Made by a program: the position numbers and the translations under genes. Below the pieces are notes generated by a model. The model saw only the letters and a list, made by a program, of their open reading frames with translations. It was not told where the DNA came from and did not search any database. DNA of 63,743 nt from contig WRHR01000006.1 in the NCBI GenBank assembly GCA_009783145.1, positions 1 through 63,743 of the forward strand, given 5' to 3'. This DNA comes from Alphaproteobacteria bacterium (lineage in GTDB: Bacteria > Pseudomonadota > Alphaproteobacteria > Rs-D84). Below are positions 1 through 63,743 of this stretch, one piece after another. Numbering within the stretch: position 1 is the first letter of the stretch; each line of letters starts with the position of its first letter.

Positions 1-439
1 GCAAACGCAGGCATGGCGAACAATGCGCCAATTATACACAAACCTGAAAAGATGCGTTTCCGCAAAATCAAAACTCCCCCGCGTGCAAGAAAAACCGCCA
101 AAAGATTGGCGGTCGGGTGAGTTGATTAATCATGTTAAAGGTTATGACTCCACTGCCTTCGTTTGTCGCGCTTGCGCACGCCAGGACTATTTTATAGCAA
201 GTGACTCCCCGACCAAAGTCAGGGATATAACGGCGCAGAAGCACCATTACACCAGATAATCAGTGCAACTGCACCGCCTTTAACAAGGACTAATCACAGT
301 CCCGAACCCGCATATCTCTATGGGATTCAGGGTATATTATATCAAAATCTACGTCATAAAACAATAGCCGACAAACAAATATATACTGTTTGGAAAGTTA
401 GTCCGATAAAGGATTCGTTACATACGCGTTCAATTACGT
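1..439. other. left edge, no supported gene
   Basis: No gene can be supported here. A 78-codon open frame at 23-259 on the plus strand has no ribosome binding site and a peptide without recognisable features. The stretch is probably part of the accessory segment that ends with the recombinase at 705-2234. Confidence 0.4.
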
Positions 440-679
440 ATGAACCACGATTATGAATCTTTGAAGGCTGACGTTAAGTCTTGGTATCCCGACCGGAACT
501 TCACCGATGACGAGCTGAACGAAATGACCGACCGGCTGATAGAGTTTTTCGCCATCGGCGCCGAGGCCATGCAACTTCTTTCCGTGACGGAAACAAGTTT
601 CCAAAATGCGCCAAAACACCCAGAAAACAGCCGCTCCGTCAAAAATAGTCGCTTACAAGTCCAACCCAAAGGCGTATAA
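440..679 (+). CDS. small hypothetical protein (79 aa)
   Basis: I do not recognise this family. The first ~45 residues are acidic and look helical (a DDELNEMTDRLIEFF stretch), as in a genuine small protein. The last ~30 residues become basic and overlap the promoter of the recombinase downstream, so the frame may be frayed at its 3' end. There is no clear Shine-Dalgarno before the ATG. It sits directly upstream of a serine recombinase and may belong to the same mobile segment. Existence as a protein is uncertain. Confidence 0.35.
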   Translation: MNHDYESLKADVKSWYPDRNFTDDELNEMTDRLIEFFAIGAEAMQLLSVTETSFQNAPKHPENSRSVKNSRLQVQPKGV

Positions 680-680
680 T
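653..680 (+). promoter_or_regulatory. sigma70 promoter of the recombinase
   Basis: TTACAA at 653-658 and a perfect TATAAT at 675-680 are separated by 16 bp. The expected transcript start is about 18 nt before the ATG at 705, leaving just enough room for the AGGAG at 693-697. Confidence 0.6.
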
Positions 681-704
681 CGTATTAACAACAGGAGCAA
701 AATC

Positions 705-2234
705 ATGAAACAGCAGAAAATAGACTTTTCCGGCCCGTGCGAACAAGCGATTATCTGGGCCCGTGTATCGAAAAAAGAACAAAAAGAAGGCGTGTCCACC
801 GACGCGCAAATCAAAGACACGACAAGCTATTGCAATGCAAAGAAGTTTGTAATAATCAAAACCTTTGACGTTGCCGAAAGTTCGACCAGGGGCAAGCGGC
901 CAGAGTTCAACCAGATGCTCGACCTGGTTCGGGCGCAGCCGTGCAGAACCGCCATTGTCGTTCATTGCATCGACAGATTCCAAAGACGATTTAACGAATG
1001 CGCGGAAATCGAAACCCTGATGCGCGAAGGTCGTCTTGAAGTCCATTTTTACAAAGAGGGCTTGGTCCTCGACAAAAACAGCGCGTATTCCGACATCATG
1101 CGTTGGGACATGGGGATACTTGCCGCCAAGATGTATGTCGGCGCGCTGCGCGAAAACGTAAAGCGCAGCATGAACTATAACTGGGAGCGCGGCATCTGGC
1201 AGGGCAAAGCACCTGTCGGCTACGTCAATATCCCAAAGACGGAAAAGAGCAAGCCATTTATAGAGCTTGACCCGGAACGCGCACCGCTTGTGAAGCGAAT
1301 GTTCGAGGAATACGCCAAAGGCGGCCACACGTTAAAGACAATGGGCAAACTTGTAAGGGAAATGAATCTGTGCGTAAGGGGTTCCAAAGTCCCTATGAAA
1401 AAGAACCAGATTCACCGCACGTTAACGAACCCATTTTACTATGGCATCATGCGCATCAATGGCAAACTGATACCGCACGTCTATGAAAAACTGATTGATA
1501 AACCCCTATGGGACAGAGTTCAGGAAGTCCTGGAAGGCAGAGCACGGCCGCCGTTCAACGGCGGCTATGGCAAATTGCCGTATTCTCTCAGGGGCTTGGT
1601 TCGCTGTTCTACCTGTGGTTATCTTATGACGCCGGAAACCAAAACCAAAAAGAGCGGCAAGCAATACACCTATTTGAAATGCAATCACAGCGATGGTGTT
1701 TGCAGGCAGAAGCCCGTGAATGAAAAACTCATATTCGAGCAGCTGGATGTCGAGGTTTTCGACCGAATCCGCATTCCAGAGACCACTTTGGGAAAGCTTA
1801 AAAAGAACGTCAGCGAATATATCAAAAAGAGAACCGAGCTGGACGAAAGTACCAAAAGAAGCCTGAACCTTCGCATTATCGCCAATAAGGACATGAAGGA
1901 CAAGTTGCTGGACTTTTATCTCAAAGGCAAGATTGACGAGAATACTTACAACGTCAGGGAAGCTGAGATTGCGGCGGAAAAGGCAGAGTTGAATGACATG
2001 CTTGCGAAGTATAAGGAAATAGACGGCAACATAATCGTAAAGGTTGAAAAGGTGCTCGATTTTGCCGCAAACATAGGAAAACTTATAAAGAGTCCGAACT
2101 GCGAGGTCAGACGCCAGCTTTTGGGATTGATTTTATCGGACTGCTTTTTGGAAGGCAAAAAGCTTAGATTTACAATACTTTCGCCCATATCAGCACTAGT
2201 AAAAGAGCCCCAAAAGGAAAAATGGTGCGGGTAG
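705..2234 (+). CDS. large serine recombinase / site-specific integrase
   Basis: A DNA-cutting serine recombinase that would integrate or excise a mobile element. From the chosen ATG the protein has 509 residues. The N-terminal resolvase domain (about residues 12-160) holds the ARVS motif with the likely nucleophile Ser22. A recombinase domain follows (about 165-270, with the GKAPVGY motif), then a zinc ribbon with two CxxC-like pairs (about 300-335) and a charged coiled coil. The start at 705 is preferred over an upstream in-frame ATG at 606 because AGGAG lies 7 nt before it and a TATAAT box lies between the two. The last codons (W-C-G-stop) lie inside the convergent tRNA-Gly gene, so the gene ends within the tRNA 3' end. 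This suggests the element is or was inserted at that tRNA and extends left beyond the window. Confidence 0.9.
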   Translation: MKQQKIDFSGPCEQAIIWARVSKKEQKEGVSTDAQIKDTTSYCNAKKFVIIKTFDVAESSTRGKRPEFNQMLDLVRAQPCRTAIVVHCIDRFQRRFNECAEIETLMREGRLEVHFYKEGLVLDKNSAYSDIMRWDMGILAAKMYVGALRENVKRSMNYNWERGIWQGKAPVGYVNIPKTEKSKPFIELDPERAPLVKRMFEEYAKGGHTLKTMGKLVREMNLCVRGSKVPMKKNQIHRTLTNPFYYGIMRINGKLIPHVYEKLIDKPLWDRVQEVLEGRARPPFNGGYGKLPYSLRGLVRCSTCGYLMTPETKTKKSGKQYTYLKCNHSDGVCRQKPVNEKLIFEQLDVEVFDRIRIPETTLGKLKKNVSEYIKKRTELDESTKRSLNLRIIANKDMKDKLLDFYLKGKIDENTYNVREAEIAAEKAELNDMLAKYKEIDGNIIVKVEKVLDFAANIGKLIKSPNCEVRRQLLGLILSDCFLEGKKLRFTILSPISALVKEPQKEKWCG

Positions 2235-2297
2235 CGGGACTCGAACCCGCATTTCCAGCTTGGAAGGCTGGCATTCTAGCCTTTGAACTATACCCGC
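2223..2297 (-). tRNA. tRNA-Gly(TCC)
   Basis: The reverse complement folds as a cloverleaf with acceptor GCGGGTA/TACCCGC, anticodon loop CTTCCAA (TCC), T loop TTCGAGT and an encoded CCA (2223-2225). Its 3' end overlaps the last 12 bases of the convergent serine recombinase gene. Confidence 0.95.
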
Positions 2298-2299
2298 GA

Positions 2300-2408
2300 T
2301 ATTTTCATGGCCATAGTCCCCCTTCGCTAAAAGCTACGGGCGACACTCCTTCGCCTTAGCTGCTCGGCTTAGGTGGCTTGCCACCCGTAGCCTCGCAGAG
2401 GCGAAGGG
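2300..2408. repeat. cluster of short palindromes between tRNA genes
   Basis: This spacer between tRNA-Gly and tRNA-Tyr contains at least two degenerate copies of the palindromic element that also invades coding regions (arms such as CCACCC/GGGTGG around a GCC-GGC centre). No gene is visible. Confidence 0.6.
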
Positions 2409-2495
2409 TGGTGGGAGCGGGTGGATTCGAACCACCTCAGTCGTACGACAACAGATTTACAGTCTGCCCCGGCTCTCCAACTCCGGCGCGCGCCC
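2409..2495 (-). tRNA. tRNA-Tyr(GTA)
   Basis: A class II tRNA with a long variable arm, anticodon loop CTGTAAA (GTA), T loop TTCGAAT and an encoded CCA at 2409-2411. One acceptor pair appears mismatched (position 4) and position 8 is C, both slightly unusual. Confidence 0.9.
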
Positions 2496-2522
2496 TTGAA
2501 AAGTTTTGTTTAAGAATATTTT

Positions 2523-2598
2523 TGGCAGCCCCAACCGGATTCGAACCGGTGTTCTCGCCTTGAAAGGGCGGTGTCCTAGGCCTCTAGACGATGGGGCC
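2523..2598 (-). tRNA. tRNA-Glu(TTC), intact copy
   Basis: Anticodon loop CTTTCAA (TTC) in a GC-rich stem, T loop TTCGAAT, encoded CCA at 2523-2525. A second, interrupted copy follows at 2620-2827. Confidence 0.95.
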
Positions 2599-2619
2599 AG
2601 AAATATTCTTCGGTTGGGA

Positions 2620-2827
2620 CAGCCCCAACCGGATGGCTGCTCGCGGCATGTCCCACCCAACAAAATCTATGATTTTGTCGGGGCCCGGGTGCCGCTCACT
2701 AGCACTCGTTGTCGCGAACTTCGTTCGCTGCACTCGACCTGCGCTTTGCTTGCCCTCGCTCACTCGTAAGCGAACCGGTGTTCTCGCCTTGAAAGGGCGG
2801 TGTCCTAGGCCTCTAGACGATGGGGCC
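2620..2827 (-). pseudogene. tRNA-Glu(TTC) copy split by a 136-bp insertion in the T loop
   Basis: Bases 2771-2827 are identical to the 5' part of the intact tRNA-Glu (acceptor 5' strand through T stem), and 2620-2634 match its 3' acceptor and T-stem strand. Between them (2635-2770) lie 136 bp not found in the intact copy, with one T-loop base missing and no encoded CCA. The insert contains an AT-rich hairpin (CAAAATC...GATTTTG, about 2660-2680). It is a dead tRNA carrying an insertion, or much less likely one with an intron. Confidence 0.7.
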
Positions 2828-2829
2828 AT

Positions 2830-2975
2830 TAATTCCCCTCCTCGGGAGGGGTGGCAATTTCGCACTAGCGAAATTGACGGGGTGGGTTTTACCCCGATTT
2901 TGACCAGTCCGCCTACGCCAAGGCTACGGCGGACACTCAATTTTCTCAAATTCGCGCTGCGCGCTCATTAGCGAA
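2830..2975. repeat. palindromic repeat cluster
   Basis: The stretch contains a CCCCTCC...GGAGGGG type hairpin (from about 2836) and a copy of the 26-bp palindrome at 2908-2933 with arms TCCGCC/GGCGGA. No gene is visible. Confidence 0.6.
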
Positions 2976-2981
2976 AATTGG

Positions 2982-3058
2982 TGGCGGGATTGACGGGACT
3001 CGAACCCGCGGCCTTCTGCGTGACAGGCAGACGCTCTAACCAGCTGAGCTACAACCCC
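2982..3058 (-). tRNA. tRNA-Asp(GTC)
   Basis: Reverse-complement cloverleaf with anticodon loop CTGTCAC (GTC), acceptor GGGGTTG/CAATCCC, discriminator G and an encoded CCA at 2982-2984. Confidence 0.95.
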
Positions 3059-3213
3059 AACTTGTCACCCAAAGCCCAAAGGGCGACGGGTGAAGCCCGC
3101 CCAGTTTATACTCTTATTCAACAAAAATCAAGGAGTTTTTTCACCATCCTTCGCCCGCTGGGCTTCGGGTGGCAAGCCACCCAAACGGGCGGTTTTCACT
3201 TCGCAAGTTATAG
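3059..3213. repeat. spacer with degenerate palindromes
   Basis: GGGTGG/CCACCC-type arms recur (for example about 3150-3200, around GGCTTCGGGTGGCAAGCC). No gene or promoter stands out. Confidence 0.4.
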
Positions 3214-4890
3214 CTATTGCTGGCACTGCGCGACGATAAGGCTTTGCTCTGTTTTAAGTTTAGATATCAGTAGGCCGTACGACAAGAAATCTTCATCAGA
3301 AAGTGGGTTCGGAACAACAGGGTTAATTGGATTATTAGGATTGTTTGGGTCTTCAACCACTTCCGAAACAGGGATACATTTATTATCACTTTTTACATAA
3401 CCTTTCCCTTCGTCGCACTTCCAAAAAACGCATACATCTGCATCTCTTTGACCATTTTTGCCTTGTTTCGGCTTCAACGCGCCATCATACAATACCCCAC
3501 CTTCAGCATCGGGTTTTGTAAAGCCAGGACACCACATTTTAGGGTCTTCAATGCAGGGGCCCCAATGGTCGTCGCGAAGCGCTTGCTGAATACGATTGCC
3601 TACTTTTTCAGTGTATTGTCCTTGCATACAAAACTTTATTTTTGGAACTTCATCACAGAACATAAACCCACCGATATCGACATACCGTTCGCCCTTGTTG
3701 AACTGCGTGTGGCAACAAGTATACACACCAACACGTGGGTCATGTTCGCAATCGGTTTCCGAGAATAATTGACTGCCGCCCATCAAGCCTCCACCAACCG
3801 CGCCGATAGCTGCACCCACTGCTGTGGTAATCCCGATCGGTACGACACTGGCGACAGCTCCTCCAACCATAGCGCCCCCAGCGGCACCTTCAAGCACACT
3901 ACCCCATGTATGCGGACCTGCTCCTTTGACAGAATCCGCCACCATCAATGCACCACCAAGTGCAGCCAAACCTGTGGCCCATTTCGCGCCACGAGACATC
4001 CCTTGCCAATTCGCTTTTGTCCCTTGGGCGATACCCTTGAGACCACCAGCGCCGCCCGCTGCGCCTCCAGCTGCACCGGCCAAAGGAGCACCCGTATTCG
4101 ACGATGTAAAACCTGGGCTATTCGCAGTAGTAGAAACCGTACCACCTCCAACGCTGCCGCCTGCACCTCCACCGCCAGATGTATAATTAACATTTCCGCC
4201 GGACGGAGTGCTGAAATATCCACCTGTTGCCGCCCCTGCGCCAGCGGCTGCCCCGCCAGCCGGAGCAATACCCGCAGCCGACAGCACGTTTGCATTCGAT
4301 ACCCCTTGTCCGCCAACTTTCAGCCCGTTAATAGTATGTCCTGCGGCATATTGAAATCCTCCGGCCTTATTTTGGGCAATACCGGCTTGCTGCAATCTAT
4401 TTAACTGCTCTGGAGTAAAACTGCTCGGCAAAGCAGGGGCAGTGACTCTTCCCGCATTGGCCGCAACTTGTTGAACCACAGGAGCGCTTACATTGCTTGC
4501 AACACTGGGCGCTGCTCCGCTGGATGTGCTGCTATATGAATAGCCGCCGCCAGTGCCCCCGCTGGATGAACCGCTGTATGAATACCCGCCGACGCTACTA
4601 GTAGTAGTGCTGCTTGCCACACCTCCCATGCCACCGGCAACATTGTAACCTGCCGCCCTTGTATTAGTATCAAAAATCGACTGCGTAATAGGATTGCCAG
4701 CCCCTGGTTGCCCTGCGCCCCATACAAGATTTCCGGCAGTGTTTCTTTCCCAGCCCAATGCCGCCACTTGCGCGGTGTTCAGATTATCGCCAACAAGGGC
4801 TGCCGTTGCCGGCGCAAAAACCAATCCGTTGACGGAACAGAAGAATATAATAAAGAACAAACCTAAAAAAGATCTGAATATTTTACTCAT
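3214..4890 (-). CDS. exported glycine/serine-rich protein with cysteine-rich C-terminal half
   Basis: I do not recognise a family. The start at 4890 gives a 558-residue protein opening with a signal peptide (FRSFLGLFFIIFFCSVNGL). Residues ~60-330 are low-complexity Gly/Ala/Ser repeats (GGYSYSG, GGAAGGAGG). A hydrophobic Gly-rich segment (VGAAIGAVGGGLMGG) and a C-terminal region with about a dozen cysteines follow. The next upstream gene in the same direction also encodes an exported Cys-containing protein, and a prepilin peptidase starts the row. The three likely form one operon for surface or envelope structures. A longer start at 4929 would overlap the upstream gene and weaken the signal peptide. 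Confidence 0.75.
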   Translation of the reverse strand: MSKIFRSFLGLFFIIFFCSVNGLVFAPATAALVGDNLNTAQVAALGWERNTAGNLVWGAGQPGAGNPITQSIFDTNTRAAGYNVAGGMGGVASSTTTSSVGGYSYSGSSSGGTGGGYSYSSTSSGAAPSVASNVSAPVVQQVAANAGRVTAPALPSSFTPEQLNRLQQAGIAQNKAGGFQYAAGHTINGLKVGGQGVSNANVLSAAGIAPAGGAAAGAGAATGGYFSTPSGGNVNYTSGGGGAGGSVGGGTVSTTANSPGFTSSNTGAPLAGAAGGAAGGAGGLKGIAQGTKANWQGMSRGAKWATGLAALGGALMVADSVKGAGPHTWGSVLEGAAGGAMVGGAVASVVPIGITTAVGAAIGAVGGGLMGGSQLFSETDCEHDPRVGVYTCCHTQFNKGERYVDIGGFMFCDEVPKIKFCMQGQYTEKVGNRIQQALRDDHWGPCIEDPKMWCPGFTKPDAEGGVLYDGALKPKQGKNGQRDADVCVFWKCDEGKGYVKSDNKCIPVSEVVEDPNNPNNPINPVVPNPLSDEDFLSYGLLISKLKTEQSLIVAQCQQ

Positions 4891-4898
4891 ACTTTTAT

Positions 4899-5810
4899 TT
4901 AATAGTTCCCCCGCATCAGCTTTTTGCAATCTTCAAATTTTATTTGCTTTGTCTGGCATTCAGCCAATATCTTCAAATCTGCTTCTATCGCTATATACTG
5001 CGGGTTTATTTTTACCTGTTCCGCACATTTTGCCGCTTTTAACTCCGCTATTTCCTTTTCACGCTCATACCTGGCCTTGTCATCTTCAACCCGTATCGGC
5101 TTGTAGGCTTTCGCGTCTTTCCAAGGCTCGTACCCGGCTTTGTTGTTTTCCATGCGTTCGGTAAAACTCAAATCCGCATAAGTCGTCGGGAACTGCGTCG
5201 CGCTCAATTGCACATCGTCGCTGCCGTTCTCGCGCTGAAGCGCGCGCATCTCTTTCTGGCGTCCGATGCGGTCTTTCAGCCATTGCGGGTCTTCTCTTTC
5301 AAACGGATTTTCCATCGCTAACTGACTTGTCGGCTGCGCCGCGCCGCCGCCTGCAGCCGGGAAACTTATGGTCCCGGCCTGCGCCGGGATGACGCCGCCG
5401 CCTAAAACATTCGCGTTCTTTTTATAATCGTCGAACGCCGCGTTGATATAGCCTCCGCATGCTGTCACGTAATTATGCCCGCTCATATTCGACATCTGGA
5501 TCATCACCGCCGGGCGGATATCCGAAAGCTGCAGACCCGCGCAATTATTCCGCGCAGCGCACTGCTGCGCCACCAGTGTGGAAGCAACCGACCGGCAATC
5601 CCCCGCGTTCAATTCCGTCCCCTGGGCGTAAATAGGCTGGGGCAGGCGCTGGTTATACGGGCTGTTGGGATTATAATATGGATTGCTGGAATAAGACTGA
5701 ACATTTTGAATCTGACCCCAGTTCGACAATGGAAAATCAGCCGCGTATGAAACACCGGCAGCACACAGCGCCAGCACTAATAGCGAATAACAAATTACGA
5801 ATTTTCTCAT
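4899..5810 (-). CDS. exported hypothetical protein (303 aa)
   Basis: Family unknown. The start at 5810 follows a GGAGA ribosome binding site and opens a signal peptide ending near SYAAD. The middle holds paired cysteines (CRS...QQC...NNC...TACGG) and the C-terminal third is charged and helical. At 5372-5389 the gene contains a CCCGGCCTGCGCCGGG palindrome translated as VIPAQAGT, a peptide typical of short repeats inserted in frame. It sits between the prepilin peptidase gene and the glycine-rich protein gene with short spacers (15 and 8 nt), so co-transcription is likely. Confidence 0.75.
   Translation of the reverse strand: MRKFVICYSLLVLALCAAGVSYAADFPLSNWGQIQNVQSYSSNPYYNPNSPYNQRLPQPIYAQGTELNAGDCRSVASTLVAQQCAARNNCAGLQLSDIRPAVMIQMSNMSGHNYVTACGGYINAAFDDYKKNANVLGGGVIPAQAGTISFPAAGGGAAQPTSQLAMENPFEREDPQWLKDRIGRQKEMRALQRENGSDDVQLSATQFPTTYADLSFTERMENNKAGYEPWKDAKAYKPIRVEDDKARYEREKEIAELKAAKCAEQVKINPQYIAIEADLKILAECQTKQIKFEDCKKLMRGNY
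5372..5389. repeat. CCCGGC..GCCGGG palindrome inside a gene
   Basis: An 18-bp palindrome inside the exported protein gene at 4899-5810, read in frame as part of VIPAQAGT. A relative occurs at about 39602-39622 upstream of enolase. Confidence 0.7.
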
Positions 5811-5825
5811 TTTCTCTCCGAACAA

Positions 5826-6278
5826 TTATATCAGAAAGAGCAGGGCAATCAAAGCACAAATCATTCCTGCGAAAAAGAACGGCGCGAACGGAATGAACTT
5901 TTGCTTCGCGCGCAGCCCCCAGATTCCGCCGAGCAGGGTGGACACTACCAACGCTATCGCCAACCCGGTCACCCCCAGCCACACTCCGCCCGCCGCAAGT
6001 AATTTCACATCTCCAAGCCCAACGGGGGAGTTCTTGGTTTTTTTTATTTTCTCGAAAACAATCCCCATCCCAAAGCTCAGCACATACCCGACCGCCGCGG
6101 CGATTATCGCTTCGCTCGTATCAAAGAACCAAGGGAAAAAGCCGACCACCAACAGCCCTATCAGCAAAAACGGAAACAGCCACACATCCGGAATTATTCG
6201 GGCGCGCCAGTCATGGATGCTCATCATCACCGCGCAGAACGCCGCACACAATAATAAGAGTATAAATATTATGTTCAT
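5826..6278 (-). CDS. prepilin peptidase (A24 family, CpaA/TadV-like)
   Basis: A small inner-membrane aspartyl protease that cleaves type IV/Flp prepilin leaders. The 150 residues contain about five membrane segments. The first catalytic Asp probably lies in DWRARIIPD (near residue 23) and the second in the hallmark GLGDVKL (about residue 92). The size matches CpaA/TadV proteins, which lack the N-terminal methylase domain of PilD. No pilin or Tad genes are visible nearby. It heads a row with two exported proteins of unknown function, which might be its clients, though neither shows an obvious prepilin leader. Confidence 0.85.
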   Translation of the reverse strand: MNIIFILLLLCAAFCAVMMSIHDWRARIIPDVWLFPFLLIGLLVVGFFPWFFDTSEAIIAAAVGYVLSFGMGIVFEKIKKTKNSPVGLGDVKLLAAGGVWLGVTGLAIALVVSTLLGGIWGLRAKQKFIPFAPFFFAGMICALIALLFLI

Positions 6279-6299
6279 TTTTGTTTTCCTTTTTTATTT

Positions 6300-6416
6300 A
6301 CTGGATTGCTTCGCTGCGCTCGCAATGACAATTCGGTGTTTGTTTCAGACTGTATACCCCATTTTGCCCGTAATTGTCATTGCGAGGAGCCTGAAGGGCG
6401 ACGCGGCAATCCAGTC
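6300..6416. repeat. TTGTCATTGCGAG-type palindromic repeat pair
   Basis: Two inverted copies face each other: CTGGATTGCTTCG...CGCAATGACA and TGTCATTGCGAGG...GGCAATCCAG. The same family occurs at 25147-25241, 30650-30755 and 54389-54467. Confidence 0.85.
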
Positions 6417-6484
6417 AAATAATCTCTTGTCTTTCTTTTTCCAATTATGCTACAATCCATAAGTTATTAAAAGGAAATTATGAC

Positions 6485-7006
6485 ATGGCGCAAGTCGGCT
6501 GGACGCCCAGTATCTTAAACAAAATGAAAACCCTGCTGGAACGCGGCATGAGCACCGCGGAAATCGGGAAGAAAATCGGCATGTCAAAGAATGCCGTGGT
6601 CGGAAAGCTGAACCGGCTGGGCTGGAACAGCAAGGCCAAGGAATCTCCCGTCAAGAAGACCCCTGCGAAAAAAGAAATCGTGATAAAGGTAAAGCCGCCG
6701 AAAAAATCCGCGCAAAAGAAAACTCCGGCCCAGATAGCGCAAGAGAAAAAATCCCCCTCCGCCAAGGCTACGGGGGACAGGGCCGCAGGCAAAAACCAAA
6801 AGAAAAACCTGGTCGCGCACCAGCATATGATTCAGCACGCAATAGAGCTGGCGCTTTTACGCCCCGATCAATGCCGCTGGCCCATCGGCAACCCCGATTC
6901 GGACAAGTTTCATTTTTGCGGCGAAAAAGCGTTCCCCGGCAAGCCTTATTGTTACGAGCATTGCCGCGCAGCTTATCAGATGCCACCGCCAAAGAAGCAG
7001 GGATGA
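6485..7006 (+). CDS. gcrA: GcrA cell cycle regulator
   Basis: An alphaproteobacterial sigma70-associated transcription regulator that binds methylated GAnTC promoters. The N-terminal domain is diagnostic: GWTPSILNKMKTLLERGMS followed by IGKKIGMSKNAVVGKLNRLG (helix-turn-helix, residues ~5-45). The C-terminal domain CRWPIGNPDSDKFHFCG...YCYEHC (about 127-165) is the sigma-binding part. The linker is Lys/Ala rich and contains an in-frame palindromic repeat (6752-6777) read as SPSAKATGDR. Its ATG follows AAAGGA. A large membrane protein gene starts 3 nt after the stop, so the two are likely one transcript. Confidence 0.95.
   Translation: MAQVGWTPSILNKMKTLLERGMSTAEIGKKIGMSKNAVVGKLNRLGWNSKAKESPVKKTPAKKEIVIKVKPPKKSAQKKTPAQIAQEKKSPSAKATGDRAAGKNQKKNLVAHQHMIQHAIELALLRPDQCRWPIGNPDSDKFHFCGEKAFPGKPYCYEHCRAAYQMPPPKKQG
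6752..6777. repeat. in-frame 26-bp palindrome in gcrA
   Basis: Arms TCCCCC/GGGGGA around the GCCAAGGC centre, translated as part of SPSAKATGDR (about residues 90-98) in the GcrA linker. Confidence 0.85.
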
Positions 7007-7009
7007 CGG

Positions 7010-9163
7010 ATGACGGACGAGAGAGAACCCATTTCCAAAACAGAACTAGCCGCGGCGCCGGATTCCGGCATGCCCGTGTTTTCTTTCTCCGCGACCGATG
7101 ACAACGCGGGCCTCGCTCCCGAATATTTCGAGATAGAGGGGAACAAGTTCGCGGGATTTTACGACGGGGCGCACCGCCTGATTTTCGTTCTGGACGAAAC
7201 GCATACGGAAAACACTCCGAACGCATTGCTGGTCATCGGGGCGCAGGGCGGCCGCAAGTGGGACGATATCCTGGGCAACGATTACAAGCTTGATCTTGAA
7301 GAAATCCGGCCCAAGAAAAACAACAAGTATCAAAAGCTGGACATCGATTACGAAGGGTTGGGGATTTACGGGCAGCTTATCGCCGATTACAGAACCGGCG
7401 GCGATACTGGGGCATCTTTGCAAGCGCTGGGCGATTTTCGCGCCCTTGTCGGGAAAAAGCTGGCGGAGGCGCGTCTGTTGGCGGCAACGCGGGAAATCGA
7501 AATCGCAAGCGCGACGATGGAAAAAGCCGTTGCCGCCATCGCAAAGCTGCGCGCGCAATTGAAGTCTTTGAAAACAAAGCTGGCCGAGGCAAAGGCCGGC
7601 ATCGGGAAAAAGCCTACCAAGGAATCCGCCGCCAAGATTTTGAAAATCCAATCGCAGGCGGACAAGGCGGATGAAAAGGAAAAGCGCGCCGAGCAGCGCA
7701 TGCGCCGCGCGAAAAAACGGCAGGAAGACGCAATGCGCGACGCGGAAACCGCGCGCAAAATTCTGAATGCCGCAGCGCCCGTCCGGGAAGAACGCGTCGT
7801 GCAGCCGGTCGGGGCGCACAAAGAGACAAAACACAAGGAGCCGGAAATGGCAGACAAAAATAATCATGAAGAACCAAAGCCTTTGTTCGATCGAGATCCG
7901 GAGATAATCGATGATAAAATCGCTTTCCAGCCGATAGGGTTTGAAACAACGGGCTCATTTGACGCAGGCGCCGCGCAGCCGGCTGCCGCCGATACGGTAT
8001 TCCCGACTCCTCAGCCGGCGGAAGAACCCGCCTACGCTGAAGCTCCGGCGGACAGGCCAATAACGGTCGCGCCGGTTATGAATACGGCGACCCCGATAAA
8101 CATGACTACGCCCGCATTTTCCGAAACTCCGACGACCCAGCCCGCCGGAGCTTACTCGCCGACGATGCAAATGGCGCCACCCTTCGCCGAGGCTTCGGGT
8201 GGCAGGCCGGTGCATCCTGGGGGCGGCGGAATGATGCCTTTGTCGCCCGGAACGCATGGCGCGAACAATAAAAAACCGACCGCGATTTATTATATTATGC
8301 TGATACTGCTGATCGGCTTGTCGATATTGACTCTTTGGTTGTATCAGACACGTATGGATAACGCAGCGGCGCCGGAATTGGCGTCAGCCTCAAATCAGCC
8401 GGAATTGATAACCGCTCCGAAGATATCAAAAACCGCGCCGCGGCCCCAAGCGACCGACAGATATATATATGTGCCGGCCCCCGGCGGAACCGCAGCAAAG
8501 ACCGAGCCCGCGCCGCAACCTCAGCCGTTTCTTGAACAGCCCGCGTCAAAACCGGAGTATAGAATAGTATCGCAGCCGTACTTCGAAGCCGAAGAAGAAG
8601 AGGCTGTAACGGTCAATAAGCCGGAATACTCGCTGTTGGGCCCGTCAAGGTACGAGCCGGAGGCCGCGCCAGAGCCGGTCATAGAGCAGCAATACTTTGC
8701 GGAAGAATCCGAGTATATGAGAACGAGCCAAGCCGAAGGCGGGCGAAGTTCGAATAACTACGAGGATACGCGCAGCGAAGCGAGCGAATCTGATGTCTAT
8801 GAGATAGCGGCAGGCGGAAGCTTATCAGGCAACTTGTCCGAAATGGCGGCCGAGGAAGATTTTTACGAAGCTCCGTATGAAGCGCCAATGGCCGCACCCG
8901 AACCCGAGGTTTTCTATAACCCCAGCACGGATAACAGCACATATGCGGATTTCTCGGACGAATCCCCCTTCGCCGAGGCTATGGGGGACAGGCTGCCCGC
9001 GCAGGAAGCTATGGAAGAACCCCAGCAGCAATACTGCAGCAGCGGCACCGAACCGGACGAGGACGGCTGCTGCCCGGGCGAGAATCTGCAATGGGTGGAA
9101 AGCTTTAACGGGTACGGCTGCTGCTCGGCCGAAGATGGTGAATGCTATCCGCCGATGAGGTAA
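7010..9163 (+). CDS. large single-pass membrane protein with coiled coil and Cys-rich tail
   Basis: Not a family I recognise. Of 717 residues, ~1-140 form a soluble N-terminal domain, ~150-260 a Lys/Ala/Glu coiled coil, then a Pro-rich linker, one membrane helix (about 425-446, IYYIMLILLIGLSILTLWLYQ-like), a second Pro/Glu-rich region and a short cysteine-rich C-terminus (CCPGE, YGCCSAEDGECYPP). With the N-terminus inside, the Cys-rich tail would be periplasmic. Three in-frame palindromes (8028-8055, 8177-8202, 8963-8988) add PAYAEAPADR, PPFAEASGGR and SPFAEAMGDR. It starts 3 nt after gcrA and ends at a strong terminator, so gcrA and this gene form a two-gene operon. Confidence 0.85.
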   Translation: MTDEREPISKTELAAAPDSGMPVFSFSATDDNAGLAPEYFEIEGNKFAGFYDGAHRLIFVLDETHTENTPNALLVIGAQGGRKWDDILGNDYKLDLEEIRPKKNNKYQKLDIDYEGLGIYGQLIADYRTGGDTGASLQALGDFRALVGKKLAEARLLAATREIEIASATMEKAVAAIAKLRAQLKSLKTKLAEAKAGIGKKPTKESAAKILKIQSQADKADEKEKRAEQRMRRAKKRQEDAMRDAETARKILNAAAPVREERVVQPVGAHKETKHKEPEMADKNNHEEPKPLFDRDPEIIDDKIAFQPIGFETTGSFDAGAAQPAAADTVFPTPQPAEEPAYAEAPADRPITVAPVMNTATPINMTTPAFSETPTTQPAGAYSPTMQMAPPFAEASGGRPVHPGGGGMMPLSPGTHGANNKKPTAIYYIMLILLIGLSILTLWLYQTRMDNAAAPELASASNQPELITAPKISKTAPRPQATDRYIYVPAPGGTAAKTEPAPQPQPFLEQPASKPEYRIVSQPYFEAEEEEAVTVNKPEYSLLGPSRYEPEAAPEPVIEQQYFAEESEYMRTSQAEGGRSSNNYEDTRSEASESDVYEIAAGGSLSGNLSEMAAEEDFYEAPYEAPMAAPEPEVFYNPSTDNSTYADFSDESPFAEAMGDRLPAQEAMEEPQQQYCSSGTEPDEDGCCPGENLQWVESFNGYGCCSAEDGECYPPMR
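8028..8055. repeat. in-frame palindrome in the 717-aa protein gene, copy 1
   Basis: A degenerate copy (CCGCC...GGCGG arms) read as AYAEAPADR. Confidence 0.7.
8177..8202. repeat. in-frame palindrome in the 717-aa protein gene, copy 2
   Basis: A near-consensus copy with arms CCACCC/GGGTGG around GCCGAGGC, read as PPFAEASGGR. Confidence 0.85.
8963..8988. repeat. in-frame palindrome in the 717-aa protein gene, copy 3
   Basis: Arms TCCCCC/GGGGGA around GCCGAGGC, read as SPFAEAMGDR. Different arms, same fold and frame as copy 2. Confidence 0.85.
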
Positions 9164-9164
9164 A

Positions 9165-9190
9165 AAAACGCGGGCAAGCCCGCGTTTTTT
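9165..9190 (+). terminator. intrinsic terminator after the gcrA operon
   Basis: An ACGCGGG/CCCGCGT hairpin with an AA-containing loop, flanked by A and T runs, directly after the stop codon. Confidence 0.9.
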
Positions 9191-9325
9191 AATGACTAAT
9201 TACTAATGACTAATGTTTAATGTTTAATGATTAATGTATGACATATACGATGTCCTTTATAAAGGACAAGTATGAATTTTATTCACTGGTATTAGTAATT
9301 AGTAATTAGTCATTGGTCATTAAAA
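9191..9325. repeat. heptamer-arm hairpin element with GTCCTTTATAAAGGAC core
   Basis: The left arm (9191-9240) is tandem 7-mers of the TAATGAC/TAATGTT type. The right arm (9290-9325) is their complement (ATTAGTA/GTCATT type). The core palindrome GTCCTTTATAAAGGAC is at 9252-9267. The right arm supplies the last codons and stop of lpxB (MTND). Confidence 0.85.
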
Positions 9326-10508
9326 TGTCTCCCGCAATAATTTCCGCGGCGGGGCGCGTCCGGTGCCAGAGTTTATCCGCGCTTGCCAATTGGGAAATCA
9401 TCTTTTCGCGTGCCTCTGGATTTTCCAATTTGCAGACTTCGCGCATTATGTTTTCCACAGTCGCATGCTTGCCCAATAATTCCGGATAGACCGTTTTCTT
9501 TAGCAGAATATTCACCAGCGATACCCATTTTATTTTTAAGAACAAGCGCGCCAGGAATTCTGTAAATGGATTCATTCTATAAACAACAATCGCAGGAATA
9601 TGCATGATGGCAAGCTCTGCCGAAACTGTGCCGCTGGCCGCAATCGCAATGTCCGTTTTTGCGAACAAATCATATCGTTTTGCAGCTGGAATAAGCTCTG
9701 GTTTAAAACAATAATTTGCAGTTTGTTCGCGAATATATTTTTCAGTAGTCTCAACAACCGGGATATAAAAATTCCACCAAACATTTGGATTTTGATAACA
9801 AATCTGCTCGGCCGCGCATCGCAGCAACGGCAATAATTTCTTTACCTCTGACATTCGCGAACCGGGAATAAGAGCAATATTTTTTTGAGGGCGTAAGCCC
9901 GCATTTCCATCGGCAATAAAACATTCGCGCGGAGAATTTTTTAATGTATGTTCCGTTTCCTTTTTTACTTTTGCCATTTGCCATTTGCCATTTGCCATTA
10001 TCCCATCCGCAATCGGATGCCCTACGGGAATTGTGTTCAGGCCATGCTGAGTAAAATAGGGAACCTCGAAATCAAAAAACGCATACAGGCGGTCAAAGAT
10101 TTTCGCAAACTCTTTTGCGCGCCCGGGCCTCCACGCCCAGACTTGCGGCGCAACAACATGATAAAATTTTGACGGGCGTGATTCTTTTTCCTTTACTTTT
10201 TTTATAACGCGTTTTACAAATCCGGGACTATCAATAGTCAGAACTATATCCGGCTGAAATTTTATAATAGCATTTACGGTCTCGCGAATTCTGCGCGTCA
10301 AAGTCCGCGCGCGCGCCAGGACTTCAAAGAATCCCATCACCGCCAGATCCGAAATCGGAAACAGAGATTGCAGGCCCGCGGCGCGCATATGCTCGCCCCC
10401 GATGCCTGCGAACACAGTGTCACGGGGCAGCGCGCGCATGATTTTCTCGCCCAGAACATCGCCGGATACTTCGCCTGCGATTATAAAAATCTTGAGGGGT
10501 TTGCTCAC
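9306..10508 (-). CDS. lpxB: lipid-A-disaccharide synthase
   Basis: A glycosyltransferase (GT19) joining UDP-2,3-diacylglucosamine and lipid X to make the lipid A disaccharide at the inner membrane. The N-terminus IFIIAGEVSGD and the central VWAWRPGRA, LIPGSR and AASGTVSAELA motifs are typical, and 400 residues is close to the usual length. Two repeat-derived segments stand out: an insert before LIPGSR encoded by four GCCATTT heptamers (9973-10000, read NGKWQMA) and the C-terminal MTND from the neighbouring heptamer hairpin. The start overlaps the lpxA stop by ATGA, so the two are translationally coupled. Confidence 0.95.
   Translation of the reverse strand: MSKPLKIFIIAGEVSGDVLGEKIMRALPRDTVFAGIGGEHMRAAGLQSLFPISDLAVMGFFEVLARARTLTRRIRETVNAIIKFQPDIVLTIDSPGFVKRVIKKVKEKESRPSKFYHVVAPQVWAWRPGRAKEFAKIFDRLYAFFDFEVPYFTQHGLNTIPVGHPIADGIMANGKWQMAKVKKETEHTLKNSPRECFIADGNAGLRPQKNIALIPGSRMSEVKKLLPLLRCAAEQICYQNPNVWWNFYIPVVETTEKYIREQTANYCFKPELIPAAKRYDLFAKTDIAIAASGTVSAELAIMHIPAIVVYRMNPFTEFLARLFLKIKWVSLVNILLKKTVYPELLGKHATVENIMREVCKLENPEAREKMISQLASADKLWHRTRPAAEIIAGDILMTND
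9973..10000. repeat. four heptamers (GCCATTT) inside lpxB
   Basis: Three exact GCCATTT units and one GCCATTA, encoding part of a non-conserved insertion between the catalytic halves of LpxB. Confidence 0.85.
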
Positions 10509-11296
10509 TGTTTCGCCGAAACGCCGCGCTGCGACCGGTTTTCTATAAAGTCAATCGCATCCATAGCGTATTTGTTATTCTTTACTTCCTTACGAACATT
10601 CTTCAGCCTGTCCGCCGCAGTCGTGCCGTCTTCTTCTTTGGAAAAGAACGCGGTGTAAACCGCATGGATCGCATGAATGTCTTCGGTCGTAAAGCCGTGG
10701 CGCATCAATCCGACCTTGTTGATCGTGCGGTAAACGCCATGGCGCCCTTCGAATATGGAATAGGGAAGAACGTCCGTCGCGATTCCGGTCATCCCGCCGA
10801 CAAAAGCGTTGCGCCCGATGCGGCAGAATTGAACGATGCCGCTGGCCGCCGATATAATCGCATTATCTTCTATCTCTACGTGCCCGGCAACCTGAACCAA
10901 GTTTGACATGACGACGCCATTGCCTATCTTGCAGTCATGCCCGATATGAGCATTCACCATAATTTGGCAGTCGTCGCCGATTTCGGTGCCGGTGCTGGCC
11001 GGAGTTCCGGAATGAATCGTCACATATTCGCGAATACGATTGCGCTTGCCGATAGAGAGACCGGTCATCGTGTCATGGTCTTGAAATTTCAAGTCTTGGC
11101 TCATAACCCCCAGCACCGCAAAAGGATAGACGATCGTGTCGTCGCCGATTTCCGTATGGCCGTCTATTACCACGCTGGATACCAATTCCACGCGGTCGCC
11201 CAAGGTGACGTTTTCGCCGACCGTGCAAAACGGCCCGATTTTCACGTCCGCGCCGATCTTGGCGTTTTTATGAACTATTGCGGTTGGATGAATCAT
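10505..11296 (-). CDS. lpxA: acyl-ACP--UDP-N-acetylglucosamine O-acyltransferase
   Basis: The first enzyme of lipid A synthesis, transferring a 3-hydroxyacyl chain to UDP-GlcNAc in the cytoplasm. The 263 residues match the family. It begins IHPTAIVHKNAKIGADVKIGPF and shows left-handed beta-helix hexapeptide repeats throughout the first ~190 residues. The catalytic His lies in the NAHIGHDC segment (about residues 117-124), and the C-terminal helical domain is complete. The gene order lpxA-lpxB with ATGA overlap is the common arrangement; lpxD and fabZ are not in the window. Confidence 0.96.
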   Translation of the reverse strand: MIHPTAIVHKNAKIGADVKIGPFCTVGENVTLGDRVELVSSVVIDGHTEIGDDTIVYPFAVLGVMSQDLKFQDHDTMTGLSIGKRNRIREYVTIHSGTPASTGTEIGDDCQIMVNAHIGHDCKIGNGVVMSNLVQVAGHVEIEDNAIISAASGIVQFCRIGRNAFVGGMTGIATDVLPYSIFEGRHGVYRTINKVGLMRHGFTTEDIHAIHAVYTAFFSKEEDGTTAADRLKNVRKEVKNNKYAMDAIDFIENRSQRGVSAKQ

Positions 11297-11357
11297 AACG
11301 CTGGATTATATCCGCAGCGCATGAGAATCTGTATTAAATTAATATAACGAATTATAA

Positions 11358-11383
11358 CAACCCTTCGCCAAGGCTTCGGGTTG
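11358..11383. repeat. intergenic copy of the 26-bp palindrome
   Basis: Arms CAACCC/GGGTTG around GCCAAGGC between lpxA and the membrane protein gene. The altered arms remain complementary. Confidence 0.8.
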
Positions 11384-11393
11384 CAAGCAATCA

Positions 11394-12455
11394 CTAAATA
11401 AGACTACGGATTGCGCCCGCCGCGTCAAACTTCGGTTTTTCTCGCATCAATATAATCGCCGCGCAGACCAGCACGGGCATAGCGGTCAAAATCCCGAACA
11501 GGCAAAGCGACAGAACCCAAAGGTCTTCGGACGCGGACTTCAACATTGGCGCGTCCTTCGCCGCATGATGACGCACGGCAAGAAACGACGTCGCCGCAAA
11601 AACCAGCCCCAAGCAAAGGAACGCCAGCGCGCTTTCCGTCAGAATGAACAGGACGAATACCATTACCGCGATTGCCCGCGCAAGCCACATGAGCTTCTTA
11701 TACCAGGATTCTTTCAGCCAGCCGGACGGACGGACGACGCGCGTCATAATGCTGCCGATAATCGCAAGCGCCGCCGCCATCAGAAACAGAATGTGAATTA
11801 CCGTCAGATGCCCCAATTGGCCGAATCGGAAGAACTCCGGCTGCATAATCAGCCCGAATGTCAGCGCCGCCGTCAGGGCTATGACTATGAAATCCAGATC
11901 GAATTCCGCGCGGTTGTTTCGAATCATCCAGCGCCCAGCGCCGAATCCGAACAAGACCGCGGCGAATTGAACCAGCGCCGCATGCCAATTGCCGAACGCG
12001 CAAAGCCCGACCACGACGGCGACAACGAACGGAGCGGCGACATCGGTCCTTTTCTTCCACCTTGTCCACCGGAGCCTTGGCGAAGGCGGATTTTCCTTTG
12101 TCTTTATAAGACTTCCGACGGATTCGACGCGCCAGCCCGCGAACAGAGAAATAACGAAAATACATGCCGCCGTAACGGTTAAAAGCCCCATCGATACTCC
12201 GTCGCGCAAAGCGTCGAAATTCTGGTGAGTCAGCAGCCAGACCGCGATGAACAAAACCGACCAGCCGGCAAGGGTCTGACGCTTGGCTTTGAAATCTCCG
12301 GGCAGGAATCGCTTTGAAATTTCCGGCGCGAAAATCCAGAAAATCGCGAATATGGGCAGGCACAGCAAAGCGCTCCAAAAGAAATCCGGACCGCGCAGCG
12401 CGATATTGTTAAAGCTGCTGACTGCAGATTGAACCACAAGCGATGGGTCAAACAT
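11394..12455 (-). CDS. multi-pass membrane protein of unknown function
   Basis: Not recognised. 353 residues with roughly nine or ten hydrophobic segments and short polar loops. Two short basic loops carry Trp and Arg (TRWKKRTD, GWLKESWYKKLMW). The first basic loop coincides with a palindromic repeat (12065-12090) read as ENPPSPRLRWTRW, so it probably varies between strains. The start codon lies 43 bp from that of the divergent methyltransferase gene. Nothing in the sequence indicates a substrate. Confidence 0.75.
   Translation of the reverse strand: MFDPSLVVQSAVSSFNNIALRGPDFFWSALLCLPIFAIFWIFAPEISKRFLPGDFKAKRQTLAGWSVLFIAVWLLTHQNFDALRDGVSMGLLTVTAACIFVISLFAGWRVESVGSLIKTKENPPSPRLRWTRWKKRTDVAAPFVVAVVVGLCAFGNWHAALVQFAAVLFGFGAGRWMIRNNRAEFDLDFIVIALTAALTFGLIMQPEFFRFGQLGHLTVIHILFLMAAALAIIGSIMTRVVRPSGWLKESWYKKLMWLARAIAVMVFVLFILTESALAFLCLGLVFAATSFLAVRHHAAKDAPMLKSASEDLWVLSLCLFGILTAMPVLVCAAIILMREKPKFDAAGAIRSLI
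12065..12090. repeat. in-frame palindrome in a membrane protein gene
   Basis: A TCCACC...GGCGGA version of the element (one arm mismatch) around GCCTTGGC, encoding part of a cytoplasmic loop. Confidence 0.7.
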
Positions 12456-12498
12456 TATAATTTGCCTTTCTAGTAAGAAGTCCTTATTATAAGAGCGT

Positions 12499-13176
12499 AT
12501 GAATCAAAAACAAGACTTTTTTACAGCGCTGGGCGGGCGAGTGAAATTTCGCCATGGAAACTACAACCTAACCAGCGACGCCGTATGGCTGGCAGCATTC
12601 GCGGCGGGCAAAAAAGCAAAAACGATTTTGGATGTGGGCATAGGAACAGGGGGCGCGGCGCTTTGTCTGCTGGCGCATAATTCGAATCTGCAAGCCACAG
12701 GAATTGATATTTCCGAATCAATGCTGGCCGAATGCGCGGAAAATGCCAAGCTTAACGGCCGCGAATTAGAGCTGATTCGCGTGGACATTTTCAAATGGAA
12801 GACGAACAGGACTTTCGACGCCGTCATAACCAACCCCCCGTATTTCAAGGGCAGCGCGGCAAGGCACAATGCTCATCACAACGCGGATATATACGAATGG
12901 ACGCAGAAATGCCTGAAGCGCGTGCGCCCGCGCGGATACTTTTTTACTATAGTCGATAGCGCGGTCGCCGACCAAATCATCGCGGCGCTGCATGCGGGCA
13001 GGGCGGGCGAGATAGAAATCCGGCCCCTGTTCGGCGCGAAGAATATTGCGGAGCGGGTTCTGATAAGCGCGCGTTTGGGCGTCAAAACCGGCACGAAAAT
13101 ATTCGCCGGCCGACAGATGAATGATGAAATGGTATTAAGGGATGGCTTGACTTTTGGTGAAAATGTATTATATTAA
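12499..13176 (+). CDS. tRNA1(Val) (adenine37-N6)-methyltransferase-like protein
   Basis: An SAM-dependent N6-adenine methyltransferase of the TrmN6/YfiC type. SAM-binding motif I is ILDVGIGTGGAALCLLA (about residues 42-58), motif IV is the catalytic NPPY (about 112-115, VITNPPYFKGSA), and the opening FRHGNYNLTSDAVWLAAF resembles the family. TATTAT at 12485-12490 lies 8 nt before the ATG and there is no Shine-Dalgarno, so the mRNA is likely leaderless. The promoter of the following SRP RNA lies inside the 3' end of this gene. The exact target base is inferred from family. Confidence 0.8.
   Translation: MNQKQDFFTALGGRVKFRHGNYNLTSDAVWLAAFAAGKKAKTILDVGIGTGGAALCLLAHNSNLQATGIDISESMLAECAENAKLNGRELELIRVDIFKWKTNRTFDAVITNPPYFKGSAARHNAHHNADIYEWTQKCLKRVRPRGYFFTIVDSAVADQIIAALHAGRAGEIEIRPLFGAKNIAERVLISARLGVKTGTKIFAGRQMNDEMVLRDGLTFGENVLY
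13147..13174 (+). promoter_or_regulatory. promoter of the SRP RNA gene
   Basis: TTGACT at 13147-13152 and TATATT at 13169-13174 with 16 bp between them, embedded in the end of the upstream methyltransferase gene. The expected start is about 13181. Confidence 0.6.
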
Positions 13177-13179
13177 AAG

Positions 13180-13254
13180 CTCGGGCGGACGAAGCAAGAA
13201 GCCAGCGGGTCAGGGGGAAACCAGCAGCCCAGCGTCCCATATCGGGTCGCCCAC
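13180..13254 (+). ncRNA. ffs: signal recognition particle 4.5S RNA
   Basis: Domain IV of the bacterial small SRP RNA is recognisable: GGGTCAGG, a GGGAAAC tetraloop region, then CAGCAGCCC (about 13207-13230), giving the symmetric loop that binds Ffh. The outer helix pairs GGGCGGAC (13183-13190) with GTCGCCC (13246-13252), with one bulged base. It is shorter than the E. coli 4.5S RNA. The stretch is preceded by a promoter and followed by a strong hairpin. Confidence 0.8.
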
Positions 13255-13273
13255 TTATTTTTATTAATCGTAA

Positions 13274-13303
13274 TACAAGGGCGGAATGTTTTCCGCCCTT
13301 GTA
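13274..13303 (+). terminator. perfect hairpin after the SRP RNA
   Basis: A 13-bp stem (TACAAGGGCGGAA and its complement) with a short loop. The T tract is interrupted, and the hairpin ends just before the -35 box of the next unit, so it insulates the two transcripts. Confidence 0.75.
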
Positions 13304-13304
13304 T

Positions 13305-13333
13305 TTGCATTTTCTTATTTTACGATGTATAAT
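13305..13333 (+). promoter_or_regulatory. promoter of structured leader RNA, copy A
   Basis: TTGCAT at 13305-13310, 17 bp, TATAAT at 13328-13333. Exactly the same two boxes and spacing drive copy B at 30090-30118. Confidence 0.85.
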
Positions 13334-13339
13334 TGCGCT

Positions 13340-13512
13340 GACGCCAAGCGTTTTGGCGTTGAGGAATAAGAACCTCTTACGGTTGTCTTAAAAAGACGTA
13401 AAACTCCTGTCCAGGCAGGAGGCCGTCGAATAAGGCCTATGTCTAATAAGGCGGGCTATCCGTATAGTTCTTATCCTCCTGCCACTTTTTTTCTAAAAAA
13501 AAGTGGCTTTTT
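13340..13512 (+). ncRNA. structured leader RNA with attenuator, copy A
   Basis: A candidate riboswitch or attenuator not matching any class I know. In order: a hairpin ACGCCAA/TTGGCGT (13341-13359); GAGG...CCTC; a domain closed by GGCAGGAGG (13414-13422) pairing with CCTCCTGCC (13475-13483) and containing GGCCGTCGAATAAGGCC; then a terminator hairpin GCCAC.../...GTGGC (13481-13507) followed by Ts. The closing stem and the terminator share the bases GCC, so they compete. CCTCCT can also pair with the AGGAGG before the downstream ORF. Copy B at 29925-30083 is homologous, with compensatory changes in the first hairpin (ATGTCGG/CCGACAT). Confidence 0.75.
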
Positions 13513-13529
13513 AATTTAAGGAGGAAAAA

Positions 13530-13733
13530 ATGACAGAACCGCCGACCGACGAAGAAACAAAAACCTTCCAAACGATGATTACCCTGGCCATCGCGGAACT
13601 CTCCGAGTATCCTTCTATTATGGCCTTGTTATGCGGAGTGCAAAGAATCAAATCCGAATACGAAAAAATTCTTAGCCGGCCGCCTATTTTTTTGGGGTTT
13701 ATACTGATAACTCAGCAAAATTATTATAAATGA
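13530..13733 (+). CDS. small acidic protein behind leader RNA A (C-terminus altered by insertion)
   Basis: Not recognised. 67 residues with an acidic, helical N-terminal part (TEPPTDEETKTFQTMITLAIAEL). It starts after a strong AAGGAGG ribosome binding site immediately downstream of the leader terminator, so its expression should depend on read-through. The last ~14 residues (FLGFILITQQNYYK) are encoded by the 87-bp inverted repeat of the adjoining island, which implies that the original C-terminus was replaced when the island inserted. The second leader RNA precedes an unrelated small basic protein. Confidence 0.7.
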   Translation: MTEPPTDEETKTFQTMITLAIAELSEYPSIMALLCGVQRIKSEYEKILSRPPIFLGFILITQQNYYK

Positions 13734-13780
13734 GAATTATAACGCTATATATAGCAGAATCTACGGGAAAATCAAGATAT
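13694..13780. repeat. left 87-bp inverted repeat of a ~1.17-kb island
   Basis: Perfect inverted match to 14773-14859. It starts inside the small ORF at 13530-13733, whose end it replaces. Confidence 0.95.
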
Positions 13781-14006
13781 CTTTGACCGCAAGAATACGC
13801 TGTATATCTCCAATCTGAAATTCGTGCAGATTAACCTTTCTCTGTATAGGTTTGACTTTAATAGGTATTTGGACGGCACACGACCGCGTCCGCATTTTAT
13901 GGACGCTGATTATGCGAAAGAACTAACGCAAACTACGCCATCTGTCCGTATCAACTTTGAAGGCGGGCAGATTACTGACGATTTGGACGATAATCTGTTA
14001 TAGAAA
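13781..14006 (+). pseudogene. coding-like remnant inside the island
   Basis: An open frame without a start codon runs from the left inverted repeat to a TAG at about 14000. Its translation has protein-like composition (NTLYISNLKFVQINLSLY, then RINFEGGQITDDLDDNLL). It looks like the C-terminal part of a gene cut off by the repeat. No family recognised. Confidence 0.45.
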
Positions 14007-14654
14007 TTAAAGTTCAGGATTATTTTTTGTTGCAACCCAAGATTGCATCCATTTATCCGCCTGTTCTCTTTCTGGATTTCTGTATGAATGTTGATTCTTT
14101 ACTTTCGGCGTATGTGGAATCTCGTTATTTTTCATCATTTGAAATAGGGTAGATTTATCGGACAGTTCGGCAAACTGGTATCCATTATCAAACTTTAATA
14201 TAAATGTCTTTAATAATTTGTTGTTTGCTACGTTTGTCTCAAAATGTTCTTTTTCATTAAACTGGCTTACATCTGTCGCAGCAATTCCAGGGTTATCATC
14301 ATAACCATAGAATACGTCTTCCAACGTCTCGTCGTGATAAAAAGCATTATCTTGGTTACCAGCATAAACATTTACCAAACAACATGGAATTTGCGGAAAA
14401 AGTTTTATGGCTCGTGATAATTTTATTCGTGAAAATTTGTTCCACATAACAAACGCGGATCCATGAACCAATCCACTTGTCTGAGTTTCATCGGTGAGAT
14501 GTCCATATACACGAAACAGATAATATGGCGGATTGTCCGTCCAAACTGGACTTTTGTAATATGTATCTTGAAAATCTTGAATACCCATCCAGGATTGCTG
14601 TTCCAGTGCTTTTGATATGTCTTCGGTGGAAAATTCAACAGCGTTATTTTTCAT
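14007..14654 (-). CDS. hypothetical cargo protein of the inverted-repeat island (215 aa)
   Basis: No family recognised. A soluble protein rich in aromatic residues (GIQDFQDTYYKSPVW, PPYYLFRVYGHLTDE, NVYAGNQDNAFYHDE) without signal peptide or membrane segment. It is the only complete gene between the 87-bp repeats and is read leftwards. Its AT content is higher than that of the surrounding housekeeping genes, consistent with transfer. An extended -10 (TGATATAAT) stands 6 nt before the ATG with no Shine-Dalgarno, so translation is probably leaderless. No transposase or recombinase domain can be seen in it. Confidence 0.7.
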   Translation of the reverse strand: MKNNAVEFSTEDISKALEQQSWMGIQDFQDTYYKSPVWTDNPPYYLFRVYGHLTDETQTSGLVHGSAFVMWNKFSRIKLSRAIKLFPQIPCCLVNVYAGNQDNAFYHDETLEDVFYGYDDNPGIAATDVSQFNEKEHFETNVANNKLLKTFILKFDNGYQFAELSDKSTLFQMMKNNEIPHTPKVKNQHSYRNPEREQADKWMQSWVATKNNPEL

Positions 14655-14660
14655 GTTCGT

Positions 14661-14669
14661 ATTATATCA
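14661..14669 (-). promoter_or_regulatory. extended -10 promoter, leaderless start
   Basis: TGATATAAT on the minus strand, 6 nt before the start codon at 14654. The transcript would begin at or next to the ATG. Confidence 0.6.
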
Positions 14670-14772
14670 CAAATAATGTATTTAGAAACTTAAAAAGTTG
14701 AAAATCCGCCATTGTTGGCGGATTTTCCTTGCTTTTACCCAAAATCAGCCCGATTTATTAAAAATTCATAAA

Positions 14773-14859
14773 ATATCTTGATTTTCCCGTAGATTCTGCT
14801 ATATATAGCGTTATAATTCTCATTTATAATAATTTTGCTGAGTTATCAGTATAAACCCC
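14773..14859. repeat. right 87-bp inverted repeat of the island
   Basis: Perfect inverted match to 13694-13780. It ends just upstream of the XRE regulator promoter region. Confidence 0.95.
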
Positions 14860-14905
14860 ATTTTTTTGCTTGAATCCTATTGAAAAATTTCCTATATAAC
14901 GAATC

Positions 14906-15340
14906 ATGGCAATGAACAAAAAGACAGTAGCTCCGAATATGGTCGACGCTTACATAGGTCAGCGCATTCGTCTGCGTCGCAATATTATGGCGATAACTCA
15001 AAAAGATCTGGCCGGAAAATGCGGCATCACTTTCCAGCAAATACAGAAATACGAGACCTCTGGAAACAGAATCTCCGCAAGCCGTCTGTTCCAAATCGCG
15101 GCGGCGCTGGAAACTCCGGTTGCGTTCTTTTTTGCAGGACTTACCCCCAGCCAGGCAAGCCCGATCGGAGATGCGGACTCGCCCTATGCGGCTTCAAAAA
15201 GATTCAAGGTCGCAGAACCGTCGGAAAACGATCCGATGGCCAGCAACGAAACGCTGAAGCTGATAAATCTTTATTGGAAATTGCCCAACGACGAAATGCG
15301 AAAGCATATCATGGCCTTGCTGGAAACTATGGGGAGCTAG
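14906..15340 (+). CDS. XRE-family transcriptional regulator
   Basis: A cytoplasmic DNA-binding regulator of 144 residues. Residues ~15-75 form a Cro/C1-type helix-turn-helix: GQRIRLRRNIMAITQKDLAGKCGITFQQIQKYETSGNRIS, followed by SRLFQIAAALETPVAFFF. The C-terminal half is polar and ends in a helical DEMRKHIMALLETM. This architecture is common in alphaproteobacteria. A TATATAAC box ends 5 nt before the ATG and no ribosome binding site is present, suggesting a very short leader. It lies next to the inverted-repeat island; whether it controls it is not shown. Confidence 0.9.
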   Translation: MAMNKKTVAPNMVDAYIGQRIRLRRNIMAITQKDLAGKCGITFQQIQKYETSGNRISASRLFQIAAALETPVAFFFAGLTPSQASPIGDADSPYAASKRFKVAEPSENDPMASNETLKLINLYWKLPNDEMRKHIMALLETMGS

Positions 15341-15341
15341 C

Positions 15342-15451
15342 GTGAAGGTGAAGGTGAAAGGTGGATTAGAGAATATGAATAACATTGTCCTTTATAAAGG
15401 ACAACATATATTGTTGCGCTGACTCACATGCACTTTCACTTGCACTTGCAC
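15342..15451. repeat. hexamer-arm hairpin element with GTCCTTTATAAAGGAC core
   Basis: Left arm GTGAAG units (15342-15364), core palindrome at 15387-15402, then TTGTTGCGCTGACT, and a right arm of CTTTCAC/CTTGCA units (15429-15451) complementary to the left. Nearly the same layout as 45301-45412. Confidence 0.85.
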
Positions 15452-16158
15452 AATAATTTAAACATCGCCAAATACTCGATATTCCCGCTGCCGCCCTTCA
15501 CGGGCGATTCGATTGTTCCGATATGTTCGTAACCCAGCCGCGTGAAAGATTCCACGGCTTTTTTTATGCTCGTCTCGCGATCTTTTTCCGATTTTATAAC
15601 GCCATTATGCTTGGCCGCAACCGCGCGCGGAACCTCGAACTGGGGCTTTATAAGCGCGATAATATGTGCGGGGTGCCAGTTTGCGACATTTTGCGCGATA
15701 TTGGACAAGGAAATAAACGAGACATCGATAACCGCCAAATCAATCGGCGCGATCGGGAGCAGGGCGCGGATATCGGTATTTTCAAGAGATACGACGCGCG
15801 GATTGTTTTTCAACTCCGAAATCATCTGGCCGGTGCCGACTTCGACCGCGAAAACTTTCGCGGCGCCGCGATTTAATAAAACCTCGGTAAAGCCGCCGGT
15901 GCTGGCGCCGACATCCAGGCAGGCAAGGCCGGCCGGATTAACACCGAAATAATCCAAAGCATGTATAAGCTTCAAACTTCCGCGTCCGGATTTATAGGGA
16001 AGATAAATTACTTTAACTTTATCTGATTGTTTTATGATTTGACTAGGCTTTTTGCGCGCAATGCCATTTATAAAAACGAGACCTAAATCGATCGCGGCGG
16101 CAGCTTTAGCACGCGTTGGATATAAATTTTGTTGAACAAGATGAACATCCAATCGCAT
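15436..16158 (-). CDS. tlyA: TlyA-family rRNA 2'-O-methyltransferase
   Basis: Predicted ribose methyltransferase acting on 16S/23S rRNA. An S4 RNA-binding domain (residues 1-60: RLDVHLVQQNLYPTRAKAAAAI) is followed by an FtsJ-type domain with the SAM motif CLDVGASTGGFTEVLLNRGA (about 80-100) and the later DLAVIDVSFISL. The start at 16158 is chosen because its ATG overlaps the stop of the upstream hydrolase as TAATG, the usual sign of coupling; the open frame extends 10 codons further up but no site supports that. Length (240 aa) matches the family. Confidence 0.93.
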   Translation of the reverse strand: MRLDVHLVQQNLYPTRAKAAAAIDLGLVFINGIARKKPSQIIKQSDKVKVIYLPYKSGRGSLKLIHALDYFGVNPAGLACLDVGASTGGFTEVLLNRGAAKVFAVEVGTGQMISELKNNPRVVSLENTDIRALLPIAPIDLAVIDVSFISLSNIAQNVANWHPAHIIALIKPQFEVPRAVAAKHNGVIKSEKDRETSIKKAVESFTRLGYEHIGTIESPVKGGSGNIEYLAMFKLLCKCK

Positions 16159-16784
16159 TAATATTGCCCACGATCTTTTTTTACCCATTCCATAATCATT
16201 TTCTTAAAATTCGGGGTCCATTTGCCGTGCAGGCTATCGAAATCGCAAATATAGTCAAGGTGAGCCTCCATCGATCTTATATATTTCCAAGTATCGGCCA
16301 CATTGGGCGGAATTTCGATATCTTTGCCTGCGGCCGCCCATAAAATCGGAGTCGTTTTATTCATTCCGGCATGTAGAAATTCGCGCGAGTAAAAGGGCAC
16401 TATCGCGACGGCTTTTTCGGGTTTTATTATGTCGTTCAAAACCAGCCAAAGCGCCATAAATCCGCCTTGGGACGCCCCGCAAAGTATAAATTTCTTCAGT
16501 TTGCGCCGGCTGATTTCTTTCTTGATAAATTCGGCGCTTTGTTGGATTTCCGCCATTACCAACCTTGGGTCGCGGTCTTTATACTTTCCAACCGGGTTCT
16601 GGAACCAAGAAAATTTGCCGGGATGGTCGAGGCTGGAGTGGGGCGCATTAAAAGAAATGACGTTTTCCTTGCCCCCGGCAAGCCGCCGAATAAACTTAAC
16701 CCGATCTGCGGCATCTTTATCAATAATAAGATCTTCCTGCCCGACGCTTGAGTCAGCCCCTTGAAGATATATAAGTTTAGTCAT
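16158..16784 (-). CDS. alpha/beta hydrolase, phospholipase/carboxylesterase type
   Basis: A soluble esterase-like protein of 208 residues. The nucleophile elbow GASQGG is at about residues 102-107, the acid is likely in AAGKDIEIP (about 155) and the catalytic His in DSLHGKW (about 186), giving the Ser-Asp-His triad of the Abhydrolase_2 family. It has no signal peptide. Its stop overlaps the tlyA start. The substrate cannot be told from the sequence. Confidence 0.85.
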   Translation of the reverse strand: MTKLIYLQGADSSVGQEDLIIDKDAADRVKFIRRLAGGKENVISFNAPHSSLDHPGKFSWFQNPVGKYKDRDPRLVMAEIQQSAEFIKKEISRRKLKKFILCGASQGGFMALWLVLNDIIKPEKAVAIVPFYSREFLHAGMNKTTPILWAAAGKDIEIPPNVADTWKYIRSMEAHLDYICDFDSLHGKWTPNFKKMIMEWVKKDRGQY

Positions 16785-16990
16785 AAAAACTCCGTGCTAC
16801 TGCGAAACAAAAAAACTCCTGATATTATGTATTGTTGCGGCTTGGGGCCCCGTGTCCCAAACGCGACTATACATAATATCCATTATGCGCCTTTGTGATA
16901 TAATATATCTTGTCACCCTGCAAAAGAAAATTTGGGGTGCGATTTTCTCTCTCATCGCGCCCCACCACTACTAAAATTGCCACTACCGAA
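16785..16990. other. intergenic stretch with an orphan promoter-like box
   Basis: No gene is visible. A TGTGATATAAT box at about 16892-16903 points right into ~90 bp without an ORF, so a small RNA is possible. GATATTATGT and ACATAATATC form an inverted pair around 16820-16880, and TTGTTGCGGC recalls the tail of the heptamer-hairpin elements. Confidence 0.3.
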
Positions 16991-17380
16991 CTATCCCAAA
17001 ATCTTTTTCTTTTCAGCGTCGAATTCTTTCTGGCTGATGATTCCCTTTTGCTTTAACTTATGCAGCTTTTCCAACTTATCCGCGATGTCCACCTCCGCCA
17101 AGGCTCCGGCGGACAAGTCGCCCGCGTAACCCCTGCACTGACCCGGCTGCCTGCCCACCGGAGCCTCGGCGGAGGTGGGCCATACCAGCGCCAGAACCAG
17201 CGCAACCAGCCAGGTTATCCCCAAGAATATCCCGCACCAGGAAAGTACCGTGATTGTCGTCAGCTCGGCCCCGGAAATCCCGCGTCCGCGCGCGATAAGT
17301 ATCGGTATCTGAATCACAAACACCAGCGCAACTATACATAATACCGCTATCGCAAACATTAAAAACCAAGCCATTGCCAT
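16991..17380 (-). CDS. small membrane protein with C-terminal SHOCT domain
   Basis: 129 residues. Two or three membrane segments occupy the first ~70 residues, a variable linker follows, and the end is a clear SHOCT motif (ADKLEKLHKLKQKGIISQKEFDAEKKKIL). SHOCT tails are found on many small membrane proteins and are thought to mediate oligomerisation. The linker is made of two palindromic repeat copies (17094-17113 and 17153-17180) read in frame (TSAEAPVGRQP, GDLSAGALAEVD), so membrane part and tail are held apart by repeat-derived residues. Confidence 0.8.
   Translation of the reverse strand: MAMAWFLMFAIAVLCIVALVFVIQIPILIARGRGISGAELTTITVLSWCGIFLGITWLVALVLALVWPTSAEAPVGRQPGQCRGYAGDLSAGALAEVDIADKLEKLHKLKQKGIISQKEFDAEKKKILG
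17094..17113. repeat. in-frame palindrome in the SHOCT protein gene, copy 1
   Basis: TCCGCC/GGCGGA arms around AAGGCTCC, in the linker before the SHOCT domain. Confidence 0.8.
17153..17180. repeat. in-frame palindrome in the SHOCT protein gene, copy 2
   Basis: GCCCACC/GGTGGGC arms around the GCCTCGGC centre, 40 bp from copy 1. Confidence 0.8.
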
Positions 17381-17395
17381 TTGTGCCCCCTTTTC

Positions 17396-17833
17396 TTAAC
17401 TGATTTCTTTAATCCTGCGAATCCGGCGCTCTATCGCGTCGAACGGAGCGTCCAGGAACTCCTGCACGCAAAGCATCGCGATTTCCGGGTCGATTTCTTC
17501 CGAAGAAAGCGCAAGCACATTTATATCGTCATGGAATCTGTCCTCGCGCGCTTGTTCCGGCCTTTCACACCTCGTCGCGCGGATATGACGGAATCTGTTG
17601 GCCGCTATCTGCGCGCCGCCTCCGAAACCGCATATCACTATCCCGCGCCCGTCCGGATCGTTCAGCATAGCATCCGTCACGCGTTTTGTAATCTCAGGAA
17701 AATCCACCATCGTCTTTGGGTCGTCCGTGCCAAGATTCACAACCTTGTGCCCCGCCGCGTTCAACATCTCTATCAAATAAAGCTTCAGCCCCACGCCCCG
17801 ATGGTCGGCCGATATATAGATATTATTCGACAT
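17396..17833 (-). CDS. rpiB: ribose-5-phosphate isomerase B
   Basis: Interconverts ribose-5-phosphate and ribulose-5-phosphate in the pentose phosphate pathway. The 145 residues match RpiB: N-terminal YISADHRGVGLKLYL, the catalytic Cys in IVICGFGGGAQIAANRF (about residue 66), and the C-terminal FLDAPFDAIERRIRRI. The family usually has CGTGIG where this one has CGFGGG, a visible deviation. Its start overlaps the end of the bactofilin gene by 11 nt. Confidence 0.85.
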   Translation of the reverse strand: MSNNIYISADHRGVGLKLYLIEMLNAAGHKVVNLGTDDPKTMVDFPEITKRVTDAMLNDPDGRGIVICGFGGGAQIAANRFRHIRATRCERPEQAREDRFHDDINVLALSSEEIDPEIAMLCVQEFLDAPFDAIERRIRRIKEIS

Positions 17834-18182
17834 CGCACGCGCCTCCTTTTCTGCAGACCAGCCTGCACTCCAGCTTATTATTATTCGTGATATTCAATTT
17901 CTTATAAGACAAGACGCCCGTCATCTCCGCGTCCGAGAATATATTCGCCACGTCCACGGTCGCAGGCCCGTCCATAAATCCATGCAGAAAAAGATTCTTC
18001 GCGACCAGCTTGCCGATTACCCTGCCTCCGCGCCCGATCACCACGGTATCCGCCAAGACCTTGCCGTTCACCGTTCCGTGAATCTGGACTATGTCGTTGT
18101 TCTTTATATCGCCGGTGACCTTGGCGCCCGCGCCGATTATCGTTGGGCTGGTTTTTTCTTTAGAGTTGGTAAATGCGAACAT
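17823..18182 (-). CDS. bactofilin
   Basis: A cytoskeletal beta-helical polymer protein of 119 residues. The core (TIIGAGAKVTGDIKNNDIVQIHGTVNGKVLADTVVIGRGGRVIGKLVAKNLFLHG) shows the ~20-residue repeats of the DUF583/bactofilin fold. A Cys-containing tail (RLVCRKGGACDVE) is unusual and may bind metal or be a repeat artefact. It starts 2 nt after the M23 peptidase stop, the arrangement seen where bactofilins position a peptidoglycan endopeptidase. Confidence 0.9.
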   Translation of the reverse strand: MFAFTNSKEKTSPTIIGAGAKVTGDIKNNDIVQIHGTVNGKVLADTVVIGRGGRVIGKLVAKNLFLHGFMDGPATVDVANIFSDAEMTGVLSYKKLNITNNNKLECRLVCRKGGACDVE

Positions 18183-18184
18183 AT

Positions 18185-19462
18185 TTATTCTCCCTTTACA
18201 AACGAATAAGGATTAAACGGGTTGTCGTTATATCGGATTTCATAGTGCAGATGCGGGCCCGTCGTGCGGCCGGAGTTTCCGCCCAACCCTATGATATCCT
18301 TGGCGCGCACGATGTCGCCGCGCTGGACGCTGAACTTCGACAGGTGCGCGTAAAGCGTCGTGAAGCCCAGCCCGTGCTCTACCTCCACCACCTTGCCATA
18401 TCCGACTTTCTCGCCCACGAATACCACCCTGCCCGGCGCCACGGCGAATAAGGGCGTGCCCGCGACTCCGGCGAAATCAATTCCTTTGTGCGGAACGGTC
18501 TTGCCGTCCAATGGGTGCTCGCGCTCGCCGTATTTTGACGTAATAGTCGGCTTTTTGACCGGCGCGCCCAGCGGCAAGATAGAAATCGCGCGGGACAAGC
18601 CATGCCACATGTCTATCTTCTCGGCAAGCTCCTTGTACTTTTGATCTATATCCTTGTCCAAATCGAAAGGCGTTATCGCGCCGCCGACGATATTGTTGCT
18701 GAATGACAGCGCCTGCTGTGCCAAAGCCTTGTCGTTCAGGCCCAGACTTGCCAGCGTTCCGCGGATTTTGCCCACGTTCTTATTCACCGAATCCAGGTTT
18801 TCCCTGGTAAGCTTCGCCACGCGCTCGTAAATCTGCACCGAAGCGTCCCCGACCGTAACCATTGACTTTTCCAGGTTTTTGTTGGCTTCGCGCAGTTGGC
18901 GGTTTTCTTCGCGCGTAAGCTCGTATTCGACCGATATCTCTGATACCTTGGTAATTTCCGGCGCATAGTCCGCGTCCGTCATCATATTTCCGATGCGCGT
19001 CCCCAGCATTTCTATCTGCGCCCAGGTATTGACCCGGCGCTTCAAAAGGTCTTCCAACGCGTCTTTTTTCAGATTCTTGCCGTTTATAATCTTGTCGTCT
19101 ATGTTGTTCATTTCCTTGTGCAGATCGGCGTATCCTTTATAGAAAGCGCCCAAATCCGACATATGCTGAGCGTGCTGGGCGCGGGCTTCCTCTAATTGAC
19201 GAGTGCGCTTTTGCAGCAATGGGCGGTGATATACGAAAACATAGGTGGACCACGCCGCCCAGATGACCAGGACGACTTTGCCCATAGTCCTTGCGAACCG
19301 CCAGAAAGAGGTTTGATGGAACGATTTGATGTCTCCGTTCAAAGTGGTGATAACAAAATCGCGCGGCGGAAAGATGCGTGCGACAAGGCGCCAGACCGCG
19401 CGAAACGGCGCGGTCAAAAGAGACACCAGGGAAGAATAATAACGTGCTATCCAGTTTAACAT
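18185..19462 (-). CDS. M23 (LytM) peptidoglycan endopeptidase, membrane anchored
   Basis: 425 residues. One membrane helix near residues 60-82 (VVLVIWAAWSTYVFVYH) is followed by a long periplasmic coiled coil (about 90-230) and the C-terminal LytM domain. Zinc ligands are intact: HKGIDFAG and HLHYE, plus YAHLS. It would cut peptide cross-links in the wall. Its position directly before the bactofilin gene suggests that the two shape the cell together, as known for bactofilin-M23 pairs; that link is inferred from context. Confidence 0.92.
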   Translation of the reverse strand: MLNWIARYYSSLVSLLTAPFRAVWRLVARIFPPRDFVITTLNGDIKSFHQTSFWRFARTMGKVVLVIWAAWSTYVFVYHRPLLQKRTRQLEEARAQHAQHMSDLGAFYKGYADLHKEMNNIDDKIINGKNLKKDALEDLLKRRVNTWAQIEMLGTRIGNMMTDADYAPEITKVSEISVEYELTREENRQLREANKNLEKSMVTVGDASVQIYERVAKLTRENLDSVNKNVGKIRGTLASLGLNDKALAQQALSFSNNIVGGAITPFDLDKDIDQKYKELAEKIDMWHGLSRAISILPLGAPVKKPTITSKYGEREHPLDGKTVPHKGIDFAGVAGTPLFAVAPGRVVFVGEKVGYGKVVEVEHGLGFTTLYAHLSKFSVQRGDIVRAKDIIGLGGNSGRTTGPHLHYEIRYNDNPFNPYSFVKGE

Positions 19463-19504
19463 GCTTGGGATACTATACTACCCAAGGAAACGGGTGTCAA
19501 GAGG

Positions 19505-19580
19505 CCCATTAATGACTAATGACAAATGACTAATTGGGCGCTTATATTGGTCATTCGTAATTAGTCATTAGTCATTAAAA
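19505..19580. repeat. heptamer-arm hairpin element without core palindrome
   Basis: TAATGAC-type units on the left and their complement ATTAGTC on the right flank a short spacer (TTGGGCGCTTATATTGG). Confidence 0.75.
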
Positions 19581-19600
19581 AACCCGCGCTTTGCGCGGGA
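19577..19600 (-). terminator. terminator of mscL
   Basis: CCCGCGC/GCGCGGG hairpin with a T run on the minus strand, 4 nt after the mscL stop. Confidence 0.85.
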
Positions 19601-19603
19601 TTT

Positions 19604-20107
19604 TTACTTCACAATCTTCTTTATTTTCTTTCTTATAACGCCCAGCTTTTTAATGGGATTTATATCTTTTATCAACTTATCGATCCCGGCTTCGGGCGCC
19701 AAAGGCGCATCCACGGGAACCACATCCGCGCAGCAATTCGGGCACTTGGTCGCCTTGACCGATATATTAGTAAAGCAATAAGGGCATTCGCGCGTGGTCG
19801 CGGACTTGGCCGTCCTGAAATTATTTACCATCTTTATGAATAAGAATACCGCGAACATTGTCAGGATAAAACTGACCAGCGAATTCATAAACAGCCCTAT
19901 TCCGATTTTCGTATTCCCCAGCGAAATCGCAATATCGGACATGTCCGTATTGCCCAGCAGCAGTCCGATCGGCGGCATGATGACGTCTTTGACCAGCGAA
20001 TTCACGACGCTGTTCATAGCCGCTCCGGCAATAACGCCGACCGCCATGTCTATCGCACTGCCACGCTCCGCGAATTCGCGGAATTCTTTCAGGAATTTTC
20101 CAATCAT
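19604..20107 (-). CDS. mscL: large-conductance mechanosensitive channel with zinc-ribbon tail
   Basis: An inner-membrane pore that opens under osmotic downshock. The N-terminus FLKEFREFAERGSAIDMAVGVIAGAAMNSVVNSLVKDVIMPPIG is canonical (TM1 and its cytoplasmic helix), and TM2 is at about 70-92 (GLFMNSLVSFILTMFAVFLFIKM). After TM2 the usual helical bundle is preceded by a CxxC...CxxC zinc ribbon (CPYCFTNISVKATKCPNCC, about 110-130), making it 167 residues instead of ~140. The zinc-ribbon insertion is the unusual feature. Confidence 0.95.
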   Translation of the reverse strand: MIGKFLKEFREFAERGSAIDMAVGVIAGAAMNSVVNSLVKDVIMPPIGLLLGNTDMSDIAISLGNTKIGIGLFMNSLVSFILTMFAVFLFIKMVNNFRTAKSATTRECPYCFTNISVKATKCPNCCADVVPVDAPLAPEAGIDKLIKDINPIKKLGVIRKKIKKIVK

Positions 20108-20137
20108 ATTAACCCTCCATCAATAATTAAACCGGCC

Positions 20138-20719
20138 TTATGTCTTTTTCTGATGCTTCTTTATAGCGGCGACGGTCTTGGCCAGAGTTTTGGACAGATG
20201 CTCGTCATTCGTTTCAACAACGATATCCGCCTCGGCATAAATTTTGTATCTTTCGGCAATCAAAGTGGAAAGGATTTTCTTTGAATCGGCATTCAGCAAT
20301 TGGGGCCGCGTATCGCGGAAATTCGTGCGCTTTACCAATAAATCGAGGTCCGCCTTCAGCCATATCGTCAGGGCTTTTTCCAGCGCCAGCTTTCGCACGG
20401 CGGGAGTGATGAAGGCGCCCTCGCCCGTCGAGATTACTTTCAGATAAGGCGGCGAGGACAGCAATCGGGCCAGCACGCGCTCTTCCACCCGGCGGAATTC
20501 CTCTTCCCCATAAAGCGAGAAGATATCGACGACGGAACATCCAGCGGCGGCTTCTATCTCCTTGTCGGAATCGACGAAAGGAATATCCAGGCGCCGCGCA
20601 AGCATCCGGCCGACCGATGTCTTTCCCGCGCCCATCAGGCCCACCATAACGATCGGCCTGTCCAAGTTTATATTAGTGTTGCTGGTCATGCCGGAAATGA
20701 TACAAGTCCCTTGAGCCAT
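20138..20719 (-). CDS. aroK: shikimate kinase
   Basis: Phosphorylates shikimate with ATP in aromatic amino acid synthesis. The Walker A is GLMGAGKTS (near residue 30 from this start), followed by DSDKEIE, and the lid region has RDTRPQLL. The usual GGG that contacts shikimate reads GEG here (STGEGAFI), a deviation to note. Neither ATG (20719 or 20689) has a Shine-Dalgarno; 20689 would start closer to the conserved core. The gene begins 13 nt after a small DUF6496-like gene. Confidence 0.92.
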   Translation of the reverse strand: MAQGTCIISGMTSNTNINLDRPIVMVGLMGAGKTSVGRMLARRLDIPFVDSDKEIEAAAGCSVVDIFSLYGEEEFRRVEERVLARLLSSPPYLKVISTGEGAFITPAVRKLALEKALTIWLKADLDLLVKRTNFRDTRPQLLNADSKKILSTLIAERYKIYAEADIVVETNDEHLSKTLAKTVAAIKKHQKKT

Positions 20720-20732
20720 GCGCAAGAGTTTT

Positions 20733-20885
20733 TTATTTCCTTTTCTTTCCTGCGCACTTGTATGAATTTTTGTCGGCGACCGACAAAGCGATCGCGACTG
20801 CCTGCCTATGCGGACGCCCTTGCTTCACTTCGGTGCGGATGTTTTCCGAGATGGCTTTGCGCGAACAGCCTTTTACTAGTGGCAT
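20733..20885 (-). CDS. small DUF6496-like protein (50 aa)
   Basis: A short basic protein, MPLVKGCSRKAISENIRTEV then KQGRPHRQAVAIALSVA. This is the pattern of the conserved small MPLVKGKS...NIKTE...GKPQKQAVAIA family seen in phages and bacteria; its function is unknown. A perfect AAAGGAGGAG ribosome binding site precedes the ATG. It sits just upstream of aroK in the same direction. Confidence 0.8.
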   Translation of the reverse strand: MPLVKGCSRKAISENIRTEVKQGRPHRQAVAIALSVADKNSYKCAGKKRK

Positions 20886-20955
20886 TATCTCCTCCTTTTG
20901 CGTGCAAAGAAGAATACCATTTTCACGATTTAAAAAACATAGGATTAAAGACTTA

Positions 20956-21783
20956 TTACATACACAGCAGTCTTATCATTTCCGATACCGGTATGCGCTC
21001 TTGGACCCAGGTGTCCGTGTTGTATCCCTTCCAGCTCATACTGGTGACAGACGAGGGACCCGTTCTGGTTTCCGTCGCCACGGCCACGGTGTTTTTCTCG
21101 GTGCCTCTTATATTGGAGTTATAAAACATTATTTCGTCTATGATTCTCGACAGGTATTCGTCGACTTTGGAATTATCCAGCATTCGGTTTTTGCTTGCGC
21201 AGAACTCCTGATAGGTAAAGCATTTATTTCCCATATTGACGCGCGCATGATCGCTGAAATCTCTCAACGCATAGGCATATCCCAGCGCGAAGCACCAATG
21301 GGCGTAACCAAGAAAGTCGCATATCGTATCCAGCCTTCCGCTTGCGGGGCCGGTCTCGCGGGCGGAAATCTGCCCGGACAAGGTCGGATCATGATGGAAA
21401 AAACTGTTATATTTTGCATATCTGTCCAAGCACTCGTCCTTGCTCCCGACAAAGGAGCCTTTCAGATAATTTATATACTGGGATTTCGTACTGATAATCA
21501 CGTAATCTTGCGACGGAGCGGGAGGCGGCGTTCCGGTCTGCGCGGCCGGAACATTAAGGCGCGGCGATCCTTTGCCGCCCATCGGGCCGGCGCGCGGCGT
21601 TATCAACGCGCGTACCAAAGTCGACATATCCGAATAAATCTCGGAATAAACGGAAGACAGCAATGGGATTGAATCGGCATTATCGTATGAGGGGCGCGAA
21701 GGCTGCGAACCTTCCGACCGCGGCGACGGTATCGCCGCAAGCGGAACAAGCGATAAAAGCGTAAAAACACAAAGCCCGCGCAA
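20956..21783 (-). CDS. exported hypothetical protein (275 aa)
   Basis: Family unknown. A signal peptide (LCVFTLLSLVPLAAIPS) is followed by a Pro-rich low-complexity segment and a folded-looking domain from about residue 95 with several Cys (DECLDRY, DTICDFLGYAHWCFALGYAYAL, KCFTYQEFC) that could pair as disulfides in the periplasm. It ends in a hydrophobic MIRLLCM. It stands alone between the DUF6496-like gene and a methyltransferase-like gene. Confidence 0.75.
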   Translation of the reverse strand: MRGLCVFTLLSLVPLAAIPSPRSEGSQPSRPSYDNADSIPLLSSVYSEIYSDMSTLVRALITPRAGPMGGKGSPRLNVPAAQTGTPPPAPSQDYVIISTKSQYINYLKGSFVGSKDECLDRYAKYNSFFHHDPTLSGQISARETGPASGRLDTICDFLGYAHWCFALGYAYALRDFSDHARVNMGNKCFTYQEFCASKNRMLDNSKVDEYLSRIIDEIMFYNSNIRGTEKNTVAVATETRTGPSSVTSMSWKGYNTDTWVQERIPVSEMIRLLCM

Positions 21784-21841
21784 TTTAGCCCTCTCCCCTA
21801 ATATTAGGCTAATTTTAACAGAAACATTCGCTTTTTTGAAG

Positions 21842-22441
21842 TTATAAAATCAGGTGCTTTATATAACTCACGATTTCAATTATAGGAAACAGGAAAAGCA
21901 CCAGCGAGCCGTCCAGAATAGTTCTCTTCACCAACCGCAGGTTGATTTCCGCCACTTCTCGCGCTTTCCATTTCGAGAAATTCGGGAACAGCATCGGAAC
22001 TTGTTTTTGATAGTCCGCATACTCCTTGCCGAATTTCTTCAAAAGAAATTTTTCCTCGTTCAAAATCATTGGGAAAAAACAAGCCCAATAAAACACCATT
22101 AAATATAAAAGCAGCTCCGCGCGGCCGATCAGCAATCCGATTCCTATTATCATAAAGAACGAGAAAAAATACAGGGGATGCCGGACGACGGAATACATCT
22201 CCGTTTTCACGACCTCTTTGTTTTTATGCGATGCGATGGTCAAAGACGAATAAATACGTCCGATAACGCCCGCAACCAGAAACAAGCTGCCAAAGCCTTC
22301 CGATAACTCGAAAATATAAGGAGAAAATGACCATAACGGGTCGGTGAATAGCCAAAGCCCGACGAATATCAGGCCGGTCACCCATAAAAACGGTTTTCTG
22401 TAATGGTTAATCCATCCTTCTTTTTGCGGTATCAGCTTCAT
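21842..22441 (-). CDS. isoprenylcysteine/phospholipid methyltransferase-like membrane protein
   Basis: 199 residues with four or five membrane helices. The segment VVRHPLYFFSFFMIIGIGLL and the C-terminal NEEKFLLKKFGKEYADYQKQVPMLFPNF are hallmarks of the ICMT/PEMT-like family of membrane SAM-dependent methyltransferases. The substrate is unknown. The start at 22441 follows AGGA; the open frame runs further upstream only through a tRNA-derived repeat region. Confidence 0.85.
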   Translation of the reverse strand: MKLIPQKEGWINHYRKPFLWVTGLIFVGLWLFTDPLWSFSPYIFELSEGFGSLFLVAGVIGRIYSSLTIASHKNKEVVKTEMYSVVRHPLYFFSFFMIIGIGLLIGRAELLLYLMVFYWACFFPMILNEEKFLLKKFGKEYADYQKQVPMLFPNFSKWKAREVAEINLRLVKRTILDGSLVLFLFPIIEIVSYIKHLIL

Positions 22442-22462
22442 TTTTCCTATCCTTTTTTTGGC

Positions 22463-22492
22463 GTAAGCCACCCGAAGCCTTGGCGTAGGGGT
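22463..22492. repeat. intergenic palindrome copy
   Basis: CCACCC...GGGTGG arms around GCCTTGGC, directly before the duplicated 3' end of tRNA-Arg. Confidence 0.7.
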
Positions 22493-22514
22493 GGCGACCC
22501 CACCAGGAGTCGAA
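22492..22514. repeat. 23-bp direct repeat of the tRNA-Arg 3' end
   Basis: Identical to 22607-22629, covering CCA, acceptor strand and T loop of tRNA-Arg. The spacer of ~92 bp contains an AAAAATTTTC...GAAAATTTTT hairpin. It resembles an att duplication left by a small insertion. Confidence 0.85.
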
Positions 22515-22606
22515 TCCGAGCGTATAAGCATACAAAAATTTTCGTTATTAGAAAATTTTTGATGTACGCGTCGCAAGGATGCAGCGGTGGCGTTGCACAG
22601 TGTTCT

Positions 22607-22682
22607 TGGCGACCCCACCAGGAGTCGAACCTGGATCTAATTCTTAGGAGGAACTTGTTCTATCCTATTGAACTATGGGGTC
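22607..22682 (-). tRNA. tRNA-Arg(CCT)
   Basis: Reverse-complement cloverleaf with acceptor GACCCCA/TGGGGTC, anticodon loop CTCCTAA (CCT), T loop TTCGACT and an encoded CCA (22607-22609). The upstream hydrolase gene ends inside its 5' part. Confidence 0.93.
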
Positions 22683-23513
22683 ATCGGGCGCCATTTTAAC
22701 CCCATCTTCGCTAAATTGCAAGCGGCTTTCAATCCATCTGATAATATACGGTATTGATTTATCTTTGGCATCGTTCTGGACTATTCTGTGCTTTGCGTTT
22801 TCGTATATCATCAGCGTTTTATCCAAGCTGCCGAACTTCTCTAACATCGCGCCTAATTTCCCCGAATTCACAAAGACATCGAACCGCCCGCCAAGCATCA
22901 GCACAGGAATGCGGATATTTTTGAACCCGCGCGCGGCGCGGCGAACCCCGTCTATAAATGCGGCCTTTAACAACCTCAATGTATAAGACCGGCATGACAG
23001 CGGATCGCGGCGGCTGTATTTCAACATGTCCTTGCTTTCGCTGACCCGCTTTTTGATTGCGATTTTTCCAAATATTCTTGTCGGGCATAAACGCAAAACC
23101 TGCACGGGCCTGGGCGTTTCTAACGAAGGGCTGGAAAGAATCAGCACATCCGCCGCACCGCCGTTTGCCGCATATACGGAAGCGACCAGCCCGCCCATCG
23201 AATGCCCGAAAATCGCAAGCTTCAAATCCGGATGTCGGCTTTTTATATGGCGGACGAACAGATCAAGGTCCGACAGGAAACCATCAAAATTTTCCGCGTC
23301 TCCGCGCCGTCCCCCGCTTTCCCCGTGCCCCCGCAAATCAACGGCAAATACCGAAATGCCGGACGCGGCCAAGCTATTTATAAACTCTTCATACCGGCCT
23401 TTGTGTTCGGCCAGGCCATGCAGAATAATCACTCCAAGTTTCGAATTCTTTACATACCGGTCAAAATACGCCAGTTTTGTGCCGTCGCCGCTGACGAGAA
23501 AATTCGTTTTCAT
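22665..23513 (-). CDS. alpha/beta hydrolase, monoacylglycerol-lipase-like
   Basis: 282 residues of the S33/Hydrolase_4 type. LHGLAEHKGRYEEF and AVDLRGHGESGG (about residues 32-68) and the nucleophile GHSMGG (about 104-109) are typical of lysophospholipase/MGL enzymes; the His is likely in NAKHRIV near the end. The final codons (DPIVQ-stop) are read through the first 18 bases of the co-oriented tRNA-Arg gene, so mRNA and tRNA overlap. The start overlaps the pgsA stop by ATGA. Confidence 0.9.
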   Translation of the reverse strand: MKTNFLVSGDGTKLAYFDRYVKNSKLGVIILHGLAEHKGRYEEFINSLAASGISVFAVDLRGHGESGGRRGDAENFDGFLSDLDLFVRHIKSRHPDLKLAIFGHSMGGLVASVYAANGGAADVLILSSPSLETPRPVQVLRLCPTRIFGKIAIKKRVSESKDMLKYSRRDPLSCRSYTLRLLKAAFIDGVRRAARGFKNIRIPVLMLGGRFDVFVNSGKLGAMLEKFGSLDKTLMIYENAKHRIVQNDAKDKSIPYIIRWIESRLQFSEDGVKMAPDDPIVQ

Positions 23514-24019
23514 AACAGCCCCCGACTTCTCATCTTCATCAGGTTTTCAGCGGTGGATATTACAGTCAAAATTACGACTATATAAACCAGAATTGTGACA
23601 ATAATATCCGGAACGCCGACCAGGATTGCCATTATCAGGAACATCTGGAATGCGGTATTCGCCTTGCCGGTAATAACGGCGCCAAGCACGGCGCCTTTGC
23701 CCGCAGCCATCAGGCGTAATCCGGTTATTATAAAATCCCGCGCGACAATCAGTATCGCCAGCCAAGCGGCAACCGCACCCGCACTCACCAGCGCGATAAG
23801 GGCCGAACATATCAACAATTTATCCGCCAAAGGATCCATGATTTTCACGAAATCGGTCATCTGCCCGCGTGCCCGCGCAATAATACCATCGAATAAGTCC
23901 GTAATTGCGGCCAAGGCAAACACCGCCAGCGCGTAAATCTGCAGCCCGCTGAAAAACAATGCCAAAAACACCGGAATCAGCAGAATTCGGAGTAAAATCA
24001 ATTTAGCCGGTACAGTCAT
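23510..24019 (-). CDS. pgsA: CDP-diacylglycerol--glycerol-3-phosphate 3-phosphatidyltransferase
   Basis: Makes phosphatidylglycerol-phosphate at the inner membrane. The CDP-alcohol phosphotransferase motif is clear: DLFDGIIARARGQMTDFVKIMDPLADKL, with DG..AR.......G...D...D spacing. It has about five membrane helices in 169 residues. The start at 24019 is chosen because the protein then begins with the usual PAKLILLRILLIPVF. Its stop overlaps the next gene as ATGA. Confidence 0.95.
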   Translation of the reverse strand: MTVPAKLILLRILLIPVFLALFFSGLQIYALAVFALAAITDLFDGIIARARGQMTDFVKIMDPLADKLLICSALIALVSAGAVAAWLAILIVARDFIITGLRLMAAGKGAVLGAVITGKANTAFQMFLIMAILVGVPDIIVTILVYIVVILTVISTAENLMKMRSRGLL

Positions 24020-24059
24020 AAACTTATTATACCATAAAAAAGAAAAATCCATAAAAACT

Positions 24060-25133
24060 TCACTTCTCGCCCAAACTGGCAAGGCGCTCAAGCTGGTCGG
24101 CGGCGGTTAATGCGTCAATCATCTCGTCCAAGCCTTCACCGCCCGCAAGAATGTCTTCAAGTTTATAAAGGGTCAATTTTATGCGGTGATCCGTAACCCT
24201 TTGTTCAGGAAAATTATACGTCCTGATCTTCTCGGAGCGGTCGCCGGAACCAACCATGGACTTTCTTGAAGCATTACTTGAAGATTCTTGTTCAACCCTT
24301 TGTTTTTTATACAATTTAGAGCGTAGCATTGCCATACAAAAAACACGATTTTGTATCTGCGAGCGCTCAGATTGGCTGCTTACGACTATCCCGCTGGGCA
24401 AGTGCGTGATGCGAACCGCGGAATCGGTCTTGTTAACATGCTGGCCGCCTGCCCCTTGCGCCCGAAAAGTATCGATCCGCAAATCTTTTTCTTCTATTGT
24501 CACATCAATTTCTTCGGCTTCGGGCATGACCGCGACCGATACCGCGCTGGTATGGATGCGCCCACTGGCTTCCGTTTCCGGAACACGCTGAACTCGGTGA
24601 ATTCCGGACTCAAATTTCAACCGCGCATAGGCGCCCAGACCGTCTATTTTAAATATGATTTCCTTATAGCCGCGCAAGCTGGTCGCGTTTTCTTCAATTA
24701 TTTCTATCTTCCACCCCGAACGCAAAGCATAAGAGTTGTATTGCTGGAACAAATCGAATGCGAATAAAGCAGACTCTTCGCCGCCGACGCCGGCGCGAAT
24801 TTCCATAATCACGCTTCGGTCATCCGCATCGTCTTTGGGCAACAAAGCAATTTGAAGTTTGTGTTCAACTTCCGGTAATAACTTTTTGAATTCGATTAAT
24901 TGTTCTTCGGCCAAAGATTTTAGCTCCGGCTCCTTTATCATAGCATTTGCGTCCGAAATTCCGGCTTGGATTTGAAAATATTCGGCAGCGATCGGCAAAA
25001 TTTCCGACAGCTGAGAATACTCCTTTGACAGCTTTGATAATTCGGCGCCAGATATCATCCCAGAGTTCATCTGGGATTCTATCTGCGCTGCGCGATTTTG
25101 AATATCTTTTAGCTTCTGTTCCATATCATTCAC
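24060..25133 (-). CDS. prfA: peptide chain release factor 1
   Basis: Terminates translation at UAA and UAG. The 357 residues contain the GGQ peptidyl-hydrolysis motif ([20 protein letters not shown], about 230-250) and the PxT codon-recognition motif, here PET ([15 protein letters not shown]). This identifies RF1 rather than RF2. The usual partner prmC is not next to it. A palindromic repeat pair follows upstream at 25147-25241. Confidence 0.96.
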
Positions 25134-25146
25134 ACAATTTTATTTT

Positions 25147-25241
25147 TCTGGATTGCCGCGTCGCTTGCGCTCCTCGCAATGACAAGTGAGAGTATATTAA
25201 ACACCGAATTGTCATTGCGAGCAAAGCGACGCAATCCAGTC
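25147..25241. repeat. TTGTCATTGCGAG-type palindromic repeat pair
   Basis: Facing copies CTGGATTGCCGCG...CGCAATGACA and TGTCATTGCGAGC...GCAATCCAG. The second copy encodes the last residues and stop codon of hisS. Confidence 0.85.
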
Positions 25242-26510
25242 ATTAAGATCGGTTTTTACCTGTTCTCCCGTTGCCATATTCTTGACTGTCAGCATTCCGG
25301 ATTTTACTTCATCTTCGCCGATTATTATGCTGAATCTACTCTTTATTTTATCAGCATACTCCATTTGATTTTTGAACTTTCTATCGGCATCCAAGTATGG
25401 CACAGCAACGATTCCGGCTTCTCGCAACGCCGTCAAAACCGACATTGCGAACGCTACCTGCGCCTGCCCCATAACCAGCACCGAAACATCGACCGGATTT
25501 TCAAACCTGGTTAAATCAATCCTATTATCATCCATCAAAGCGACCAACATTCTGGAAATCCCGATCGCAGCCCCTGCCCCTATTATCGAAGTTTTCGAAA
25601 ATTTCGATGCCAGTTCGCCGTATCTGCCGCCACCACACACCGATCCAAAGTCTGGATAGTTATTCAAATAAGTTTCATAAACCAAACCGGTATAATATGC
25701 CAATCCGCGCATTATTGAAAGATCAATTTTTGCGTTTTTTACACCCATTGCGGTTAATAAAGATTCAAATTCCATTATTTCTGAAATGGCCGAATCCAAG
25801 TTTGCAGATTGGTTTAAGAATGATTTGTAACCGGTTGTAAATACTTTTAAAATTTCAATTGTATCTTTTTCGCCGACAATGTCTTTAAGGCCTATTTCAA
25901 AGTCTTTTTCATCCATTTTTGCGCGTTTATCTATCCAGATAAATAATTGATTTCGGACACATGTATCCAGACCTAATATGTCAGACAACGCATTCCAAAA
26001 AGGACGCGATCCGATGCAAATTGTAACGGGACCGATAAATTCTTTCACAGATTCAAACGTCCGACTGATGGTTGATATAATTTCGGCATCATAGTTGTTT
26101 GAAAGACCGCCAATGCCCAAAATATCCAAATCCATCTGGTAAAGTTCGCGATAGCGGCCTTTTTGCGGACGTTCGCCGCGATATACCCGGTTTAATTGGG
26201 TTGCCCGGAATGGAAAAACCAGGTCACTCAGATGACCGCTGACATAACGCGCCAGCCCGACCGTGCCGTCATAGCGCAGTCCCATTTTCGTATCGCCTTT
26301 TTGAAACAGAAACATCTGTGTTTCTATTTCGTCCCAATTGTCCTTGTCGGTTAAGACTTCGGCGCGTTCTATTGCCGGCAGGTCTAACCGCGTAAAACCG
26401 GCGGTTTTCAGCACTTCCTGCATACGGCGCGCGCACTCGTCAAAGCACCGCTGCTGAACGGGCAGCAGCTCTATAAATCCTGATAAAGGTTTTGTCGGTT
26501 TAAGATCCAT
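25212..26510 (-). CDS. hisS: histidyl-tRNA synthetase
   Basis: Charges tRNA-His. Class II motif 2 (FRATQLNRVYRGERPQKGRYRE), the HisA motif (RGLAYYTGLVYE) and CGGGRYG are present in 432 residues, and the C-terminal anticodon-binding domain is complete (VLVMGQAQVAFAMSVLTALR, KFKNQMEYADK). The final DWIASLCSQ-stop is encoded by a TTGTCATTGCGAG-type repeat, so the native C-terminus was replaced or extended. tRNA-His lies ~440 bp upstream in the same direction. Confidence 0.95.
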   Translation of the reverse strand: MDLKPTKPLSGFIELLPVQQRCFDECARRMQEVLKTAGFTRLDLPAIERAEVLTDKDNWDEIETQMFLFQKGDTKMGLRYDGTVGLARYVSGHLSDLVFPFRATQLNRVYRGERPQKGRYRELYQMDLDILGIGGLSNNYDAEIISTISRTFESVKEFIGPVTICIGSRPFWNALSDILGLDTCVRNQLFIWIDKRAKMDEKDFEIGLKDIVGEKDTIEILKVFTTGYKSFLNQSANLDSAISEIMEFESLLTAMGVKNAKIDLSIMRGLAYYTGLVYETYLNNYPDFGSVCGGGRYGELASKFSKTSIIGAGAAIGISRMLVALMDDNRIDLTRFENPVDVSVLVMGQAQVAFAMSVLTALREAGIVAVPYLDADRKFKNQMEYADKIKSRFSIIIGEDEVKSGMLTVKNMATGEQVKTDLNDWIASLCSQ

Positions 26511-26697
26511 TTTCTTATCCTTTGTATTTCTTATTATTTAGCAAAACTATGCCGAACTCGGCAAGCATTTAGTTACATAGGTATGGAATAGCTACAAATT
26601 CACGCCCGCAGAGGCGTGGTTAAAGAAAACGGAGAAAGAAATCGTACGGTTTTTCATAGCTTTTTGATTATACGACTATAATTTCTGATTTCAACTA
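26511..26697. other. intergenic stretch before hisS
   Basis: No gene is visible. AT-rich sequence with no clear promoter on either strand. Confidence 0.4.
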
Positions 26698-26913
26698 TTA
26701 TTTTTCAGATTGTTCCGCTGTTACTAATTGGAATTTTCTCGCTATATAACAGCTGGCTTTCTCCCAAGTTACATACAATTCTAAAATTCGCCCAAAATCA
26801 TATCTTTTCAAATTTTCCCCGGATGCGATCATACTGAGAATAATACCCCATTCTTCATAGGTTTTAACACTGGCCTTTCCGGCATTTTGGGCTTCCCATT
26901 TTTTTATTATCAT
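26698..26913 (-). CDS. small hypothetical protein (71 aa)
   Basis: Not recognised. Contains a KTYEEWGIILSMIASGENLKRYDFGRILELYVTWEKA core that looks helical, without signal peptide or membrane segment. The ATG follows only a weak AAAAG. It lies between tRNA-His and hisS on the same strand and could be carried on the same transcript. Moderate confidence that it is translated. Confidence 0.45.
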   Translation of the reverse strand: MIIKKWEAQNAGKASVKTYEEWGIILSMIASGENLKRYDFGRILELYVTWEKASCYIARKFQLVTAEQSEK

Positions 26914-26945
26914 CTTTTTACTTTTCTGTATCTATTTATTAAAGG

Positions 26946-27023
26946 TGGGGCGGATAACGGGATTCGAACCCGCGACATTTGGCACCACAAGCCAACGCTC
27001 TAACCGGCTGAGCTATATCCGCC
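26946..27023 (-). tRNA. tRNA-His(GTG)
   Basis: Anticodon loop TTGTGGT (GTG) with the extra 5' G opposite discriminator C73 that marks tRNA-His, T loop TTCGAAT and an encoded CCA (26946-26948). Its promoter region (27063-27092) overlaps a TrpR-type operator. Confidence 0.95.
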
Positions 27024-27062
27024 ATGGCCGAGTTTGAATTTTCTGATGAAACCTGCATGTAA

Positions 27063-27092
27063 ATTATATTTGCCATTCTAGTATACTAGAAT
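27063..27092 (-). promoter_or_regulatory. promoter of tRNA-His overlapped by a CTAG palindrome operator
   Basis: TATAAT (minus strand, 27068-27063) lies 40 nt before tRNA-His, and the palindrome ATTCTAGTATACTAGAAT (27075-27092) covers its spacer and -35 region. The same 18 bp occur in front of the TrpR-like repressor gene. Confidence 0.7.
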
Positions 27093-27162
27093 GATAAACA
27101 TAAATAACAAGCGGTATCATTCTTAAAACCCTAACTCTAAAAAATTGGAAGTTTTATATATT

Positions 27163-27513
27163 CTACGCCGCACGGGCGTGATGGACGCCGGATTTTCCAA
27201 TAACGCTTCTATATCCGTTGTCTTTGTTTTCAAACAAGCATTTGGATACTCGGCTGATAGTGTTCAATCCGATGCCGGTCTGCTGGGATATATCTTTCTG
27301 CGACAAGCCTATTTTAGAATTTTTAATGCGCTTTTTATTGCCGCCATCGGGAATCGCTTTGATCTTTTCACGATTCGCACTCCATAACAGTTGAGCGATT
27401 CGCCAGCGGGCGTTCAATTCCCTCATTTCCGTCGGGGTCAGCAAATCCGTCAGAAACGCGCGGAATTCCTGCTCGTTTTTAATAAGTGAAAAAGCCTGGT
27501 ATAAACTTATCAT
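27163..27513 (-). CDS. TrpR/YerC-like transcriptional repressor
   Basis: 116 residues of the Trp-repressor superfamily: SLIKNEQEFRAFLTDLLTPTEMRELNARWRIAQLLW, then SQKDISQQTGIGLNTISRVSKCL as the helix-turn-helix (about 72-94). This resembles YerC/YecD proteins, whose ligands are mostly unknown. A 22-bp palindrome containing CTAG-TATA-CTAG sits inside its own promoter and again before tRNA-His, matching the CTAG-4-CTAG layout of the E. coli trp operator. Autoregulation is therefore likely. The transcript appears leaderless. A basic tail (SGVHHARAA) follows. Confidence 0.85.
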   Translation of the reverse strand: MISLYQAFSLIKNEQEFRAFLTDLLTPTEMRELNARWRIAQLLWSANREKIKAIPDGGNKKRIKNSKIGLSQKDISQQTGIGLNTISRVSKCLFENKDNGYRSVIGKSGVHHARAA

Positions 27514-27518
27514 ATTGG

Positions 27519-27549
27519 CTATTCTAGTATACTAGAATAGCAAAGTCAA
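27519..27549 (-). promoter_or_regulatory. autoregulatory promoter/operator of the TrpR-like gene
   Basis: TTGACT (27549-27544), 17 bp, TAGAAT (27526-27521) on the minus strand. The 22-bp perfect palindrome at 27519-27540 covers the spacer and -10, so bound repressor would block polymerase. The ATG begins 7 nt after the -10 box. Confidence 0.8.
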
Positions 27550-27664
27550 ATAAAAAAATATGAAACCGCAAAACCTTTGATCACAGGGTCTGATACAAGC
27601 CATAATTATACTCTGGATTTATCCGCGCGCAATGTTCTATAATGCCATTAAAAGGAAGGACAAA

Positions 27665-28582
27665 ATGCCAGCAAAATCAATTAAAAAATCCGCCTCCGCC
27701 AAGGCTCTGGCGGACAAGCCGACAAAAGCCTCTATCAAAAAAAAGCCTGTAAATGTACCAAAACCCGCCCCTGCCAAGGTATTGGCGGACGAAGTTTCAG
27801 CGAAGCGCGCCAGCGCGAAGGCTGATAAAAAACCGGAATTGAACGTCGTTTGCATGGCGTGGTTGCGCGAAGACGGCACCAAGAAATTTAGCGAAGAATA
27901 CGTAAACCGCCTTTATCGCATGGTGCAAAAGAACCTTACTCTGCCGCATCGGTTCGTGTGTTTTACCGACTATCCGGACAAGTTCGACGACGGAATTGAA
28001 ACATTTCCTGTGCCAAAAGTGAGGTTTCCAAAGGGATGCCCCGAACGCGGATGGAAGAAACTTGGCCTGCTTCTGTCGGGCAAGGTGGAAGATTTGAAAG
28101 GGACCGCCCTCTTCCTGGACTTGGACACCGTAATTGTCGACAATATTGATGATTTGTTCAAGGTGCCGGGAAAATTCCTTATCGCGCGCGACAAAGCGAA
28201 CAATGACAAGGAAGGCAATTCATCCGTGGTGCGCTTTGAAATCGGAAAACATCAAGACGTATTGGATTATTTCGAAAAGAATTTTGACCGCGTGCGGCAC
28301 GAAGTCCGGCGCGAGCAGCAATTCTTATCCAATGAAATGCAGAAAAAGGGTATTTTTCAGTTCTGGCCGAATGAAAACTGGTGCGCAAGCTTTAAATATA
28401 AAAGCCTGCTGCGGTTTCCGCTGAATTGGTTCATTGCCCCGAAAATACCGAAAGGCGCGAAAGTCGTAATCTTTCACGGAAGACCGAATAACGAGCAAGC
28501 CATGAAAGGCTATACGGCGAAGTTCGGGCTACGCCATGTTAAGCCCACAAAATGGATAAGGAAATACTGGATTGATGCGTAG
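27665..28582 (+). CDS. glycosyltransferase-like protein with repeat-derived N-terminus
   Basis: From the ATG at 27665 (after AAGGAAGGA) the protein has 305 residues. The first ~60 are Ala/Lys-rich and built from palindromic repeats (ASAKALADKP, APAKVLADEV). The rest resembles a GT-A glycosyltransferase: NVVCMAWLREDGTKKFS at the start, then GTALFLDLDTVIVDNIDDLF, a DxD-like metal site (about residues 160-165), and a C-terminal IFHGRPNNEQAMKGY. A capsule/LPS or glycan role is possible but not shown. The next gene starts inside its stop region. Confidence 0.75.
   Translation: MPAKSIKKSASAKALADKPTKASIKKKPVNVPKPAPAKVLADEVSAKRASAKADKKPELNVVCMAWLREDGTKKFSEEYVNRLYRMVQKNLTLPHRFVCFTDYPDKFDDGIETFPVPKVRFPKGCPERGWKKLGLLLSGKVEDLKGTALFLDLDTVIVDNIDDLFKVPGKFLIARDKANNDKEGNSSVVRFEIGKHQDVLDYFEKNFDRVRHEVRREQQFLSNEMQKKGIFQFWPNENWCASFKYKSLLRFPLNWFIAPKIPKGAKVVIFHGRPNNEQAMKGYTAKFGLRHVKPTKWIRKYWIDA
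27695..27714. repeat. in-frame palindrome in the glycosyltransferase-like gene
   Basis: TCCGCC/GGCGGA arms around AAGGCTCT, read as SAKALADK. A degenerate second copy lies at about 27774-27792. Confidence 0.8.
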
Positions 28583-29714
28583 ATTCATTCTTTATTCTTT
28601 ATGCTTTATTCTTTGCGGCGGCGGGGCATTTGCCGCCTCTACCGGACAGAATGCGCGCGATTTCATGTCGCCGGTGGCTTTCAATACGATGGAGCCCTTT
28701 ATGAATCAACAGATGGCGAACGGGCTGCGGCCGGATGCCGCGAACCGTGCGTTCAATCCTTCGTCGGCATTCTCCCGCAATGCGGTGGGGTCGGGAAATA
28801 CGCCTATATCCGGGCTTGTGCGCGAAAAGTCAGTAAATACCGTTTTACCGGCCGAACCGGTGTCAGACGGCCAGGCGGCACAAGGGGTTGTATTGCGCAA
28901 AACGCCAAAGGGTACTCCCGATGCGCCTTACTCTTATACTCAATTTACGCCTGGCAATCTGGTGGCTCCGCAATTGACGGCGCGAAGCGGCCTGCCACCC
29001 GTAGCCCAGAATGGGCAAAGGGTGGTCGTGCCAAGAAGCAGCGGCGGAGCAAACGCAGCGCGCAGCGCTACGACTGCGGGCAGCGGTGCGGCAGCGGTCG
29101 CGGCAGGGCAACGCAGAGTCGTACCGCGCGCAACCCGCGAAGATTCGGCTTCGCAGGCGTCAAATCGCGGCCAGGCTGCCCCAGCCATGACAACCGTGCC
29201 TATGAATTCGGTTTCCGCATCGCAATGCCTGGCGGATTACAAGGCTTGCATGAACGGATATTGCCAGCGCAAAAACACTCTGTACAACCGATGCTCGTGC
29301 AGCCCGCAATTGGCGCGTATCGATGCCGAGTTCAAGCCCGCCATCGAAGAAATTCTGCGCCAGATCGTGATATTCAAAAACGGGGGAAAACCGGGCGAGC
29401 TGATGTCAAATGATGAATTGAACGAGTTTTGGGAAGATACTTTCGCCGAATTCACAGGCGGTAATGATATGATGTCGCTGACCGATGCGCTGAATATAGA
29501 CTGGGCGGACAGCGAAAATAGGATGCAAGGGGAGAAGTCGTTCGTGATGGGACACGAGTATTGCGTGCAGCATCTGCGCGGCTGCTTTTATATGGCGTCG
29601 AATCTGCGCGATGCATACCGCAGCGAGATTGCGCGAGATTGCGCGACTTATGAAAAGCACCTTGGCAATATCAAGCTCGCCGGCGAATCGGTCTTGGCGC
29701 AGATTGGGGAATGA
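28575..29714 (+). CDS. exported hypothetical protein (379 aa)
   Basis: Unknown family. The signal peptide RRFILYSLCFILCGGGAFAA is encoded by four ATTCTTT-type heptamers (28587-28614). A Pro/Ala/Ser/Arg-rich middle carries another palindromic repeat (28995-29025), followed by a folded C-terminal region from about residue 215 with Cys clusters (CLADYKACMNGYCQRKNTLYNRCSC) and later MGHEYCVQHLRGCFY. The Cys pattern suggests a disulfide-rich periplasmic domain. The ATG lies within the last codons of the upstream gene. Confidence 0.8.
   Translation: MRRFILYSLCFILCGGGAFAASTGQNARDFMSPVAFNTMEPFMNQQMANGLRPDAANRAFNPSSAFSRNAVGSGNTPISGLVREKSVNTVLPAEPVSDGQAAQGVVLRKTPKGTPDAPYSYTQFTPGNLVAPQLTARSGLPPVAQNGQRVVVPRSSGGANAARSATTAGSGAAAVAAGQRRVVPRATREDSASQASNRGQAAPAMTTVPMNSVSASQCLADYKACMNGYCQRKNTLYNRCSCSPQLARIDAEFKPAIEEILRQIVIFKNGGKPGELMSNDELNEFWEDTFAEFTGGNDMMSLTDALNIDWADSENRMQGEKSFVMGHEYCVQHLRGCFYMASNLRDAYRSEIARDCATYEKHLGNIKLAGESVLAQIGE
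28587..28614. repeat. heptamer array encoding a signal peptide core
   Basis: Four units ATTCTTT, ATTCTTT, ATGCTTT, ATTCTTT encode the hydrophobic core of the following exported protein. Confidence 0.85.
28995..29025. repeat. in-frame palindrome in an exported protein gene
   Basis: CCACCC...GGGTGG arms with a variant centre, read as LPPVAQNGQRVV. Confidence 0.7.
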
Positions 29715-29724
29715 TTTTAGCTCT

Positions 29725-29904
29725 TTATATCTCTTCTCTAACAATATACACGCCTTTGTAACGCTTCTCCAAGTCTTTGAGTCTTCGGTTTCGTTTTGTG
29801 CATTCGAAGAGATATTTCTTTATGAAATTTAATGCGCGTTTGTTTTGAAGCTCGTCGTCCATGATTGCCTGCATGTCTTTTCTTGAATATAATTTCAAAT
29901 TCAT
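29725..29904 (-). CDS. small basic protein behind leader RNA B (59 aa)
   Basis: Not recognised. Highly charged and helical (LYSRKDMQAIMDDELQNKRA, then NFIKKYLFECTKRNRRLKDLEKRY), without signal peptide. It starts after GGAGG, 21 nt downstream of the leader terminator hairpin, the same layout as the small ORF behind leader RNA A, although the two peptides are unrelated. The chosen ATG at 29904 fits the ribosome binding site; a longer frame would run into the terminator. Confidence 0.75.
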   Translation of the reverse strand: MNLKLYSRKDMQAIMDDELQNKRALNFIKKYLFECTKRNRRLKDLEKRYKGVYIVREEI

Positions 29905-29924
29905 TTCTGCCTCCGTTTGGTTAT

Positions 29925-30083
29925 AAAAAACCACCTTTAATTTTAAAGGTGGCAGGAGGTGAAAAACTACTACAAGAGATAGCCCGTCTTATTAGGCCGA
30001 GGCCCTATTCGACGGCCTCCTGCCTAGACAGAAGGCTTTCTTGCAAGAGGTTTTTCAGCCTCAATGTCGGAATGCCCGACATC
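29925..30083 (-). ncRNA. structured leader RNA with attenuator, copy B
   Basis: Homologue of the RNA at 13340-13512. First hairpin ATGTCGG/CCGACAT (30082-30064) directly after the start site; GAGG...CCTC; GGCAGGAGG (30024-30016) pairing with CCTCCTGCC (29959-29951); an internal GGCCGTCGAATA segment; and a terminator hairpin CCACCTTTAA/TTAAAGGTGG (29952-29931) followed by six Ts. The first hairpin differs from copy A at most positions yet stays paired. CCTCC is complementary to the GGAGG of the downstream gene. Confidence 0.75.
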
Positions 30084-30089
30084 AAGGCA

Positions 30090-30118
30090 ATTATACAATG
30101 AAATATGAAAAAATGCAA
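30090..30118 (-). promoter_or_regulatory. promoter of structured leader RNA, copy B
   Basis: TTGCAT (30118-30113), 17 bp, TATAAT (30095-30090), identical boxes and spacing to the copy A promoter. The start is expected at about 30083, just at the first hairpin. Confidence 0.85.
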
Positions 30119-30144
30119 ATGTAGGGGCGGAAAGTCTTCCGCAA

Positions 30145-30375
30145 TTATTTTTGCGCATGAGCAATTTCAGCACACATACGGTTATGGCGGTATATGTTGC
30201 GCGCAAGGTCGTCAGAAATTACATCCCAATCGGAATCGCGCCCGTATATGGGCTCGCAGACTTGGCGGATTACTACGCGCGTCGCCGCCGGGGTGGCCGG
30301 CTCAGTCTTTGATGGTCCAGTACTTGCGCAGCCTGTCGCGAATATCAGCAGCGCCGGTATTAAAAACTTCCGCAT
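30145..30375 (-). CDS. small lipoprotein, o-spanin-like (Rz1-like)
   Basis: 76 residues with a lipoprotein signal peptide (LIPALLIFATGC, lipobox Cys at about residue 16), then a Pro/Thr-rich stretch and QVCEPIYGRDSDWDVISDDLARNIYRHNRMC. It overlaps the 3' end of the upstream gene by 74 bp in another frame, the arrangement of phage Rz/Rz1 spanin pairs that fuse inner and outer membranes at lysis. No other lysis or phage gene is nearby, so the pair may be a domesticated remnant. Assignment rests on architecture only. Confidence 0.6.
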   Translation of the reverse strand: MRKFLIPALLIFATGCASTGPSKTEPATPAATRVVIRQVCEPIYGRDSDWDVISDDLARNIYRHNRMCAEIAHAQK

Positions 30376-30544
30376 TGATTTGTCCTTTGGTTTCTGTGAT
30401 TTCTTCCTGCATGGCGGTTGTCGACGCGCTGGAAATTTCCGAGATTTCCGCCCGGCATTTTTCAGCGCCCACGCGCCCGCCCGACCAATATGCGCCCAGT
30501 GCGACCAATACCGCCGCCAACAAAGCGATTACTATTGATTTCAT
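30302..30544 (-). CDS. i-spanin-like protein (Rz-like)
   Basis: From the ATG at 30544 the protein has 80 residues: an N-terminal membrane helix (SIVIALLAAVLVALGAYWSGGRVG) and a periplasmic helical part (CRAEISEISSASTTAMQEEI then ETKGQINAEVF). This is the layout of inner-membrane spanins, and the overlapping small lipoprotein gene strengthens the call. An upstream in-frame ATG at 30583 would add 13 residues without a better ribosome binding site. Sequence identity to known spanins cannot be judged here. Confidence 0.6.
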   Translation of the reverse strand: MKSIVIALLAAVLVALGAYWSGGRVGAEKCRAEISEISSASTTAMQEEITETKGQINAEVFNTGAADIRDRLRKYWTIKD

Positions 30545-30649
30545 TGTGATTATTCTCTTTTTGCATTCCGCCATTTTTTCCATCCGTTTGCATCGCGACT
30601 ATTTTATCACGAATGACATGATGAAAAAATGGGAGTGATTTCTTAATAG

Positions 30650-30755
30650 GGCGGGCCGAGCTTCGCTCGCAATGACAATAAAGAGTTTATTGGGCCACAA
30701 AGCTTAAAACAAACACCGAATTGTCATTGCGAGCCCGCAGGGCGAAGCAATCCAG
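30650..30755. repeat. TTGTCATTGCGAG-type palindromic repeat pair
   Basis: CTTCGCTCGCAATGACA and TTGTCATTGCGAGCC...GCAATCCAG face each other between the spanin-like genes and rho. Confidence 0.85.
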
Positions 30756-30765
30756 TTATAATAAG

Positions 30766-30790
30766 AAAATCCCGCATTCGCGGGATTTTT
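30766..30790 (-). terminator. terminator of rho
   Basis: AATCCCGCGAATGCGGGATT-type hairpin just after the rho stop codon, followed by TTTTC on the minus strand. Confidence 0.75.
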
Positions 30791-32058
30791 TAGGCATTCA
30801 TTGAAGAGAAAAAATCTCCGTTAGTCTTTGTTGTTCTCAGCTTATCCAGCAGGAACTCCATCGCTTCCAGCGTTCCCATCGGATTGATAATGCGACGCAG
30901 GATATACATCTTGGACAGGATATCCTTGCCCACCAGCAAGTCTTCCTTGCGAGTGCCGCTGCGCGTTATATCAATTGCAGGATAGACGCGTTTGTCCGAA
31001 AGCTTGCGGTCCAGAATGATTTCACTGTTTCCGGTGCCTTTGAACTCTTCAAAAATAACTTCGTCCATCTTAGAGCCCGTATCCACCAAGGCCGTTGCGA
31101 TAATCGTAAGGCTGCCGCCCTCTTCTATATTACGCGCCGCGCCAAAGAATCTTTTCGGGCGCTGCAGGGCGTACGCGTCCACGCCGCCGGTTAGGACTTT
31201 CCCAGATGACGGCACGACCGTATTATAAGCGCGACCGAGCCTGGTTATGGAGTCCAGCAGAATCACGACATCCTTCCCGCCTTCGACCAAACGCTTCGCT
31301 TTCTCGATCACCATTTCGGCGACTTGGATATGGCGCGCTGCGGGTTCGTCGAACGTGCTGGAAATTACCTCGCCCTTAACACTGCGCTTCATGTCCGTGA
31401 CTTCTTCGGGACGCTCGTCAATCAAAAGCACTATCAATGTAACATCGGGGTAGTTAGTCGCAACGCTGTTTGCTATATTCTGCAGCATCACCGTCTTTCC
31501 TGTGCGCGGCGGCGCGACAATCAGCGAGCGCTGACCCTTGCCCGTCGGAGATATCAGGTCTATGACGCGCGCGGACAATGCCCGCCCCTTATCCTTGTCG
31601 GTTTCCACTTCCATCTTTAACATTTCATCCGGGTACAGCGGCGTCATGTCGTCAAACGACACGCGATGCTTTAACTTTTCTGGTTCGTCGCGATTGACCT
31701 TCTCTATGGTTTCCAGCGCGAAATAGCGTTCCGACTCGTTCTGAGGCGCATCTATCTTGCCTTCAACATAATCGCCGGTTTTCAGCCCGTATTTTTTAAT
31801 AAGGGTCGGCGAGACATACAAATCGTCCGGACCGGCCAGATAGTTAGATTCGGGCGCGCGCAGGAATCCGAATCCATCCTGCATGCGTTCCAGAACTCCG
31901 TCGCCGACCAGAGTCGTCTTCTTGTCCATGGAAATCACGCGCAAAACTGCAAAGCGCAGTTGCTGCACATTCAGTTGCGACGGATTTTCTATGCCCAGAT
32001 CCTCGGCCATTTTCAATAGTTGCTGGGGCGACTTCGCCTTTAATTCATTAACATGCAT
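30790..32058 (-). CDS. rho: transcription termination factor Rho
   Basis: Hexameric RNA helicase that ends transcription. The 422 residues include the RNA-binding cold-shock-like domain ([21 protein letters not shown], about 55-75), Walker A APPRTGKT (about 182-189), Walker [12 protein letters not shown] and the Q/R-loop [11 protein letters not shown]. The helical N-terminus ([20 protein letters not shown]) is intact. Nothing unusual was seen. Confidence 0.98.
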
Positions 32059-32147
32059 GATTGTTCCTTTTGGGAGTTCGGCGCGGAACCGCGTCGTTTC
32101 ATAATTATATTATAGTGGAAATGAGTGAAAAAGTCAAGTGTTGGTGT

Positions 32148-32172
32148 TCCCCTCCTGTGGAGGGGAACACCC
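32148..32172. repeat. CCCCTCC hairpin repeat
   Basis: A palindrome GTGTTCCCCTCC...GGAGGGGAACAC, also at 40938-40967 and as a larger paired form at 37770-37890. Confidence 0.8.
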
Positions 32173-32175
32173 CAC

Positions 32176-32200
32176 AAAAAAACCGCGCAAAGCGCGGTTT
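32176..32200 (-). terminator. terminator of the 44-aa gene
   Basis: ACCGCGC/GCGCGGT hairpin with a run of Ts on the minus strand, just downstream of the small ORF at 32209-32343. Confidence 0.8.
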
Positions 32201-32208
32201 CGTATCTT

Positions 32209-32343
32209 TTAATGCTGCTTCTCTGGCAATAAGTCCTCACTGACGTCAAAAGCGCCTTTGTTTATCTCGTGTCGTGTAAGAGCAGCAACGACATCAATAG
32301 CCAAATCATAGCCTTTTTTGTTGCCAGGAATTTTTTTCATCAT
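32209..32343 (-). CDS. small hypothetical protein (44 aa)
   Basis: KKIPGNKKGYDLAIDVVAAL then TRHEINKGAFDVSEDLLPEK: a soluble, helical little protein with no recognised family. Support comes from a good GAGG ribosome binding site 8 nt before the ATG and a strong terminator directly after the stop, framing a monocistronic unit between ompA-like and rho. Confidence 0.65.
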   Translation of the reverse strand: MMKKIPGNKKGYDLAIDVVAALTRHEINKGAFDVSEDLLPEKQH

Positions 32344-32403
32344 ATCATATACCTCTTGCTTTTATAGGTTATACACCAAAAATACTCGTTCGTCAAGTAT
32401 TTT

Positions 32404-33882
32404 TTAATATTCCGAATACATCTCGTATTCCAGCCCGCCTTCCGGATCACCCGGTTGCGATTGTTCTATATATCTTTGCTCTTTTATAACCCTGACGCGG
32501 CGGTTTTCGGCATTTTTAACCTGATCGCCTGTCTGGACTTTCAGATCATTTTTTCCGGACGATACTATCACTATCTGATCCGCCGGAATGCCGTATTGGA
32601 CCAGCATGTCGCGCACCGCTTTCGCCCGTCTGCCGCCCAGAGCAAAGTTATAATCCGAAGAGCCGACCGTATCGGTATGCCCGATGACAGAGATTTTCAT
32701 ATTGCGGTTTTCCTGGCATGCCTGCACCAGTTTCCGGATTACATCTTCATATTCTGGCTTTATCTTATACTTATCAAAGTCAAAGCGCACTTCGAATATT
32801 TCTTCCATTATGTGCTGCTTTGGCTCCAACGGAATCTGCTGAACTTTCAGCACCGCCATATCTGACGACTTGCCATCCAGGCGGCGGTTGATTGCCGCGA
32901 TTTCTTCGCGCATCATCAGCATCATTTCGATAAATTCCGCCCTGGAAACCATATTCGGGTTATTCATGACATCCGTATTGTTGCGGTTGTCCACCTCGGT
33001 CAGAGCCAAATCGTTATTATGGCTGTTGCTGGGGCTGGTGCTGGTCATAGTCCTTTCTTCGGAGATGGTGTTGTTGCTGTTCTTGGTCTTTTCTATGCTC
33101 TTGTCGCCGCCGTAGATATTTTGGTTGAATACTATCGGCTGAGGAGGTTCCGGCATTATTATCGGTCTCACCGGTTCCGGCCTTATCAGATTTCTCGGAA
33201 TGTTTACATTATTCACGATCACTACGCCTTCCCTCGCGCGCATCTGTGCAGGCACAACTGTTTCAGGATAATAGACTATCGCCGGTTCCGGCGCGGGAGC
33301 GGGCTGGGGCGCGGGAGCCGGAGCCGGCTCGGGCTTCTTTACGCCACATCCGATGTTCGGGCCGCCTGCACGCAGAATATCCATCACGCGCAGGAACCGA
33401 GTGCGGCACTCGTTCGCGGTAGCGGTCTGCCCGGTGGCGCTGGCGGTCAGCCAGCAGTCGAACTTCGCCTGAGCTTCGGCTGTTTCGATCGGACAGTAAT
33501 CCGACATGTCTCTCTTCAGCATATCGGTCAGATCCATGCATGCGGCCTTCAGCTCGAACCCAAGGTCGTTATCCTGGATATCCCAGTTTTCTATAGACTC
33601 GGGAAACGGGGTTTCGCCTGAAAACGCGACGACCGATTTCTGCGCGAATACTTCGCCCAGTTCCGGCTGTCCGGCTTTGCGCGCGTTATGTATCGCGAAG
33701 GACCGATAGTTCATCGCCAATTGGTTAAGGAAAGAATCCTTTTGCGGCGCGGAATAGACGTCCAAGCGCTCTACATAATCCACGGTCGGCGTAGCCGAAT
33801 AATAAGCTTCGCGCGGGGCGCCGCTGTCGGACGCGCATGCGCCCAAAGCTATCAGCCCGACTAGTGCTAAGAATTTCTTCAT
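32404..33882 (-). CDS. OmpA-family lipoprotein
   Basis: 492 residues. The N-terminal signal peptide ends in a lipobox (LIALGACAS, Cys about 16). The middle contains a PAPAPQPAPAPEPA linker and Asn-rich stretches. The C-terminal ~110 residues are the OmpA peptidoglycan-binding domain (FEVRFDFDKYKIKPEYEDVI, ISVIGHTDTVGSSDYNFALGGRRAKAVRDML, ENRRVRV). It probably tethers the outer membrane to the wall. The N-terminal domain (about 30-170, with paired Cys) is not recognised. Confidence 0.88.
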   Translation of the reverse strand: MKKFLALVGLIALGACASDSGAPREAYYSATPTVDYVERLDVYSAPQKDSFLNQLAMNYRSFAIHNARKAGQPELGEVFAQKSVVAFSGETPFPESIENWDIQDNDLGFELKAACMDLTDMLKRDMSDYCPIETAEAQAKFDCWLTASATGQTATANECRTRFLRVMDILRAGGPNIGCGVKKPEPAPAPAPQPAPAPEPAIVYYPETVVPAQMRAREGVVIVNNVNIPRNLIRPEPVRPIIMPEPPQPIVFNQNIYGGDKSIEKTKNSNNTISEERTMTSTSPSNSHNNDLALTEVDNRNNTDVMNNPNMVSRAEFIEMMLMMREEIAAINRRLDGKSSDMAVLKVQQIPLEPKQHIMEEIFEVRFDFDKYKIKPEYEDVIRKLVQACQENRNMKISVIGHTDTVGSSDYNFALGGRRAKAVRDMLVQYGIPADQIVIVSSGKNDLKVQTGDQVKNAENRRVRVIKEQRYIEQSQPGDPEGGLEYEMYSEY

Positions 33883-33947
33883 TTTATCTTCCTATTAATA
33901 TTTGCTTAATTATACAAAATTTCCGCCTCCCGCGCAAGGGCAAAAGT

Positions 33948-34075
33948 CGCTAGTCGTTAGTAGCTAGTCGCTAGTCGCTAGTAGGTATGTGCCGATATGA
34001 ACATTGTCCATTATAAAGGACAATGCTATTTGTTGCGCCGACCCGCTAGCGACTAACGACTAGCTACTAGCGACT
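33948..34075. repeat. heptamer-arm hairpin element with GTCC...GGAC core
   Basis: Left arm of AGTCGCT-type 7-mers (33948-33985), core GTCCATTATAAAGGAC at 34006-34021, tail TTGTTGCGCCGACC, right arm of TAGCGAC-type 7-mers (34044-34075) complementary to the left. Confidence 0.9.
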
Positions 34076-34096
34076 ATTCGTGCTATAATATAGGCT

Positions 34097-35638
34097 ATGA
34101 AAACTCCACTTGTACTTTGCATATTGGACGGCGTCGGGATCAGCGCCGACAAAAAGCATAATGCGGTGGCAACCGCAAAGATGCCTTTCTATCAAAGGCT
34201 GCTGCGCGAATATCCGCACACGCGGTTAACTGCGCACGGACCGACGGTCGGCCTGCTGCCCGGAGCTATGGGAAACTCCGAAGTCGGGCATATCACGATC
34301 GGCAGCGGCCGCGTGGTGAATCAATTCCAGCGCAGATTTCAGATTGAAAACGAATCGGGGCGAATTGCCGCCAATCCGCGCCTGGTTAAATTCATCCGCG
34401 ACGTGAAAAAAGATGGCGGGATAGTGCACCTTTTGGGCTTGACGTCCGACATAGGCGTTCATTCGGATATTAACGAAGCGATTACGGTCGCGCGAATCGT
34501 TATGGCAGCGGGCCCGCGAATCTGTTTTCATTTTGTCGCTGATGGGCGCGACACTCCGCAAAAGGCCGCGGAAAAATATATACTGAAATTAAACCGCGCG
34601 TTTGCCAAAGAAATAAAAAGCGGGCAGCTTTTCTTCGGCACTTTGTCCGGACGGTATTACACGATGGACAGAAATCAGAATTGGGACAGGACGCAGCGCT
34701 CTTTTGACGCAATCGCGCTGGGACGCGCTGAATTTTCCGCGCCGGATATCACATCAGCATTGCGCGCCGCATACGCGCGCGGCGAAACTGATGAGTTTAT
34801 AAAGCCGACAATAATAAAAAACGACCTGTCCCCCGTAGCCTTGGCGAAGGGGGACGGATTGCTATTCACTAATTACCGCTCGGACCGCGCAAGGCAAATT
34901 CTGCAAGCCTTTTCCACCTGCTCCGTAATAAGCAATGTAAAGCGCCCTGCGAATTACGTTTCGCCGCATGTGCTCAGCTTTTCCGAGTATGGCGGAGAAA
35001 CGGACAACTGCGTCCCCGCCCTGCTGGCGGATATCCCGATTAAAAACACTCTGGGCGATGTGCTGGCCGCGCACGGTCTGCGCCAGCTGCGAATTTCCGA
35101 GACGGAAAAATATACTCATGCCACCTATTACTTCGACGGCGAGCGGACCATAGATTATCCGGGCGAAGAAAAGATTTTAATCCCCAGCGCGGACGTTTCC
35201 ACATTCGATTTAAAGCCCGAGATGTCGGCGGCCGAGATTACGGATAATGTCATGCGAAGGCTGGCGAAATACGATGTCATAATAATAAACTATCCCAACG
35301 GCGATATGATAGGGCATACGGGAATAATGTCCGCGGCAATAAAAGCAATGGAAACGCTGGACGCGCAGCTGGCGCGGCTGGTGCCCGCGGTTCTGAAGCT
35401 GGGCGGGACTATGCTTATAACGGCGGATCACGGAAGCGTTGAGAAAATGTGGGATGAAAAGCTGAATGTGGCCTGGACCGCGCATACCACGAATAAAGTT
35501 CCGTTTATTGTTGTTAGCGGCCTGCCACCCGTAGCCTTGGCGAAGGGTGGAGGTCTTTCCGACATCGCGCCGACGATACTGAAAATTCTGGGCTTAAAAC
35601 AGCCGAAAGAAATGACGGGGAAAAGTCTTATAAATTAA
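34097..35638 (+). CDS. gpmI: 2,3-bisphosphoglycerate-independent phosphoglycerate mutase
   Basis: Interconverts 3- and 2-phosphoglycerate in glycolysis. The 513 residues show the N-terminal metal site LCILDGVG, the phospho-Ser motif MGNSEVGH (about residues 58-65), ADGRDTPQ, and the C-terminal TADHGSVEKM with SDIAPTIL. Two in-frame palindromes (34829-34854 and 35525-35550) add LSPVALAKGDG and LPPVALAKGGG at loop positions. TATAAT at 34084-34089 ends 7 nt before the ATG and there is no Shine-Dalgarno, suggesting a leaderless message. Confidence 0.96.
   Translation: MKTPLVLCILDGVGISADKKHNAVATAKMPFYQRLLREYPHTRLTAHGPTVGLLPGAMGNSEVGHITIGSGRVVNQFQRRFQIENESGRIAANPRLVKFIRDVKKDGGIVHLLGLTSDIGVHSDINEAITVARIVMAAGPRICFHFVADGRDTPQKAAEKYILKLNRAFAKEIKSGQLFFGTLSGRYYTMDRNQNWDRTQRSFDAIALGRAEFSAPDITSALRAAYARGETDEFIKPTIIKNDLSPVALAKGDGLLFTNYRSDRARQILQAFSTCSVISNVKRPANYVSPHVLSFSEYGGETDNCVPALLADIPIKNTLGDVLAAHGLRQLRISETEKYTHATYYFDGERTIDYPGEEKILIPSADVSTFDLKPEMSAAEITDNVMRRLAKYDVIIINYPNGDMIGHTGIMSAAIKAMETLDAQLARLVPAVLKLGGTMLITADHGSVEKMWDEKLNVAWTAHTTNKVPFIVVSGLPPVALAKGGGLSDIAPTILKILGLKQPKEMTGKSLIN
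34829..34854. repeat. in-frame palindrome in gpmI, copy 1
   Basis: TCCCCC/GGGGGA arms around GCCTTGGC, read as SPVALAKGD at about residues 244-253. Confidence 0.9.
35525..35550. repeat. in-frame palindrome in gpmI, copy 2
   Basis: CCACCC/GGGTGG arms around GCCTTGGC, read as PPVALAKGG at about residues 477-485, just before SDIAPT. Confidence 0.9.
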
Positions 35639-35753
35639 CAATTAACAGATAACAATTAACAGTTATAGAGATAAATTAACCGTTGTCCATTATAAAGGAC
35701 AATGGCTTACATTGCTCTTCAATTGTTAATTGTTATCTGTTAATTGTTAATTT
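35636..35753. repeat. heptamer-arm hairpin element with GTCC...GGAC core
   Basis: Left arm TAACAAT/TAACAGA-type 7-mers, core GTCCATTATAAAGGAC at 35685-35700, right arm of complementary TTGTTAA/TCTGTTA-type 7-mers. It lies between gpmI and tadA. Confidence 0.9.
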
Positions 35754-36196
35754 ATTCTTCGTTTCCTAAAAAACTCCCGCAGCAACTCCGCCGATTCGGC
35801 GGCGAATTCCGGGACCTCTGCCACCTCCGGCTTCCACAGGTTTTTCTGAGTCTCATAAACCCGCGCGTTATGCAGTATTCCGCCGCCTTTCTCGTCCCGC
35901 GCGGCAAAGATGATTTTCTTTATTCGCGCGAATGAAATCGCCGTCGCGCACATTGCGCAAGGCTCCAAGCTTATATAAATCTCAGCATCGTCCAGGAATT
36001 TAGCGCCCAATTTTTTCGCGGCGCGGCGAATCGCGACTATCTCGGCATGCGCGGTGACATCGCGTTTCAATTGAACTTGATTCTCGCCGCGCGAAATGAT
36101 TTTCCCGCCCCGCACGATAACCGCGCCGACCGGCACGTCGCCATGCGACGCCGCTTTTTTCGCCAGCTTCAAAGTTTCTTTGATATATTGTTTCAT
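35747..36196 (-). CDS. tadA: tRNA-specific adenosine deaminase
   Basis: Converts A34 of tRNA-Arg(ACG) to inosine. The deaminase signature is complete: HAEIVAI (His and catalytic Glu, about residues 52-58) and EPCAMC (zinc Cys, about 82-87) in 149 residues. The start codon is only 19 bp from that of the divergent rsmD. The last codons abut a heptamer hairpin element. Confidence 0.95.
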   Translation of the reverse strand: MKQYIKETLKLAKKAASHGDVPVGAVIVRGGKIISRGENQVQLKRDVTAHAEIVAIRRAAKKLGAKFLDDAEIYISLEPCAMCATAISFARIKKIIFAARDEKGGGILHNARVYETQKNLWKPEVAEVPEFAAESAELLREFFRKRRIN

Positions 36197-36208
36197 CTGG
36201 GTTATACT
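36180..36208 (+). promoter_or_regulatory. promoter of rsmD, inside tadA
   Basis: TTGATA (36180-36185), 17 bp, TATACT (36203-36208). The -35 lies within the tadA coding region and the ATG starts 7 nt after the -10, so the rsmD mRNA should be leaderless. Confidence 0.75.
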
Positions 36209-36215
36209 TTATAGC

Positions 36216-36770
36216 ATGAATTCCAATTTGCAAATTATTTCGGGGAAATGGCGCGGCAAGAAATTGCACCTTCCCCCCAACGCCCGCCCGACGCAGAACA
36301 AAGCGCGCATAGCCTTATTTAATATGCTTGATGGTATTCTAGCGACTAGCGACTGCCGACTAGCGACTATTTGGGATGCGTTCGCGGGCAGCGGAGCGTT
36401 CGGAATCGAATTTTTATCGCGCGGCGCGCAAAAAGCGATTTTCACAGACACCGACGCAGAATCGATAAAAACAATTAAAAAGAATCTGGCGGGTTTGGAT
36501 GCGGCGCGCGCAGCCGTCGCACTGACGGACGCCACAGGCGCGATAAAAAAATACGGCGCGGATGCGGATATAATCTTCATCGATCCGCCTTATGCGCATC
36601 CTGAACTTGGCGCGCGATTCATAGAAAAACTGAGCGCCGCCGCAAAACCCGGCGCGATTATAGTTTGGGAAATGGAAAAAGATTTCGCCCCTGCCCCACT
36701 GCCGGAAAACTTGAAAATTTTGAAAGATAAAACTTACGGAAGAGCAAGGTTTTTAATAATTAGCAATTAG
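36216..36770 (+). CDS. rsmD: 16S rRNA (guanine966-N2)-methyltransferase
   Basis: Methylates G966 of 16S rRNA in the 30S subunit. 184 residues: N-terminal QIISGKWRGKKL and RPTQNKARIALFNML, SAM motif AFAGSGAFGIEFLSRGA, catalytic DPPY (IIFIDPPYAHPEL, about 125-137). Between residues 42 and 51 lies ATSDCRLATI, encoded by four TAGCGAC-type heptamers (36340-36367), a segment absent from typical RsmD. Confidence 0.93.
   Translation: MNSNLQIISGKWRGKKLHLPPNARPTQNKARIALFNMLDGILATSDCRLATIWDAFAGSGAFGIEFLSRGAQKAIFTDTDAESIKTIKKNLAGLDAARAAVALTDATGAIKKYGADADIIFIDPPYAHPELGARFIEKLSAAAKPGAIIVWEMEKDFAPAPLPENLKILKDKTYGRARFLIISN
36340..36367. repeat. four heptamers (TAGCGAC) inside rsmD
   Basis: Units TAGCGAC, TAGCGAC, TGCCGAC, TAGCGAC are in frame with the gene. 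The same 7-mer forms the hairpin arms at 34044-34075 and lies after the nifJ stop at 45885-45910. Confidence 0.9.
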
Positions 36771-36880
36771 CAATTATCAATTAGCGGTCTTGGTGGCGTT
36801 AATAGCATTGTCCAATATATTGGACATTTCATATCGTTGCATTTTTAATTGCTAATCGCTAATTGATAATTGCTAATTAA
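36757..36880. repeat. heptamer-arm hairpin element with GTCCAATATATTGGAC core
   Basis: CAATTAG-type 7-mers on the left and complementary AATTGCTA-type units on the right flank a perfect but sequence-different core palindrome (36810-36825) followed by CGTTGCA. Confidence 0.9.
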
Positions 36881-36900
36881 AAATCGCGAATTCGCGATTT

Positions 36901-37716
36901 TTACTGACCGCCGAAAAGCGAGCCCGACAATACCGGCAATGCGCCCATCATAGAGTTCAGCGGGCTTCCGCCGCCTTGCTGCAATACCGAGCCGACCTGT
37001 CCCATCGTCGCGCCCGCGTTTTGTTTTTGTCCCAGCCCCCCAACCGTCTGCGTCAACATGGCGCCCCACAGCTCGCGCTGTTTCGCGCTCAGCACCGCCG
37101 GCGCGCAGGTCAGCGATTTTTCTTTCAGCCGCGCCATCATCGCGACCTCATTCGGCATAAAGTCCGCGTCTTCAAAACCGATTCCGCCAAGCATTTGATA
37201 AATATCCGACATCGCCGCGCGGTTCTTATCGTTATTCGGCCCGGCCGGGTCTTTCAATCTATAGCCCTTGCTGGGATACGGATAATTCGCGTAAATCTGG
37301 TAGGAGTCCATTGTTCCGTCGAATACCTGATAGCAGGGCTCTATCCCTTCCGCAAGAATCCGCACGCTGTCCGCATAAGTCCTGCCGACGCATTTGGGCC
37401 TGGCGCCCAGATTCGGCATAGCTCCGCCCGCTTTGGCCCATTCCTGCATCAATGTCTTCACGAAAGCGACTTCCCCGTCCGTCGGCTCGCACTCCGCGCT
37501 TAACGCCGCTTGCGCCTGAGACATCGCCATCACGTTCCCGACCAAGCCCAACGCCGTTGGAATCAGGCTGTTCCCGGACATCAGTCCGGCCATGCCTTTT
37601 TCCTGCTGCTGGGTCGACACGGGAGCGGCCTTTGTAATCTGCACGGCCGCATGCGCCACGCTGGTGGCACAAAGAGCAAAGAGCAAAGAGCAAAGAGCAA
37701 AAGTGGATTTTTTCAT
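36901..37716 (-). CDS. exported hypothetical protein (271 aa)
   Basis: Family unknown. The signal peptide STFALCSLLFALCATSVAHA is encoded by four AAAGAGC heptamers (37671-37698). The mature part has four or more Cys (SAECEPTDGEV, ARPKCVGRTY, IEPCYQVFDG, LTCAPAVL), low-complexity Gln/Gly regions at both ends and an MGALPVLSGSLFGGQ end. Probably periplasmic or surface-associated. It stands alone between rsmD and lptC. Confidence 0.78.
   Translation of the reverse strand: MKKSTFALCSLLFALCATSVAHAAVQITKAAPVSTQQQEKGMAGLMSGNSLIPTALGLVGNVMAMSQAQAALSAECEPTDGEVAFVKTLMQEWAKAGGAMPNLGARPKCVGRTYADSVRILAEGIEPCYQVFDGTMDSYQIYANYPYPSKGYRLKDPAGPNNDKNRAAMSDIYQMLGGIGFEDADFMPNEVAMMARLKEKSLTCAPAVLSAKQRELWGAMLTQTVGGLGQKQNAGATMGQVGSVLQQGGGSPLNSMMGALPVLSGSLFGGQ
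37671..37698. repeat. heptamer array encoding a signal peptide core
   Basis: Four exact AAAGAGC units (minus-strand GCTCTTT) code for the Leu/Ala/Cys-rich hydrophobic core of the protein at 36901-37716. Confidence 0.9.
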
Positions 37717-37769
37717 CTCTCAATGCGGATTATATCATAATCAAGGCGTTGCGACAATATAATTGTGTG

Positions 37770-37890
37770 GTATTCCCCTCCTGCGGAGGGGTGCCCACGG
37801 AGTGGGCGGGGTGGTTTGGGTAATGCAAGAATATTAAACGAACCACCCCGTCGGCTACGCCGACACCCCTCCACAGGAGGGGAACACCAG
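37770..37890. repeat. paired CCCCTCC palindrome element
   Basis: Two facing copies (TTCCCCTCCTGCGGAGGGG ... CCCCTCCACAGGAGGGGAAC) enclose GGGGTGGTT...AACCACCCC, forming one large hairpin. No gene inside. Confidence 0.85.
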
Positions 37891-37943
37891 CACGACCATT
37901 TTGCCATTGCAAATCAAACAATTTTGCAATAATATTGGGGCTG

Positions 37944-38423
37944 ATGGATCTTACCAACCGCAATTTTCTGATTTCCAGCAACCACAGGCGCATCCAGCGC
38001 TTGTGGCAGTTCGTATTCACCGGATGGGGCCTGGTCCTGATTGCCGCGCTTATCGCGGGCTCCATAATCACCAAGAACCTCAGTTGGATACCCATTTCCG
38101 GAATCAGCATTTCGGACATAACGCAGAACCAGTTCAAGATGACCAACCCCGCATTTTCCGGCCTGGACAAGGACGGGAATCCTTTCGTCATAAAGGCGGA
38201 TATCGCGCGCCAGGAATACGACGCCCCGGATTTCGTGTTCTTGGACAACATCCGCGCAAAAATATCGCGCATTGACAAGGGCCGCAAAATCACGGACAAT
38301 ATAACCGCGAAAACGGGAAAATATAACAAGGTCAAAAAAGATATAACCCTGGTTGGGAACGTCCGCGTGGATTCGTCCAACGGGGATAAACTACTGACGG
38401 ACCAGTTGGTGATAAAATTATGA
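37944..38423 (+). CDS. lptC: LPS export protein LptC
   Basis: Inner-membrane component of the Lpt bridge that passes LPS to the outer membrane. One N-terminal membrane helix (about residues 24-44, FVFTGWGLVLIAALIAGSII) is followed by the periplasmic beta-jellyroll (NPAFSGLDKDGNPFVIKADIARQ, DNITAKTGKYNKVKKDITLVGNV) in 159 residues. lptB follows after a heptamer hairpin, and no lptA lies between them, unlike the common lptC-lptA-lptB order. A -10 box ends 8 nt before the ATG. Confidence 0.88.
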   Translation: MDLTNRNFLISSNHRRIQRLWQFVFTGWGLVLIAALIAGSIITKNLSWIPISGISISDITQNQFKMTNPAFSGLDKDGNPFVIKADIARQEYDAPDFVFLDNIRAKISRIDKGRKITDNITAKTGKYNKVKKDITLVGNVRVDSSNGDKLLTDQLVIKL

Positions 38424-38545
38424 TGGATGAGGGATGACGGATGATGGATGATGTAAAGTGATATAAGAATTATTTCTGAAAATTAAAAGAAAAAACTCTT
38501 ATTGTCCTTACATCATCCCTCATCAATCATCCGTCATCCATTGCG
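38424..38545. repeat. heptamer-arm hairpin element between lptC and lptB
   Basis: GATGGAT/GACGGAT-type 7-mers on the left (38424-38455) and complementary CATCC units on the right (38511-38543). The centre keeps only ATTGTCC of the usual core. Confidence 0.85.
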
Positions 38546-38559
38546 AGGCAAAGTGAGCA

Positions 38560-39288
38560 ATGAAACAAAGTGTCTTAAAAATAGAGCATCTTTCCAAGAA
38601 CTACGGCCGGCGCACGGTGCTGCGCGATATCAGCCTTGAAGTCTGGCAAGGCGAATCGGTCGGCCTGCTGGGACCGAACGGCGCCGGAAAGACAACGGCC
38701 TTTTACTGCATAACCGGACAGATAAAGGCGACCGGCGGACAGATATTTTTAAACAGCCAGAACATAACCCACCTTCCGTTCTATCAGCGGGCCAGATTGC
38801 ATATAGGATACTTGCCCCAGGAGAACAGCGTCTTTCATGGGCTTTCGGTCGAGCAGAATATAATGGCCATACTGGAAGTGGTCGAACCCAGCCGCGCAAG
38901 GCGCAAAAGAAAGCTTGACGATTTGCTGAATGAGTTTTCCATAGAACATCTGCGCCATTCGCCGTCCACATCGCTTTCTGGGGGCGAGCGCCGCCGCGTG
39001 GAAATCGCGCGCGCATTGGCAAATGATCCGAAATTCATCCTGCTGGACGAGCCGTTCGCAGGCATAGATCCAATTGCGGTGAACGAAATCCGCACCTTGG
39101 TGTCGCAGTTGAAGAACCGCGGGCTGGGAGTGATAATAACCGACCATAACGTGCGCGAAACTCTGGGCGTCACAGACCGGTCTTACGTGCTGCACGACGG
39201 ACAGATTTTAATACACGGCACGACGGAGAAAATAGTAAACGATCCCATGGTGCGAAAGGTATATCTGGGCGAGAACTTCAAAATGTGA
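38560..39288 (+). CDS. lptB: LPS export ABC transporter ATPase LptB
   Basis: The ATPase powering LPS extraction by LptFG. Walker A LLGPNGAGKTTAFY (about 37-50), Q-loop YLPQENSVF, signature LSGGERRRVEIARAL, Walker B FILLDEPFAGIDP and the H-loop DHNV are all present in 242 residues. The closeness to lptC confirms the LptB assignment. A small membrane protein gene starts 1 nt after its stop. Confidence 0.95.
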   Translation: MKQSVLKIEHLSKNYGRRTVLRDISLEVWQGESVGLLGPNGAGKTTAFYCITGQIKATGGQIFLNSQNITHLPFYQRARLHIGYLPQENSVFHGLSVEQNIMAILEVVEPSRARRKRKLDDLLNEFSIEHLRHSPSTSLSGGERRRVEIARALANDPKFILLDEPFAGIDPIAVNEIRTLVSQLKNRGLGVIITDHNVRETLGVTDRSYVLHDGQILIHGTTEKIVNDPMVRKVYLGENFKM

Positions 39289-39289
39289 T

Positions 39290-39568
39290 ATGAGGAAAGC
39301 AGCGGCTATTTCACTGATTGCGTTGTGCGGGTCGCACCTGTTCTGCTGCGTGCTGCCGGCGGTGCTGGCTATTTTCGGAATCTTCGGCACGGGCGCGGCG
39401 GACTTCTTTCACGGCTGGGTCGGAACCGCCTTGCTGATATTCGGAGCGCTTGCGTTAATCGTGTCGTTTTTGTTATATTTACGATGCCGCGAGAAAATAA
39501 ATATCTGGATTATCATCGCGGCGGCGGCGCTTTATGCTTTCTCGCTGACTATGCATTTCTTGCATTGA
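39290..39568 (+). CDS. small membrane protein (92 aa)
   Basis: Three membrane helices with an early Cys cluster (ALCGSHLFCCVLPAVLAIFG, then later CREK). The Cys pair within the first helix recalls small heavy-metal transport proteins of the MerC/MerT type, but the resemblance is weak and no function is claimed. It is tightly coupled to lptB. Confidence 0.65.
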   Translation: MRKAAAISLIALCGSHLFCCVLPAVLAIFGIFGTGAADFFHGWVGTALLIFGALALIVSFLLYLRCREKINIWIIIAAAALYAFSLTMHFLH

Positions 39569-39590
39569 TATAAAAAGGAAGGAAAGGAAT

Positions 39591-39662
39591 ATGTACGATT
39601 TTCCGGCCTGCGCCGGAATGACAACGGCAGAAGGAGCCGATGAAAAGGAAAGGAGAAAATAA
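39591..39662 (+). CDS. possible leader peptide before enolase (23 aa)
   Basis: A 23-codon frame (MYDFPACAGMTTAEGADEKE...) starts after AAGGAAAGGA and ends 4 nt before the enolase ATG. It contains a CCGGC...GCCGG palindrome. The strong ribosome binding site is the only support; it may simply be repeat-derived. Confidence 0.3.
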   Translation: MYDFPACAGMTTAEGADEKERRK

Positions 39663-40937
<1,275 letters not shown>

Positions 40938-40967
40938 GTGTTCCCCTCCTGTGGAGGGGAACACCAG
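40938..40967. repeat. CCCCTCC hairpin repeat after eno
   Basis: GTGTTCCCCTCC...GGAGGGGAACAC directly after the enolase stop. It may also serve as a 3' stem. Confidence 0.8.
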
Positions 40968-40984
40968 TATGAATATAACACCAA

Positions 40985-41176
40985 ATGACTATCATCGCCT
41001 TAAAATACATCTTCGCCGCTTTGCTTATAATCGTCATAATAATGGCGCCGGCATATCTGGCGCGCCAGATGAAAAAGGGCACGGTCGATATGGGCATAGT
41101 GCGATGCGGCAGTTGGCTGCTTGGCTGGACGGGCGTCGGGTGGCTGTTCGCTTTATGGTGGGCCGTGAAAAAATAA
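40985..41176 (+). CDS. superinfection-immunity-like small membrane protein
   Basis: 63 residues with two membrane helices: ALKYIFAALLIIVIIMAPAYLA and GSWLLGWTGVGWLFALWWAV. The WTGVGWLFALWWA end is the pattern of the Imm_superinfect family, named from phage T4 Imm but widespread in bacterial chromosomes with unclear roles. A strong terminator follows. Confidence 0.75.
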   Translation: MTIIALKYIFAALLIIVIIMAPAYLARQMKKGTVDMGIVRCGSWLLGWTGVGWLFALWWAVKK

Positions 41177-41203
41177 ACGCGGGCAAGCCCGCGTTTATTT
41201 TTT
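41175..41203 (+). terminator. intrinsic terminator
   Basis: AAACGCGGG/CCCGCGTTT hairpin followed by TATTTTTT at the end of the small membrane protein gene. Confidence 0.9.
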
Positions 41204-41298
41204 AATTAGCAATGCGCAAATAGCAATTAGCAAATGTGGCCGCGCGGCTACGCCGCGCACATTATTTGCTCTTTGCTCTTTGCTATTTGCTAATTTTT
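41204..41298. repeat. heptamer-arm hairpin element before ssb
   Basis: AATTAGC/AAATAGC-type 7-mers on the left and complementary TTTGCTC/TTTGCTA units on the right flank a GC-rich hairpin (GTGGCCGCGCGG...CCGCGCAC). The core is not the usual GTCC type. Confidence 0.8.
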
Positions 41299-41358
41299 CC
41301 CTTGCTTTCCCGTTATTTATTCGCTTTAATTTCCCTATGTAAAACAAAGGAAATAAAA

Positions 41359-41823
41359 ATGGCAGGAAGTTTGAATAGAGTGATATTAATCGGAAATATC
41401 GGCGGCGATCCCCAGGTTCGCGCCACGGGCAACGGACAAAAGGTGGTAAATTTCTCGCTTGCCACATCCGAACGCTGGAAAGACCGTCAAACTGGAGAGA
41501 TGAAAGAGCAGACCGAATGGCACCGCATCGTGATTTTCAATCCTAACCTTGCCGAAGTTGCGGAACGCATGCTGCAGAAAGGAACCAAGCTTTATATCGA
41601 AGGCCAATTGAAAACCCGCAAATGGCAGAACCAACAGGGCCAGGATGTTTACACGACCGAGGTTGTCTTGAATCAATTCTCAGGGCAATTGATAATCCTG
41701 GGCGGCGCCAAGGCTATGGAAGGCGGCGCAGGCGGCGATTACGGCGCGCCGTCCCAGCCGATGCCGAACGCCCCGCGCGAGGAAATAAACATCGCCCAGA
41801 TCGGGGATGACATTCCATTTTAA
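41359..41823 (+). CDS. ssb: single-stranded DNA-binding protein
   Basis: Coats ssDNA in replication and repair. The OB-fold (residues ~1-112) begins AGSLNRVILIGNIGGDPQVR and includes WHRIVIFNPNLAEVAERML, KGTKLYIEGQLKTRKWQ. A short Gly-rich linker leads to the acidic tip that binds partners, here DDIPF. 154 residues. The ATG at 41359 follows AAAGGAAA; upstream in-frame codons come from a repeat. Confidence 0.97.
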   Translation: MAGSLNRVILIGNIGGDPQVRATGNGQKVVNFSLATSERWKDRQTGEMKEQTEWHRIVIFNPNLAEVAERMLQKGTKLYIEGQLKTRKWQNQQGQDVYTTEVVLNQFSGQLIILGGAKAMEGGAGGDYGAPSQPMPNAPREEINIAQIGDDIPF

Positions 41824-41842
41824 AAATATTTAAATATATTCG

Positions 41843-41867
41843 AAAACGCCCCTTGGGGCGTTTTTTG
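41843..41867 (+). terminator. terminator of ssb
   Basis: AACGCCCC/GGGGCGTT hairpin with six Ts. Confidence 0.92.
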
Positions 41868-41884
41868 TTGCCCTGATTAATTTA

Positions 41885-41913
41885 TTGACAAATAGACTTT
41901 GGTGTTATATGCT
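41885..41913 (+). promoter_or_regulatory. promoter of the 163-aa protein gene
   Basis: A perfect TTGACA at 41885-41890 and TATGCT at 41908-41913, 17 bp apart. Similar ATTGACA-led promoters precede two other unrecognised genes (49524 and 55887). Confidence 0.65.
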
Positions 41914-41934
41914 TGAATAAAACCGAGACATAAA

Positions 41935-42426
41935 ATGAATTCAGGGACGACATCTTTTTCAGACGCTCTTCTTACCTTATTCGAGATAGACGACCAAAGA
42001 CAAGAGGAATGGGAGGCCGTACAAAGGCAAAAGCAAGAAACCACCCCCGGGGCGGTAACTTATTCCAACTATGCGAGCTATAAATTCCAACCAGGCCCGG
42101 AACCTGGAACTTTTCAGTATAATGTAAAAGACCGACTGGAAGACTTATTCAAATTATCGGGTAAGCCCTGGACATTGATAGAACTTTTCGCATGTGAAAA
42201 ACCGGGCGCCGATCCCGACGACAAGTCCATCTATGGATGGGCGACCGTTAAGAATAAAAGCGGCGCCATTATAGAAATGGGGCCCGATAATAGCATCCTG
42301 GTCGAAGAAACCCGGCAGCCCGGAGGGCATGGCCTTGCCCTGCTAGTTTTCATGGGGCGTCTGAACGGCAAAGAAAATTTCCGAATCCGATTTTATAAAG
42401 AATTGCTTAAAACCCGTAATAAATAA
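41935..42426 (+). CDS. hypothetical protein (163 aa)
   Basis: Not recognised. An acidic, helical start (FSDALLTLFEIDDQRQEEW) is followed by a compact-looking domain (NYASYKFQPGPEPGTFQYNV, then KDRLEDLFKLSGKPWTLIELF, YGWATVKNKSGAIIEMG). No signal peptide or membrane segment. A near-consensus promoter stands before it, but no Shine-Dalgarno. It sits alone between ssb and an exported repeat protein. Confidence 0.65.
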   Translation: MNSGTTSFSDALLTLFEIDDQRQEEWEAVQRQKQETTPGAVTYSNYASYKFQPGPEPGTFQYNVKDRLEDLFKLSGKPWTLIELFACEKPGADPDDKSIYGWATVKNKSGAIIEMGPDNSILVEETRQPGGHGLALLVFMGRLNGKENFRIRFYKELLKTRNK

Positions 42427-42474
42427 TAAAATCGCGGCAGTTTCGTCATTACGGCGCAAGCCGGGCGCAACATA

Positions 42475-43866
42475 TTATCTCCATTCCAGCGGAATGCATG
42501 GCGGCGTGCTGGTCGGATTATTCGGCCCACCGCAGTAATCATCCAGCTTGGTCGCGCCGCGATAGCAATTTTGGCCCTCCGATGGTACCATACCCGATGC
42601 TAGGGTCGACGGCCATTTCTGATATAAATATTGCCCGTCGCTTGTCGCCGACGGTCCGGTCAGCGATGAACTTTTATCAAATGTCCAATTGAACATCTGT
42701 GATTGCGCAACACCGGATATGCCATCGAACAATCCTTCGCCGATACCGGTCAAGTCGGTGCATTCGTAAAATGTGCTCCGGAACATAGAGTGTTGCGGTG
42801 CGCCACTGATGCCGACTCCGTCGAAGTGATTCGGGCCATGGAACAAATTCCCCGGAATTTTACCTGTCAGTCTTAGGCATCCGCCGAATGTGGCGACAAA
42901 CATATTGCCCGCCGGGGCGCCGTATATGCCGGCGAACAAATTTTCCGGAATGGGACCGGTAAGCCTTCGGCAATAATAGAACGTGGTAGCGAACAGCGAG
43001 TTTTTAGGCGCCCCGCGAATACCGGCAAACAGATTTTCTGGAATCGGGCCGATCAAAAACTGGCAATTATAGAATGTGCCTGAGAACATGCTATCTACCG
43101 GCGGACCATTTATGCCATCAAATAAATCCGCCGGAATGTTGCTAATCCAGGAGCCTGAGAATGTAGAAACGAATCGCGGAGTATGAAAAGTCCCGGCGAC
43201 GGGGTTATCCAATATTGGAAATATCCGCCCCAAACTGCCGACAATTCTGGTCATTTTGGTTTTGTTCAAGGTGTTTGCAAAGCTTATCGCCGCTGTTGAG
43301 TTGTTGGAATTATACCCCGTCGCCAAGCCGGTCAGTTTCACAATATAGGTTCCGGCGGCAGAGTAACTATGAGAATAAGCATCCAATGTTGTGCCGGTTC
43401 GGTTTTTTGTTTCAACGGTTCCATCGCCCCAATCTATTGTGAAACTCCCCTGCGCCGATATTTGAAAACTAAATGTTTTTTGCACCGGCCAGTCGGTAGA
43501 AAGGTCAAATATCACGCAAAACCCATCATCACAAAGCTTTTTTATCAACCCATCCACCGCCTGTATCACGCCGACCTTGTTGATTGCCTCGGGCGTCGCC
43601 AGAGTATGATTGCAATAGTTCGTCGTGCTGAACCCGTTCAATATCCTGTTTGCCACATCCACCGCGCACAGCATATACTTCACGTTCGCCGCCCAATGTT
43701 TCTCCGCAGGATTGGCAATCTTCACGTCCACTTTATGCTTTTGCTTGATGTATTCGTGAATGAACTCTATGTTCGCGACTTGATAATCATCGGTCGAAGC
43801 GGCCCATGCGCCTTGACCGCAAAGGAAGAATGAAAGAACACAAAACAGAGAAAGAAACTTTTTCAT
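42475..43866 (-). CDS. exported repeat protein with PKD-like domain
   Basis: 463 residues with a signal peptide (FLSLFCVLSFFLCGQGAWAA). An N-terminal Cys-containing region is followed by a PKD-like domain (SFTIDWGDGTVETKNRTGTT ... YIVKLTG, about 150-190) and then 4-5 imperfect ~33-residue repeats (GPIPENLFAGIRGAPKNSLF, ATTFYYCRRLT) that recall surface LRR/BspA-like proteins of gut and mucosal bacteria. Probably a surface or adhesion protein. It stands alone. Confidence 0.8.
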   Translation of the reverse strand: MKKFLSLFCVLSFFLCGQGAWAASTDDYQVANIEFIHEYIKQKHKVDVKIANPAEKHWAANVKYMLCAVDVANRILNGFSTTNYCNHTLATPEAINKVGVIQAVDGLIKKLCDDGFCVIFDLSTDWPVQKTFSFQISAQGSFTIDWGDGTVETKNRTGTTLDAYSHSYSAAGTYIVKLTGLATGYNSNNSTAAISFANTLNKTKMTRIVGSLGRIFPILDNPVAGTFHTPRFVSTFSGSWISNIPADLFDGINGPPVDSMFSGTFYNCQFLIGPIPENLFAGIRGAPKNSLFATTFYYCRRLTGPIPENLFAGIYGAPAGNMFVATFGGCLRLTGKIPGNLFHGPNHFDGVGISGAPQHSMFRSTFYECTDLTGIGEGLFDGISGVAQSQMFNWTFDKSSSLTGPSATSDGQYLYQKWPSTLASGMVPSEGQNCYRGATKLDDYCGGPNNPTSTPPCIPLEWR

Positions 43867-43976
43867 CGCTTCGGACAGATATTGACTGTTGAAAGTAGTA
43901 TATCAAAATACACCTGTGCAAAAAAGCAGAAATTAATCGATAATTGAGAATCAATAATTAGGGTCAGGATTCAATT

Positions 43977-43999
43977 AAAAAATCGCGCATCGCGCGATT
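43977..43999 (-). terminator. terminator of the CarD-family gene
   Basis: ATCGCGCG/CGCGCGAT-type hairpin with a T run on the minus strand, touching the stop codon. Confidence 0.85.
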
Positions 44000-44000
44000 T

Positions 44001-44561
44001 TTATGTCTCTTCTTCCGGCTCCTCTATATCGTCCTCGTCCGCGGCATTCAAATCTATTTCCTTTGGCACGCCGATGATTTCTTCTATCTTTTCAGAAGCT
44101 TCGTCCAGGTCCAGCTTGTGCAATACCGCGTATTCCTGAGCCATGCGCTCCAACGCGCGCAGGTAAAGTCCCCGCGCCGAGAACGTCATCTGGTCAGTCG
44201 CCACGCGGCGCTGCAAGTCGCGCACCACTTCCGCTACTTTCATCACGTCGCCGGAGTTTATATTATCTTCGTATATCGCGGCGCGGCGCGACCAGATCAT
44301 GCGTTTGACGCCGGCCTTGCCTTTGGCGCTCTCGATCGCTTCGCTCATTCTCCTTGTCGATACCAGCGGGCGCAGGCCCGAAAGCTCGGCCCGGTCCAGC
44401 GGCACGCGCAGGGTCATCTTATTACGTTCGAAATCAATCACCAGCAGCGAGATTTTCTGCCCGCCTATGGTCTGTTCTTCCACGCGTACGACCTTGCCGA
44501 CGCCCTGGGTCGGATAAACGACGAACTGCCCGTTCTTGAACTCTATTTTCTTTGACGCCAT
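44001..44561 (-). CDS. CarD-family transcriptional regulator
   Basis: An RNA-polymerase-binding regulator of the CarD/CdnL group that stabilises open complexes. The N-terminal Tudor-like domain is FKNGQFVVYPTQGVGKVVRVEEQ...LLVIDFERNKMTLRVPLDRA (residues ~8-60), followed by a helical DNA-binding part with WSRRAAIYEDNINSGD and LRALERMAQEYAVL. A long acidic tail (AADEDDIEEPEEE) ends it. 186 residues. Monocistronic with its own terminator. Confidence 0.95.
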   Translation of the reverse strand: MASKKIEFKNGQFVVYPTQGVGKVVRVEEQTIGGQKISLLVIDFERNKMTLRVPLDRAELSGLRPLVSTRRMSEAIESAKGKAGVKRMIWSRRAAIYEDNINSGDVMKVAEVVRDLQRRVATDQMTFSARGLYLRALERMAQEYAVLHKLDLDEASEKIEEIIGVPKEIDLNAADEDDIEEPEEET

Positions 44562-44629
44562 AAGCCCGCCTCTTGTGTAGGCATCCTCTCTTCAGAGCAT
44601 TATATCATAAAAAATCGGGATTTCAAAAA

Positions 44630-44652
44630 AAACTGGGGCCCCGGCCCCAAAG
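44630..44652 (-). terminator. terminator of the exported protein gene
   Basis: TGGGGCC/GGCCCCA hairpin with eight Ts on the minus strand. Confidence 0.85.
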
Positions 44653-44663
44653 TTCAAAGCCGA

Positions 44664-45257
44664 TTACTTTTTTATCACTGTCGGAGCCTTGATGCTGGCC
44701 CCGCCGCGGCGGATGCCGCCGCCGGTAGTGGTTATTCTTCTCAAGTCGGTTGCCGCGCCGGTTTCCGTTGCCCCGCATGCCCACTTGCCATTGGCGAATA
44801 TCGGTATCTGCCCCGGGGCGCAGCCCAGACCGTTGGCCGTTATGGACTGCCACGCAAAGCAATCGCCTTTCTGCGATGATAGGAACGAGACGCTGTCCTC
44901 GCCGCGGCGGGTATAAGCGCCGAATTCCGGGTTCCAGCGGCCGGCGACTTCGCCCGTGCACCATTTGCGATCGCCGAAGCACTCTATAGAATATCCGCCC
45001 GCGGCTTCCAAAAGGACGGGCCGGGTGGTCGCGACATAGCCCGACGCGGGAGTATTACCGCTGCCCATCGACCTGCCGTTTTCAAGGTCGCGGCACCAAA
45101 GCTTTTCGCACTTTTGGCTGGTGACACCTTCCAGCGTGCCGTTGCTTATCAAAACATACCCGGGGCCGCAGTTCGCGAATTTTTCCCCGGTGGGGAAAGC
45201 GTCGCCCGCAAAGCCGACGCATAAAATAAGGAAAAAAAGACCCGCAAGCTTCTTCAT
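44664..45257 (-). CDS. exported Cys-rich hypothetical protein (197 aa)
   Basis: Not recognised. Signal peptide LAGLFFLILCVGFAGDAF, then a domain with eight cysteines (FANCGPGY, QKCEKLWCRDL, IECFGDRKWCTG, GDCFAWQS, LGCAPGQ, WACGATE) that probably forms disulfides in the periplasm, and a basic tail. The start at 45257 gives the best signal peptide. It lies alone between carD and the BamE-like lipoprotein. Confidence 0.75.
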   Translation of the reverse strand: MKKLAGLFFLILCVGFAGDAFPTGEKFANCGPGYVLISNGTLEGVTSQKCEKLWCRDLENGRSMGSGNTPASGYVATTRPVLLEAAGGYSIECFGDRKWCTGEVAGRWNPEFGAYTRRGEDSVSFLSSQKGDCFAWQSITANGLGCAPGQIPIFANGKWACGATETGAATDLRRITTTGGGIRRGGASIKAPTVIKK

Positions 45258-45300
45258 GATTTGCATGTTATCATTTTTTTATTTGACAGCGCAAGGGTTA

Positions 45301-45415
45301 ATATGTGCAGGTGCAGGTAAAAAGTGAATGTGGATTAGAGAATATTAATAAGATTGTCCTTTATAAAGGACAATGCATATTGTTGCACTGACTTACCTGC
45401 ACTTGCACGAATTAC
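45301..45415. repeat. hexamer-arm hairpin element with GTCCTTTATAAAGGAC core
   Basis: GTGCAG units left, core palindrome at 45356-45371, TTGTTGCACTGACT, then complementary CTGCACTTGCAC right. The flanking GGATTAGAGAATAT is shared with 15361-15376. Confidence 0.9.
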
Positions 45416-45846
45416 TGTCCCAGTCCCGCCGGCGAGAACCTGCCGATGTTATTTATCAGCTCTTCAAACGCATTCAGCTCTATGGCGGCGGGAATTTCGG
45501 TTTCGCCGCTTGCGATGCTTATATCCGGCAAGTCGGCGTCGCGCAGGATTTTCGTTCTCAAAACCGCGCCGCCGTTCACCCATGCCAGCAATACGGTCTT
45601 GTTGTCATATTTCAGAGGAAGCGGGCCGCGATAGTTTTCATCCGCGCCATAGAAAATCCAAACTTTGTCGCCGTTGATGGTCTTGGCCTGAGGACTGCCG
45701 AACTTCTCTTCCAGCTGAGCGGTGGTTTTTATGTTTGACACCTGCGCATCCAAATCTTCGGGGAAAACATACCCGCGATGCTTGGTCTGGAAAGTGCAGG
45801 CACAGAGCATAGAGCATAGAGCAAAGAGCATAGATATTTTCTTCAT
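45412..45846 (-). CDS. SmpA/BamE-like outer-membrane lipoprotein
   Basis: 144 residues. A lipoprotein signal peptide (ISMLFALCSMLCACTF, lipobox Cys near residue 16) encoded by four AGAGCAT-type heptamers (45804-45831) is followed by a domain with the BamE-like pattern LEEKFGSPQAKTINGDKVWIFYG. BamE helps the BAM complex insert outer-membrane proteins; whether this is the true BamE or a paralogue cannot be settled here. Confidence 0.75.
   Translation of the reverse strand: MKKISMLFALCSMLCACTFQTKHRGYVFPEDLDAQVSNIKTTAQLEEKFGSPQAKTINGDKVWIFYGADENYRGPLPLKYDNKTVLLAWVNGGAVLRTKILRDADLPDISIASGETEIPAAIELNAFEELINNIGRFSPAGLGQ
45804..45831. repeat. heptamer array encoding a lipoprotein signal peptide core
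   Basis: AGAGCAT, AGAGCAT, AGAGCAA, AGAGCAT on the plus strand code in reverse for LFALCSMLCA. Confidence 0.9.
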
Positions 45847-45911
45847 AACGAATATTCTACATTTTATTTTAAGTCTTGTCTAGCGACTAACGACTAGCTA
45901 CTAGCGACTAA

Positions 45912-48900
45912 TTATCCCTGCAAAGCCTTGGCCGTTTTGCGCAGCAGAGCGAACGAGGCGATGTGCTTTTTCAGCTCGCGCCTGTATTCGTTGTCGCTAA
46001 TCGCGCGCTCTACTAACCTGGCGAATCGCGTCGGGTTCGCGTCTTTCGCGATTTTGAACCTGCCCTCTTGCATTAAAAATTCTTCCAAGCTGACAATTTC
46101 TCCGGCGCCGCTGTCCATAATCAGAGGGTTTTTGCCCTGCTCTATCAAATCAGGATTGAACCGGTACAGCGGCCAAGCGCCCGAATCCACCAGCATCCGC
46201 TGGTGCGCCGGCCCGTTCTGCATATCAAACCCATGCGATATGCAAGGGCTGTATGCCAAGATTATCGATGGACCTTGATACGCTTCGGCCTCGCGCACGG
46301 CACGGATTGCCTGAATCTGATCCGCGCCCATTGCAATCTGCGCGACATAAGCGCCGCTCATCATCGCAATCAGCCCCAAGTCTTTTTTATGCTGGTCCTT
46401 GCCTCCGACCGCGAATTTCATAGACGCGCCGTATGGGGTCGCCTTGGACTGTTGTCCGCCGGTGTTGGAATAGCCTTCGGTATCCAAAACCAGAATATTC
46501 ACATTCTGCCCGCTGTGCAGGATATGGTCCAGCCCGCCGTATCCGATATCGAATGCCCACCCGTCTCCGCCGATAATCCAGACGGATTTTTCAACCAAAG
46601 CATCGGCCAGCGATATAGCCTCGGCCGCGCGCGGGTGTTTCGATTTATCCAGCCATTTGCGCACTTGCGCTTCATTTTCGCGCTGCTTTTTAACATCCAT
46701 TTCCACAAATAATTTTTCCACGTCGGGATATTCCAGCTCGAACAGCAACGCGCGCAGCGCGTTTGCGCGCTGGTTCAGCGCCAATCGCATACCCAAGCCA
46801 TACTCCGCGTTGTCTTCGAACAAAGAATTGGACCAAGCCGGCCCGCGCCCCGCCACATTTTTTGTATAAGGAGTAGTCGGCAGATTTCCGCCATAAATTG
46901 ACGAGCACCCGGTGGCGTTCGCAACAATCATCCGATCGCCGAACAGCTGCGTCACAAGCTTTATATAAGGCGTTTCGCCGCATCCCGCGCAGGCGCCGGG
47001 GAATTCGAACATATGCTCGCACAACTCTATATGCTTTGGAATATTCAGGTTCAGCTTTTCGCGAGGGAATGGCCTGTCACCCGTAGCCTCGGCGAAGGGT
47101 GAGGGCAGTTCGGCGGCAGCGTTAAATGCTTCCTGGGCCCCGGCGGCATCGGCAATCGGGATCATCTTCAATGCATTCACCGGGCAGATTTTGGTGCACA
47201 CCTGGCAGCCCGTGCAATCAGCGGGAGAAATGGAAAGCCCGAACATAAGGTCCGCGCCCAGCTCCGGCGTTTTCATCGGAACGAAATTCGCAAGACCCTT
47301 TGCTTTATCCTTCGGCAAAGCACTCTGACGTATCGCCGAATGGGGGCACAGCATGCTGCATTTTCCGCATTGTATGCATTTGTTCAAATCACAGGTCGCG
47401 ACGCGCTCGGCTATATTGCGTTTCTCATATTTGCTGGTGCCGACGGGAAACTGCCCATACGCAAAATCATCCCCGCCCTTTTCCGCGAATGCGGAAACGG
47501 GGAGTGAATCGCCGCGCATCGCTGCCATTTCGCCCAAAACCCCCGCTATCTTGGCCGGCGCATCCGCGGTCATCGCGGGAGTCCAATTCGGCGCGAACCC
47601 GGAAGGCGACGACGGCAGAGCATATTCATGCAAAAACTCGGCCGCGCGGTCGACCGCCGCCCAATTGGCCGCGACTATGTCCGCGCCTTTTTTTCGGTAT
47701 GACTTTTCAATCGCATCTTTTGCATTCCGCGCGACGATTTCCGGGTCGATGATTTTCGTAAGGTTAAAGAAGTTCAGCAATATGAAAGTATTGATTCTGC
47801 GGCCCAGGCCAAGTTCTTCGGCACCGCGATTCGCATCCAAAAAATATACGCGTCCGCGCAGACGAATCAGATGCTCCTGAACCTCACGCGGCAGATTTGC
47901 GAACGCGTCGTCAGGATCGCGCGATGTGTTAATCATGACCGTGCCGCCGGGTTTAAGGCCCTTGAACACATCAAACCTCTGCGCGATTATGAACTCGGAA
48001 ACGCCGATGAAATCCGCGTACTCCACCAAGTACTGAGAGCGAATTGGCGTTGACGCAAAGCGCAAGTGCGACGCCGTAAGCCCGCCGGATTTTTTGGAAT
48101 CGTAAACCGCATAGCTCTGCGGATATAAGTCAGAATTCTCGCCGATTATTTTGACTATGTTTTTCACTGCGCCGACCGTGCCGTCCGAGCCTATGCCGTA
48201 AAGAATCGCCGATTTGTACCCTTCGTCGTCGTTGGCGAAAGAGGGATCGGTTTTCAATGAAAGATTAGTCACATCGTCTTCGATTCCGACGGTAAAGTTA
48301 TGACGCAAAGTCCCCAGCATCATGTTTTCCACGATTGCCTTTACATCGCGGGGCTTGAATTCTTTGGACCCCAAACCATACCGCCCGCCAAAGATTTTTA
48401 AGTTTCGACTTTGCAACGCAGTGACGACATCTTGATAAAGCGGTTCGCCGATTGCGCCGGGTTCTTTCGTGCGGTCCAGCACTGCAATGTTTTTTGCGGT
48501 TTTCGGTAACGCTTCCAAGAATGCCGCCGTCGGAAATGGCCTATATAAATGAACCGCGATTACGCCGACTCCTTTCGGCAAATGCGCCAGAGTTTCCGCT
48601 ATCGTTTCCGCCGCCGACCCCATGACCACGATTATATTTTTTGCATTTTTGGGGCCGATGTAATCCACCAAGCCATACCGGCGTCCCGTCAATTTCGCGA
48701 ATTCACCCATCACGCCCTGCACTATTTCAGGCACCTCATCGTATAGTTTATTCGCAGCCTCTCGTCCTTGGAAGAATACGTCCGGGTTTTGCGCGGTGCC
48801 GCGGATTGTCGGCGAGTCCGGCGTCATGCCTCGATTTCGCGCAGCCAGCATCAGCTCTGTCGGAATCAGCGCGCGCAGCATGTCGTCGTCGATATATTCC

Positions 48901-49442
48901 AGCCGCGATTCTTCGTGGGATGTGCGAAACCCATCAAAGAAGTGCAGGAACGGAACCCGGGAACGCAGCGTCGCCGCATGCGCGATCGCCGCCATATCGT
49001 GCGCTTGCTGAACACTGTGACTGGACAGCATCGCAAAGCCCGTCTGCCGCACCGCCATCACATCAGAATGGTCGCCGAAAATGCTCAGCGCGTGCGTCGC
49101 GATTGCGCGCGCGGCGACATGCATTACGAACGGAGTCTGCTCGCCCGCGATCTTATACATGTTCGGAATCATCAGCAAAAGGCCCTGGCTGGCCGTGAAA
49201 GTCGTCGCCATCGCGCCAATGGCCAGCGCGCCATGCAAAGCGCCCGCTGCGCCGCCTTCGGATTGCATTTCCACCACTCCCGGAATCGCGCCCCAGATAT
49301 TTTTCTTGTGCTGATACGCCCATTCATCGGCCAGTTCGCCCATAGTGCTGCTTGGGGTTATGGGATAAATCGCGGAAAATTCGCTGCATCGATAAGCCAC
49401 GTCCGCCGCCGCCCAATTGCCGTCCACTATCATCTTGGTCAT
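45912..49442 (-). CDS. nifJ: pyruvate:ferredoxin (flavodoxin) oxidoreductase
   Basis: Oxidises pyruvate to acetyl-CoA and CO2, reducing ferredoxin or flavodoxin; an anaerobe's alternative to pyruvate dehydrogenase. The 1176 residues carry all domains in order: alpha-domain start GNWAAADVAYRCSEFSAIYPITPSS, gamma domain, two 4Fe-4S clusters (CIQCGKCSMLCPHSAI and CTGCQVCTKICPVNAL, about 680-760), and the TPP-binding domain with CAGCGE and GGDGWAFDIGYGG. A palindromic repeat (47077-47102) is inserted between the ferredoxin and TPP domains, read as PSPFAEATGDRPF. TAGCGAC heptamers follow the stop. Confidence 0.97.
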   Translation of the reverse strand: MTKMIVDGNWAAADVAYRCSEFSAIYPITPSSTMGELADEWAYQHKKNIWGAIPGVVEMQSEGGAAGALHGALAIGAMATTFTASQGLLLMIPNMYKIAGEQTPFVMHVAARAIATHALSIFGDHSDVMAVRQTGFAMLSSHSVQQAHDMAAIAHAATLRSRVPFLHFFDGFRTSHEESRLEYIDDDMLRALIPTELMLAARNRGMTPDSPTIRGTAQNPDVFFQGREAANKLYDEVPEIVQGVMGEFAKLTGRRYGLVDYIGPKNAKNIIVVMGSAAETIAETLAHLPKGVGVIAVHLYRPFPTAAFLEALPKTAKNIAVLDRTKEPGAIGEPLYQDVVTALQSRNLKIFGGRYGLGSKEFKPRDVKAIVENMMLGTLRHNFTVGIEDDVTNLSLKTDPSFANDDEGYKSAILYGIGSDGTVGAVKNIVKIIGENSDLYPQSYAVYDSKKSGGLTASHLRFASTPIRSQYLVEYADFIGVSEFIIAQRFDVFKGLKPGGTVMINTSRDPDDAFANLPREVQEHLIRLRGRVYFLDANRGAEELGLGRRINTFILLNFFNLTKIIDPEIVARNAKDAIEKSYRKKGADIVAANWAAVDRAAEFLHEYALPSSPSGFAPNWTPAMTADAPAKIAGVLGEMAAMRGDSLPVSAFAEKGGDDFAYGQFPVGTSKYEKRNIAERVATCDLNKCIQCGKCSMLCPHSAIRQSALPKDKAKGLANFVPMKTPELGADLMFGLSISPADCTGCQVCTKICPVNALKMIPIADAAGAQEAFNAAAELPSPFAEATGDRPFPREKLNLNIPKHIELCEHMFEFPGACAGCGETPYIKLVTQLFGDRMIVANATGCSSIYGGNLPTTPYTKNVAGRGPAWSNSLFEDNAEYGLGMRLALNQRANALRALLFELEYPDVEKLFVEMDVKKQRENEAQVRKWLDKSKHPRAAEAISLADALVEKSVWIIGGDGWAFDIGYGGLDHILHSGQNVNILVLDTEGYSNTGGQQSKATPYGASMKFAVGGKDQHKKDLGLIAMMSGAYVAQIAMGADQIQAIRAVREAEAYQGPSIILAYSPCISHGFDMQNGPAHQRMLVDSGAWPLYRFNPDLIEQGKNPLIMDSGAGEIVSLEEFLMQEGRFKIAKDANPTRFARLVERAISDNEYRRELKKHIASFALLRKTAKALQG
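47077..47102. repeat. in-frame palindrome in nifJ
   Basis: TCACCC/GGGTGA arms around GCCTCGGC, read on the minus strand as SPFAEATGD at about residues 780-789, in the linker before the TPP domain. Confidence 0.9.
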
Positions 49443-49523
49443 GTCTATAATTCCTTAATTTAGCGACGCGAATTATAGCCCAAACGCCATATCACCGCAA
49501 GACATTATACTTTTACTAAAACA

Positions 49524-49551
49524 TTGACAAAACGCACTTTTATGTTATATT
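49524..49551 (+). promoter_or_regulatory. promoter of the zinc-ribbon protein gene
   Basis: TTGACA at 49524-49529 and TATATT at 49546-49551 with 16 bp spacing. Confidence 0.6.
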
Positions 49552-49576
49552 CCCCGCATAACAAGGCGAATATAAA

Positions 49577-50581
49577 ATGATGTGCGTAAAATGCGGTGCT
49601 GACAATTGCAAAAAGTACGGTCGCCCCGGCGGACGGCAAAGGTTCATGTGCAAAACCTGCGGGCGCTCGTTCTATATGCCGCCGGAAAACATCCGCGGAC
49701 TGAATCATCTCTTGGCCAAGGTCGGACTGACAGCGAGAAATGTCCAAAAATCCAACAAGCTTCAAGAAGACAATATCTATGACACGGCCGGGCTTCTTAT
49801 CAGGTGGCATTCGACATACCTGAAAAAATTTCCCAGAATAACCCTTAGGCAATTCCTGCAATATGAAATGCTGTCCCCCGCCCTGACCGAGGATGATTTT
49901 TTGTCGCTTTGCAAGCACGGCGAAGCATATATGTCCGAAACATTATGCGAATTCATTCAGTTACGGTGCCCTTATGAGATATCGCTTTCGCAAATTACCA
50001 AAATGAACAGGGAAAGCCGCAGACAATGGTCGCGCAAAGTCAACATGCCGGCGGATTTTGCTTCAAGATTCAAAATCGCGGTTGCAGCCTCTGACAAGGA
50101 CAGAAAAAAAATCAGACGCAATGTAAGGTCCGACGGCGAAAAACAGCAATTTCTGGAAGAGCAACACGCAAAATTCAACGACTGGTTCGGAAGGCTGTCC
50201 CCACAAGAACAGAATAATTTTCTGGAAGCCCGAAAGAAATACAAACGCGAAGAAAGCGCCAAGAGAAGACGAAGGAATTCGGCGGGCGCAAGCTGGGCAA
50301 ATTGCAATAGAAACCACTATCATAACTTGCGCCTCCGCGTCTGCAAGTTTTGCGCCGACCATGAAACCTGCGAAGCCCGAATGCCGGAAAAAAGAAAGGA
50401 AGACAAGAAAACGCGACTGAAAGAATGGCGCGCCAATCCGACAAATTGGAAGATGTCGCTGGCGGCGGACAGAAAACGCTATGCCGATAACAAAGTCAAC
50501 CCAAAGCAAAACGTATCGGTCCTTTGGGGCTTTATCACGGCAGCGGCGGCAATTAACGAAGCGAAAAAACTTCAGCGCTAA
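49577..50581 (+). CDS. hypothetical protein with InsA-like zinc ribbon
   Basis: 334 residues. The N-terminus CVKCGADNCKKYGRPGGRQR then FMCKTCGRSFY is the zinc ribbon found at the start of IS1-type InsA and related transposase-associated proteins. The rest is very basic and helical, with a second cluster CKFCADHETCEAR (about 267-280) and an end KMSLAADRKRYADNKVNPKQN. No catalytic DDE or HUH motif is visible, so it is not an obvious transposase; a DNA- or RNA-binding role is plausible. Own promoter and own terminator. Confidence 0.65.
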   Translation: MMCVKCGADNCKKYGRPGGRQRFMCKTCGRSFYMPPENIRGLNHLLAKVGLTARNVQKSNKLQEDNIYDTAGLLIRWHSTYLKKFPRITLRQFLQYEMLSPALTEDDFLSLCKHGEAYMSETLCEFIQLRCPYEISLSQITKMNRESRRQWSRKVNMPADFASRFKIAVAASDKDRKKIRRNVRSDGEKQQFLEEQHAKFNDWFGRLSPQEQNNFLEARKKYKREESAKRRRRNSAGASWANCNRNHYHNLRLRVCKFCADHETCEARMPEKRKEDKKTRLKEWRANPTNWKMSLAADRKRYADNKVNPKQNVSVLWGFITAAAAINEAKKLQR

Positions 50582-50584
50582 AAA

Positions 50585-50606
50585 AACCGGGCGCGCCCGG
50601 TTTTTA
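50585..50606. terminator. bidirectional terminator
   Basis: ACCGGGCGCGCCCGGT hairpin with A and T runs on either side, serving the zinc-ribbon gene and nagZ, which converge here. Confidence 0.9.
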
Positions 50607-51761
50607 TTCTAATATTTCCTTCATCTTCATAACTCTGTAATAACTCTCTTTGATTCGCGCACGCGGGATTTTTCCGCTCCGAACCATTTTCATCACTTCC
50701 TTGTGCGCCAAACGCCCCAGGTTTTCCGTATATTGCAAGTTATTGCCCAGCAACAGAATATCGTTGCCCGCCATTATCGCCATTCGCAAGGTCTCCGTCA
50801 GACCGTAATGCTCGTAAATCGCGCCCATCTGCAAGTCGTCGGAAATAACAACTCCTCGGAACCCAAGCTGGCCGCGCAATACTCCGTCAATCGTTTTATG
50901 CGACAAGCTGGCCGGATAATCCGGATCTATTTTTCCGTTCACCACATGCGCGACCATCACCATAGTGTACGCAGGCACATCCCCGTATGGTTCCAGCTCG
51001 TACGGCTGCCAGGTATTCGTGATATCGGTCAAACCGTCATGAGTATCCGCGCCCGCGCTGCCGTGGCCCGGAAAATGCTTGAAACTGGACAGCACTCCCG
51101 CAGCGCTAAGGCCCTGCGCCGCCGAGCGGCCGTATTCAGAAACACGTTCGGGGTCCGCGGAAAAAGCCCGTCCTCGCGCGCCGATTGCCGGGGACGCCGG
51201 ATTGACATCCACATCCACCACGGGCGCGAAATTCACGTTGAAGCCCAGTCCGCGCAACCTCTGCCCCAGCCCGTCATAAAGCGTCGCGATTTCCGCCATG
51301 GACAGCTTTGATTGCTCTTTCGCCGACGGCATTGGAAAATTCCAGCCGTGCTCCGACTTCAAGCGTTCCACCATCCCGCCTTCTTGATCAATGGAAACAA
51401 ACAGCGGCGGGCGCCCATTATTCCGCGCCGCATCCGACAAGAATTCATTCAGTTTTTTAACTTGTCCAACATCGATGATATTGCGCGATTTTATTTGCGC
51501 GCGCAGCTCATCGCCGGAAAAACCCGCCGCGCGGCCTTGCTCAACATCCACGCTGAATAAAATCACTCCGCCGATTTTGCCGGCTTTGATGTCGGCCGCC
51601 AAGCCTTTCACTGCGGCGTCATCGGGCGAGGTGCCGCGGAATCCGACAAGAATCATCTGGCCGACCATGTTGGAAAGCTGATGCTGGCGCCAGCAACGAA
51701 TCCCAGCGGCAATGCCGACCGCAACCGCAATAATGATTAAAAATTTTATCCATTTGTTCAT
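50604..51761 (-). CDS. nagZ: beta-N-acetylhexosaminidase (GH3, NagZ-like), membrane anchored
   Basis: Removes N-acetylglucosamine from muropeptides in peptidoglycan recycling. GH3 motifs: FVSIDQEGGMVERL, APVVDVD, the KHFPGHGSAGADTHDG loop with the catalytic His, and the nucleophile Asp in VISDDLQMGA. An N-terminal membrane helix (FLIIIAVAVGIAAGI, about 7-22) is an addition to the classic cytosolic NagZ and suggests a periplasm-facing enzyme. 385 residues. It overlaps the ctpA stop by ATGA. Confidence 0.9.
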   Translation of the reverse strand: MNKWIKFLIIIAVAVGIAAGIRCWRQHQLSNMVGQMILVGFRGTSPDDAAVKGLAADIKAGKIGGVILFSVDVEQGRAAGFSGDELRAQIKSRNIIDVGQVKKLNEFLSDAARNNGRPPLFVSIDQEGGMVERLKSEHGWNFPMPSAKEQSKLSMAEIATLYDGLGQRLRGLGFNVNFAPVVDVDVNPASPAIGARGRAFSADPERVSEYGRSAAQGLSAAGVLSSFKHFPGHGSAGADTHDGLTDITNTWQPYELEPYGDVPAYTMVMVAHVVNGKIDPDYPASLSHKTIDGVLRGQLGFRGVVISDDLQMGAIYEHYGLTETLRMAIMAGNDILLLGNNLQYTENLGRLAHKEVMKMVRSGKIPRARIKESYYRVMKMKEILE

Positions 51762-53116
51762 TTCGTTTCCTTTTTCTCGTCTTTCTTCGGCACATCAGAT
51801 TCAATCTTGCTTTCCATCTTCGCCATTGCGCGGACCATATCCATCGCGCGCTGCAGCTGATAATCGCGCGCTTCTTTCTCTTCGTCCGTCAGCTTGGAAT
51901 TATCCTCGTCATCCTTATCGGCCTTCGCCTTTTTCCCTTTCGTTTCGCCCTCGTTCTTCAAAGCGTTTTTAAACGAAGCCTCACTGAAAATATCTTTTTT
52001 CTTTTCAATCACTTCCACTTTGGATTGCAGGACTTCCACGTCCGGAGTGATTCCCTCGCCCTGGATGGACTTGCCCGACGGGGTGTAATACCGCGCGATA
52101 GTCAGGTGAATCGCCGTGCCGTCGCCGAAAGGTTTCTGCTGCTGCACGCTGCCTTTGCCAAAGGATTGCGAACCCATAATCAGCCCGCGCTTGTTATCCT
52201 GCAGAGCGCCCGCGACGATTTCCGCCGCGCTGGCCGAGCCGTGATTAATCAAGACTACGATTGGTTTGCCACCCGTCAGGTCGCCGGGCTTTGCCATGCT
52301 GCGGTCGATGTCTTCCTTGCCGCGACCCCTGGTACTGACAATCTCGCCGCTGTCCAGGAAAGTATCCGAAACGTCTATGGCCGCGGTCAGGTACCCGCCC
52401 GGATTGTTGCGCATATCCAGCACATAGCCGATGACTTTTTTCTTTTCCAGCTTTTCAATCGCTTCGCGCAAGTCCTTTGCGGTCTTCGCGCCGAAGTCCG
52501 AAATGCGGACATAGCCGATTTTTTTATCTTCGCCCTTGGTGTCGGACTTTATGGATTGCACTTTGATAATGTCGCGGGTCAGAGTGATTACCTTGGGTTC
52601 TCCGCGGTCCTGCACGACGGTCAGCTTCACTTTCGTGCCGGGGCGGCCTTTCATTTTTTTGACGGCCTGGTTAAGTGTGATATCGAAAACCTGCTCGCCG
52701 TCGATGTGAGTAATATAGTCGCCGGCCTTTATCCCCGCACGGTAAGCGGGAGTGTCGTCGATCGGGGAAATGACTTTTACCGCGCCTTTGTCGGACGTGA
52801 TTTGAATTCCGATGCCGCCGAAGCTGCCCGAGGACTTGTCGTCAAAGTCCTTTAAATCGTCGGCGTTCAGGTATGACGAGTGCGGGTCCAGCTCCGCCAG
52901 CATGCCGTTCATCGCGGCCTCCAGCATTTTCTTTTCGTCCGCTTCTTCGACGAAATTCTCGCGCGCGGCTTCGAACACCAGCGCGAATTTTTTCAACTGC
53001 TGATAAATCTGCTCGTCCGTTAAGCGCACCACGGGCTCTTTCTTTTTCGCATCCGCAGCAAAGGCGTTGCAAAACAGCAACCCACAAAGACCGAAAACTA
53101 AAAATAATTTCTTCAT
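51758..53116 (-). CDS. ctpA: carboxyl-terminal processing protease
   Basis: A periplasmic S41 serine protease. Signal peptide LFLVFGLCGLLFCNAFAA, PDZ domain (about 95-175, GGIGIQITSDKGAVKVISPI, AYRAGIKAGDYITHIDG) and S41 domain with the catalytic Ser in NHGSASAAEIVAGAL (about 300) and Lys in QSFGKGSVQ (about 327). The C-terminus is a charged tail rich in Lys/Asp/Glu. It follows envC, as commonly seen in alphaproteobacteria. Confidence 0.96.
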   Translation of the reverse strand: MKKLFLVFGLCGLLFCNAFAADAKKKEPVVRLTDEQIYQQLKKFALVFEAARENFVEEADEKKMLEAAMNGMLAELDPHSSYLNADDLKDFDDKSSGSFGGIGIQITSDKGAVKVISPIDDTPAYRAGIKAGDYITHIDGEQVFDITLNQAVKKMKGRPGTKVKLTVVQDRGEPKVITLTRDIIKVQSIKSDTKGEDKKIGYVRISDFGAKTAKDLREAIEKLEKKKVIGYVLDMRNNPGGYLTAAIDVSDTFLDSGEIVSTRGRGKEDIDRSMAKPGDLTGGKPIVVLINHGSASAAEIVAGALQDNKRGLIMGSQSFGKGSVQQQKPFGDGTAIHLTIARYYTPSGKSIQGEGITPDVEVLQSKVEVIEKKKDIFSEASFKNALKNEGETKGKKAKADKDDEDNSKLTDEEKEARDYQLQRAMDMVRAMAKMESKIESDVPKKDEKKETK

Positions 53117-53164
53117 AAATATCCCCTTTTAATGCCGATTGAAATTAGCAGAAAAAAACGCTGC

Positions 53165-53270
53165 ACGCAAGAGAGAAAAAATCAAATCATTCTTATCCAT
53201 TGTGCCGACTGCGCGCAAAAAAAGACCCGACGTGTACAAGAGGTACACGAGGGTCCTTTTTTACGCGCAC
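53165..53270. repeat. element with AAATCATT...TTGTGCCGACTGCGCG and GTAC hairpin, copy 1
   Basis: Shares ~40 bp with 56925-56960, then GACCCGACGTGTAC-loop-GTACACGAGGGTC, a hairpin that could terminate transcription in both directions. Second copy at 56925-57075. Confidence 0.75.
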
Positions 53271-53290
53271 CGCGGAACCCGATGGGAAAA

Positions 53291-54376
53291 TCACGGCTCA
53301 TTGAATATGCGGGCGGGGTCTACGGCCTTTGTTCCGCGGCGGAGCTCCAGATACATTTCCGCGCGCTCGTCCGGCATGCGGCCCACAGGCTCGCCTGCCA
53401 ATACCTCCTGACCCACCAGCACGTCTGAACTTCCCAATCCCGTCAAGACCGAGTAATAAGAATTCTTGTGCGACATTATCAGCACCCGCCCGTTCTTGCG
53501 GAAGTCATCCGCGAATTCCACACGCCCGTCCGCCGGCGCAGACACCAAAGCATTGCTGCGCGTCTTTATCAGCCAGCCGTCCGACACCAGCCCCAGCGGC
53601 GACTTTTCGCCAAAGCGGCGCAGCATCAGCCCGCTTACCGGCGCCTTCAATTTGCGCCAGCTGAATGATTCGTCCGCGGAAACCCGCGTCCCGGCCAGCC
53701 CCGCCGTCAGCTCTGACAAGTCTTTTGCCCTTGCCGACAGGTCGCGCAATTTCTTTTGCAATTCGTACTGCTGGGATTTCAATTTTTCATTCTGCGCCGA
53801 CCTGGTCCGCATCAGCTTATCCAAATGGCTTTTGTCTTCCGCGTATTTTTGCGCGGTTTTATCCAGCTTTGCTTGTTGGGCCTTGCGCTCTTCAAGAATC
53901 TTTTCCAGCTCTTCGATTTTCTTTAGTGCGGATTTCATTTCCGCATCGAACTGGCCCGAAACGCCGGTCAGCAGCGCCGAAGTCAGAATATATTCGCGCG
54001 TGTCGGCCGCAGAAAAGCTGGGGTTCCCGGATATGATTGCCAGGCCCGCGGCCGCGTCGGCAAGTCGTCCCTTGTTCGCGCGGATCGAAGACAGCAGTTC
54101 GTCGCGCCGTTTATCCAAGTCCGAAATTTTATCCTTTATCGCGCCGCGCTTGGCTTCCAGCTTGCTAAGCTTATCCGCCGCCGACACAAGTTGCTTTTGA
54201 GTGCTCGCCACCTCGCGATCTGACGTCTTTACCTGCTGCTCTATCTGTTTATTCTGCTGTTCGGTTTGTTTTATCTGAGACTGAATCTTCGCCAAATCGC
54301 CGGACGCGGCGAAGCAGGTAGCAGGTAGCAGGTAGCAGGTAGCAGTTATTGAAAAAATAAAAAATAATTTCTTCAT
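53291..54376 (-). CDS. envC: EnvC-like murein hydrolase activator
   Basis: A periplasmic coiled-coil protein that activates amidases at the division septum. From 54376: signal peptide KLFFIFSITATCYLLPATCF, its core encoded by five AGCAGGT-type heptamers; a long coiled coil (about 25-225); and a C-terminal LytM-like domain (RRFGEKSPLGLVSDGWLIKT ... YYSVLTGLG, EMYLELRRG). The HxxxD and HxH zinc ligands are missing, as in EnvC, so it should be non-catalytic. ctpA follows. Confidence 0.88.
   Translation of the reverse strand: MKKLFFIFSITATCYLLPATCFAASGDLAKIQSQIKQTEQQNKQIEQQVKTSDREVASTQKQLVSAADKLSKLEAKRGAIKDKISDLDKRRDELLSSIRANKGRLADAAAGLAIISGNPSFSAADTREYILTSALLTGVSGQFDAEMKSALKKIEELEKILEERKAQQAKLDKTAQKYAEDKSHLDKLMRTRSAQNEKLKSQQYELQKKLRDLSARAKDLSELTAGLAGTRVSADESFSWRKLKAPVSGLMLRRFGEKSPLGLVSDGWLIKTRSNALVSAPADGRVEFADDFRKNGRVLIMSHKNSYYSVLTGLGSSDVLVGQEVLAGEPVGRMPDERAEMYLELRRGTKAVDPARIFNEP
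54313..54347. repeat. heptamer array encoding the EnvC signal peptide core
   Basis: Four AGCAGGT units and one AGCAGTT; on the minus strand they read CYLLPATCYLLPA-like, a 7-residue repeat made from 7-base units. Confidence 0.9.
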
Positions 54377-54388
54377 ATTTTTATTTGC

Positions 54389-54467
54389 TGGATTGCTTCG
54401 CCCGTTGGGCTCGCAATGACAAATCGGCATAAATTGTCATTGCGAGCCCGAAGGGCGCGGCAATCCA
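54389..54467. repeat. TTGTCATTGCGAG-type palindromic repeat pair
   Basis: CTGGATTGCTTCGCCC...CGCAATGACA faces TTGTCATTGCGAGCC...GCAATCCAGC between envC and tyrS. Confidence 0.9.
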
Positions 54468-54470
54468 GCA

Positions 54471-55679
54471 TTATTTAATCACTACTTTCAAAAAAGTCTT
54501 CTTTCCCTTTTGCAGCAGGATTGATTCAGCCGGCTTAACCATTGCTTTTGGATCGGTAATTTTTTCGCCCGAAACTATCAGCCCGCCCTGCTCTATGGCG
54601 CGGCGCACTTCGGATTTGCTAGGGAGCAGCCCGCTGGCCACGACAAAGTCGACGACGTTCATCTCGCCTTTCATTTTTAATTCCGCGCTGGGGATTGCGC
54701 CCGCGTTCGGGCCGCCGTTGAACAAAGCCATCGCCGCAGCGACCGCTTCCATCGCAAGTTCTTCGCCGTGAATCAATTTCGTGACCTCGTACGCCATGCG
54801 CTTCTTTGCCGCGACTATATCGGTCGCGCACATCGCCACGATTTCCGGCATCGGAATATCGGTGAAAAGCGACAGCAGCAGTCCCGTATTCTCGTCCGGC
54901 ATATTGTAGAAATACTGATAAAAATCAAACGGCGTGGTCTTTTCGCGCGCGACCCACAGCGTGCCCTTTTCCGTCTTGCCCATCTTTTGGCCGTCGACCG
55001 TCATCAGCAGAGGCGCCGTCAAACCCAATATATCCGGGACATTTTCGCCGATATGCATTTTGCGATAAAGCTCGGTCCCGGCGACTATGTTCCCCCATTG
55101 GTCGCTTCCGCCGATTTGCAGAGTGCACCCATGCGTTTCATTCAAATGCACGAAGTCATGCGCCTGCATCGGCATATATCCCATTTCCAGGAACGTGAGC
55201 CCGCCGGTTTCGCGTCGCTGTTTATATGCTTCCGCCGCAAGCATCGTATTAACGTTAAAGTGCACGCAAACCAGCCGCATGAAATCGACGTAAGTAAATT
55301 TATTCAGCCAATCGGCATTATCGGCAATCGTCGTTTCCGGCAGAACGAATCGCCGCGCAAGAGTCTTGACTTCCTCTATGTTATGCGCGATTTGTTCTTT
55401 GGAAAGCATTTGGCGCATGTCGGATTTTCCGGTCGGGTCGCCGATCATCGCGGTTGCCCCGCCGATGACCAGGATTCCGTTATGCCCCGCATCCTGCAAG
55501 TGCCGGAACATGCGCAGCGCGAAGAAGTGCCCGATATGCAGGCTGTCCGCCGTCGGGTCTATCCCCAGATAAAAAGTTATTTTCTTAGCGCCGTTCAGCG
55601 CGTTCTTTATTTGCTCCGGATGAGTCATATCTTTGACGAATCCGCGCTCTTGCAGCATGTCGAAAAGTTTCTGTGTCAT
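54471..55679 (-). CDS. tyrS: tyrosyl-tRNA synthetase
   Basis: Charges tRNA-Tyr. HIGH motif in SLHIGHFFALRM (about 43-52), tyrosine-binding LQIGGSDQWGNI and KMSKS-like KMGKTEKG (about 228-235), and a C-terminal S4 domain (SGLLPSKSEVRRAIEQGGLIVSGEKI). The start at 55679 follows AAAGGAAA. 402 residues, usual size. Nothing unusual. Confidence 0.97.
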   Translation of the reverse strand: MTQKLFDMLQERGFVKDMTHPEQIKNALNGAKKITFYLGIDPTADSLHIGHFFALRMFRHLQDAGHNGILVIGGATAMIGDPTGKSDMRQMLSKEQIAHNIEEVKTLARRFVLPETTIADNADWLNKFTYVDFMRLVCVHFNVNTMLAAEAYKQRRETGGLTFLEMGYMPMQAHDFVHLNETHGCTLQIGGSDQWGNIVAGTELYRKMHIGENVPDILGLTAPLLMTVDGQKMGKTEKGTLWVAREKTTPFDFYQYFYNMPDENTGLLLSLFTDIPMPEIVAMCATDIVAAKKRMAYEVTKLIHGEELAMEAVAAAMALFNGGPNAGAIPSAELKMKGEMNVVDFVVASGLLPSKSEVRRAIEQGGLIVSGEKITDPKAMVKPAESILLQKGKKTFLKVVIK

Positions 55680-55700
55680 TGTTATTTTCCTTTTATTCAA

Positions 55701-55886
55701 TCATAGCAAAAAATACTCATTTTGCATAATGATTTTATATTTTTATTCATGAAATTTATTTGCCCGTTCGGGCGTGCGAAGTTAGTACGGCCGGCGGCCG
55801 TAGTTGGAATAATAAAAGAATCCAAAGACTTTTGTCATATTGCCTACCTTATCACCTCGGCCCGCAAATTGTCAAGATAATATACA
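55701..55886. other. intergenic stretch after tyrS
   Basis: About 190 bp without an ORF. AT-rich, with a small GGCCGGCGGCC palindrome near 55789. No feature supported. Confidence 0.35.
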
Positions 55887-55914
55887 TTGACAAACCCGGA
55901 CGATGTGTAATAAT
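55887..55914 (+). promoter_or_regulatory. promoter with leaderless start
   Basis: TTGACA at 55887-55892 and a TAATAAT region at 55908-55914, followed 6 nt later by the ATG at 55921. Confidence 0.6.
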
Positions 55915-55920
55915 CGCACT

Positions 55921-56901
55921 ATGAATCCGGAAGATAAAAACTTAGCCGAAAAATTGCAGATGCGCGACCTGTCGCGCGCCATTGCCGAAATCGCGCGGCT
56001 TTTCGCGCCCCTGTGCATGCATTTCATAGATTGGATTATTGCCCGAAACCCCGGGTTGCCAGTACGGTTTATGCTCCGCGATGCGGAAACCTTCTTTTGC
56101 GCGGCGAAAACGCTGGCCGCCGTATCGCCCAAATATCAAGTCTGCGCCGACTGGACCGCGGATTATCTGACCTATAATATGATAGATAATATTCCGACGG
56201 AATATCTGAGAAAATACCTGTCTAAAAACTGGAATCAGTCATTAGTCCTGGCAGATATAGGATTCCAAGGCGGATTTGTCGATGTACTGCGGCGTTTTTT
56301 CCCAGACAATAATTATCAACCCCTGCTGTTCGCGTCCGAAAACCCGAACATTCCCGGCTTTCTGAATGGAATTGCCGAAATCAAGGGGACGGGTATTAAT
56401 TTTAAAAAATTCTTAATGAAGAAAAACTTCGTGACTTATCAAAGGGGAACTTCCGCGCTCGCCCTTTTGCTGGAACAATTCCCAAAGAAAGAACATTGCC
56501 CGCATACTCTCTATCACAGGGAGGCCGACGGAACACTGTACATAAAAAACGACTTCCATCAGTTCGTGCGATGCCCGGACGAATCGAAGCCCTACCTTTA
56601 TCTGCAGAATCCCGGTTTGCCGCAGATCGAGCCGGCGGATCCCGAATTGCATATCAGGCCGGGGAACAAATGGTCGCGCGCTCTGCATCATATATTCTTC
56701 GAAAGCTTGCGCGCTCAAGTGACGGAATATGCCTGCAATGCCGGATTGCCATCCGTCAAAGACGCGATTTTAAAACTTTACGACATAGCGCCCAGCATGT
56801 TCAGCATGCGTAATTTTCTGGTCCCGTTTTATGAGGACGGATTTGATAATTATGAAAAAGCCTATAAGAAAGACATCTCGCGGATATTAAAAATGAAATA
56901 A
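55921..56901 (+). CDS. HAD-like hypothetical protein (326 aa)
   Basis: The N-terminal part resembles the HAD-type domain seen in surface-polysaccharide proteins: RFMLRDAETFFCAAKTL (an RDxE variant of the LxRDG motif) and LVLADIGFQGGFVDVLRRFF (like the DiGwxGS motif of that group). No signal peptide or membrane segment. The C-terminal half is not recognised. The ATG at 55921 is chosen over 55903 because it lies at the expected transcript start. Function unproven. Confidence 0.65.
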   Translation: MNPEDKNLAEKLQMRDLSRAIAEIARLFAPLCMHFIDWIIARNPGLPVRFMLRDAETFFCAAKTLAAVSPKYQVCADWTADYLTYNMIDNIPTEYLRKYLSKNWNQSLVLADIGFQGGFVDVLRRFFPDNNYQPLLFASENPNIPGFLNGIAEIKGTGINFKKFLMKKNFVTYQRGTSALALLLEQFPKKEHCPHTLYHREADGTLYIKNDFHQFVRCPDESKPYLYLQNPGLPQIEPADPELHIRPGNKWSRALHHIFFESLRAQVTEYACNAGLPSVKDAILKLYDIAPSMFSMRNFLVPFYEDGFDNYEKAYKKDISRILKMK

Positions 56902-56924
56902 AAATCCCGCCTAAGCGAGATTAA

Positions 56925-57075
56925 AAAATCAAATCATTTTTCTATGTTGTGCCGACTGCGCGTGGTTTGGCGGGGGCGTAGTGTGTCAGTAATCAATTTA
57001 TATGAGGCAGATGCGCTGGGTTCGGAAACCCGGCGCGTACAAAGACGTACGCGAGGGTTTGCGAACACAAGCAGA
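56925..57075. repeat. element with AAATCATT...TTGTGCCGACTGCGCG and GTAC hairpin, copy 2
   Basis: Homologue of 53165-53270. It adds GGGTTCGGAAACCC and a CGCGTAC-loop-GTACGCG hairpin. It lies between the HAD-like gene and tsf, which converge here. Confidence 0.75.
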
Positions 57076-57091
57076 TGTCCATAGAAATTGA

Positions 57092-58033
57092 TTAGCCCAG
57101 CATTTTGGCCACTTCGTCGGCCAGATTGTCGTCGCGCTTTTGAAGCCCTTCACCCAGCAGATAATACGCAAAACCGGACAAGGTAACGCCTGCATCAGCC
57201 AAGACTTGTTTGACCGTTTTCGACGGATCCATGACGAACGGCTGCTCTTCCAGCACGCTTTCGCCATAGTATTTCTGAACGCGCCCGGCAATCATTTTTT
57301 CCGCAATCTGCTCCGGCTTTCCCGCCGTCGCGCCGGACTCGATAAAGATTTTCTTTTCACGTTCCACCGCCGCCGGATCCACGTCCGCAATCGTCATGAA
57401 CTCCGGCTTGTTCGCCGCGATATGCATGGCGATTTTCGGCCCGACTTCATCCGCGCCACCCTTCGCCAAGGCTTCGGGTGGCAGGCCCGCCACATCATTC
57501 AACGCAACAACAACACCAATCTGCCCCATTCCGAGCACCAGCGCGTTATGCACATAAGTATAAATATGCTCGCCGCCCACAGCCGAAATACGGCGGATAT
57601 TCATATTCTCGCCAATCGTCGCGATAAGATTTTTCACCTCATCGGACATCGCGTCATTTACTTTGGCGAAACATTTTTCGGCGCAATCGCAAGCGGTTTC
57701 GCACTTGCATCCGCATCCGCTGTAAACTTCAAGCGCTTTGGCCGCAACGTCCGCGACCAATTTTTGGAACTTGTCATTCTTCGCAACAAAGTCCGTTTCC
57801 ACATTCAATTCCACAACGCAGCCCATCCCGTCGCATTTGACGACCGTGACCAAACCGCTGGTCGCCGCGCGGCCTGATTTCGATGCGGCCTTTACTATGC
57901 CCTTTTGGCGCAGCCAGTCCGCCGCCGCCTGAACATCGCCGTCGTTTTCAACCAATGCTTTCTTGCAGTCCATCATTCCCGCGGATGTTTTCTCACGCAG
58001 TTCCTGAACCAGTTTTGCTGTAATTTCTGCCAT
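57092..58033 (-). CDS. tsf: elongation factor Ts with cysteine-rich insertion
   Basis: The nucleotide exchange factor of EF-Tu. The N-terminus (ITAKLVQELREKTSAGMMDCKKALVEN) and TDFVAKND are canonical. Two insertions stand out: residues ~106-121 read SGCGCKCETACDCAEKC, six cysteines in 15 residues, not part of ordinary EF-Ts; and residues ~183-193 read GLPPEALAKGG from a palindromic repeat (57456-57481). 313 residues. A hypothetical gene separates it from rpsB. Confidence 0.95.
   Translation of the reverse strand: MAEITAKLVQELREKTSAGMMDCKKALVENDGDVQAAADWLRQKGIVKAASKSGRAATSGLVTVVKCDGMGCVVELNVETDFVAKNDKFQKLVADVAAKALEVYSGCGCKCETACDCAEKCFAKVNDAMSDEVKNLIATIGENMNIRRISAVGGEHIYTYVHNALVLGMGQIGVVVALNDVAGLPPEALAKGGADEVGPKIAMHIAANKPEFMTIADVDPAAVEREKKIFIESGATAGKPEQIAEKMIAGRVQKYYGESVLEEQPFVMDPSKTVKQVLADAGVTLSGFAYYLLGEGLQKRDDNLADEVAKMLG
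57456..57481. repeat. in-frame palindrome in tsf
   Basis: Consensus copy with CCACCC/GGGTGG arms around GCCAAGGC; on the coding strand read as LPPEALAKGG. Confidence 0.92.
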
Positions 58034-58045
58034 TGTTTTCTCCTT

Positions 58046-58684
58046 TTATTTCTGTTTCTTTTTCGGTGCCAGCATAAACGGATTGACCGCATATTCCGGA
58101 ACAAATTTTCTTAATAGAGCATCGTTTTTCTTATCATCCCTCAAGAACTCCGCTATCGCCTGCATGGGCGTGCCGGAATAATTTTGACTGGGCGCGAACC
58201 TGCCGTTATGCATGCAGATATAAAGCTTCTTGCCCTCATCGCTTTCGGCGCAATAAACGTTTCCGGGTTCTTTCTGAAACGAAAACACATCCAGTCCGTT
58301 TATCGAGCCCTCATACTTCTCATCACAAATCGGCATGAAAAAGATTTTATCCAAATCGACGCGATCCCCCGGTTTCAAAGTCTTATCATTTAATGCCTTG
58401 ACCTCTGCAACTTGCTTGCTATCTTTTTCTGCCGCAGCCCTGATGTCCTTTATCATTTGTTCCTTGCCGACATAGTTTTTGCTGAACTTTCCATAGCTTG
58501 GCTTTGTCTTGTCCGTGTTGTTCACAAAACAAGACTTCACCGGAATCCGCGTCAATATTTCTCCGTCTTTCGTGGTGAATACTTCAAAAATGCTGAACCC
58601 CATATAAGTCTTCCCGAAGCTGACCCTTACTTGATTGGCGTTCGTTTTTTGGACTTTCCTGACCGGCGATGCTTCTCCTGACAT
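58046..58684 (-). CDS. hypothetical protein inserted between rpsB and tsf (212 aa)
   Basis: Not recognised. A soluble mixed alpha/beta protein: VRVSFGKTYMGFSIFEVFTT at the start, KPGDRVDLDKIFFMPICDEK in the middle and a Lys-rich end. No signal peptide or membrane segment. It stands on the same strand between rpsB (44 nt upstream) and tsf (12 nt downstream), so it is probably part of their operon. That position is normally empty, which makes its role worth testing. Confidence 0.8.
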   Translation of the reverse strand: MSGEASPVRKVQKTNANQVRVSFGKTYMGFSIFEVFTTKDGEILTRIPVKSCFVNNTDKTKPSYGKFSKNYVGKEQMIKDIRAAAEKDSKQVAEVKALNDKTLKPGDRVDLDKIFFMPICDEKYEGSINGLDVFSFQKEPGNVYCAESDEGKKLYICMHNGRFAPSQNYSGTPMQAIAEFLRDDKKNDALLRKFVPEYAVNPFMLAPKKKQK

Positions 58685-58728
58685 TTTCTATGCCTTGTAT
58701 TTTGTATCTCTCGCTTCGCCCTCTTGTA

Positions 58729-59589
58729 TTATTCGGCGCCTTCTATCTTCTCGGCCAGTTTTTCGCGGCGGATTTCGCGAGCCTCGGACGTTCTGGATTT
58801 CTGCTTCAGCTCTTTTTCCTTTGCGGCTTCCTCTATTTTTTCGCCGTCGTCCGGCATCATTTCGCTGGATACAACTTTCTTGCCTTGCGCGCCGCCCAAG
58901 CGTTTTTCAATTCCCGACAGAATAGAATCCACGAACAAGTCGCAATACAATTGAATCGCGCGGGATGCGTCGTCGTTGCCCGGTATCGGATAGTCCGCCA
59001 GTTCCGGATTGGCATTGGTATCCGCGATCGCGATCGTCGGGATATCCAGATTGCGAGCCTCCAGCACCGCGTTCATTTCGCGCGGGATGTCGATTATGAC
59101 GACCGCCTGGGGCGTTCCGTGCATATCAAGAATTCCGCCGAATATATCGCGCAGCTTGGTCGCGTCTTTCTGCATCAAGCCGATTTCTTTCTTGGTCAGG
59201 CCCAGCTTTTCCGCGTTCTCGATGTCGGCTTCCATTTTCTTCAAGCGCCGTATAGACTGCGAAACCGTAGTCCAGTTGGTCATCATTCCGCCCAGCCACC
59301 GGTTGTTCACATAGAACTGGCCGCAGCGTTCGGCGGCGTCCTTTACGATATCCTTGGCCTGATGCTTGGTCGCGACGAACAGGACTTTCCCGCCCGCGGC
59401 GGTAATCTTTTCCAACGCGTCCAGCGCCCGATACAACAGCGGCGCGGTCTTGTTAAGATTGATGATGTGAATTTTGTCTTTGACGCCGTAAACATAAGCG
59501 CCCATAAGGGGATTCCAGCGGCGGGTATGATGCCCGAAATGAACGCCGGCTTCCATGAGTTGCTTCATGGTAAATTGTGGCAGTGCCAT
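58729..59589 (-). CDS. rpsB: ribosomal protein S2
   Basis: A small-subunit ribosomal protein. LPQFTMKQLMEAGVHFGHHTRRWNP and NNRWLGGMMTNW are invariant S2 motifs, and the C-terminal half has IADTNANPELADYPIPGNDDA. A charged tail (~40 residues beyond the core) is longer than in E. coli. 286 residues. It is led by a strong promoter and a ~150-nt leader. Confidence 0.98.
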   Translation of the reverse strand: MALPQFTMKQLMEAGVHFGHHTRRWNPLMGAYVYGVKDKIHIINLNKTAPLLYRALDALEKITAAGGKVLFVATKHQAKDIVKDAAERCGQFYVNNRWLGGMMTNWTTVSQSIRRLKKMEADIENAEKLGLTKKEIGLMQKDATKLRDIFGGILDMHGTPQAVVIIDIPREMNAVLEARNLDIPTIAIADTNANPELADYPIPGNDDASRAIQLYCDLFVDSILSGIEKRLGGAQGKKVVSSEMMPDDGEKIEEAAKEKELKQKSRTSEAREIRREKLAEKIEGAE

Positions 59590-59743
59590 AGTTTGCTCCT
59601 TTGCCGCAAACAGAGACTAGCGATTAAAGACTAGAATTTGTGTGCGTTTCTGTTAATCCTCGCTATTCTCCATCAGACCCCGCGGGGACAGAAACTTGAA
59701 AAATAGCTGTGTTGTTCGCGAGGCCCCGGCCGCGCGTAGCCCG
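59590..59743 (-). promoter_or_regulatory. leader of the rpsB operon
   Basis: About 150 nt between the promoter and AAAGGAG. It contains GACCCCGCGGGGACAG and a TAGTCTTTAATCGCTAGTCTC heptamer-like pair near the start codon. Ribosomal leaders often bind their own product, but no known rpsB leader motif was recognised. Confidence 0.4.
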
Positions 59744-59772
59744 AGTATAGAAGATTTTATTTCCAAATGCAA
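59744..59772 (-). promoter_or_regulatory. promoter of rpsB
   Basis: TTGCAT (59772-59767), 17 bp, TATACT (59749-59744) on the minus strand. Confidence 0.8.
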
Positions 59773-59780
59773 GCTTTGAT

Positions 59781-61559
59781 TTAAATCTGCCCCGGCTCTT
59801 CCGTTTCGACTTCGGGCTGATGTATTTCCACGTCGCGGGTCATCGCAAAGAATTTCTCCGCGCGGCGCTGCGGCAGCTCAGCCGCAGGAATTTCTTGCAG
59901 CTCTTTCACGTTCTTTACGACCGCAGATGCAATCAATTCCATCGTCGTCTGCCAATCGGTATGCGCGCCGCGGCTGGGCTCTTTTATAATCTCGTCGATC
60001 GCGCCGACGGCCGCAAGGTCTTTTGCCGTCAGCTTCATAGCCGTTGCCGCTTCTTCTTTGAACTTGTTATCTCTCCAAAGAATCGTTGCGCAAGATTCCG
60101 GCGCGATGACCGAATAAATCGCGTTCTCCATCATCAGAACCCGGTCGCCGGTCGCGATCGCAATCGCGCCTCCGCTGCCGCCTTCGCCGACATTTACCGC
60201 AACGAACGGAGTCGCGAGTCTCAGGCCCGTTTCGATCGTGGCGGCGACGGCTTGGGATTGGCCGCGCTCTTCCCCTTCCCTGCCCGCGAACGCTCCGGAT
60301 GTATCGAACAGCGAAATCAGCGGCAAGGTGAATTTTTCCGCCAAACGCATCAAGCGCTGGGCCTTGCGGTATCCTTCCGGGGTGGCCATTCCAAAGCGGT
60401 ATTTCTGGCGCGTCGCGATATCGCGGCCTTTTTCCTGACCTATGATGACTGATGGAATTCCGCGAAAATATCCGATTCCTCCCTGCATCGCCGGGTCTTC
60501 GCCGAACAGCCTGTCGCCCGCCAAAGGCGTCCAATCCGCAACCAGCACGCGGATATAATCCAAAAAGTGCGGACGGTTTTCGTTGCGCGCCAGCAAGACT
60601 TTTTCATAAGCCTCTGCCTTTGCCGCCGCGGCCGTTTTCGTTTTCGTTTTGCTTTTCGTCGTGTGGATAAGCGCCTTTGGGGTATCCGCGGAAATCGGCG
60701 CGGGCTCGGCCGTCGGCCGCCGGGTCAAGACTTTTAATATCTTCTCCAGATTAGCTTTCATCTCGCCGCGCCCCGACACCATATCCACCATGCCATGGTC
60801 GTACATATAGTCCGCAGTCTGGAAATTCGAGGGCAATTTCTCGCGCATATTCTGCTCGATAACGCGCCGGCCCGCAAAGCCGATCCGCGCGCCTTTTTCC
60901 GCGATATGAATATCCCCAAGCATCGCAAACGACGCCGTGACGCCGCCGAATGTCGGATCCGCAAGAATTACTATATAAGGAATTTTTGCCGCATGCAGCT
61001 TATTCACCGCCGCGGTCGTGCGCGCCATCTGCATCAGCGACAAGATATTTTCCTGCATGCGCGCGCCGCCACTGGTGGTTATCATAATATACGGCTGCTT
61101 TTTTTCTATGGAGTGCTCTATGCTCGCGATGATTCCGTCGCCCACAGAGCGCCCCATGGACCCCAGCATAAAGTCCGGATTCAATACCGCGATTGTGACC
61201 GGAATTCCGCCGACTTTACCAATTGCCGCGCCCAGCGCATCGGGGCGGCCCGTATCTTCGCGCGCTTCGGCCAAGCGTTCCTTGTACGGCATCCGGTCGC
61301 AGAAGTTCAAAGGATCGTCGGACGCGACGGGCAGCTCTATGCGCTCCCACGCGTTGTCGTCGAACAGCAGGTCGAAACGTTGTTTCGGCGTCATCGAGAA
61401 AGCATGCCCGCATTTCGGGCAAATATAAAGGTTGGTCTTATAGTCTTTATAATAGACCAGCTTGCCGCAGGCTTCGCATTTTATCCACATCAGTTTTTTG
61501 ACGCGCTCGTACTTTTCACGCTTGTGGCTTTTGATGCCGGGCGCTTTGAGTTTCCACAT
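59781..61559 (-). CDS. accDA: fused acetyl-CoA carboxylase carboxyltransferase (beta + alpha)
   Basis: Transfers carboxyl from biotin to acetyl-CoA, the first step of fatty acid synthesis. Usually two proteins, AccD and AccA; here one chain of 592 residues. The beta part has the zinc finger (Cys 28, 31, 47, 50: CEACGK...CPKCGH) and TTSGGARMQEN, FGGVTASFAM. A repeat-like Lys/Thr/Ala linker (KSKTKTKTAAAAKAEA) follows, then the alpha part with RVLVADWTPLAGDRLFGEDPA, FDTSGAFAGREGEERGQ and VGEGGSGGAIAIA. The ATG at 61559 starts 2 nt after the IHF/HU gene. Confidence 0.95.
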   Translation of the reverse strand: MWKLKAPGIKSHKREKYERVKKLMWIKCEACGKLVYYKDYKTNLYICPKCGHAFSMTPKQRFDLLFDDNAWERIELPVASDDPLNFCDRMPYKERLAEAREDTGRPDALGAAIGKVGGIPVTIAVLNPDFMLGSMGRSVGDGIIASIEHSIEKKQPYIMITTSGGARMQENILSLMQMARTTAAVNKLHAAKIPYIVILADPTFGGVTASFAMLGDIHIAEKGARIGFAGRRVIEQNMREKLPSNFQTADYMYDHGMVDMVSGRGEMKANLEKILKVLTRRPTAEPAPISADTPKALIHTTKSKTKTKTAAAAKAEAYEKVLLARNENRPHFLDYIRVLVADWTPLAGDRLFGEDPAMQGGIGYFRGIPSVIIGQEKGRDIATRQKYRFGMATPEGYRKAQRLMRLAEKFTLPLISLFDTSGAFAGREGEERGQSQAVAATIETGLRLATPFVAVNVGEGGSGGAIAIATGDRVLMMENAIYSVIAPESCATILWRDNKFKEEAATAMKLTAKDLAAVGAIDEIIKEPSRGAHTDWQTTMELIASAVVKNVKELQEIPAAELPQRRAEKFFAMTRDVEIHQPEVETEEPGQI

Positions 61560-61561
61560 AA

Positions 61562-61846
61562 TCAATCTCCACCGTTCATTTTTTTTATCAGCTCTCTGCT
61601 GGGTCGAAACAGGACCGAACGCCGCGCAGGCAGGCGCATTTTGGCGCCGGTGCGCGGGTTGACGGTGGCCTTGGCCGCATGGACGCGCGTTTGAAAAGTG
61701 CCGAAACCGCGAATTTCAACGCGGTCGCCAGCGTGTGCGGCGTCACACAGGCGCTTGGAAACACAATCCACCATCGCGGCGGCATCCGCCGAGGAAAGGC
61801 GCCCGAACTTAACCTGCACTGAACGAACAATATCGGAACGTTTCAT
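61562..61846 (-). CDS. IHF/HU-family DNA-bending protein
   Basis: 94 residues: KRSDIVRSVQVKFGRLSSAD, VEIRGFGTFQTRVHAAKATVNPRTGAKMRLPARRSVLFRPSRELI. The GFGTF and NPRTG motifs mark the family, and the Arg-rich region fits the IHF beta subunit better than HU. GAGGA precedes the ATG. It is followed immediately by accDA, an unusual pairing. Confidence 0.9.
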   Translation of the reverse strand: MKRSDIVRSVQVKFGRLSSADAAAMVDCVSKRLCDAAHAGDRVEIRGFGTFQTRVHAAKATVNPRTGAKMRLPARRSVLFRPSRELIKKMNGGD

Positions 61847-62047
61847 GATAAATCCTCGTATTTATCCAATTACAACAACATCTCCTCCGCAGCTTACAAG
61901 AATACCTGACCAAAATCAAGCTTTCAGGGACCAAACAGGAATAAACCGTATTTTTGTGACTTTTGCGCCAAGAACCGCCAAAAAACAGGCTATGCGGCTT
62001 GATTTTAGGAATATTTGCTCTAAAATGACAAAATATGAGGTTGTACC
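61847..62047. other. divergent intergenic region
   Basis: Upstream of both the IHF/HU gene (minus) and the 87-aa gene (plus). AT-rich, no clear operator seen. Confidence 0.35.
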
Positions 62048-62311
62048 ATGACAAGATTCTTGAATGATAAAACTGGAAATTTCGGCATAAACAATGCGGA
62101 GACAGAGGCGTTATTCGCTTTCTTGCGGACAAAGTTTGATACCCGGGTTCACAGCCAAATATTGAAAAAAATCGAAATTATGGGGAAAAACGACAAAGAT
62201 TATGGGCTGTTGGAGATTTCTGATAATATAATCTCGTCCACATTCATATCTCAGAAAGGCGGAGGCGTAAAGCTTCATGTAGGATATAAAAAAGAAAATA
62301 GATTCAGATAA
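62048..62311 (+). CDS. hypothetical protein (87 aa)
   Basis: Not recognised. A soluble protein: TEALFAFLRTKFDTRVHSQI, LKKIEIMGKNDKDYGLLEIS, then ISSTFISQKGGGVKLHVGYK. Balanced composition supports a real gene, but the ribosome binding site is weak (GAGG 12 nt upstream). Confidence 0.55.
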   Translation: MTRFLNDKTGNFGINNAETEALFAFLRTKFDTRVHSQILKKIEIMGKNDKDYGLLEISDNIISSTFISQKGGGVKLHVGYKKENRFR

Positions 62312-62518
62312 AATAAAAAAGGTGGCCGATTAAATAATTCAACTATGGATTTTTCGCGGCGCTGTTATGAAAACGATCATTTAGCATCTCAATTAATTCA
62401 ACCCACAATAATTATCAAAAAACTCTTGAAAAGATTCCTATATTATTTTAGAGTAAAGGCCAAAGACATCCGAAATAACGAGATGGAAATGACCGCAAAT
62501 ATATTCAAACCCGCAGAA

Positions 62519-62572
<54 letters not shown>

Positions 62573-62617
62573 CCCTGCTTGGCAGATTTTTCGCCAGGGC
62601 CGCGATAGCTTCATAAA

Positions 62618-62650
62618 TGCCGTCTGAACCGATATGGTTCGGCGGCGTTT
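62618..62650 (+). terminator. hairpin in the leader of the surface protein gene
   Basis: GCCGTCTGAACC and GGTTCGGCGGC pair around a GATAT loop, followed by GTTTTGCTTT. Possible attenuator between the AG tract and the gene. Confidence 0.5.
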
Positions 62651-62710
62651 TGCTTTGCGGTCAGAAATTTTAACAACCAACCAAACTAACAAACCAAAAG
62701 GAAGAAAAAA

Positions 62711-63743
62711 ATGAAACTAACTTACATAACGCGGACAGTGACGTTGTGCTTGGCGATACCGCTGATGACATCCGCTGCTATGGCGGCGACCGTCACGATT
62801 GACGGCGTTACGCTCAGCACCTATGCTTACGGCAACGGCCCGGCGGATACTGTCGGCGCCATTACCGGAAACGGCGGCTGGCCTTTATCCGGTCTTGCGA
62901 GCGACCTGTTGTCCTCTAACGGCAACACGCTCAACTTCCTTAACGGCAATATGACCGGAAAAGAGATTTTTGGCGGATTTATGGAAGCCTCCGGTTCTAT
63001 TACCGGCAATATTACGGCCAGCAACAACACCGTGATCAAGGACAACAGCATCGGCGGAAACGTCTATGGCGGGTGGGCGGATGCTTACTTGACCGGCGGC
63101 ACCAATGCCACGGCCAATCAAAACAGCGTGACCCTGTCCGGCAATAGCGATTCGTATTATGTAAGCGGCGGATATGCTCAAAGCGAGGCCGACACCGCCA
63201 CAACCAACAGCAACATTGTCAACATTATCGAAAACAGCACAGTTGACACTGTTGTCGGCGGGCATGCTTACAGCGACTATGGCACAGCCATAGCCAGCAG
63301 CAACACCGTAAACATCACCGACGGCAGCACGATTACCAACGATGTTTATGGCGGGCATGCGAACAGCGATGATGGCAACTCCACGGCCAACAGCAACTCC
63401 GTGAGCATTGATGACAGCGCGGTTTCCGGCCGTGTTTTCGGCGGCTATGCCTATGTGTACTACGACGGCGATACCACGGCCAGTAACAACACCGTGAGCA
63501 TTAACGACAGCGCGATTTCCGCCCGTGTTCATGGCGGCTATGCCTATACGTACTACGATGGCAACGCCACGGCCAACAGCAATACTGTGAAAATTGACGG
63601 CGGCACGATTTCCGGTCGTGTTTACGGCGGGTATGCCTATGTGGACGAAGATGGCAACGCGACGGCCAGTAACAACAAGGTGAGCATTACCGACATCACG
63701 ACTTATAATAGTGTTTTCGGCGGCTATGCCTATGTGTACGGCG
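62711..63743 (+). CDS. exported repeat protein, autotransporter/adhesin-like (truncated by window end)
   Basis: The frame stays open from the ATG at 62711 to the window end (344 codons). A signal peptide (TVTLCLAIPLMTSAAMAA) is followed by tandem ~24-33-residue repeats of the type FGGYAYVYYDGDTTASNNTVSI then NDSAISARVHGGYA, rich in Asn, Ser, Gly and Thr. This is the composition of beta-helical passenger domains of surface autotransporters. GGAAGAAAAAA precedes the start. The AG tract and leader hairpin upstream suggest phase-variable expression. The C-terminal barrel, if any, lies outside. Confidence 0.85.
   Translation, partial: MKLTYITRTVTLCLAIPLMTSAAMAATVTIDGVTLSTYAYGNGPADTVGAITGNGGWPLSGLASDLLSSNGNTLNFLNGNMTGKEIFGGFMEASGSITGNITASNNTVIKDNSIGGNVYGGWADAYLTGGTNATANQNSVTLSGNSDSYYVSGGYAQSEADTATTNSNIVNIIENSTVDTVVGGHAYSDYGTAIASSNTVNITDGSTITNDVYGGHANSDDGNSTANSNSVSIDDSAVSGRVFGGYAYVYYDGDTTASNNTVSINDSAISARVHGGYAYTYYDGNATANSNTVKIDGGTISGRVYGGYAYVDEDGNATASNNKVSITDITTYNSVFGGYAYVYG

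Follow-up and report, generated by a model that had tools for sequence, protein, structure and literature searches.

What kind of RNA is encoded twice in a 63,743-nt alphaproteobacterial contig (GenBank assembly GCA_009783145.1, WRHR01000006.1; the whole stretch is called the window here), each time between a promoter and a small open reading frame (ORF)? The initial annotation, made from the letters alone, described a pair of structured leaders, copy A and copy B, resembling an unknown riboswitch or attenuator. The comparative analysis below leads us to favour, with some confidence, the reading that both leaders belong to the C4 / sRNA-Xcc1 kind and have been turned into transcription attenuators. 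On the sequence evidence, the RNA probably decides whether the gene behind it is transcribed.

The two units consist of the following parts, in window coordinates:

13305-13333, plus strand: copy A promoter TTGCAT-17-TATAAT, read from the sequence (hexamers 13305-13310 and 13328-13333)
13337-13518, plus strand: copy A RNA, full covariance-model match, 147.6 bits
13339-13361, plus strand: copy A 5′ hairpin P1 (ACGCCAA/TTGGCGT), in which all 8 pairs covary
13361-13376, plus strand: copy A hairpin H2 (GAGG/CCTC), whose loop ATAAGAAC is a1 and pairs with a′ (H-type pseudoknot PK1)
13378-13382, plus strand: copy A b1 (TACGG), partner of the b′ loop
13404-13409, plus strand: copy A strand 1 (CTCCTG), partner of strand 2 (hairpin Hd)
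13414-13422, plus strand: copy A strand 2 (GGCAGGAGG), forming the 5′ arm of the C4-like closing stem
13423-13454, plus strand: copy A hairpin Hc with a conserved GAATA...AATAA internal loop; 5/5 pairs covary
13455-13468, plus strand: copy A hairpin He, whose loop is the guide b′ (CCGTA), supported by covariation
13467-13474, plus strand: copy A a′ guide strand (GTTCTTAT)
13475-13483, plus strand: copy A strand 3 (CCTCCTGCC), forming the 3′ arm of the closing stem; its final 3 nt open the terminator
13481-13512, plus strand: copy A intrinsic terminator (strands 3:4 and a U run)
13520-13524, plus strand: copy A ribosome binding site (RBS) GGAGG, read from the sequence
13530-13733, plus strand: copy A ORF, 67 aa, no Pfam, NCBIfam or PHROG match
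30090-30118, minus strand: copy B promoter TTGCAT-17-TATAAT (hexamers 30118-30113 and 30095-30090)
29919-30086, minus strand: copy B RNA, 140.2 bits; also an Rfam sRNA-Xcc1 match of 34.0 bits (E = 1.4e-4)
30039-30062, minus strand: copy B H2 with a1 (TGAAAAAC) and b1 (TGCAAGA)
30016-30024, minus strand: copy B strand 2 (GGCAGGAGG)
29951-29983, minus strand: copy B He hairpin with b′ (TCTTGTA), a′ (GTTTTTCA) and strand 3 (CCTCCTGCC)
29925-29953, minus strand: copy B intrinsic terminator, its GCC common to strand 3
29725-29904, minus strand: copy B ORF, 59 aa, related to the one that follows the C20 copy

Reading the window confirmed most of the layout first described: the identical promoter in both copies, a leader (about 165–175 nt) with an intrinsic terminator followed by GGAGG and ATG, and the closing stem GGCAGGAGG/CCTCCTGCC with a terminator starting on the same GCC. 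The leaders of copies A and B fold far better than shuffled sequences (z of −5.9 and −8.6, respectively), and a promoter-like site lies about 7 nt ahead of nearly all family copies. Because the surrounding genes are housekeeping genes (lpxB, ftsJ-like, rho, hisS, ompA-like), both copies sit in ordinary chromosome. Directly 5′ of the promoter, both copies also carry a palindrome, GCGGAA...TTCCGC (13279-13300 and 30126-30146), which is missing before the third copy discussed below (L036) and is a candidate upstream terminator or operator. At gathering scores, an Rfam scan of the window returned tRNAs only; no Rfam family reaches its cut-off at copy A or B.

The description of the copies as a pair did not hold. 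A BLAST-type search added a third copy from the window's genome and homologues from relatives; a BLAST of copy A against phages gave no match. The covariance-model search that had been proposed was run with a model, R1, built from 21 copies, and returned many homologues with covarying stems before different genes, among them nine copies in the window's genome with E < 1e-6, R1 E-values being rough. Within the same GTDB family, 175 of 183 genomes have an R1 match, as do 188 of 201 in the order and 26 of 337 in an even sample of the class (nearly all of 1–2 Mb), the genomes being mostly metagenome-assembled. A closed 1.0-Mb relative, G035, has 32 copies with the full architecture; 24 of them score at least 68 bits and 8 form a second subtype at 20–36 bits. 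When weak R1 matches (about 17–24 bits) were checked, one in phage P1 proved to be a plain terminator and three in G035 were alike. Matches near 20 bits can therefore be plain terminators, so only full-architecture copies were counted.

With a first core pattern, matches fell in named contigs apparently from termite guts (hosts guessed from isolate names) and none in viral contigs; a second core pattern gave three viral-contig matches, at least one beside phage tail-like genes. In one contig called viral (L217, about 12019-12200; IMGVR_UViG_3300024269_000278), the RNA occurs within a few kilobases of phage tail-like genes, perhaps at a prophage border. Tandem copies exist, and core-only partial copies that lack the 5′ target element adjoin full copies (L068:1692-1839, L072:1321-1485 and L080:1694-1854); in L080, b1 of the full copy fits the guide loop of the partial copy better than its own loop. 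We found no open literature on the alphaproteobacterial branch, which does not prove that there is none.

Covariation supports each helix of the RNA. The P1 hairpin, H2, PK1, Hd, Hc, He and the terminator are 83–99% paired with many two-sided changes; in the helix controls, shuffles gave 0 of 500 and slid controls collapsed. The compensatory change first noticed between the P1 hairpins of copies A and B extends to two-sided changes at 8/8 pairs in 21 sequences, and the same is seen at 6/6 pairs of PK1, which joins the H2 loop to the strand before CCTCC. The sides of the closing stem (GGNNGGAGG/CCTCCNNCC) are 98.9% paired and vary in step. In 82 held-out copies, this stem shows 759 Watson–Crick pairs, 28 G-U pairs, 2 mismatches and 46 distinct pairs; it was searched for in each copy, which favours pairing but not variety of forms. 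The GG at its start is invariant (21/21 copies). Over the helices, G-U pairs exceed A-C oppositions, 96 to 21, and therefore the sense strand is the functional RNA.

In the terms used for phage C4, a1 and b1 correspond to the H2 loop and the segment that follows H2, and a′ and b′ to the strand ahead of CCTCC and the He loop. By sequence, a′ and b′ pair with a1 and b1 of the same RNA, giving a double pseudoknot. The structure first proposed lacked the two pseudoknot helices, which are the ones that identify the RNA. Guide sequences differ from copy to copy, and among 84 non-redundant copies both a′ and b′ match their own 5′ element better than those of other copies (p = 1e-4 each); these tests were made without L209, L210 and G035:902748, the helix finder having misplaced the closing stem in a few divergent copies.

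Two lines of model comparison point the same way. First, a permissive Rfam scan matched sRNA-Xcc1 (RF02221) over its whole length to the core, at 36.6 bits (cut-off 53; model positions 1–87). RF02221 matches 8 of 8 genomes tried with E < 0.01 (down to 2e-8; best 50.4 bits), against 0 of 14 controls, all matches to alphaproteobacterial loci lying below the gathering score of 53 bits (copy B, 34.0). Second, in the reverse search, R1 matches RF02221 loci with E-values of 8.6e-7 and 2.9e-5. The sRNA-Xcc1 plan, a closing stem round two hairpins and a 3′ single strand, is present, and its helices covary. By comparison, Rfam C4 (RF01695) reached at best 19.9 bits in seven genomes, against a cut-off of 45 and 68.8 bits for phage P1 itself. 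Low-score Rfam matches to c4-a1b1, CopA, STnc430 and others were taken as chance.

The RF02221 loci themselves carry more than the Rfam model covers. We read 28 of them from other Pseudomonadota and found an upstream element, GGGG-loop-CCCC followed by b1, that pairs with the core, together with copies of a1 and b1 flanking the Shine–Dalgarno sequence of the next ORF (for example, CCGAAAA-GGAG-CAAACAGC-CATG in L107). In own-versus-other tests, the locus's own 5′ element ranked best in 21 of 28 cases and its own RBS in 18 of 28 (p = 2e-4 each). Antirepressor or SymE genes often follow these loci; the families seen there are, among others, Bro-N, KilA-N, P22 antirepressor (P22 Ant), Rha and SymE. 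Rfam models the core of sRNA-Xcc1 only; loci L092–L121 add the upstream target and, mostly, a second target round the Shine–Dalgarno sequence. At L099:2890-2958 there is a second C4-type RNA (Rfam c4-2, 34.8 bits, cut-off 41); the RF02221 locus some 1.3 kb away stands before a P22-type antirepressor. By its sequence features, sRNA-Xcc1 resembles an RNA of the C4 type, yet no clan is given for it in the Rfam tables. The core order, the strongly covarying long-range guide helices and the reciprocal covariance-model matches place the window's RNA with the C4 / sRNA-Xcc1 antisense RNAs.

The attenuator part of our reading comes from helices that compete. Strand 2 can pair with strand 1 or strand 3, and strand 3 with strand 2 or the 3′ arm of the terminator, which reuses the last 2–5 nt of strand 3. 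In each of the 102 copies with a detectable terminator, the terminator stem and the closing stem have 2 nt or more in common (mean 4.1); the energies of the two states, computed without the pseudoknots, lie within 3.0 ± 3.9 kcal/mol of each other. Helices 1:2, 2:3 and 3:4 are each conserved with covariation, and three mutually exclusive conserved helices make an attenuator pattern. The claims of mutually exclusive helices, an attenuator-like leader and an RNA that is itself the conserved unit are upheld. The closing stem could, however, shed the shared bases and coexist with the terminator.

In the mechanism that we propose, helices 1:2 and 3:4 together would mean termination, with the gene off, and helix 2:3 would mean a folded C4-like core, stabilised by a1b1:a′b′ pairing, with antitermination and the gene on. 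RNase P-type cleavage at the GG of strand 2, as happens with phage C4, might free cores from transcripts made earlier; a free core would then bind a1b1 of new transcripts, remove the support of helix 2:3 and switch the gene off. The outcome would be a self-limiting, sequence-addressed control derived from a phage immunity RNA. Both the sign of control and its trigger are what we infer. A more speculative extension, which we rate as rather doubtful, is that a domesticated phage immunity RNA serves as a genome-wide set of sequence-addressed attenuators: a released core would silence its own leader and similar leaders whose a1/b1 match, and expression of paralogous exported proteins would thereby become mutually exclusive or cross-regulated.

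The position of the RNA relative to genes bears on this proposal. In G035, 29 of 32 copies precede an ORF with a Shine–Dalgarno sequence at a median distance of 21 nt (interquartile range 19–22), compared with 10% of random positions. The ORFs mostly encode proteins with an export-like N terminus (signal peptides judged by eye) or HTH proteins. About ten are paralogous Cys-containing export-like proteins (MKKHLIIAG...VTKCV...NKYCWCKM...WVF; L136–L186, for example at 11727, 260994, 323666 and 364789), with no Pfam or NCBIfam match where tested; a similar C terminus occurs behind the copy in L055. At L043 and L045, the terminator is followed by a repeat, GGGGGTATGTGATTATTTT...TTTGCCCCC, and no ORF. 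In the window, the copies precede no phage antirepressor, and their ORFs, which have no family match, stand among housekeeping genes. The 67-aa and 59-aa products are unrelated to each other, as first stated, but the copy B ORF has relatives behind other copies, being identical at 27 of 42 residues to the ORF of the third copy.

In many copies, strand 3 and a′ may also cover the downstream Shine–Dalgarno sequence. A gapped pairing test of strand 3 plus a′ against the copy's own RBS gave p = 1e-4 for G035 and 0.001 for other alphaproteobacteria, and a weak 0.02 for the window's order; an exact-repeat test for RBS targets in alphaproteobacteria was negative or borderline (p = 0.05–0.3 for exact matches in the window's own group). 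RBS targeting is therefore claimed only in part. For copies A and B, the match at the RBS does not extend beyond the generic GGAGG, and the suggested pairing of CCTCC with it is no better than that of any CCTCC with any GGAGG.

The main rival to the attenuator reading, to which we give a minor though real share of probability, is that these are stand-alone trans-acting C4-type sRNAs, which stop at the terminator and whose processed core acts on mRNAs or phage transcripts elsewhere, the ORF being reached by readthrough or expressed on its own. In Xanthomonas, sRNA-Xcc1 was mapped as a processed 88-nt RNA (PMC2996969), a length that fits the core alone, and C4-like sRNAs of Acinetobacter baumannii are abundant and processed (PMC5320573). 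The variation of guides between copies, the tandem copies and the two loci with no ORF behind them would also suit such sRNAs. The G035 spacing argues against them: a gap of some 20 nt leaves no room for a separate ORF promoter, and a terminator that shares closing-stem bases in every copy would spoil a stable sRNA.

A metabolite riboswitch, in which a ligand would bind the conserved Hc/He domain and control termination, now seems very improbable. The GAATA...AATAA internal loop of Hc is conserved, the alternative helices are switch-like and the downstream genes differ, all of which would suit a riboswitch; yet GAAA replaces the loop in L039 and L046, and the downstream genes (exported, HTH and small proteins) share no common pathway. 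The pairing segments are guide-like, with second targets at the RBS in relatives, and the architecture is that of C4. The unknown riboswitch of the initial annotation accordingly gives way to the guide helices, the C4 core order and the reciprocal model matches, and nothing points to a metabolite ligand.

About as improbable is a toxin–antitoxin-like module, with the RNA as antitoxin for a toxic small ORF behind it. One RF02221 locus (L109) precedes a SymE toxin gene, as in Xanthomonas integrons, where sRNA-Xcc1 lies upstream of symE (PMC12444791), and small ORFs follow both window copies. Most ORFs behind alphaproteobacterial copies, however, look exported or HTH, none matches a toxin family, and the window copies show weak pairing at the RBS, which lies at the heart of type I control. 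Finally, a DNA element or chance (a terminator plus a repeat, or inverted-repeat mobile DNA), suggested by the multicopy state and by 20-bit matches that can be plain terminators, is refuted for copies above about 60 bits and has almost no probability left, given the sense-strand G-U bias, the pseudoknot covariation and the fixed order of promoter, RNA, terminator and RBS.

If the attenuator reading is right, two families that Rfam lists separately, sRNA-Xcc1 and the C4 group, would be united, and sRNA-Xcc1 would gain a complete structure together with a likely target in the adjacent RBS. It would also mean that some 30 attenuators, in a 1-Mb genome from which little regulation would otherwise be expected, go back to a phage lysogeny RNA. 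The guide–target code is short and readable, which would make its predictions directly testable.

Among the nearest known systems is C4 of phages P1 and P7 (RF01695, with c4-2 and c4-a1b1). Both RNAs have first a1 and b1, then the closing stem, the capped hairpin, the hairpin with b′, the a′ strand and the closing stem again, with the a1/b1 targets upstream in the same transcript, in the leader of a regulated gene. The phage P1 record lists, in order, a1, b1, C4 (77 nt), a2, b2 and icd, and a possible strand 1 can be read there by eye, TTACGCCC against GGGCGTGA. The alphaproteobacterial core starts with GG where the RNase P site of C4 lies; C4 has a′ and b′ loops, is cut from its precursor by RNase P at GG and blocks an RBS (PMC5320573). 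Unlike the alphaproteobacterial branch, C4 of phage P1 has no terminator and, by the phage P1 annotation, acts by translation block at a2/b2 of icd/ant. The C4-like Group 1 sRNAs of A. baumannii resemble the present family in that many C4-like RNAs with variable guides occur in one genome; they differ in being reported as processed and, in the accessible portion of that report, in having neither a conserved downstream gene nor an attenuator architecture (PMC5320573).

With sRNA-Xcc1, the alphaproteobacterial copies share the order and lengths of the core, the AAUA...UAA hairpin, the guide loop, the guide strand and the upstream H2/a1/b1 element. They differ from it in adding a 5′ hairpin and a U-run terminator that overlaps the closing stem, in their weak or absent a2/b2 at the RBS and in the genes behind them. 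Three competing helices, the last of them a terminator, also govern the classical trp-type attenuator (1:2, 2:3 and 3:4). Unlike trp-type attenuators, the leader RNAs described here have no leader peptide, and their sensor appears to be RNA–RNA pairing.

Follow-up and report, generated by a model that had tools for sequence, protein, structure and literature searches.

Within the 63,743-nucleotide stretch of DNA analysed here (the window), a compact RNA unit lies between a promoter and a 59-codon gene. A sequence-only reading took it for the second copy of a leader RNA that starts at its first hairpin and contains an aptamer-like domain. This raises the question of what kind of RNA the unit encodes, and how it may act on the gene behind it. 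Phage P1 silences its antirepressor gene with the C4 antisense RNA, a type of RNA familiar from lysogeny control and from lists of small RNAs.

Anatomy of the leader unit

Every part named for the second unit (copy B) was located within 30119-29725 of the minus strand, and the proposed order of hairpin, compact domain, six-T terminator, GGAGG and 59-codon gene was confirmed. The predicted sigma-70 promoter (TTGCAT-17-TATAAT) occupies 30090-30118, with the -10 hexamer at 30095-30090; a second promoter scoring returned an overlapping -35 with the identical -10 (TTTGCA-18-TATAAT, 10/12). Transcription is predicted to start at ~30083, which indeed coincides with the first base of the 5' hairpin GATGTCGG/CCGACATT (30063-30083, computed fold). 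All nine copies of the unit in this genome carry a TATAAT-like hexamer ~57-90 nt 5' of the closing stem P1, that of the C1 copy being judged by eye.

Hairpin H1, GAGG-CTGAAAAA-CCTC, follows at 30047-30062. Its loop is the complement, equivalent to 'a1' of phage P1, of the segment immediately 5' of P1' (the 3' strand of stem P1), and pairs better with its own locus than with permuted loci. TTGCAAGA (30039-30046) is the complement of the second antisense loop and equivalent to phage 'b1', as supported by fold and permutation statistics. Next comes CCTTCTGTC (30027-30035), an anti-P1 strand (P1*) that forms an alternative partner for the 5' strand of stem P1.

The C4-type core spans 29951-30024 and is supported by our covariance model R1, by covariation and by a 34-bit match to sRNA-Xcc1. 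It is closed by P1 (30024-30016/29959-29951) and continues with P2 (30015-30011/29988-29984), with an internal loop GAATA/AATAA, followed by P3, by P4 with an antisense loop at 29979-29970, and by the antisense segment GTTTTTCA (29967-29960). Behind P1' lies ACC (29948-29950), an instance of the RCC motif that is a feature of RNase P substrates. The intrinsic terminator, GCCACCTTTA-AAAT-TAAAGGTGGT plus TTTTTT, occupies 29925-29953, and its stem (29953-29930) overlaps P1' by 3 nt. A Shine-Dalgarno sequence, GGAGG, at 29910-29914 precedes the gene (29725-29904, ATG at 29904), which encodes a member of a small protein family. The 164-nt leader of copy B folds at -76.7 kcal/mol, compared to -41.9 +/- 3.7 kcal/mol for shuffled sequences (z -9.5). 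The start site, termination and attenuation of copy B are predictions.

Copy A, on the plus strand at 13328-13733, has the same order of parts: a -10 hexamer, a leader, the core (13414-13486), a terminator and a 67-codon ORF. The hairpin GTCTTAAAAAGAC had been called optional, and this holds, since it is peculiar to copy A and the spacer that separates CCTC from the closing stem varies among copies. Two 91-nt inverted repeats with 99% complementarity (13693-13783 and 14770-14860) bracket a 215-aa ORF. The small ORF of copy A extends into the first of these repeats and may therefore have been truncated by an insertion.

Other repeats were observed in the window. A 34-nt palindromic element of the CCGCCTTCGCCAAGGCTACGGCGGACA type occurs at 11 places (e.g. 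6746-6779, 8957-8990 and 27683-27716). One or more of its copies lie within a reading frame, and the element recalls the palindromic elements of rickettsiae. Another dispersed repeat, CTGGATTGCTTCGC..GCTCGCAATGACAA, is found at 6294-6341, 25167-25246, 30660-30755 and 54386-54470, occasionally as a tight inverted pair. Near the end of the window, 93-nt tandem repeats (63167-63739) of coding-type sequence probably belong to a repetitive surface protein.

Identity of the core

At the Rfam cut-off, only tRNAs were detected in the whole window. The nearest Rfam model for copy B is sRNA-Xcc1 (RF02221), which aligns over positions 1-87 of 87 with the consensus pairs retained and scores 34 bits, below the gathering cut-off of 53. 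The copies of this genome range from 34 to 41 bits (best 40.6), and a genome of the same family has one at 58. Annotated phage and plasmid RNAs that conform to the sRNA-Xcc1 consensus lie ~40 nt 5' of an antirepressor, KilA-N or BRO gene. These relatives, found in Aaphi23, Acinetobacter phage 4316, Rac-SA53, Pmp3, Stx phage P27 and a Pseudomonas plasmid, score 65-86 bits with the sRNA-Xcc1 Rfam model.

The Rfam C4 model (RF01695) has no match in the genome of copy B at E up to 10, and R1 does not recover c4 in phage P1, so that the tie to P1 c4 stands on layout and intermediates. The phage P1 record gives the order a1, b1, c4, a2, b2, icd, and the Rfam models C4 and c4-a1b1 (RF03163) both match at this locus. 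P1 c4 consists of a closing stem, a hairpin, a hairpin with an antisense loop and an antisense segment directly 5' of the closing stem's 3' strand, followed by CCACC. Copy B shows the same closing stem, two hairpins and two antisense segments in the order of phage P1, with the a1/b1 complements present in the leader; the segment next to P1' corresponds to a' of the phage and the P4 loop to b'. Complements equivalent to a2/b2 were not found at the ribosome binding site of the gene behind in copy B's subtype (AAUA).

Judged by layout and intermediates, the window RNA is of C4 type and nearest to the sRNA-Xcc1 branch. By score, it is a member of neither Rfam family. The 'aptamer-like domain' of the sequence-only reading is more readily accounted for as a C4-type antisense RNA core, because sRNA-Xcc1 is the nearest family, its phage relatives precede antirepressors, and layout and a1/b1 order are those of phage P1. 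6S RNA, SRP RNA and a toxin-antitoxin RNA, weighed by fold and gene order, were dropped once sRNA-Xcc1 and C4 fitted.

Copies across the genome and the class

Further copies across the genome were first located by BLAST and with the Rfam family sRNA-Xcc1. Model R1 comprises 37 copies, phage ones included. In the draft genome (0.95 Mb), it detects nine copies with E ~2e-5 or better. Its E-values are rough and its scores for copies of this genome hold by construction, since the model was trained on such copies; this applies equally to the core of copy B, a training-set member with 53.9 bits and E 3.6e-8 per genome.

At least one match to the sRNA-Xcc1 model is present in 34/60 relatives, and R1 finds matches in 46/385 sampled genomes of the class. 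The window's family (four sampled genomes, including its own) has six to nine copies apiece by R1. Other R1-positive genomes of the class mostly have one to four copies and a few have more, with one genome reaching eleven. No close DNA relatives of copy B were found in phages, plasmids or E. coli, and two exact patterns of the family subtypes gave no match in viral contigs, which is a weak test.

The genome with eleven copies, G341 (loci L110 and L154-L161), belongs to another family of the class, and several of its copies lie 5' of similar XRE regulators or of 44-46-aa ORFs. Tandem R1 matches (1279-1351 and 1386-1454) share one small-protein gene behind them at locus L225. A Neisseria gonorrhoeae record of 2.17 Mb, listed as a plasmid (L090), has a strong and a weak sRNA-Xcc1 match in a row (2986-3065 and 3210-3280).

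Covariation and leader complementarity

Over the 19 core pairs of 72 copies from this genome and its family, covariation amounts to 0.452, compared to 0.188 +/- 0.010 after shuffling and no more than 0.158 after sliding, with the proviso that fitting the alignment to the model favours its structure. Changes on both sides occur in 18 of the 19 pairs. This covariation disfavours the reading of the unit as a DNA-level repeat, such as an insertion or recombination site, whose RNA fold would be fortuitous. While many copies are indeed scattered over one genome, promoter, terminator and Shine-Dalgarno sequence keep a fixed order, stem changes are compensatory and the antisense sequences differ copy by copy, which makes such a repeat highly improbable.

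Leaders follow a common order, in which a hairpin loop faces the segment by P1', a stretch faces the P4 loop and a strand faces the 5' strand of P1. Complementarity is 20.6 between leader and segment (16.2 +/- 0.39 for permuted loci) and 20.5 between leader and loop (16.9 +/- 0.39). A hold-out of 24 loci was collected with a search pattern in which P1, AATA and P1' are the only fixed parts. Here, the segment reaches 17.6 (permuted 13.5 +/- 0.42), the loop 19.0 (15.9 +/- 0.45) and the anti-P1 strand 17.9 (11.3 +/- 0.46), in a set that is partly dependent, since it includes the training copy L210 and several loci from already sampled genomes. By these permutations, leader complementarity is locus-specific. 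The hold-out loci derive mostly from metagenome-assembled genomes of uncultured Alphaproteobacteria or 'Rickettsiales', some from named ruminants; one is from Candidatus Enterousia avistercoris and one is labelled Kiritimatiellaeota. From the isolate names, we read them as mostly gut bacteria.

The anti-P1 strand is strong in 21/24 and 43/47 family copies, in 36/68 class copies and in 2/10 phage or plasmid copies.

Two competing folds

The leader complements of antisense segment, loop and P1 imply two mutually exclusive folds of the transcript. The minimum-energy fold is locked in 9/9 copies of this genome, with the leader paired to the antisense parts and the terminator formed. P1:P1* pairing is part of it in eight of the nine, and in copy B the P1 strand belongs to a different hairpin further inside. 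Forcing the full P1 to form, terminator included, costs 5.6-17.6 kcal/mol across the nine copies, as calculated with energies that ignore a possible loop pseudoknot. As the locked fold is very stable on paper, adopting the C4 fold may require cleavage or folding under kinetic control.

U-runs are present in 17/24 AAUA-subtype and 38/47 Xcc1-subtype family copies, in 35/68 class copies and in 0/10 phage or plasmid copies. Where family copies have a U-run, the terminator stem almost always starts 3-5 nt inside P1', so that full P1 and full terminator exclude each other. This overlap of terminator and closing stem fits attenuation, and may partly stem from P1 ending in CC followed by RCC. The C1 copy has no such U-run; instead, a hairpin masks the Shine-Dalgarno sequence in front of a Stealth-type gene.

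RCC follows P1' in 44/56 copies, which is compatible with an RNase P substrate. RNase P cuts phage C4 at the 5' end of P1 (PMC5320573). By analogy, the 5' cut in copy B would fall between 30025 and 30024.

Search for a target at the downstream ribosome site

The targets of C4 RNA in phage P1 are a2 and b2, before icd. If copy B acted in the classic manner, its released RNA would pair with the ribosome site behind it, in cis or in trans, and block translation as in phage P1. Phage and plasmid copies have a strong loop target behind the RNA (19.05, compared to 13.72 +/- 0.61 for permuted loci). Near-perfect 11-nt matches are seen at L058 and L079. In Xcc1-subtype family copies, the segment matches its own Shine-Dalgarno-to-start region above permuted loci (14.24 vs 13.08 +/- 0.36 at the ribosome binding site; 15.95 vs 14.57 +/- 0.35 over a wider stretch), and Xcc1-subtype copies elsewhere in the class have a modest segment target at their own ribosome binding site, above permutations. 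The AAUA subtype of copy B, by contrast, gives no significant target signal at the ribosome binding site, neither for the segment (15.02 vs 14.33 +/- 0.50) nor for the loop (14.78 vs 14.43 +/- 0.49), and the AAUA hold-out shows no downstream target either (12.83 vs 12.62 +/- 0.42). Since the target is undetectable in its subtype, a switch in cis is our preferred reading of copy B, ahead of classic antisense repression, which we consider unlikely.

Genes behind the RNA

Behind most copies, an ORF preceded by a Shine-Dalgarno sequence begins 37-60 nt past the core. Pfam domains in the family comprise Stealth (2), several glycosyltransferase families, RgpF, TupA, PAP2 (3), Chlam_PMP (3) and HTH domains; in the class, they comprise HTH, outer-membrane proteins, pilins, DNA methylases and KilA-N. 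Secreted proteins, autotransporters and HTH regulators are also among the genes behind copies, and the gene frequently concerns a surface protein or a surface sugar. An N-terminal signal or membrane segment was assigned to 36/65 family proteins and to 15/72 window ORFs, using a crude heuristic and a background that includes shadow ORFs. The 59-aa protein of copy B groups with the protein of the C20 copy. Across 54 genomes, its family has the RNA directly upstream in 7/8 coding places; it has no Pfam match above cut-off and no PHROG match.

These genes bear on two further explanations. A riboswitch would bind a small molecule in the conserved GAATA/AATAA internal loop, whose A and T residues are invariant across family and phage copies; the closing stem does adjoin a terminator. 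However, the Pfam matches of family and class revealed no pathway common to the genes behind, the core is related to RNAs preceding phage antirepressors, and the antisense segments vary in step with their leader complements. None of the evidence tested points to a small-molecule ligand, and we regard a riboswitch as very unlikely.

Alternatively, copy B could be a free-standing small RNA acting in trans, with the gene behind it a passenger transcribed by read-through. Precedents are sRNA-Xcc1 itself, detected as a ~100-nt RNA with ends mapped to 88 nt (PMC2996969), and the 21 C4-like sRNAs of A. baumannii (PMC5320573). Against this stand the closely spaced, Shine-Dalgarno-bearing ORFs behind most copies, the confinement of one small protein family almost entirely to places behind the RNA, and the C1 copy, which lacks the U-run terminator and instead masks its Shine-Dalgarno sequence with a hairpin. 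One search pattern for two-part sites that copy B might bind in trans matched a handful of places in its own genome, not clearly more than the reversed-pattern control. A purely trans-acting role appears rather improbable.

Proposed mechanism

Exclusive pairings, a terminator overlapping P1' and a fixed order of promoter, RNA and gene are shown at the level of sequence. On balance, we think it probable that copy B is a self-locking, terminator-equipped C4 derivative that serves as the leader of a chromosomal gene and whose two folds switch termination. In the locked fold, the leader would pair with the antisense parts and the 3' end of P1' would stay free, allowing the full terminator to form and transcription to stop near 29925. 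In the C4 fold, P1 would reclaim the shared nucleotides, the terminator would lose its lower pairs and the small gene would be read. The P1 end would then present an RNase P-type substrate, from which a ~100-nt RNA would be released. A competing RNA, a protein, RNase P or the speed of folding are candidate triggers that may tip the balance.

More broadly, C4 appears here as a repeated promoter-leader-terminator module of reduced genomes, which precedes capsule-type glycosyltransferases, autotransporters and secreted proteins. It is a distinct possibility, which we put forward tentatively, that in gut Alphaproteobacteria a phage-type immunity RNA turned into a self-locking transcription switch, present on the chromosome in multiple copies ahead of many surface and regulatory genes. 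The complements in its leader would act as the lock, and it would have gained a terminator and lost its target downstream. If true, surface genes of little-studied bacteria would share one common RNA-based control, and the series from phage through class to family would illustrate how an antisense RNA may become a cis switch. The a1/b1 leader, labelled merely as putative target sites in the phage P1 record, would gain a concrete and testable role. Earlier work has already described C4 RNAs, a1/b1 leaders and C4-like sRNAs that occur in multiple copies (PMC2864571, PMC5320573). A limited literature search found no description of C4-type leaders with an anti-P1 strand and a terminator before chromosomal surface genes in Alphaproteobacteria.

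Comparison with known systems

With the C4 RNAs of phages P1 and P7 (RF01695, RF03163), the window RNA shares the closing stem, the hairpins, the antisense loop and segment, RCC, the upstream order of a1 then b1, and a gene behind; an anti-P1 strand is also present in phage P1. It differs in having gained an intrinsic terminator, in preceding chromosomal genes rather than icd/ant, and in that no a2/b2 target could be detected for the subtype of copy B.

The A. baumannii Group 1 C4-like sRNAs likewise comprise many C4-type RNAs per genome, which are apparently processed at the 5' end of P1 (PMC5320573). They are reported as sRNAs, whereas here a different gene lies closely behind each copy.

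sRNA-Xcc1, which is found upstream of symE in Xanthomonas integron cassettes (PMC12444791), has identical internal-loop letters and phage relatives 5' of antirepressors, whereas P3 is shortened or missing in the AAUA subtype here. Compared to the sRNA-Xcc1 phage copies, in which P1* and the U-run terminator are rare or absent, both elements are common in the family of the window.

Follow-up and report, generated by a model that had tools for sequence, protein, structure and literature searches.

The window analysed here, a stretch of 63,743 nucleotides, is contig C6 of a 947-kb alphaproteobacterial draft genome (G000; 24 contigs, 92% complete), whose relatives we take from their isolate labels to be gut (termite) samples. 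Nine of its spacers, at 9191, 15342, 19505, 33948, 35636, 36757, 38424, 41204 and 45301, had been singled out in the initial annotation as hairpins with arms of short tandem units, and all nine are present as described (Table 1). Their arms pair with scores of 13 to 36; when set against 2,759 random window positions, eight of the nine exceed 99% of them (empirical p 0.0004 to 0.007), and the spacer at 15342 pairs weakly (p 0.036). The GTCC-N8-GGAC core attributed to six of the spacers is found in six. A sequence check of the window spacers gave no such core at 19505 or 41204, and the spacer at 38424 holds a half core only, TTATTGTCCTTA. Two genes elsewhere in the window are recorded in passing: a 542-aa large serine recombinase (606-2234; XisF/CcrB-like matches, below cut-offs) adjoins a tRNA gene cluster, and a 594-aa ORF (59781-61565) has an AccD match in the first half and an AccA match in the second, and so is a fused acetyl-CoA carboxyltransferase.

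Table 1. Hairpin elements of the window, with the arms and core palindromes of each
Feature	Position	Strand	Basis
Left arm, 9191 element, TAATGAC units	9189..9239	.	hairpin scan
Core ATGTCCTTTATAAAGGACAA, 9191 element	9250..9269	.	core search
Right arm, 9191 element	9291..9325	.	hairpin and pairing analysis
Left arm, 15342 element, GTGAAG hexads, weak pairing (p 0.036)	15342..15371	.	pairing analysis
Core TTGTCCTTTATAAAGGACAA, 15342 element	15385..15404	.	core search
Right arm, 15342 element	15423..15451	.	pairing analysis
TAATGAC hairpin without core	19507..19578	.	hairpin scan
Left arm, 33948 element, tandem 7-bp TAGT-NNN units	33945..33988	.	repeat and pairing analysis
Core palindrome TTGTCCATTATAAAGGACAA, 33948 element, proposed HTH operator	34004..34023	.	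core search
Right arm, 33948 element, inverted TAGT-NNN units	34041..34076	.	hairpin and pairing analysis
Left arm, 35636 element, TTAACAA units	35632..35665	.	hairpin scan
Core TTGTCCATTATAAAGGACAA, 35636 element	35683..35702	.	core search
Right arm, 35636 element	35715..35755	.	hairpin scan
Left arm, 36757 element, ATTAGCA units	36752..36786	.	hairpin scan
Core TTGTCCAATATATTGGACAT, 36757 element	36808..36827	.	core search
Right arm, 36757 element	36851..36883	.	hairpin scan
GATGGAT hairpin, half core TTATTGTCCTTA only in loop	38419..38541	.	hairpin and pairing analysis
ATTAGCA/AAATAGC hairpin, GC-rich palindrome loop, no core	41202..41297 (end by eye)	.	pairing analysis
Left arm, 45301 element, GTGCAG hexads	45299..45320	.	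pairing analysis
Core TTGTCCTTTATAAAGGACAA, 45301 element	45354..45373	.	core search
Right arm, 45301 element	45393..45414	.	pairing analysis

A search of G000 for the palindrome TTGTCCWWTATAWWGGACAA with at most three mismatches returned 45 sites, and the reversed-pattern control returned none. The sites occur in all gene orientations, divergent spacers included, and are mostly intergenic; five lie inside an ORF of at least 100 aa as judged by crude longest-ORF calling, and two of these five are probably chance sites. Arms of the same unit type flank 32 of the 45 cores on both sides (families grouped by eye). The 13 cores that lack matched arms of their own comprise four in one array on contig C15, which share a single arm pair, two at C5:24651/24747, which also share one pair, three beside a second palindrome with arms that are poor or of another type (C1:86386, C2:58303, C2:87004), one with mismatched arms (C18:10654), one with no arms (C17:12015), and two matches that are probably due to chance (C1:117882 and C13:17630). 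Matching of the two arms within a locus is thus nearly, yet not strictly, universal. A GTTGC motif adjoins 25 of the 45 cores in either orientation, and when oriented by this motif the inner part consists of ∼22 bp, the 20-bp core and ∼20 bp. The best-kept inner segment is GAATAACA-core-TGCNTATTGTTGCA, and the arms begin at nearly fixed distances from the core. This constant spacing argues against random insertion of a ∼62-bp unit into loops of varied size. In several elements the core is accompanied by another perfect palindrome, TTCTAGTATACTAGAA, whose outer bases are symmetric and which is up to 38 bp long (C1:86386, C2:58303, C2:87004, C5:24747 and C18:10654; L020, L025, L028, L032 and L047); it is also found downstream of pgm in G031.

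The core is not confined to G000. Across 60 genomes, G000 included, sites with at most two mismatches are found at least once in 25 and three or more times in 11; the same-genus genome G001 has none under this threshold. Direct repeats such as CTACATATACACTACATA (GACATATACCGGACATAG in G012) flank array cores in several genera (L060, L083, L090, L075, L123) and look like accessory binding sites. Five stretches of viral contigs match the core, and by eye none of them are arrays; matches in Flavobacterium, Polaribacter and Lederbergia were put aside, also by eye, as probable chance. Patescibacteria records (Kaiserbacteria, Nomurabacteria, Paceibacterota) contain the exact palindrome, and on Kaiserbacteria/Paceibacterota contigs it is near TGTCCTTTA half-sites and TGTGGATAA-like motifs (L113, L115, L118, L131, L132). 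The latter motifs, beside several of these cores, resemble DnaA boxes; the setting is different, and the Patescibacteria cores are possibly an unrelated origin-region signal.

The arms of the 45 G000 cores with their flanks were assigned by eye to about nine unit families (ATTA-GCA, TAGT-CGC, GCG-AAAC, GTGCAG, TAGGAAG, TAATGAC, TTAACAA, TCGT-NAA and GATTTAC). Each left arm was compared by local alignment with every reverse-complemented right arm. Over all 45 loci, arms of the same locus score a mean of 19.5 versus 10.2 for arms of other loci, and arms of different families score ∼8 to 10. Within a family, arms of the same locus score 23.7 versus 25.5 across loci (29 loci, 6 families; Mann-Whitney p 0.19). 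Arms of one locus thus match each other no better than they match arms of the same family elsewhere, which argues against copying locus by locus. The initial annotation had described a conserved core with arms that were specific to each locus, as if some activity copied the repeat of one side to the other. The core is indeed conserved, and its arms are interchangeable and complementary to each other. The genome-wide extraction that had been proposed as a check gave arms of one unit type at 32 of 45 sites but did not uphold locus-specificity: each unit family is met with at many loci, and nothing points to copying at single loci. Nor do core and arms form a single composite element. Cores without arms had been named as counting against such a composite, and this is borne out in part: C17:12015 and the C15 array's inner cores lack arms belonging to them, and coreless hairpins are many: seven 20-kb stretches of G000 (140 kb) hold 15 of them versus none in shuffles, a count that is not a genome-wide rate because these stretches are mostly core-free parts. 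We consider it quite probable that the arms form a class of dispersed foldback repeats distinct from the core.

Tandem-unit hairpins were absent from 97.7 kb of G001, from 40 kb each of G035 and G011, and from 20 kb of G020; 40 kb of G003 contained two. All six window elements that can be compared (33948, 35636, 36757, 38424, 41204 and 45301) are missing from the corresponding spacers of G001, which is syntenic with window positions 20138-62051, and by this comparison the hairpins are recent gains of G000. In other genera, unrelated tandem-unit hairpins stand beside the same gene, with a core in G031 and without one in G003. By eye, the empty G001 sites offer no clear target-site duplication, and no transposase could be tied to the hairpin elements. 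The arm unit at 35636 is suggestive of derivation from the target, with ATTAAC present in the G001 spacer; comparison with the G001 spacers gave no evidence of this at 33948, 36757 or 45301. We note that two TTAACAA elements, C5:64001 (L033) and window 35683, have identical arms and visibly diverged inner parts, which suggests slower change in the arms than in the sequence they enclose. SbcD was found above the family cut-off in none of 40 relatives, with two weak matches; since genomes with and without hairpins share this permissive background, it does not by itself explain the hairpins.

Cores form clusters in several genomes, separated by single genes. Across 20 scanned array stretches there are 35 core-core intervals of 120-2,600 bp, a tally in which two units of L076 were merged because the unit finder overlooked a core with one mismatch. 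Many intervals consist of one gene that stops 4-20 bp short of the following core; further intervals are long, ORF-free or multi-gene. The units occur in both orientations, their products include chorismate mutase, short-chain dehydrogenase, serine hydrolase and Nmad3, and a 226-aa gene is common to units of G012 and G024 (62% identity). In G000 itself, three core-bounded units lie within a single TAATGAC hairpin on C15. Two convergent genes enclose a core in L187 (near 2543) and in L189 (near 3978), each stop being 4-8 bp away from it, and there the core is not merely the promoter of a neighbour. The element with mismatched arms, C18:10654, is a chimera, its left half a TAGG element like that at C1:124050 and its right half a TAGT element like those at 34004 and C11:31402, joined at the core. 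Together these boundaries make it likely that the core is a junction at which single-gene units were joined and exchanged, presumably by recombination. A class A beta-lactamase-like domain is encoded by a gene of G012 (L075:18566-19465) that adjoins a core cluster.

The most widely shared core-bounded unit encodes a 101-aa helix-turn-helix (HTH) protein, present in seven copies in 6 of the 201 genomes of the order and in five genera. Every copy has a core 35-41 bp before its ATG and another 4-68 bp after its stop, and every copy has the promoter TTGTC(C/T)-17 bp-TATAAT, with the palindrome filling the spacer. Pairwise local scores are 145 inside the unit (15.6 when shuffled) and fall to shuffle level in the 150-bp flanks, at 12.5 and 11.6 (12.2 and 9.6 when shuffled), with the 3' pair G012/G008 (score 49) as the sole exception; homology between the units ends at the cores. 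The five units inspected hold a single gene and no paired toxin gene. The G000 protein scores 23.0 bits with the HI1420 antidote family (TIGR02684, PF21716), below the cut-offs of 53.7 and 27; further relatives were not confirmed in viral contigs, nor found in plasmids or, by sequence search, among solved structures. A structure model, which at a mean pLDDT of 61.4 serves only as a guide, places predicted helices at residues 56-62 and 67-73 in a helix-turn-helix, the second being the predicted recognition helix. With this poor model, Foldseek gave no PDB fold match with E below 1; the best match is the HipB-operator complex 4z5h (E 1.5, probability 0.69), followed by several more HipB entries, none of them significant by itself.

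The predicted recognition helix and the palindrome change together. The helix SKSGFYN accompanies a GTCC-TT palindrome in G000, G008 and G012, SKSGFYK accompanies GTCC-AC in G024:C15 and G028, SRPGFYN accompanies GTCT-AA in G024:C12, and SRAGFYK accompanies GTCT-AC in G006. At the inner palindrome positions, N72 tracks TT/AA or AA/TT and K72 tracks AC/GT; SK tracks GTCC and SR(P/A) tracks GTCT. Residues 67, 68 and 72 thus covary with the palindrome over four dialects in seven copies, three of which come from one genus. As this pairing predicts, G006 has 11 GTCT-AC sites and no GTCC-type site, and the GTCT-AC dialect has no site in G000, G008, G012 or the sister genome G017. The initial annotation had proposed a search for a protein whose binding tracks the core, and this HTH protein is a putative answer, its recognition helix covarying with the core. 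We hold it probable that the core is the operator of a small XRE/HipB-like HTH protein. A simple one-to-one rule is opposed by G011, where nine GTCT-AC sites occur without the protein. As the reader of all cores the protein was rejected, since it was not found in the core-rich G011 (17 sites), G013 (27) or G014 (12); in such genomes the core is read by other proteins, or else HTH binding is of secondary importance. In G031 (14 sites) a C-terminal fragment alone was found, fused to another ORF: the last 28 residues of a GNAT-like ORF (by eye; L123:3923-4228) are nearly identical to the HTH C-terminus, and by this identity its tail is a fused remnant of an HTH unit. Among the hairpin cores of G000 the HTH dialect, TTTATAAA, is in the minority. 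A -10-like hexamer (at most 2 mismatches, 16-18 bp away, on one side) lies beside 36 of the 45 G000 cores versus 16.9 for shuffled flanks, which suggests that hairpin cores may act as promoters too.

At even chances, we propose that the core is a mobile XRE/HipB-like promoter-operator palindrome and single-gene-unit junction that has become lodged in separate foldback repeats. In the core TTGTCC-NNTATANN-GGACAA, TTGTCC would be the -35 box, with the -10 box 17 bp on, and a dimer of the small XRE-type (HI1420/HipB-like) protein would bind the core and repress from it. The gene of this protein lies, in five genera, in a unit with the palindrome at both ends, and the palindrome would be the junction at which units were joined and exchanged, among them the HTH gene, chorismate mutase, short-chain dehydrogenase, Nmad3 and others. 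The arms would be lineage-specific dispersed foldback repeats of degenerate 6-8-bp tandem units, with the ∼62-bp core-bearing unit sitting in the loop of many of them. They would pair because every unit family propagates in hairpin form, not through copying at each locus, and the hairpins may be tolerated because the order yielded no SbcD above the family cut-off. A further step, which we offer as a tentative possibility, is that these parts make up a new mobile cassette system, with genes exchanged at a palindrome that is also the promoter-operator of an HTH protein carried on a cassette. An incoming gene would then receive promoter, repressor site and point of crossover from a single 20-bp palindrome, the dialects of palindrome and protein would coevolve, and the one-core hairpins would be empty platforms scattered for cassettes, of which C15 holds three.

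The core might instead be foremost a site-specific recombination site for cassettes of the integron or pdif kind, served perhaps by the host XerC/XerD, with promoter activity and HTH binding as by-products. Units bounded by cores on both sides and in both orientations, stops that often lie 4-20 bp from a core, homology that stops at cores, the chimera joined at a core, the varied accessory genes and the presence of tyrosine recombinases in 59 of 60 genomes all fit this account. We nevertheless regard it as unlikely, because the inner pair of the core changes symmetrically and with the HTH protein, unlike a crossover region, and because no recombinase gene was seen in the arrays examined and no class of recombinase (tyrosine, serine or Y1_Tnp) follows core number. 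Tyrosine recombinases were rejected as the actor, being near-universal and by eye uncorrelated in count with the number of cores; serine recombinases are absent from G011, which has 17 cores. No integron integrase was seen in the array stretches examined, and by eye the core appears to lack the attC box.

The remaining accounts concern the hairpins as such. Dispersed, mostly intergenic and species-specific elements are what ordinary REP- or MITE-like palindromic repeats would give, and promoter-bearing MITEs with internal tandem repeats have been described (PMC4596501); the likeness to HTH unit boundaries would then be incidental. This is improbable given that the palindrome stands at both ends of 7/7 HTH units and that the recognition helix covaries with it, and G000 has no Y1_Tnp. 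The REP/RAYT reading itself was rejected on a search for the Y1_Tnp/RAYT (HUH transposase) family, with no match in G000 and one in 6 of 60 genomes. Copying within a locus, by template switching or palindrome correction, would keep the arms alike, and the shared unit type at 32 of 45 sites, the symmetric variation of both the core and the second palindrome across G000 elements and the SbcD result in 40 genomes are in its favor; the equal likeness of arms across loci of a family and the often unlike unit order of the two arms, as at 34004, make it very improbable. A further reading, which we hold highly improbable, takes the elements for structured RNAs, such as terminators, riboregulators or a fold of ribozyme type, in which a variable stem closes off inner loops that are conserved. 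Arms that vary and still pair, at fixed distances from the core and around a conserved inner segment, are as expected of such RNAs, but an Rfam scan of the window matched tRNAs only, the elements lie in all gene orientations, in the HTH units the core is part of a promoter and so acts as duplex DNA, and arms exist without the inner part.

If the proposed promoter-operator junction is real, gene gain in this reduced-genome alphaproteobacterial family would run via operator palindromes that combine regulation and capture in one short site. The dialect series would be a natural code for how a few XRE recognition-helix residues read DNA, and the arm families would let one test in nature how foldback repeats of tandem units originate and spread where the SbcD nuclease is not detected. 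The open-access literature that we searched contains no description of such elements, which does not prove their absence from print.

Each part of the arrangement has a known counterpart. The operator consensus of HipB is TATCCN8GGATA (PMC3376134; PMC4655474), and the core TGTCC-N8-GGACA shares with it inverted TNTCC half-sites at 8-bp spacing. As with HipB/HigA-type XRE antitoxins, an HTH dimer is proposed here and the operator overlaps the regulator's own promoter; by sequence our protein resembles the HI1420 antidote family alone, with a score under the cut-off. The present HTH unit differs in having no toxin gene, and its operator recurs at dozens of genomic sites and at both ends of other gene units. 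Integron cassettes and pdif modules are likewise compact single-gene units with varied accessory genes, joined at a short site and shared between genera; in our units a short common site stands at both ends and presumably recombines. They differ in that our site is a perfect promoter-operator palindrome, that the HTH units carry their own promoter, and that no recombinase is tied to the core. REP/REPIN-RAYT systems share the dispersed palindromes in spacers, but the arms here are not conserved. The Beggiatoaceae TAACTGA heptanucleotide, also a 7-bp tandem unit in spacers, occurs nearly always as direct repeats of one unit (PMC4679880), with no inverted pairs around a core there, unlike the G000 elements. 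The foldback elements FB and Galileo are dispersed inverted repeats of tandem repeats, and the foldback/MITE features of long inverted tandem-repeat arms, dispersed copies and empty sites are all present here. The BrickBuilt MITE of Porphyromonas gingivalis, according to PMC4596501, is likewise dispersed and built of tandem repeats, intergenic and with bidirectional promoter activity. In contrast to both, about nine unrelated families of 6-8-bp units in one genome here enclose the same inner unit.
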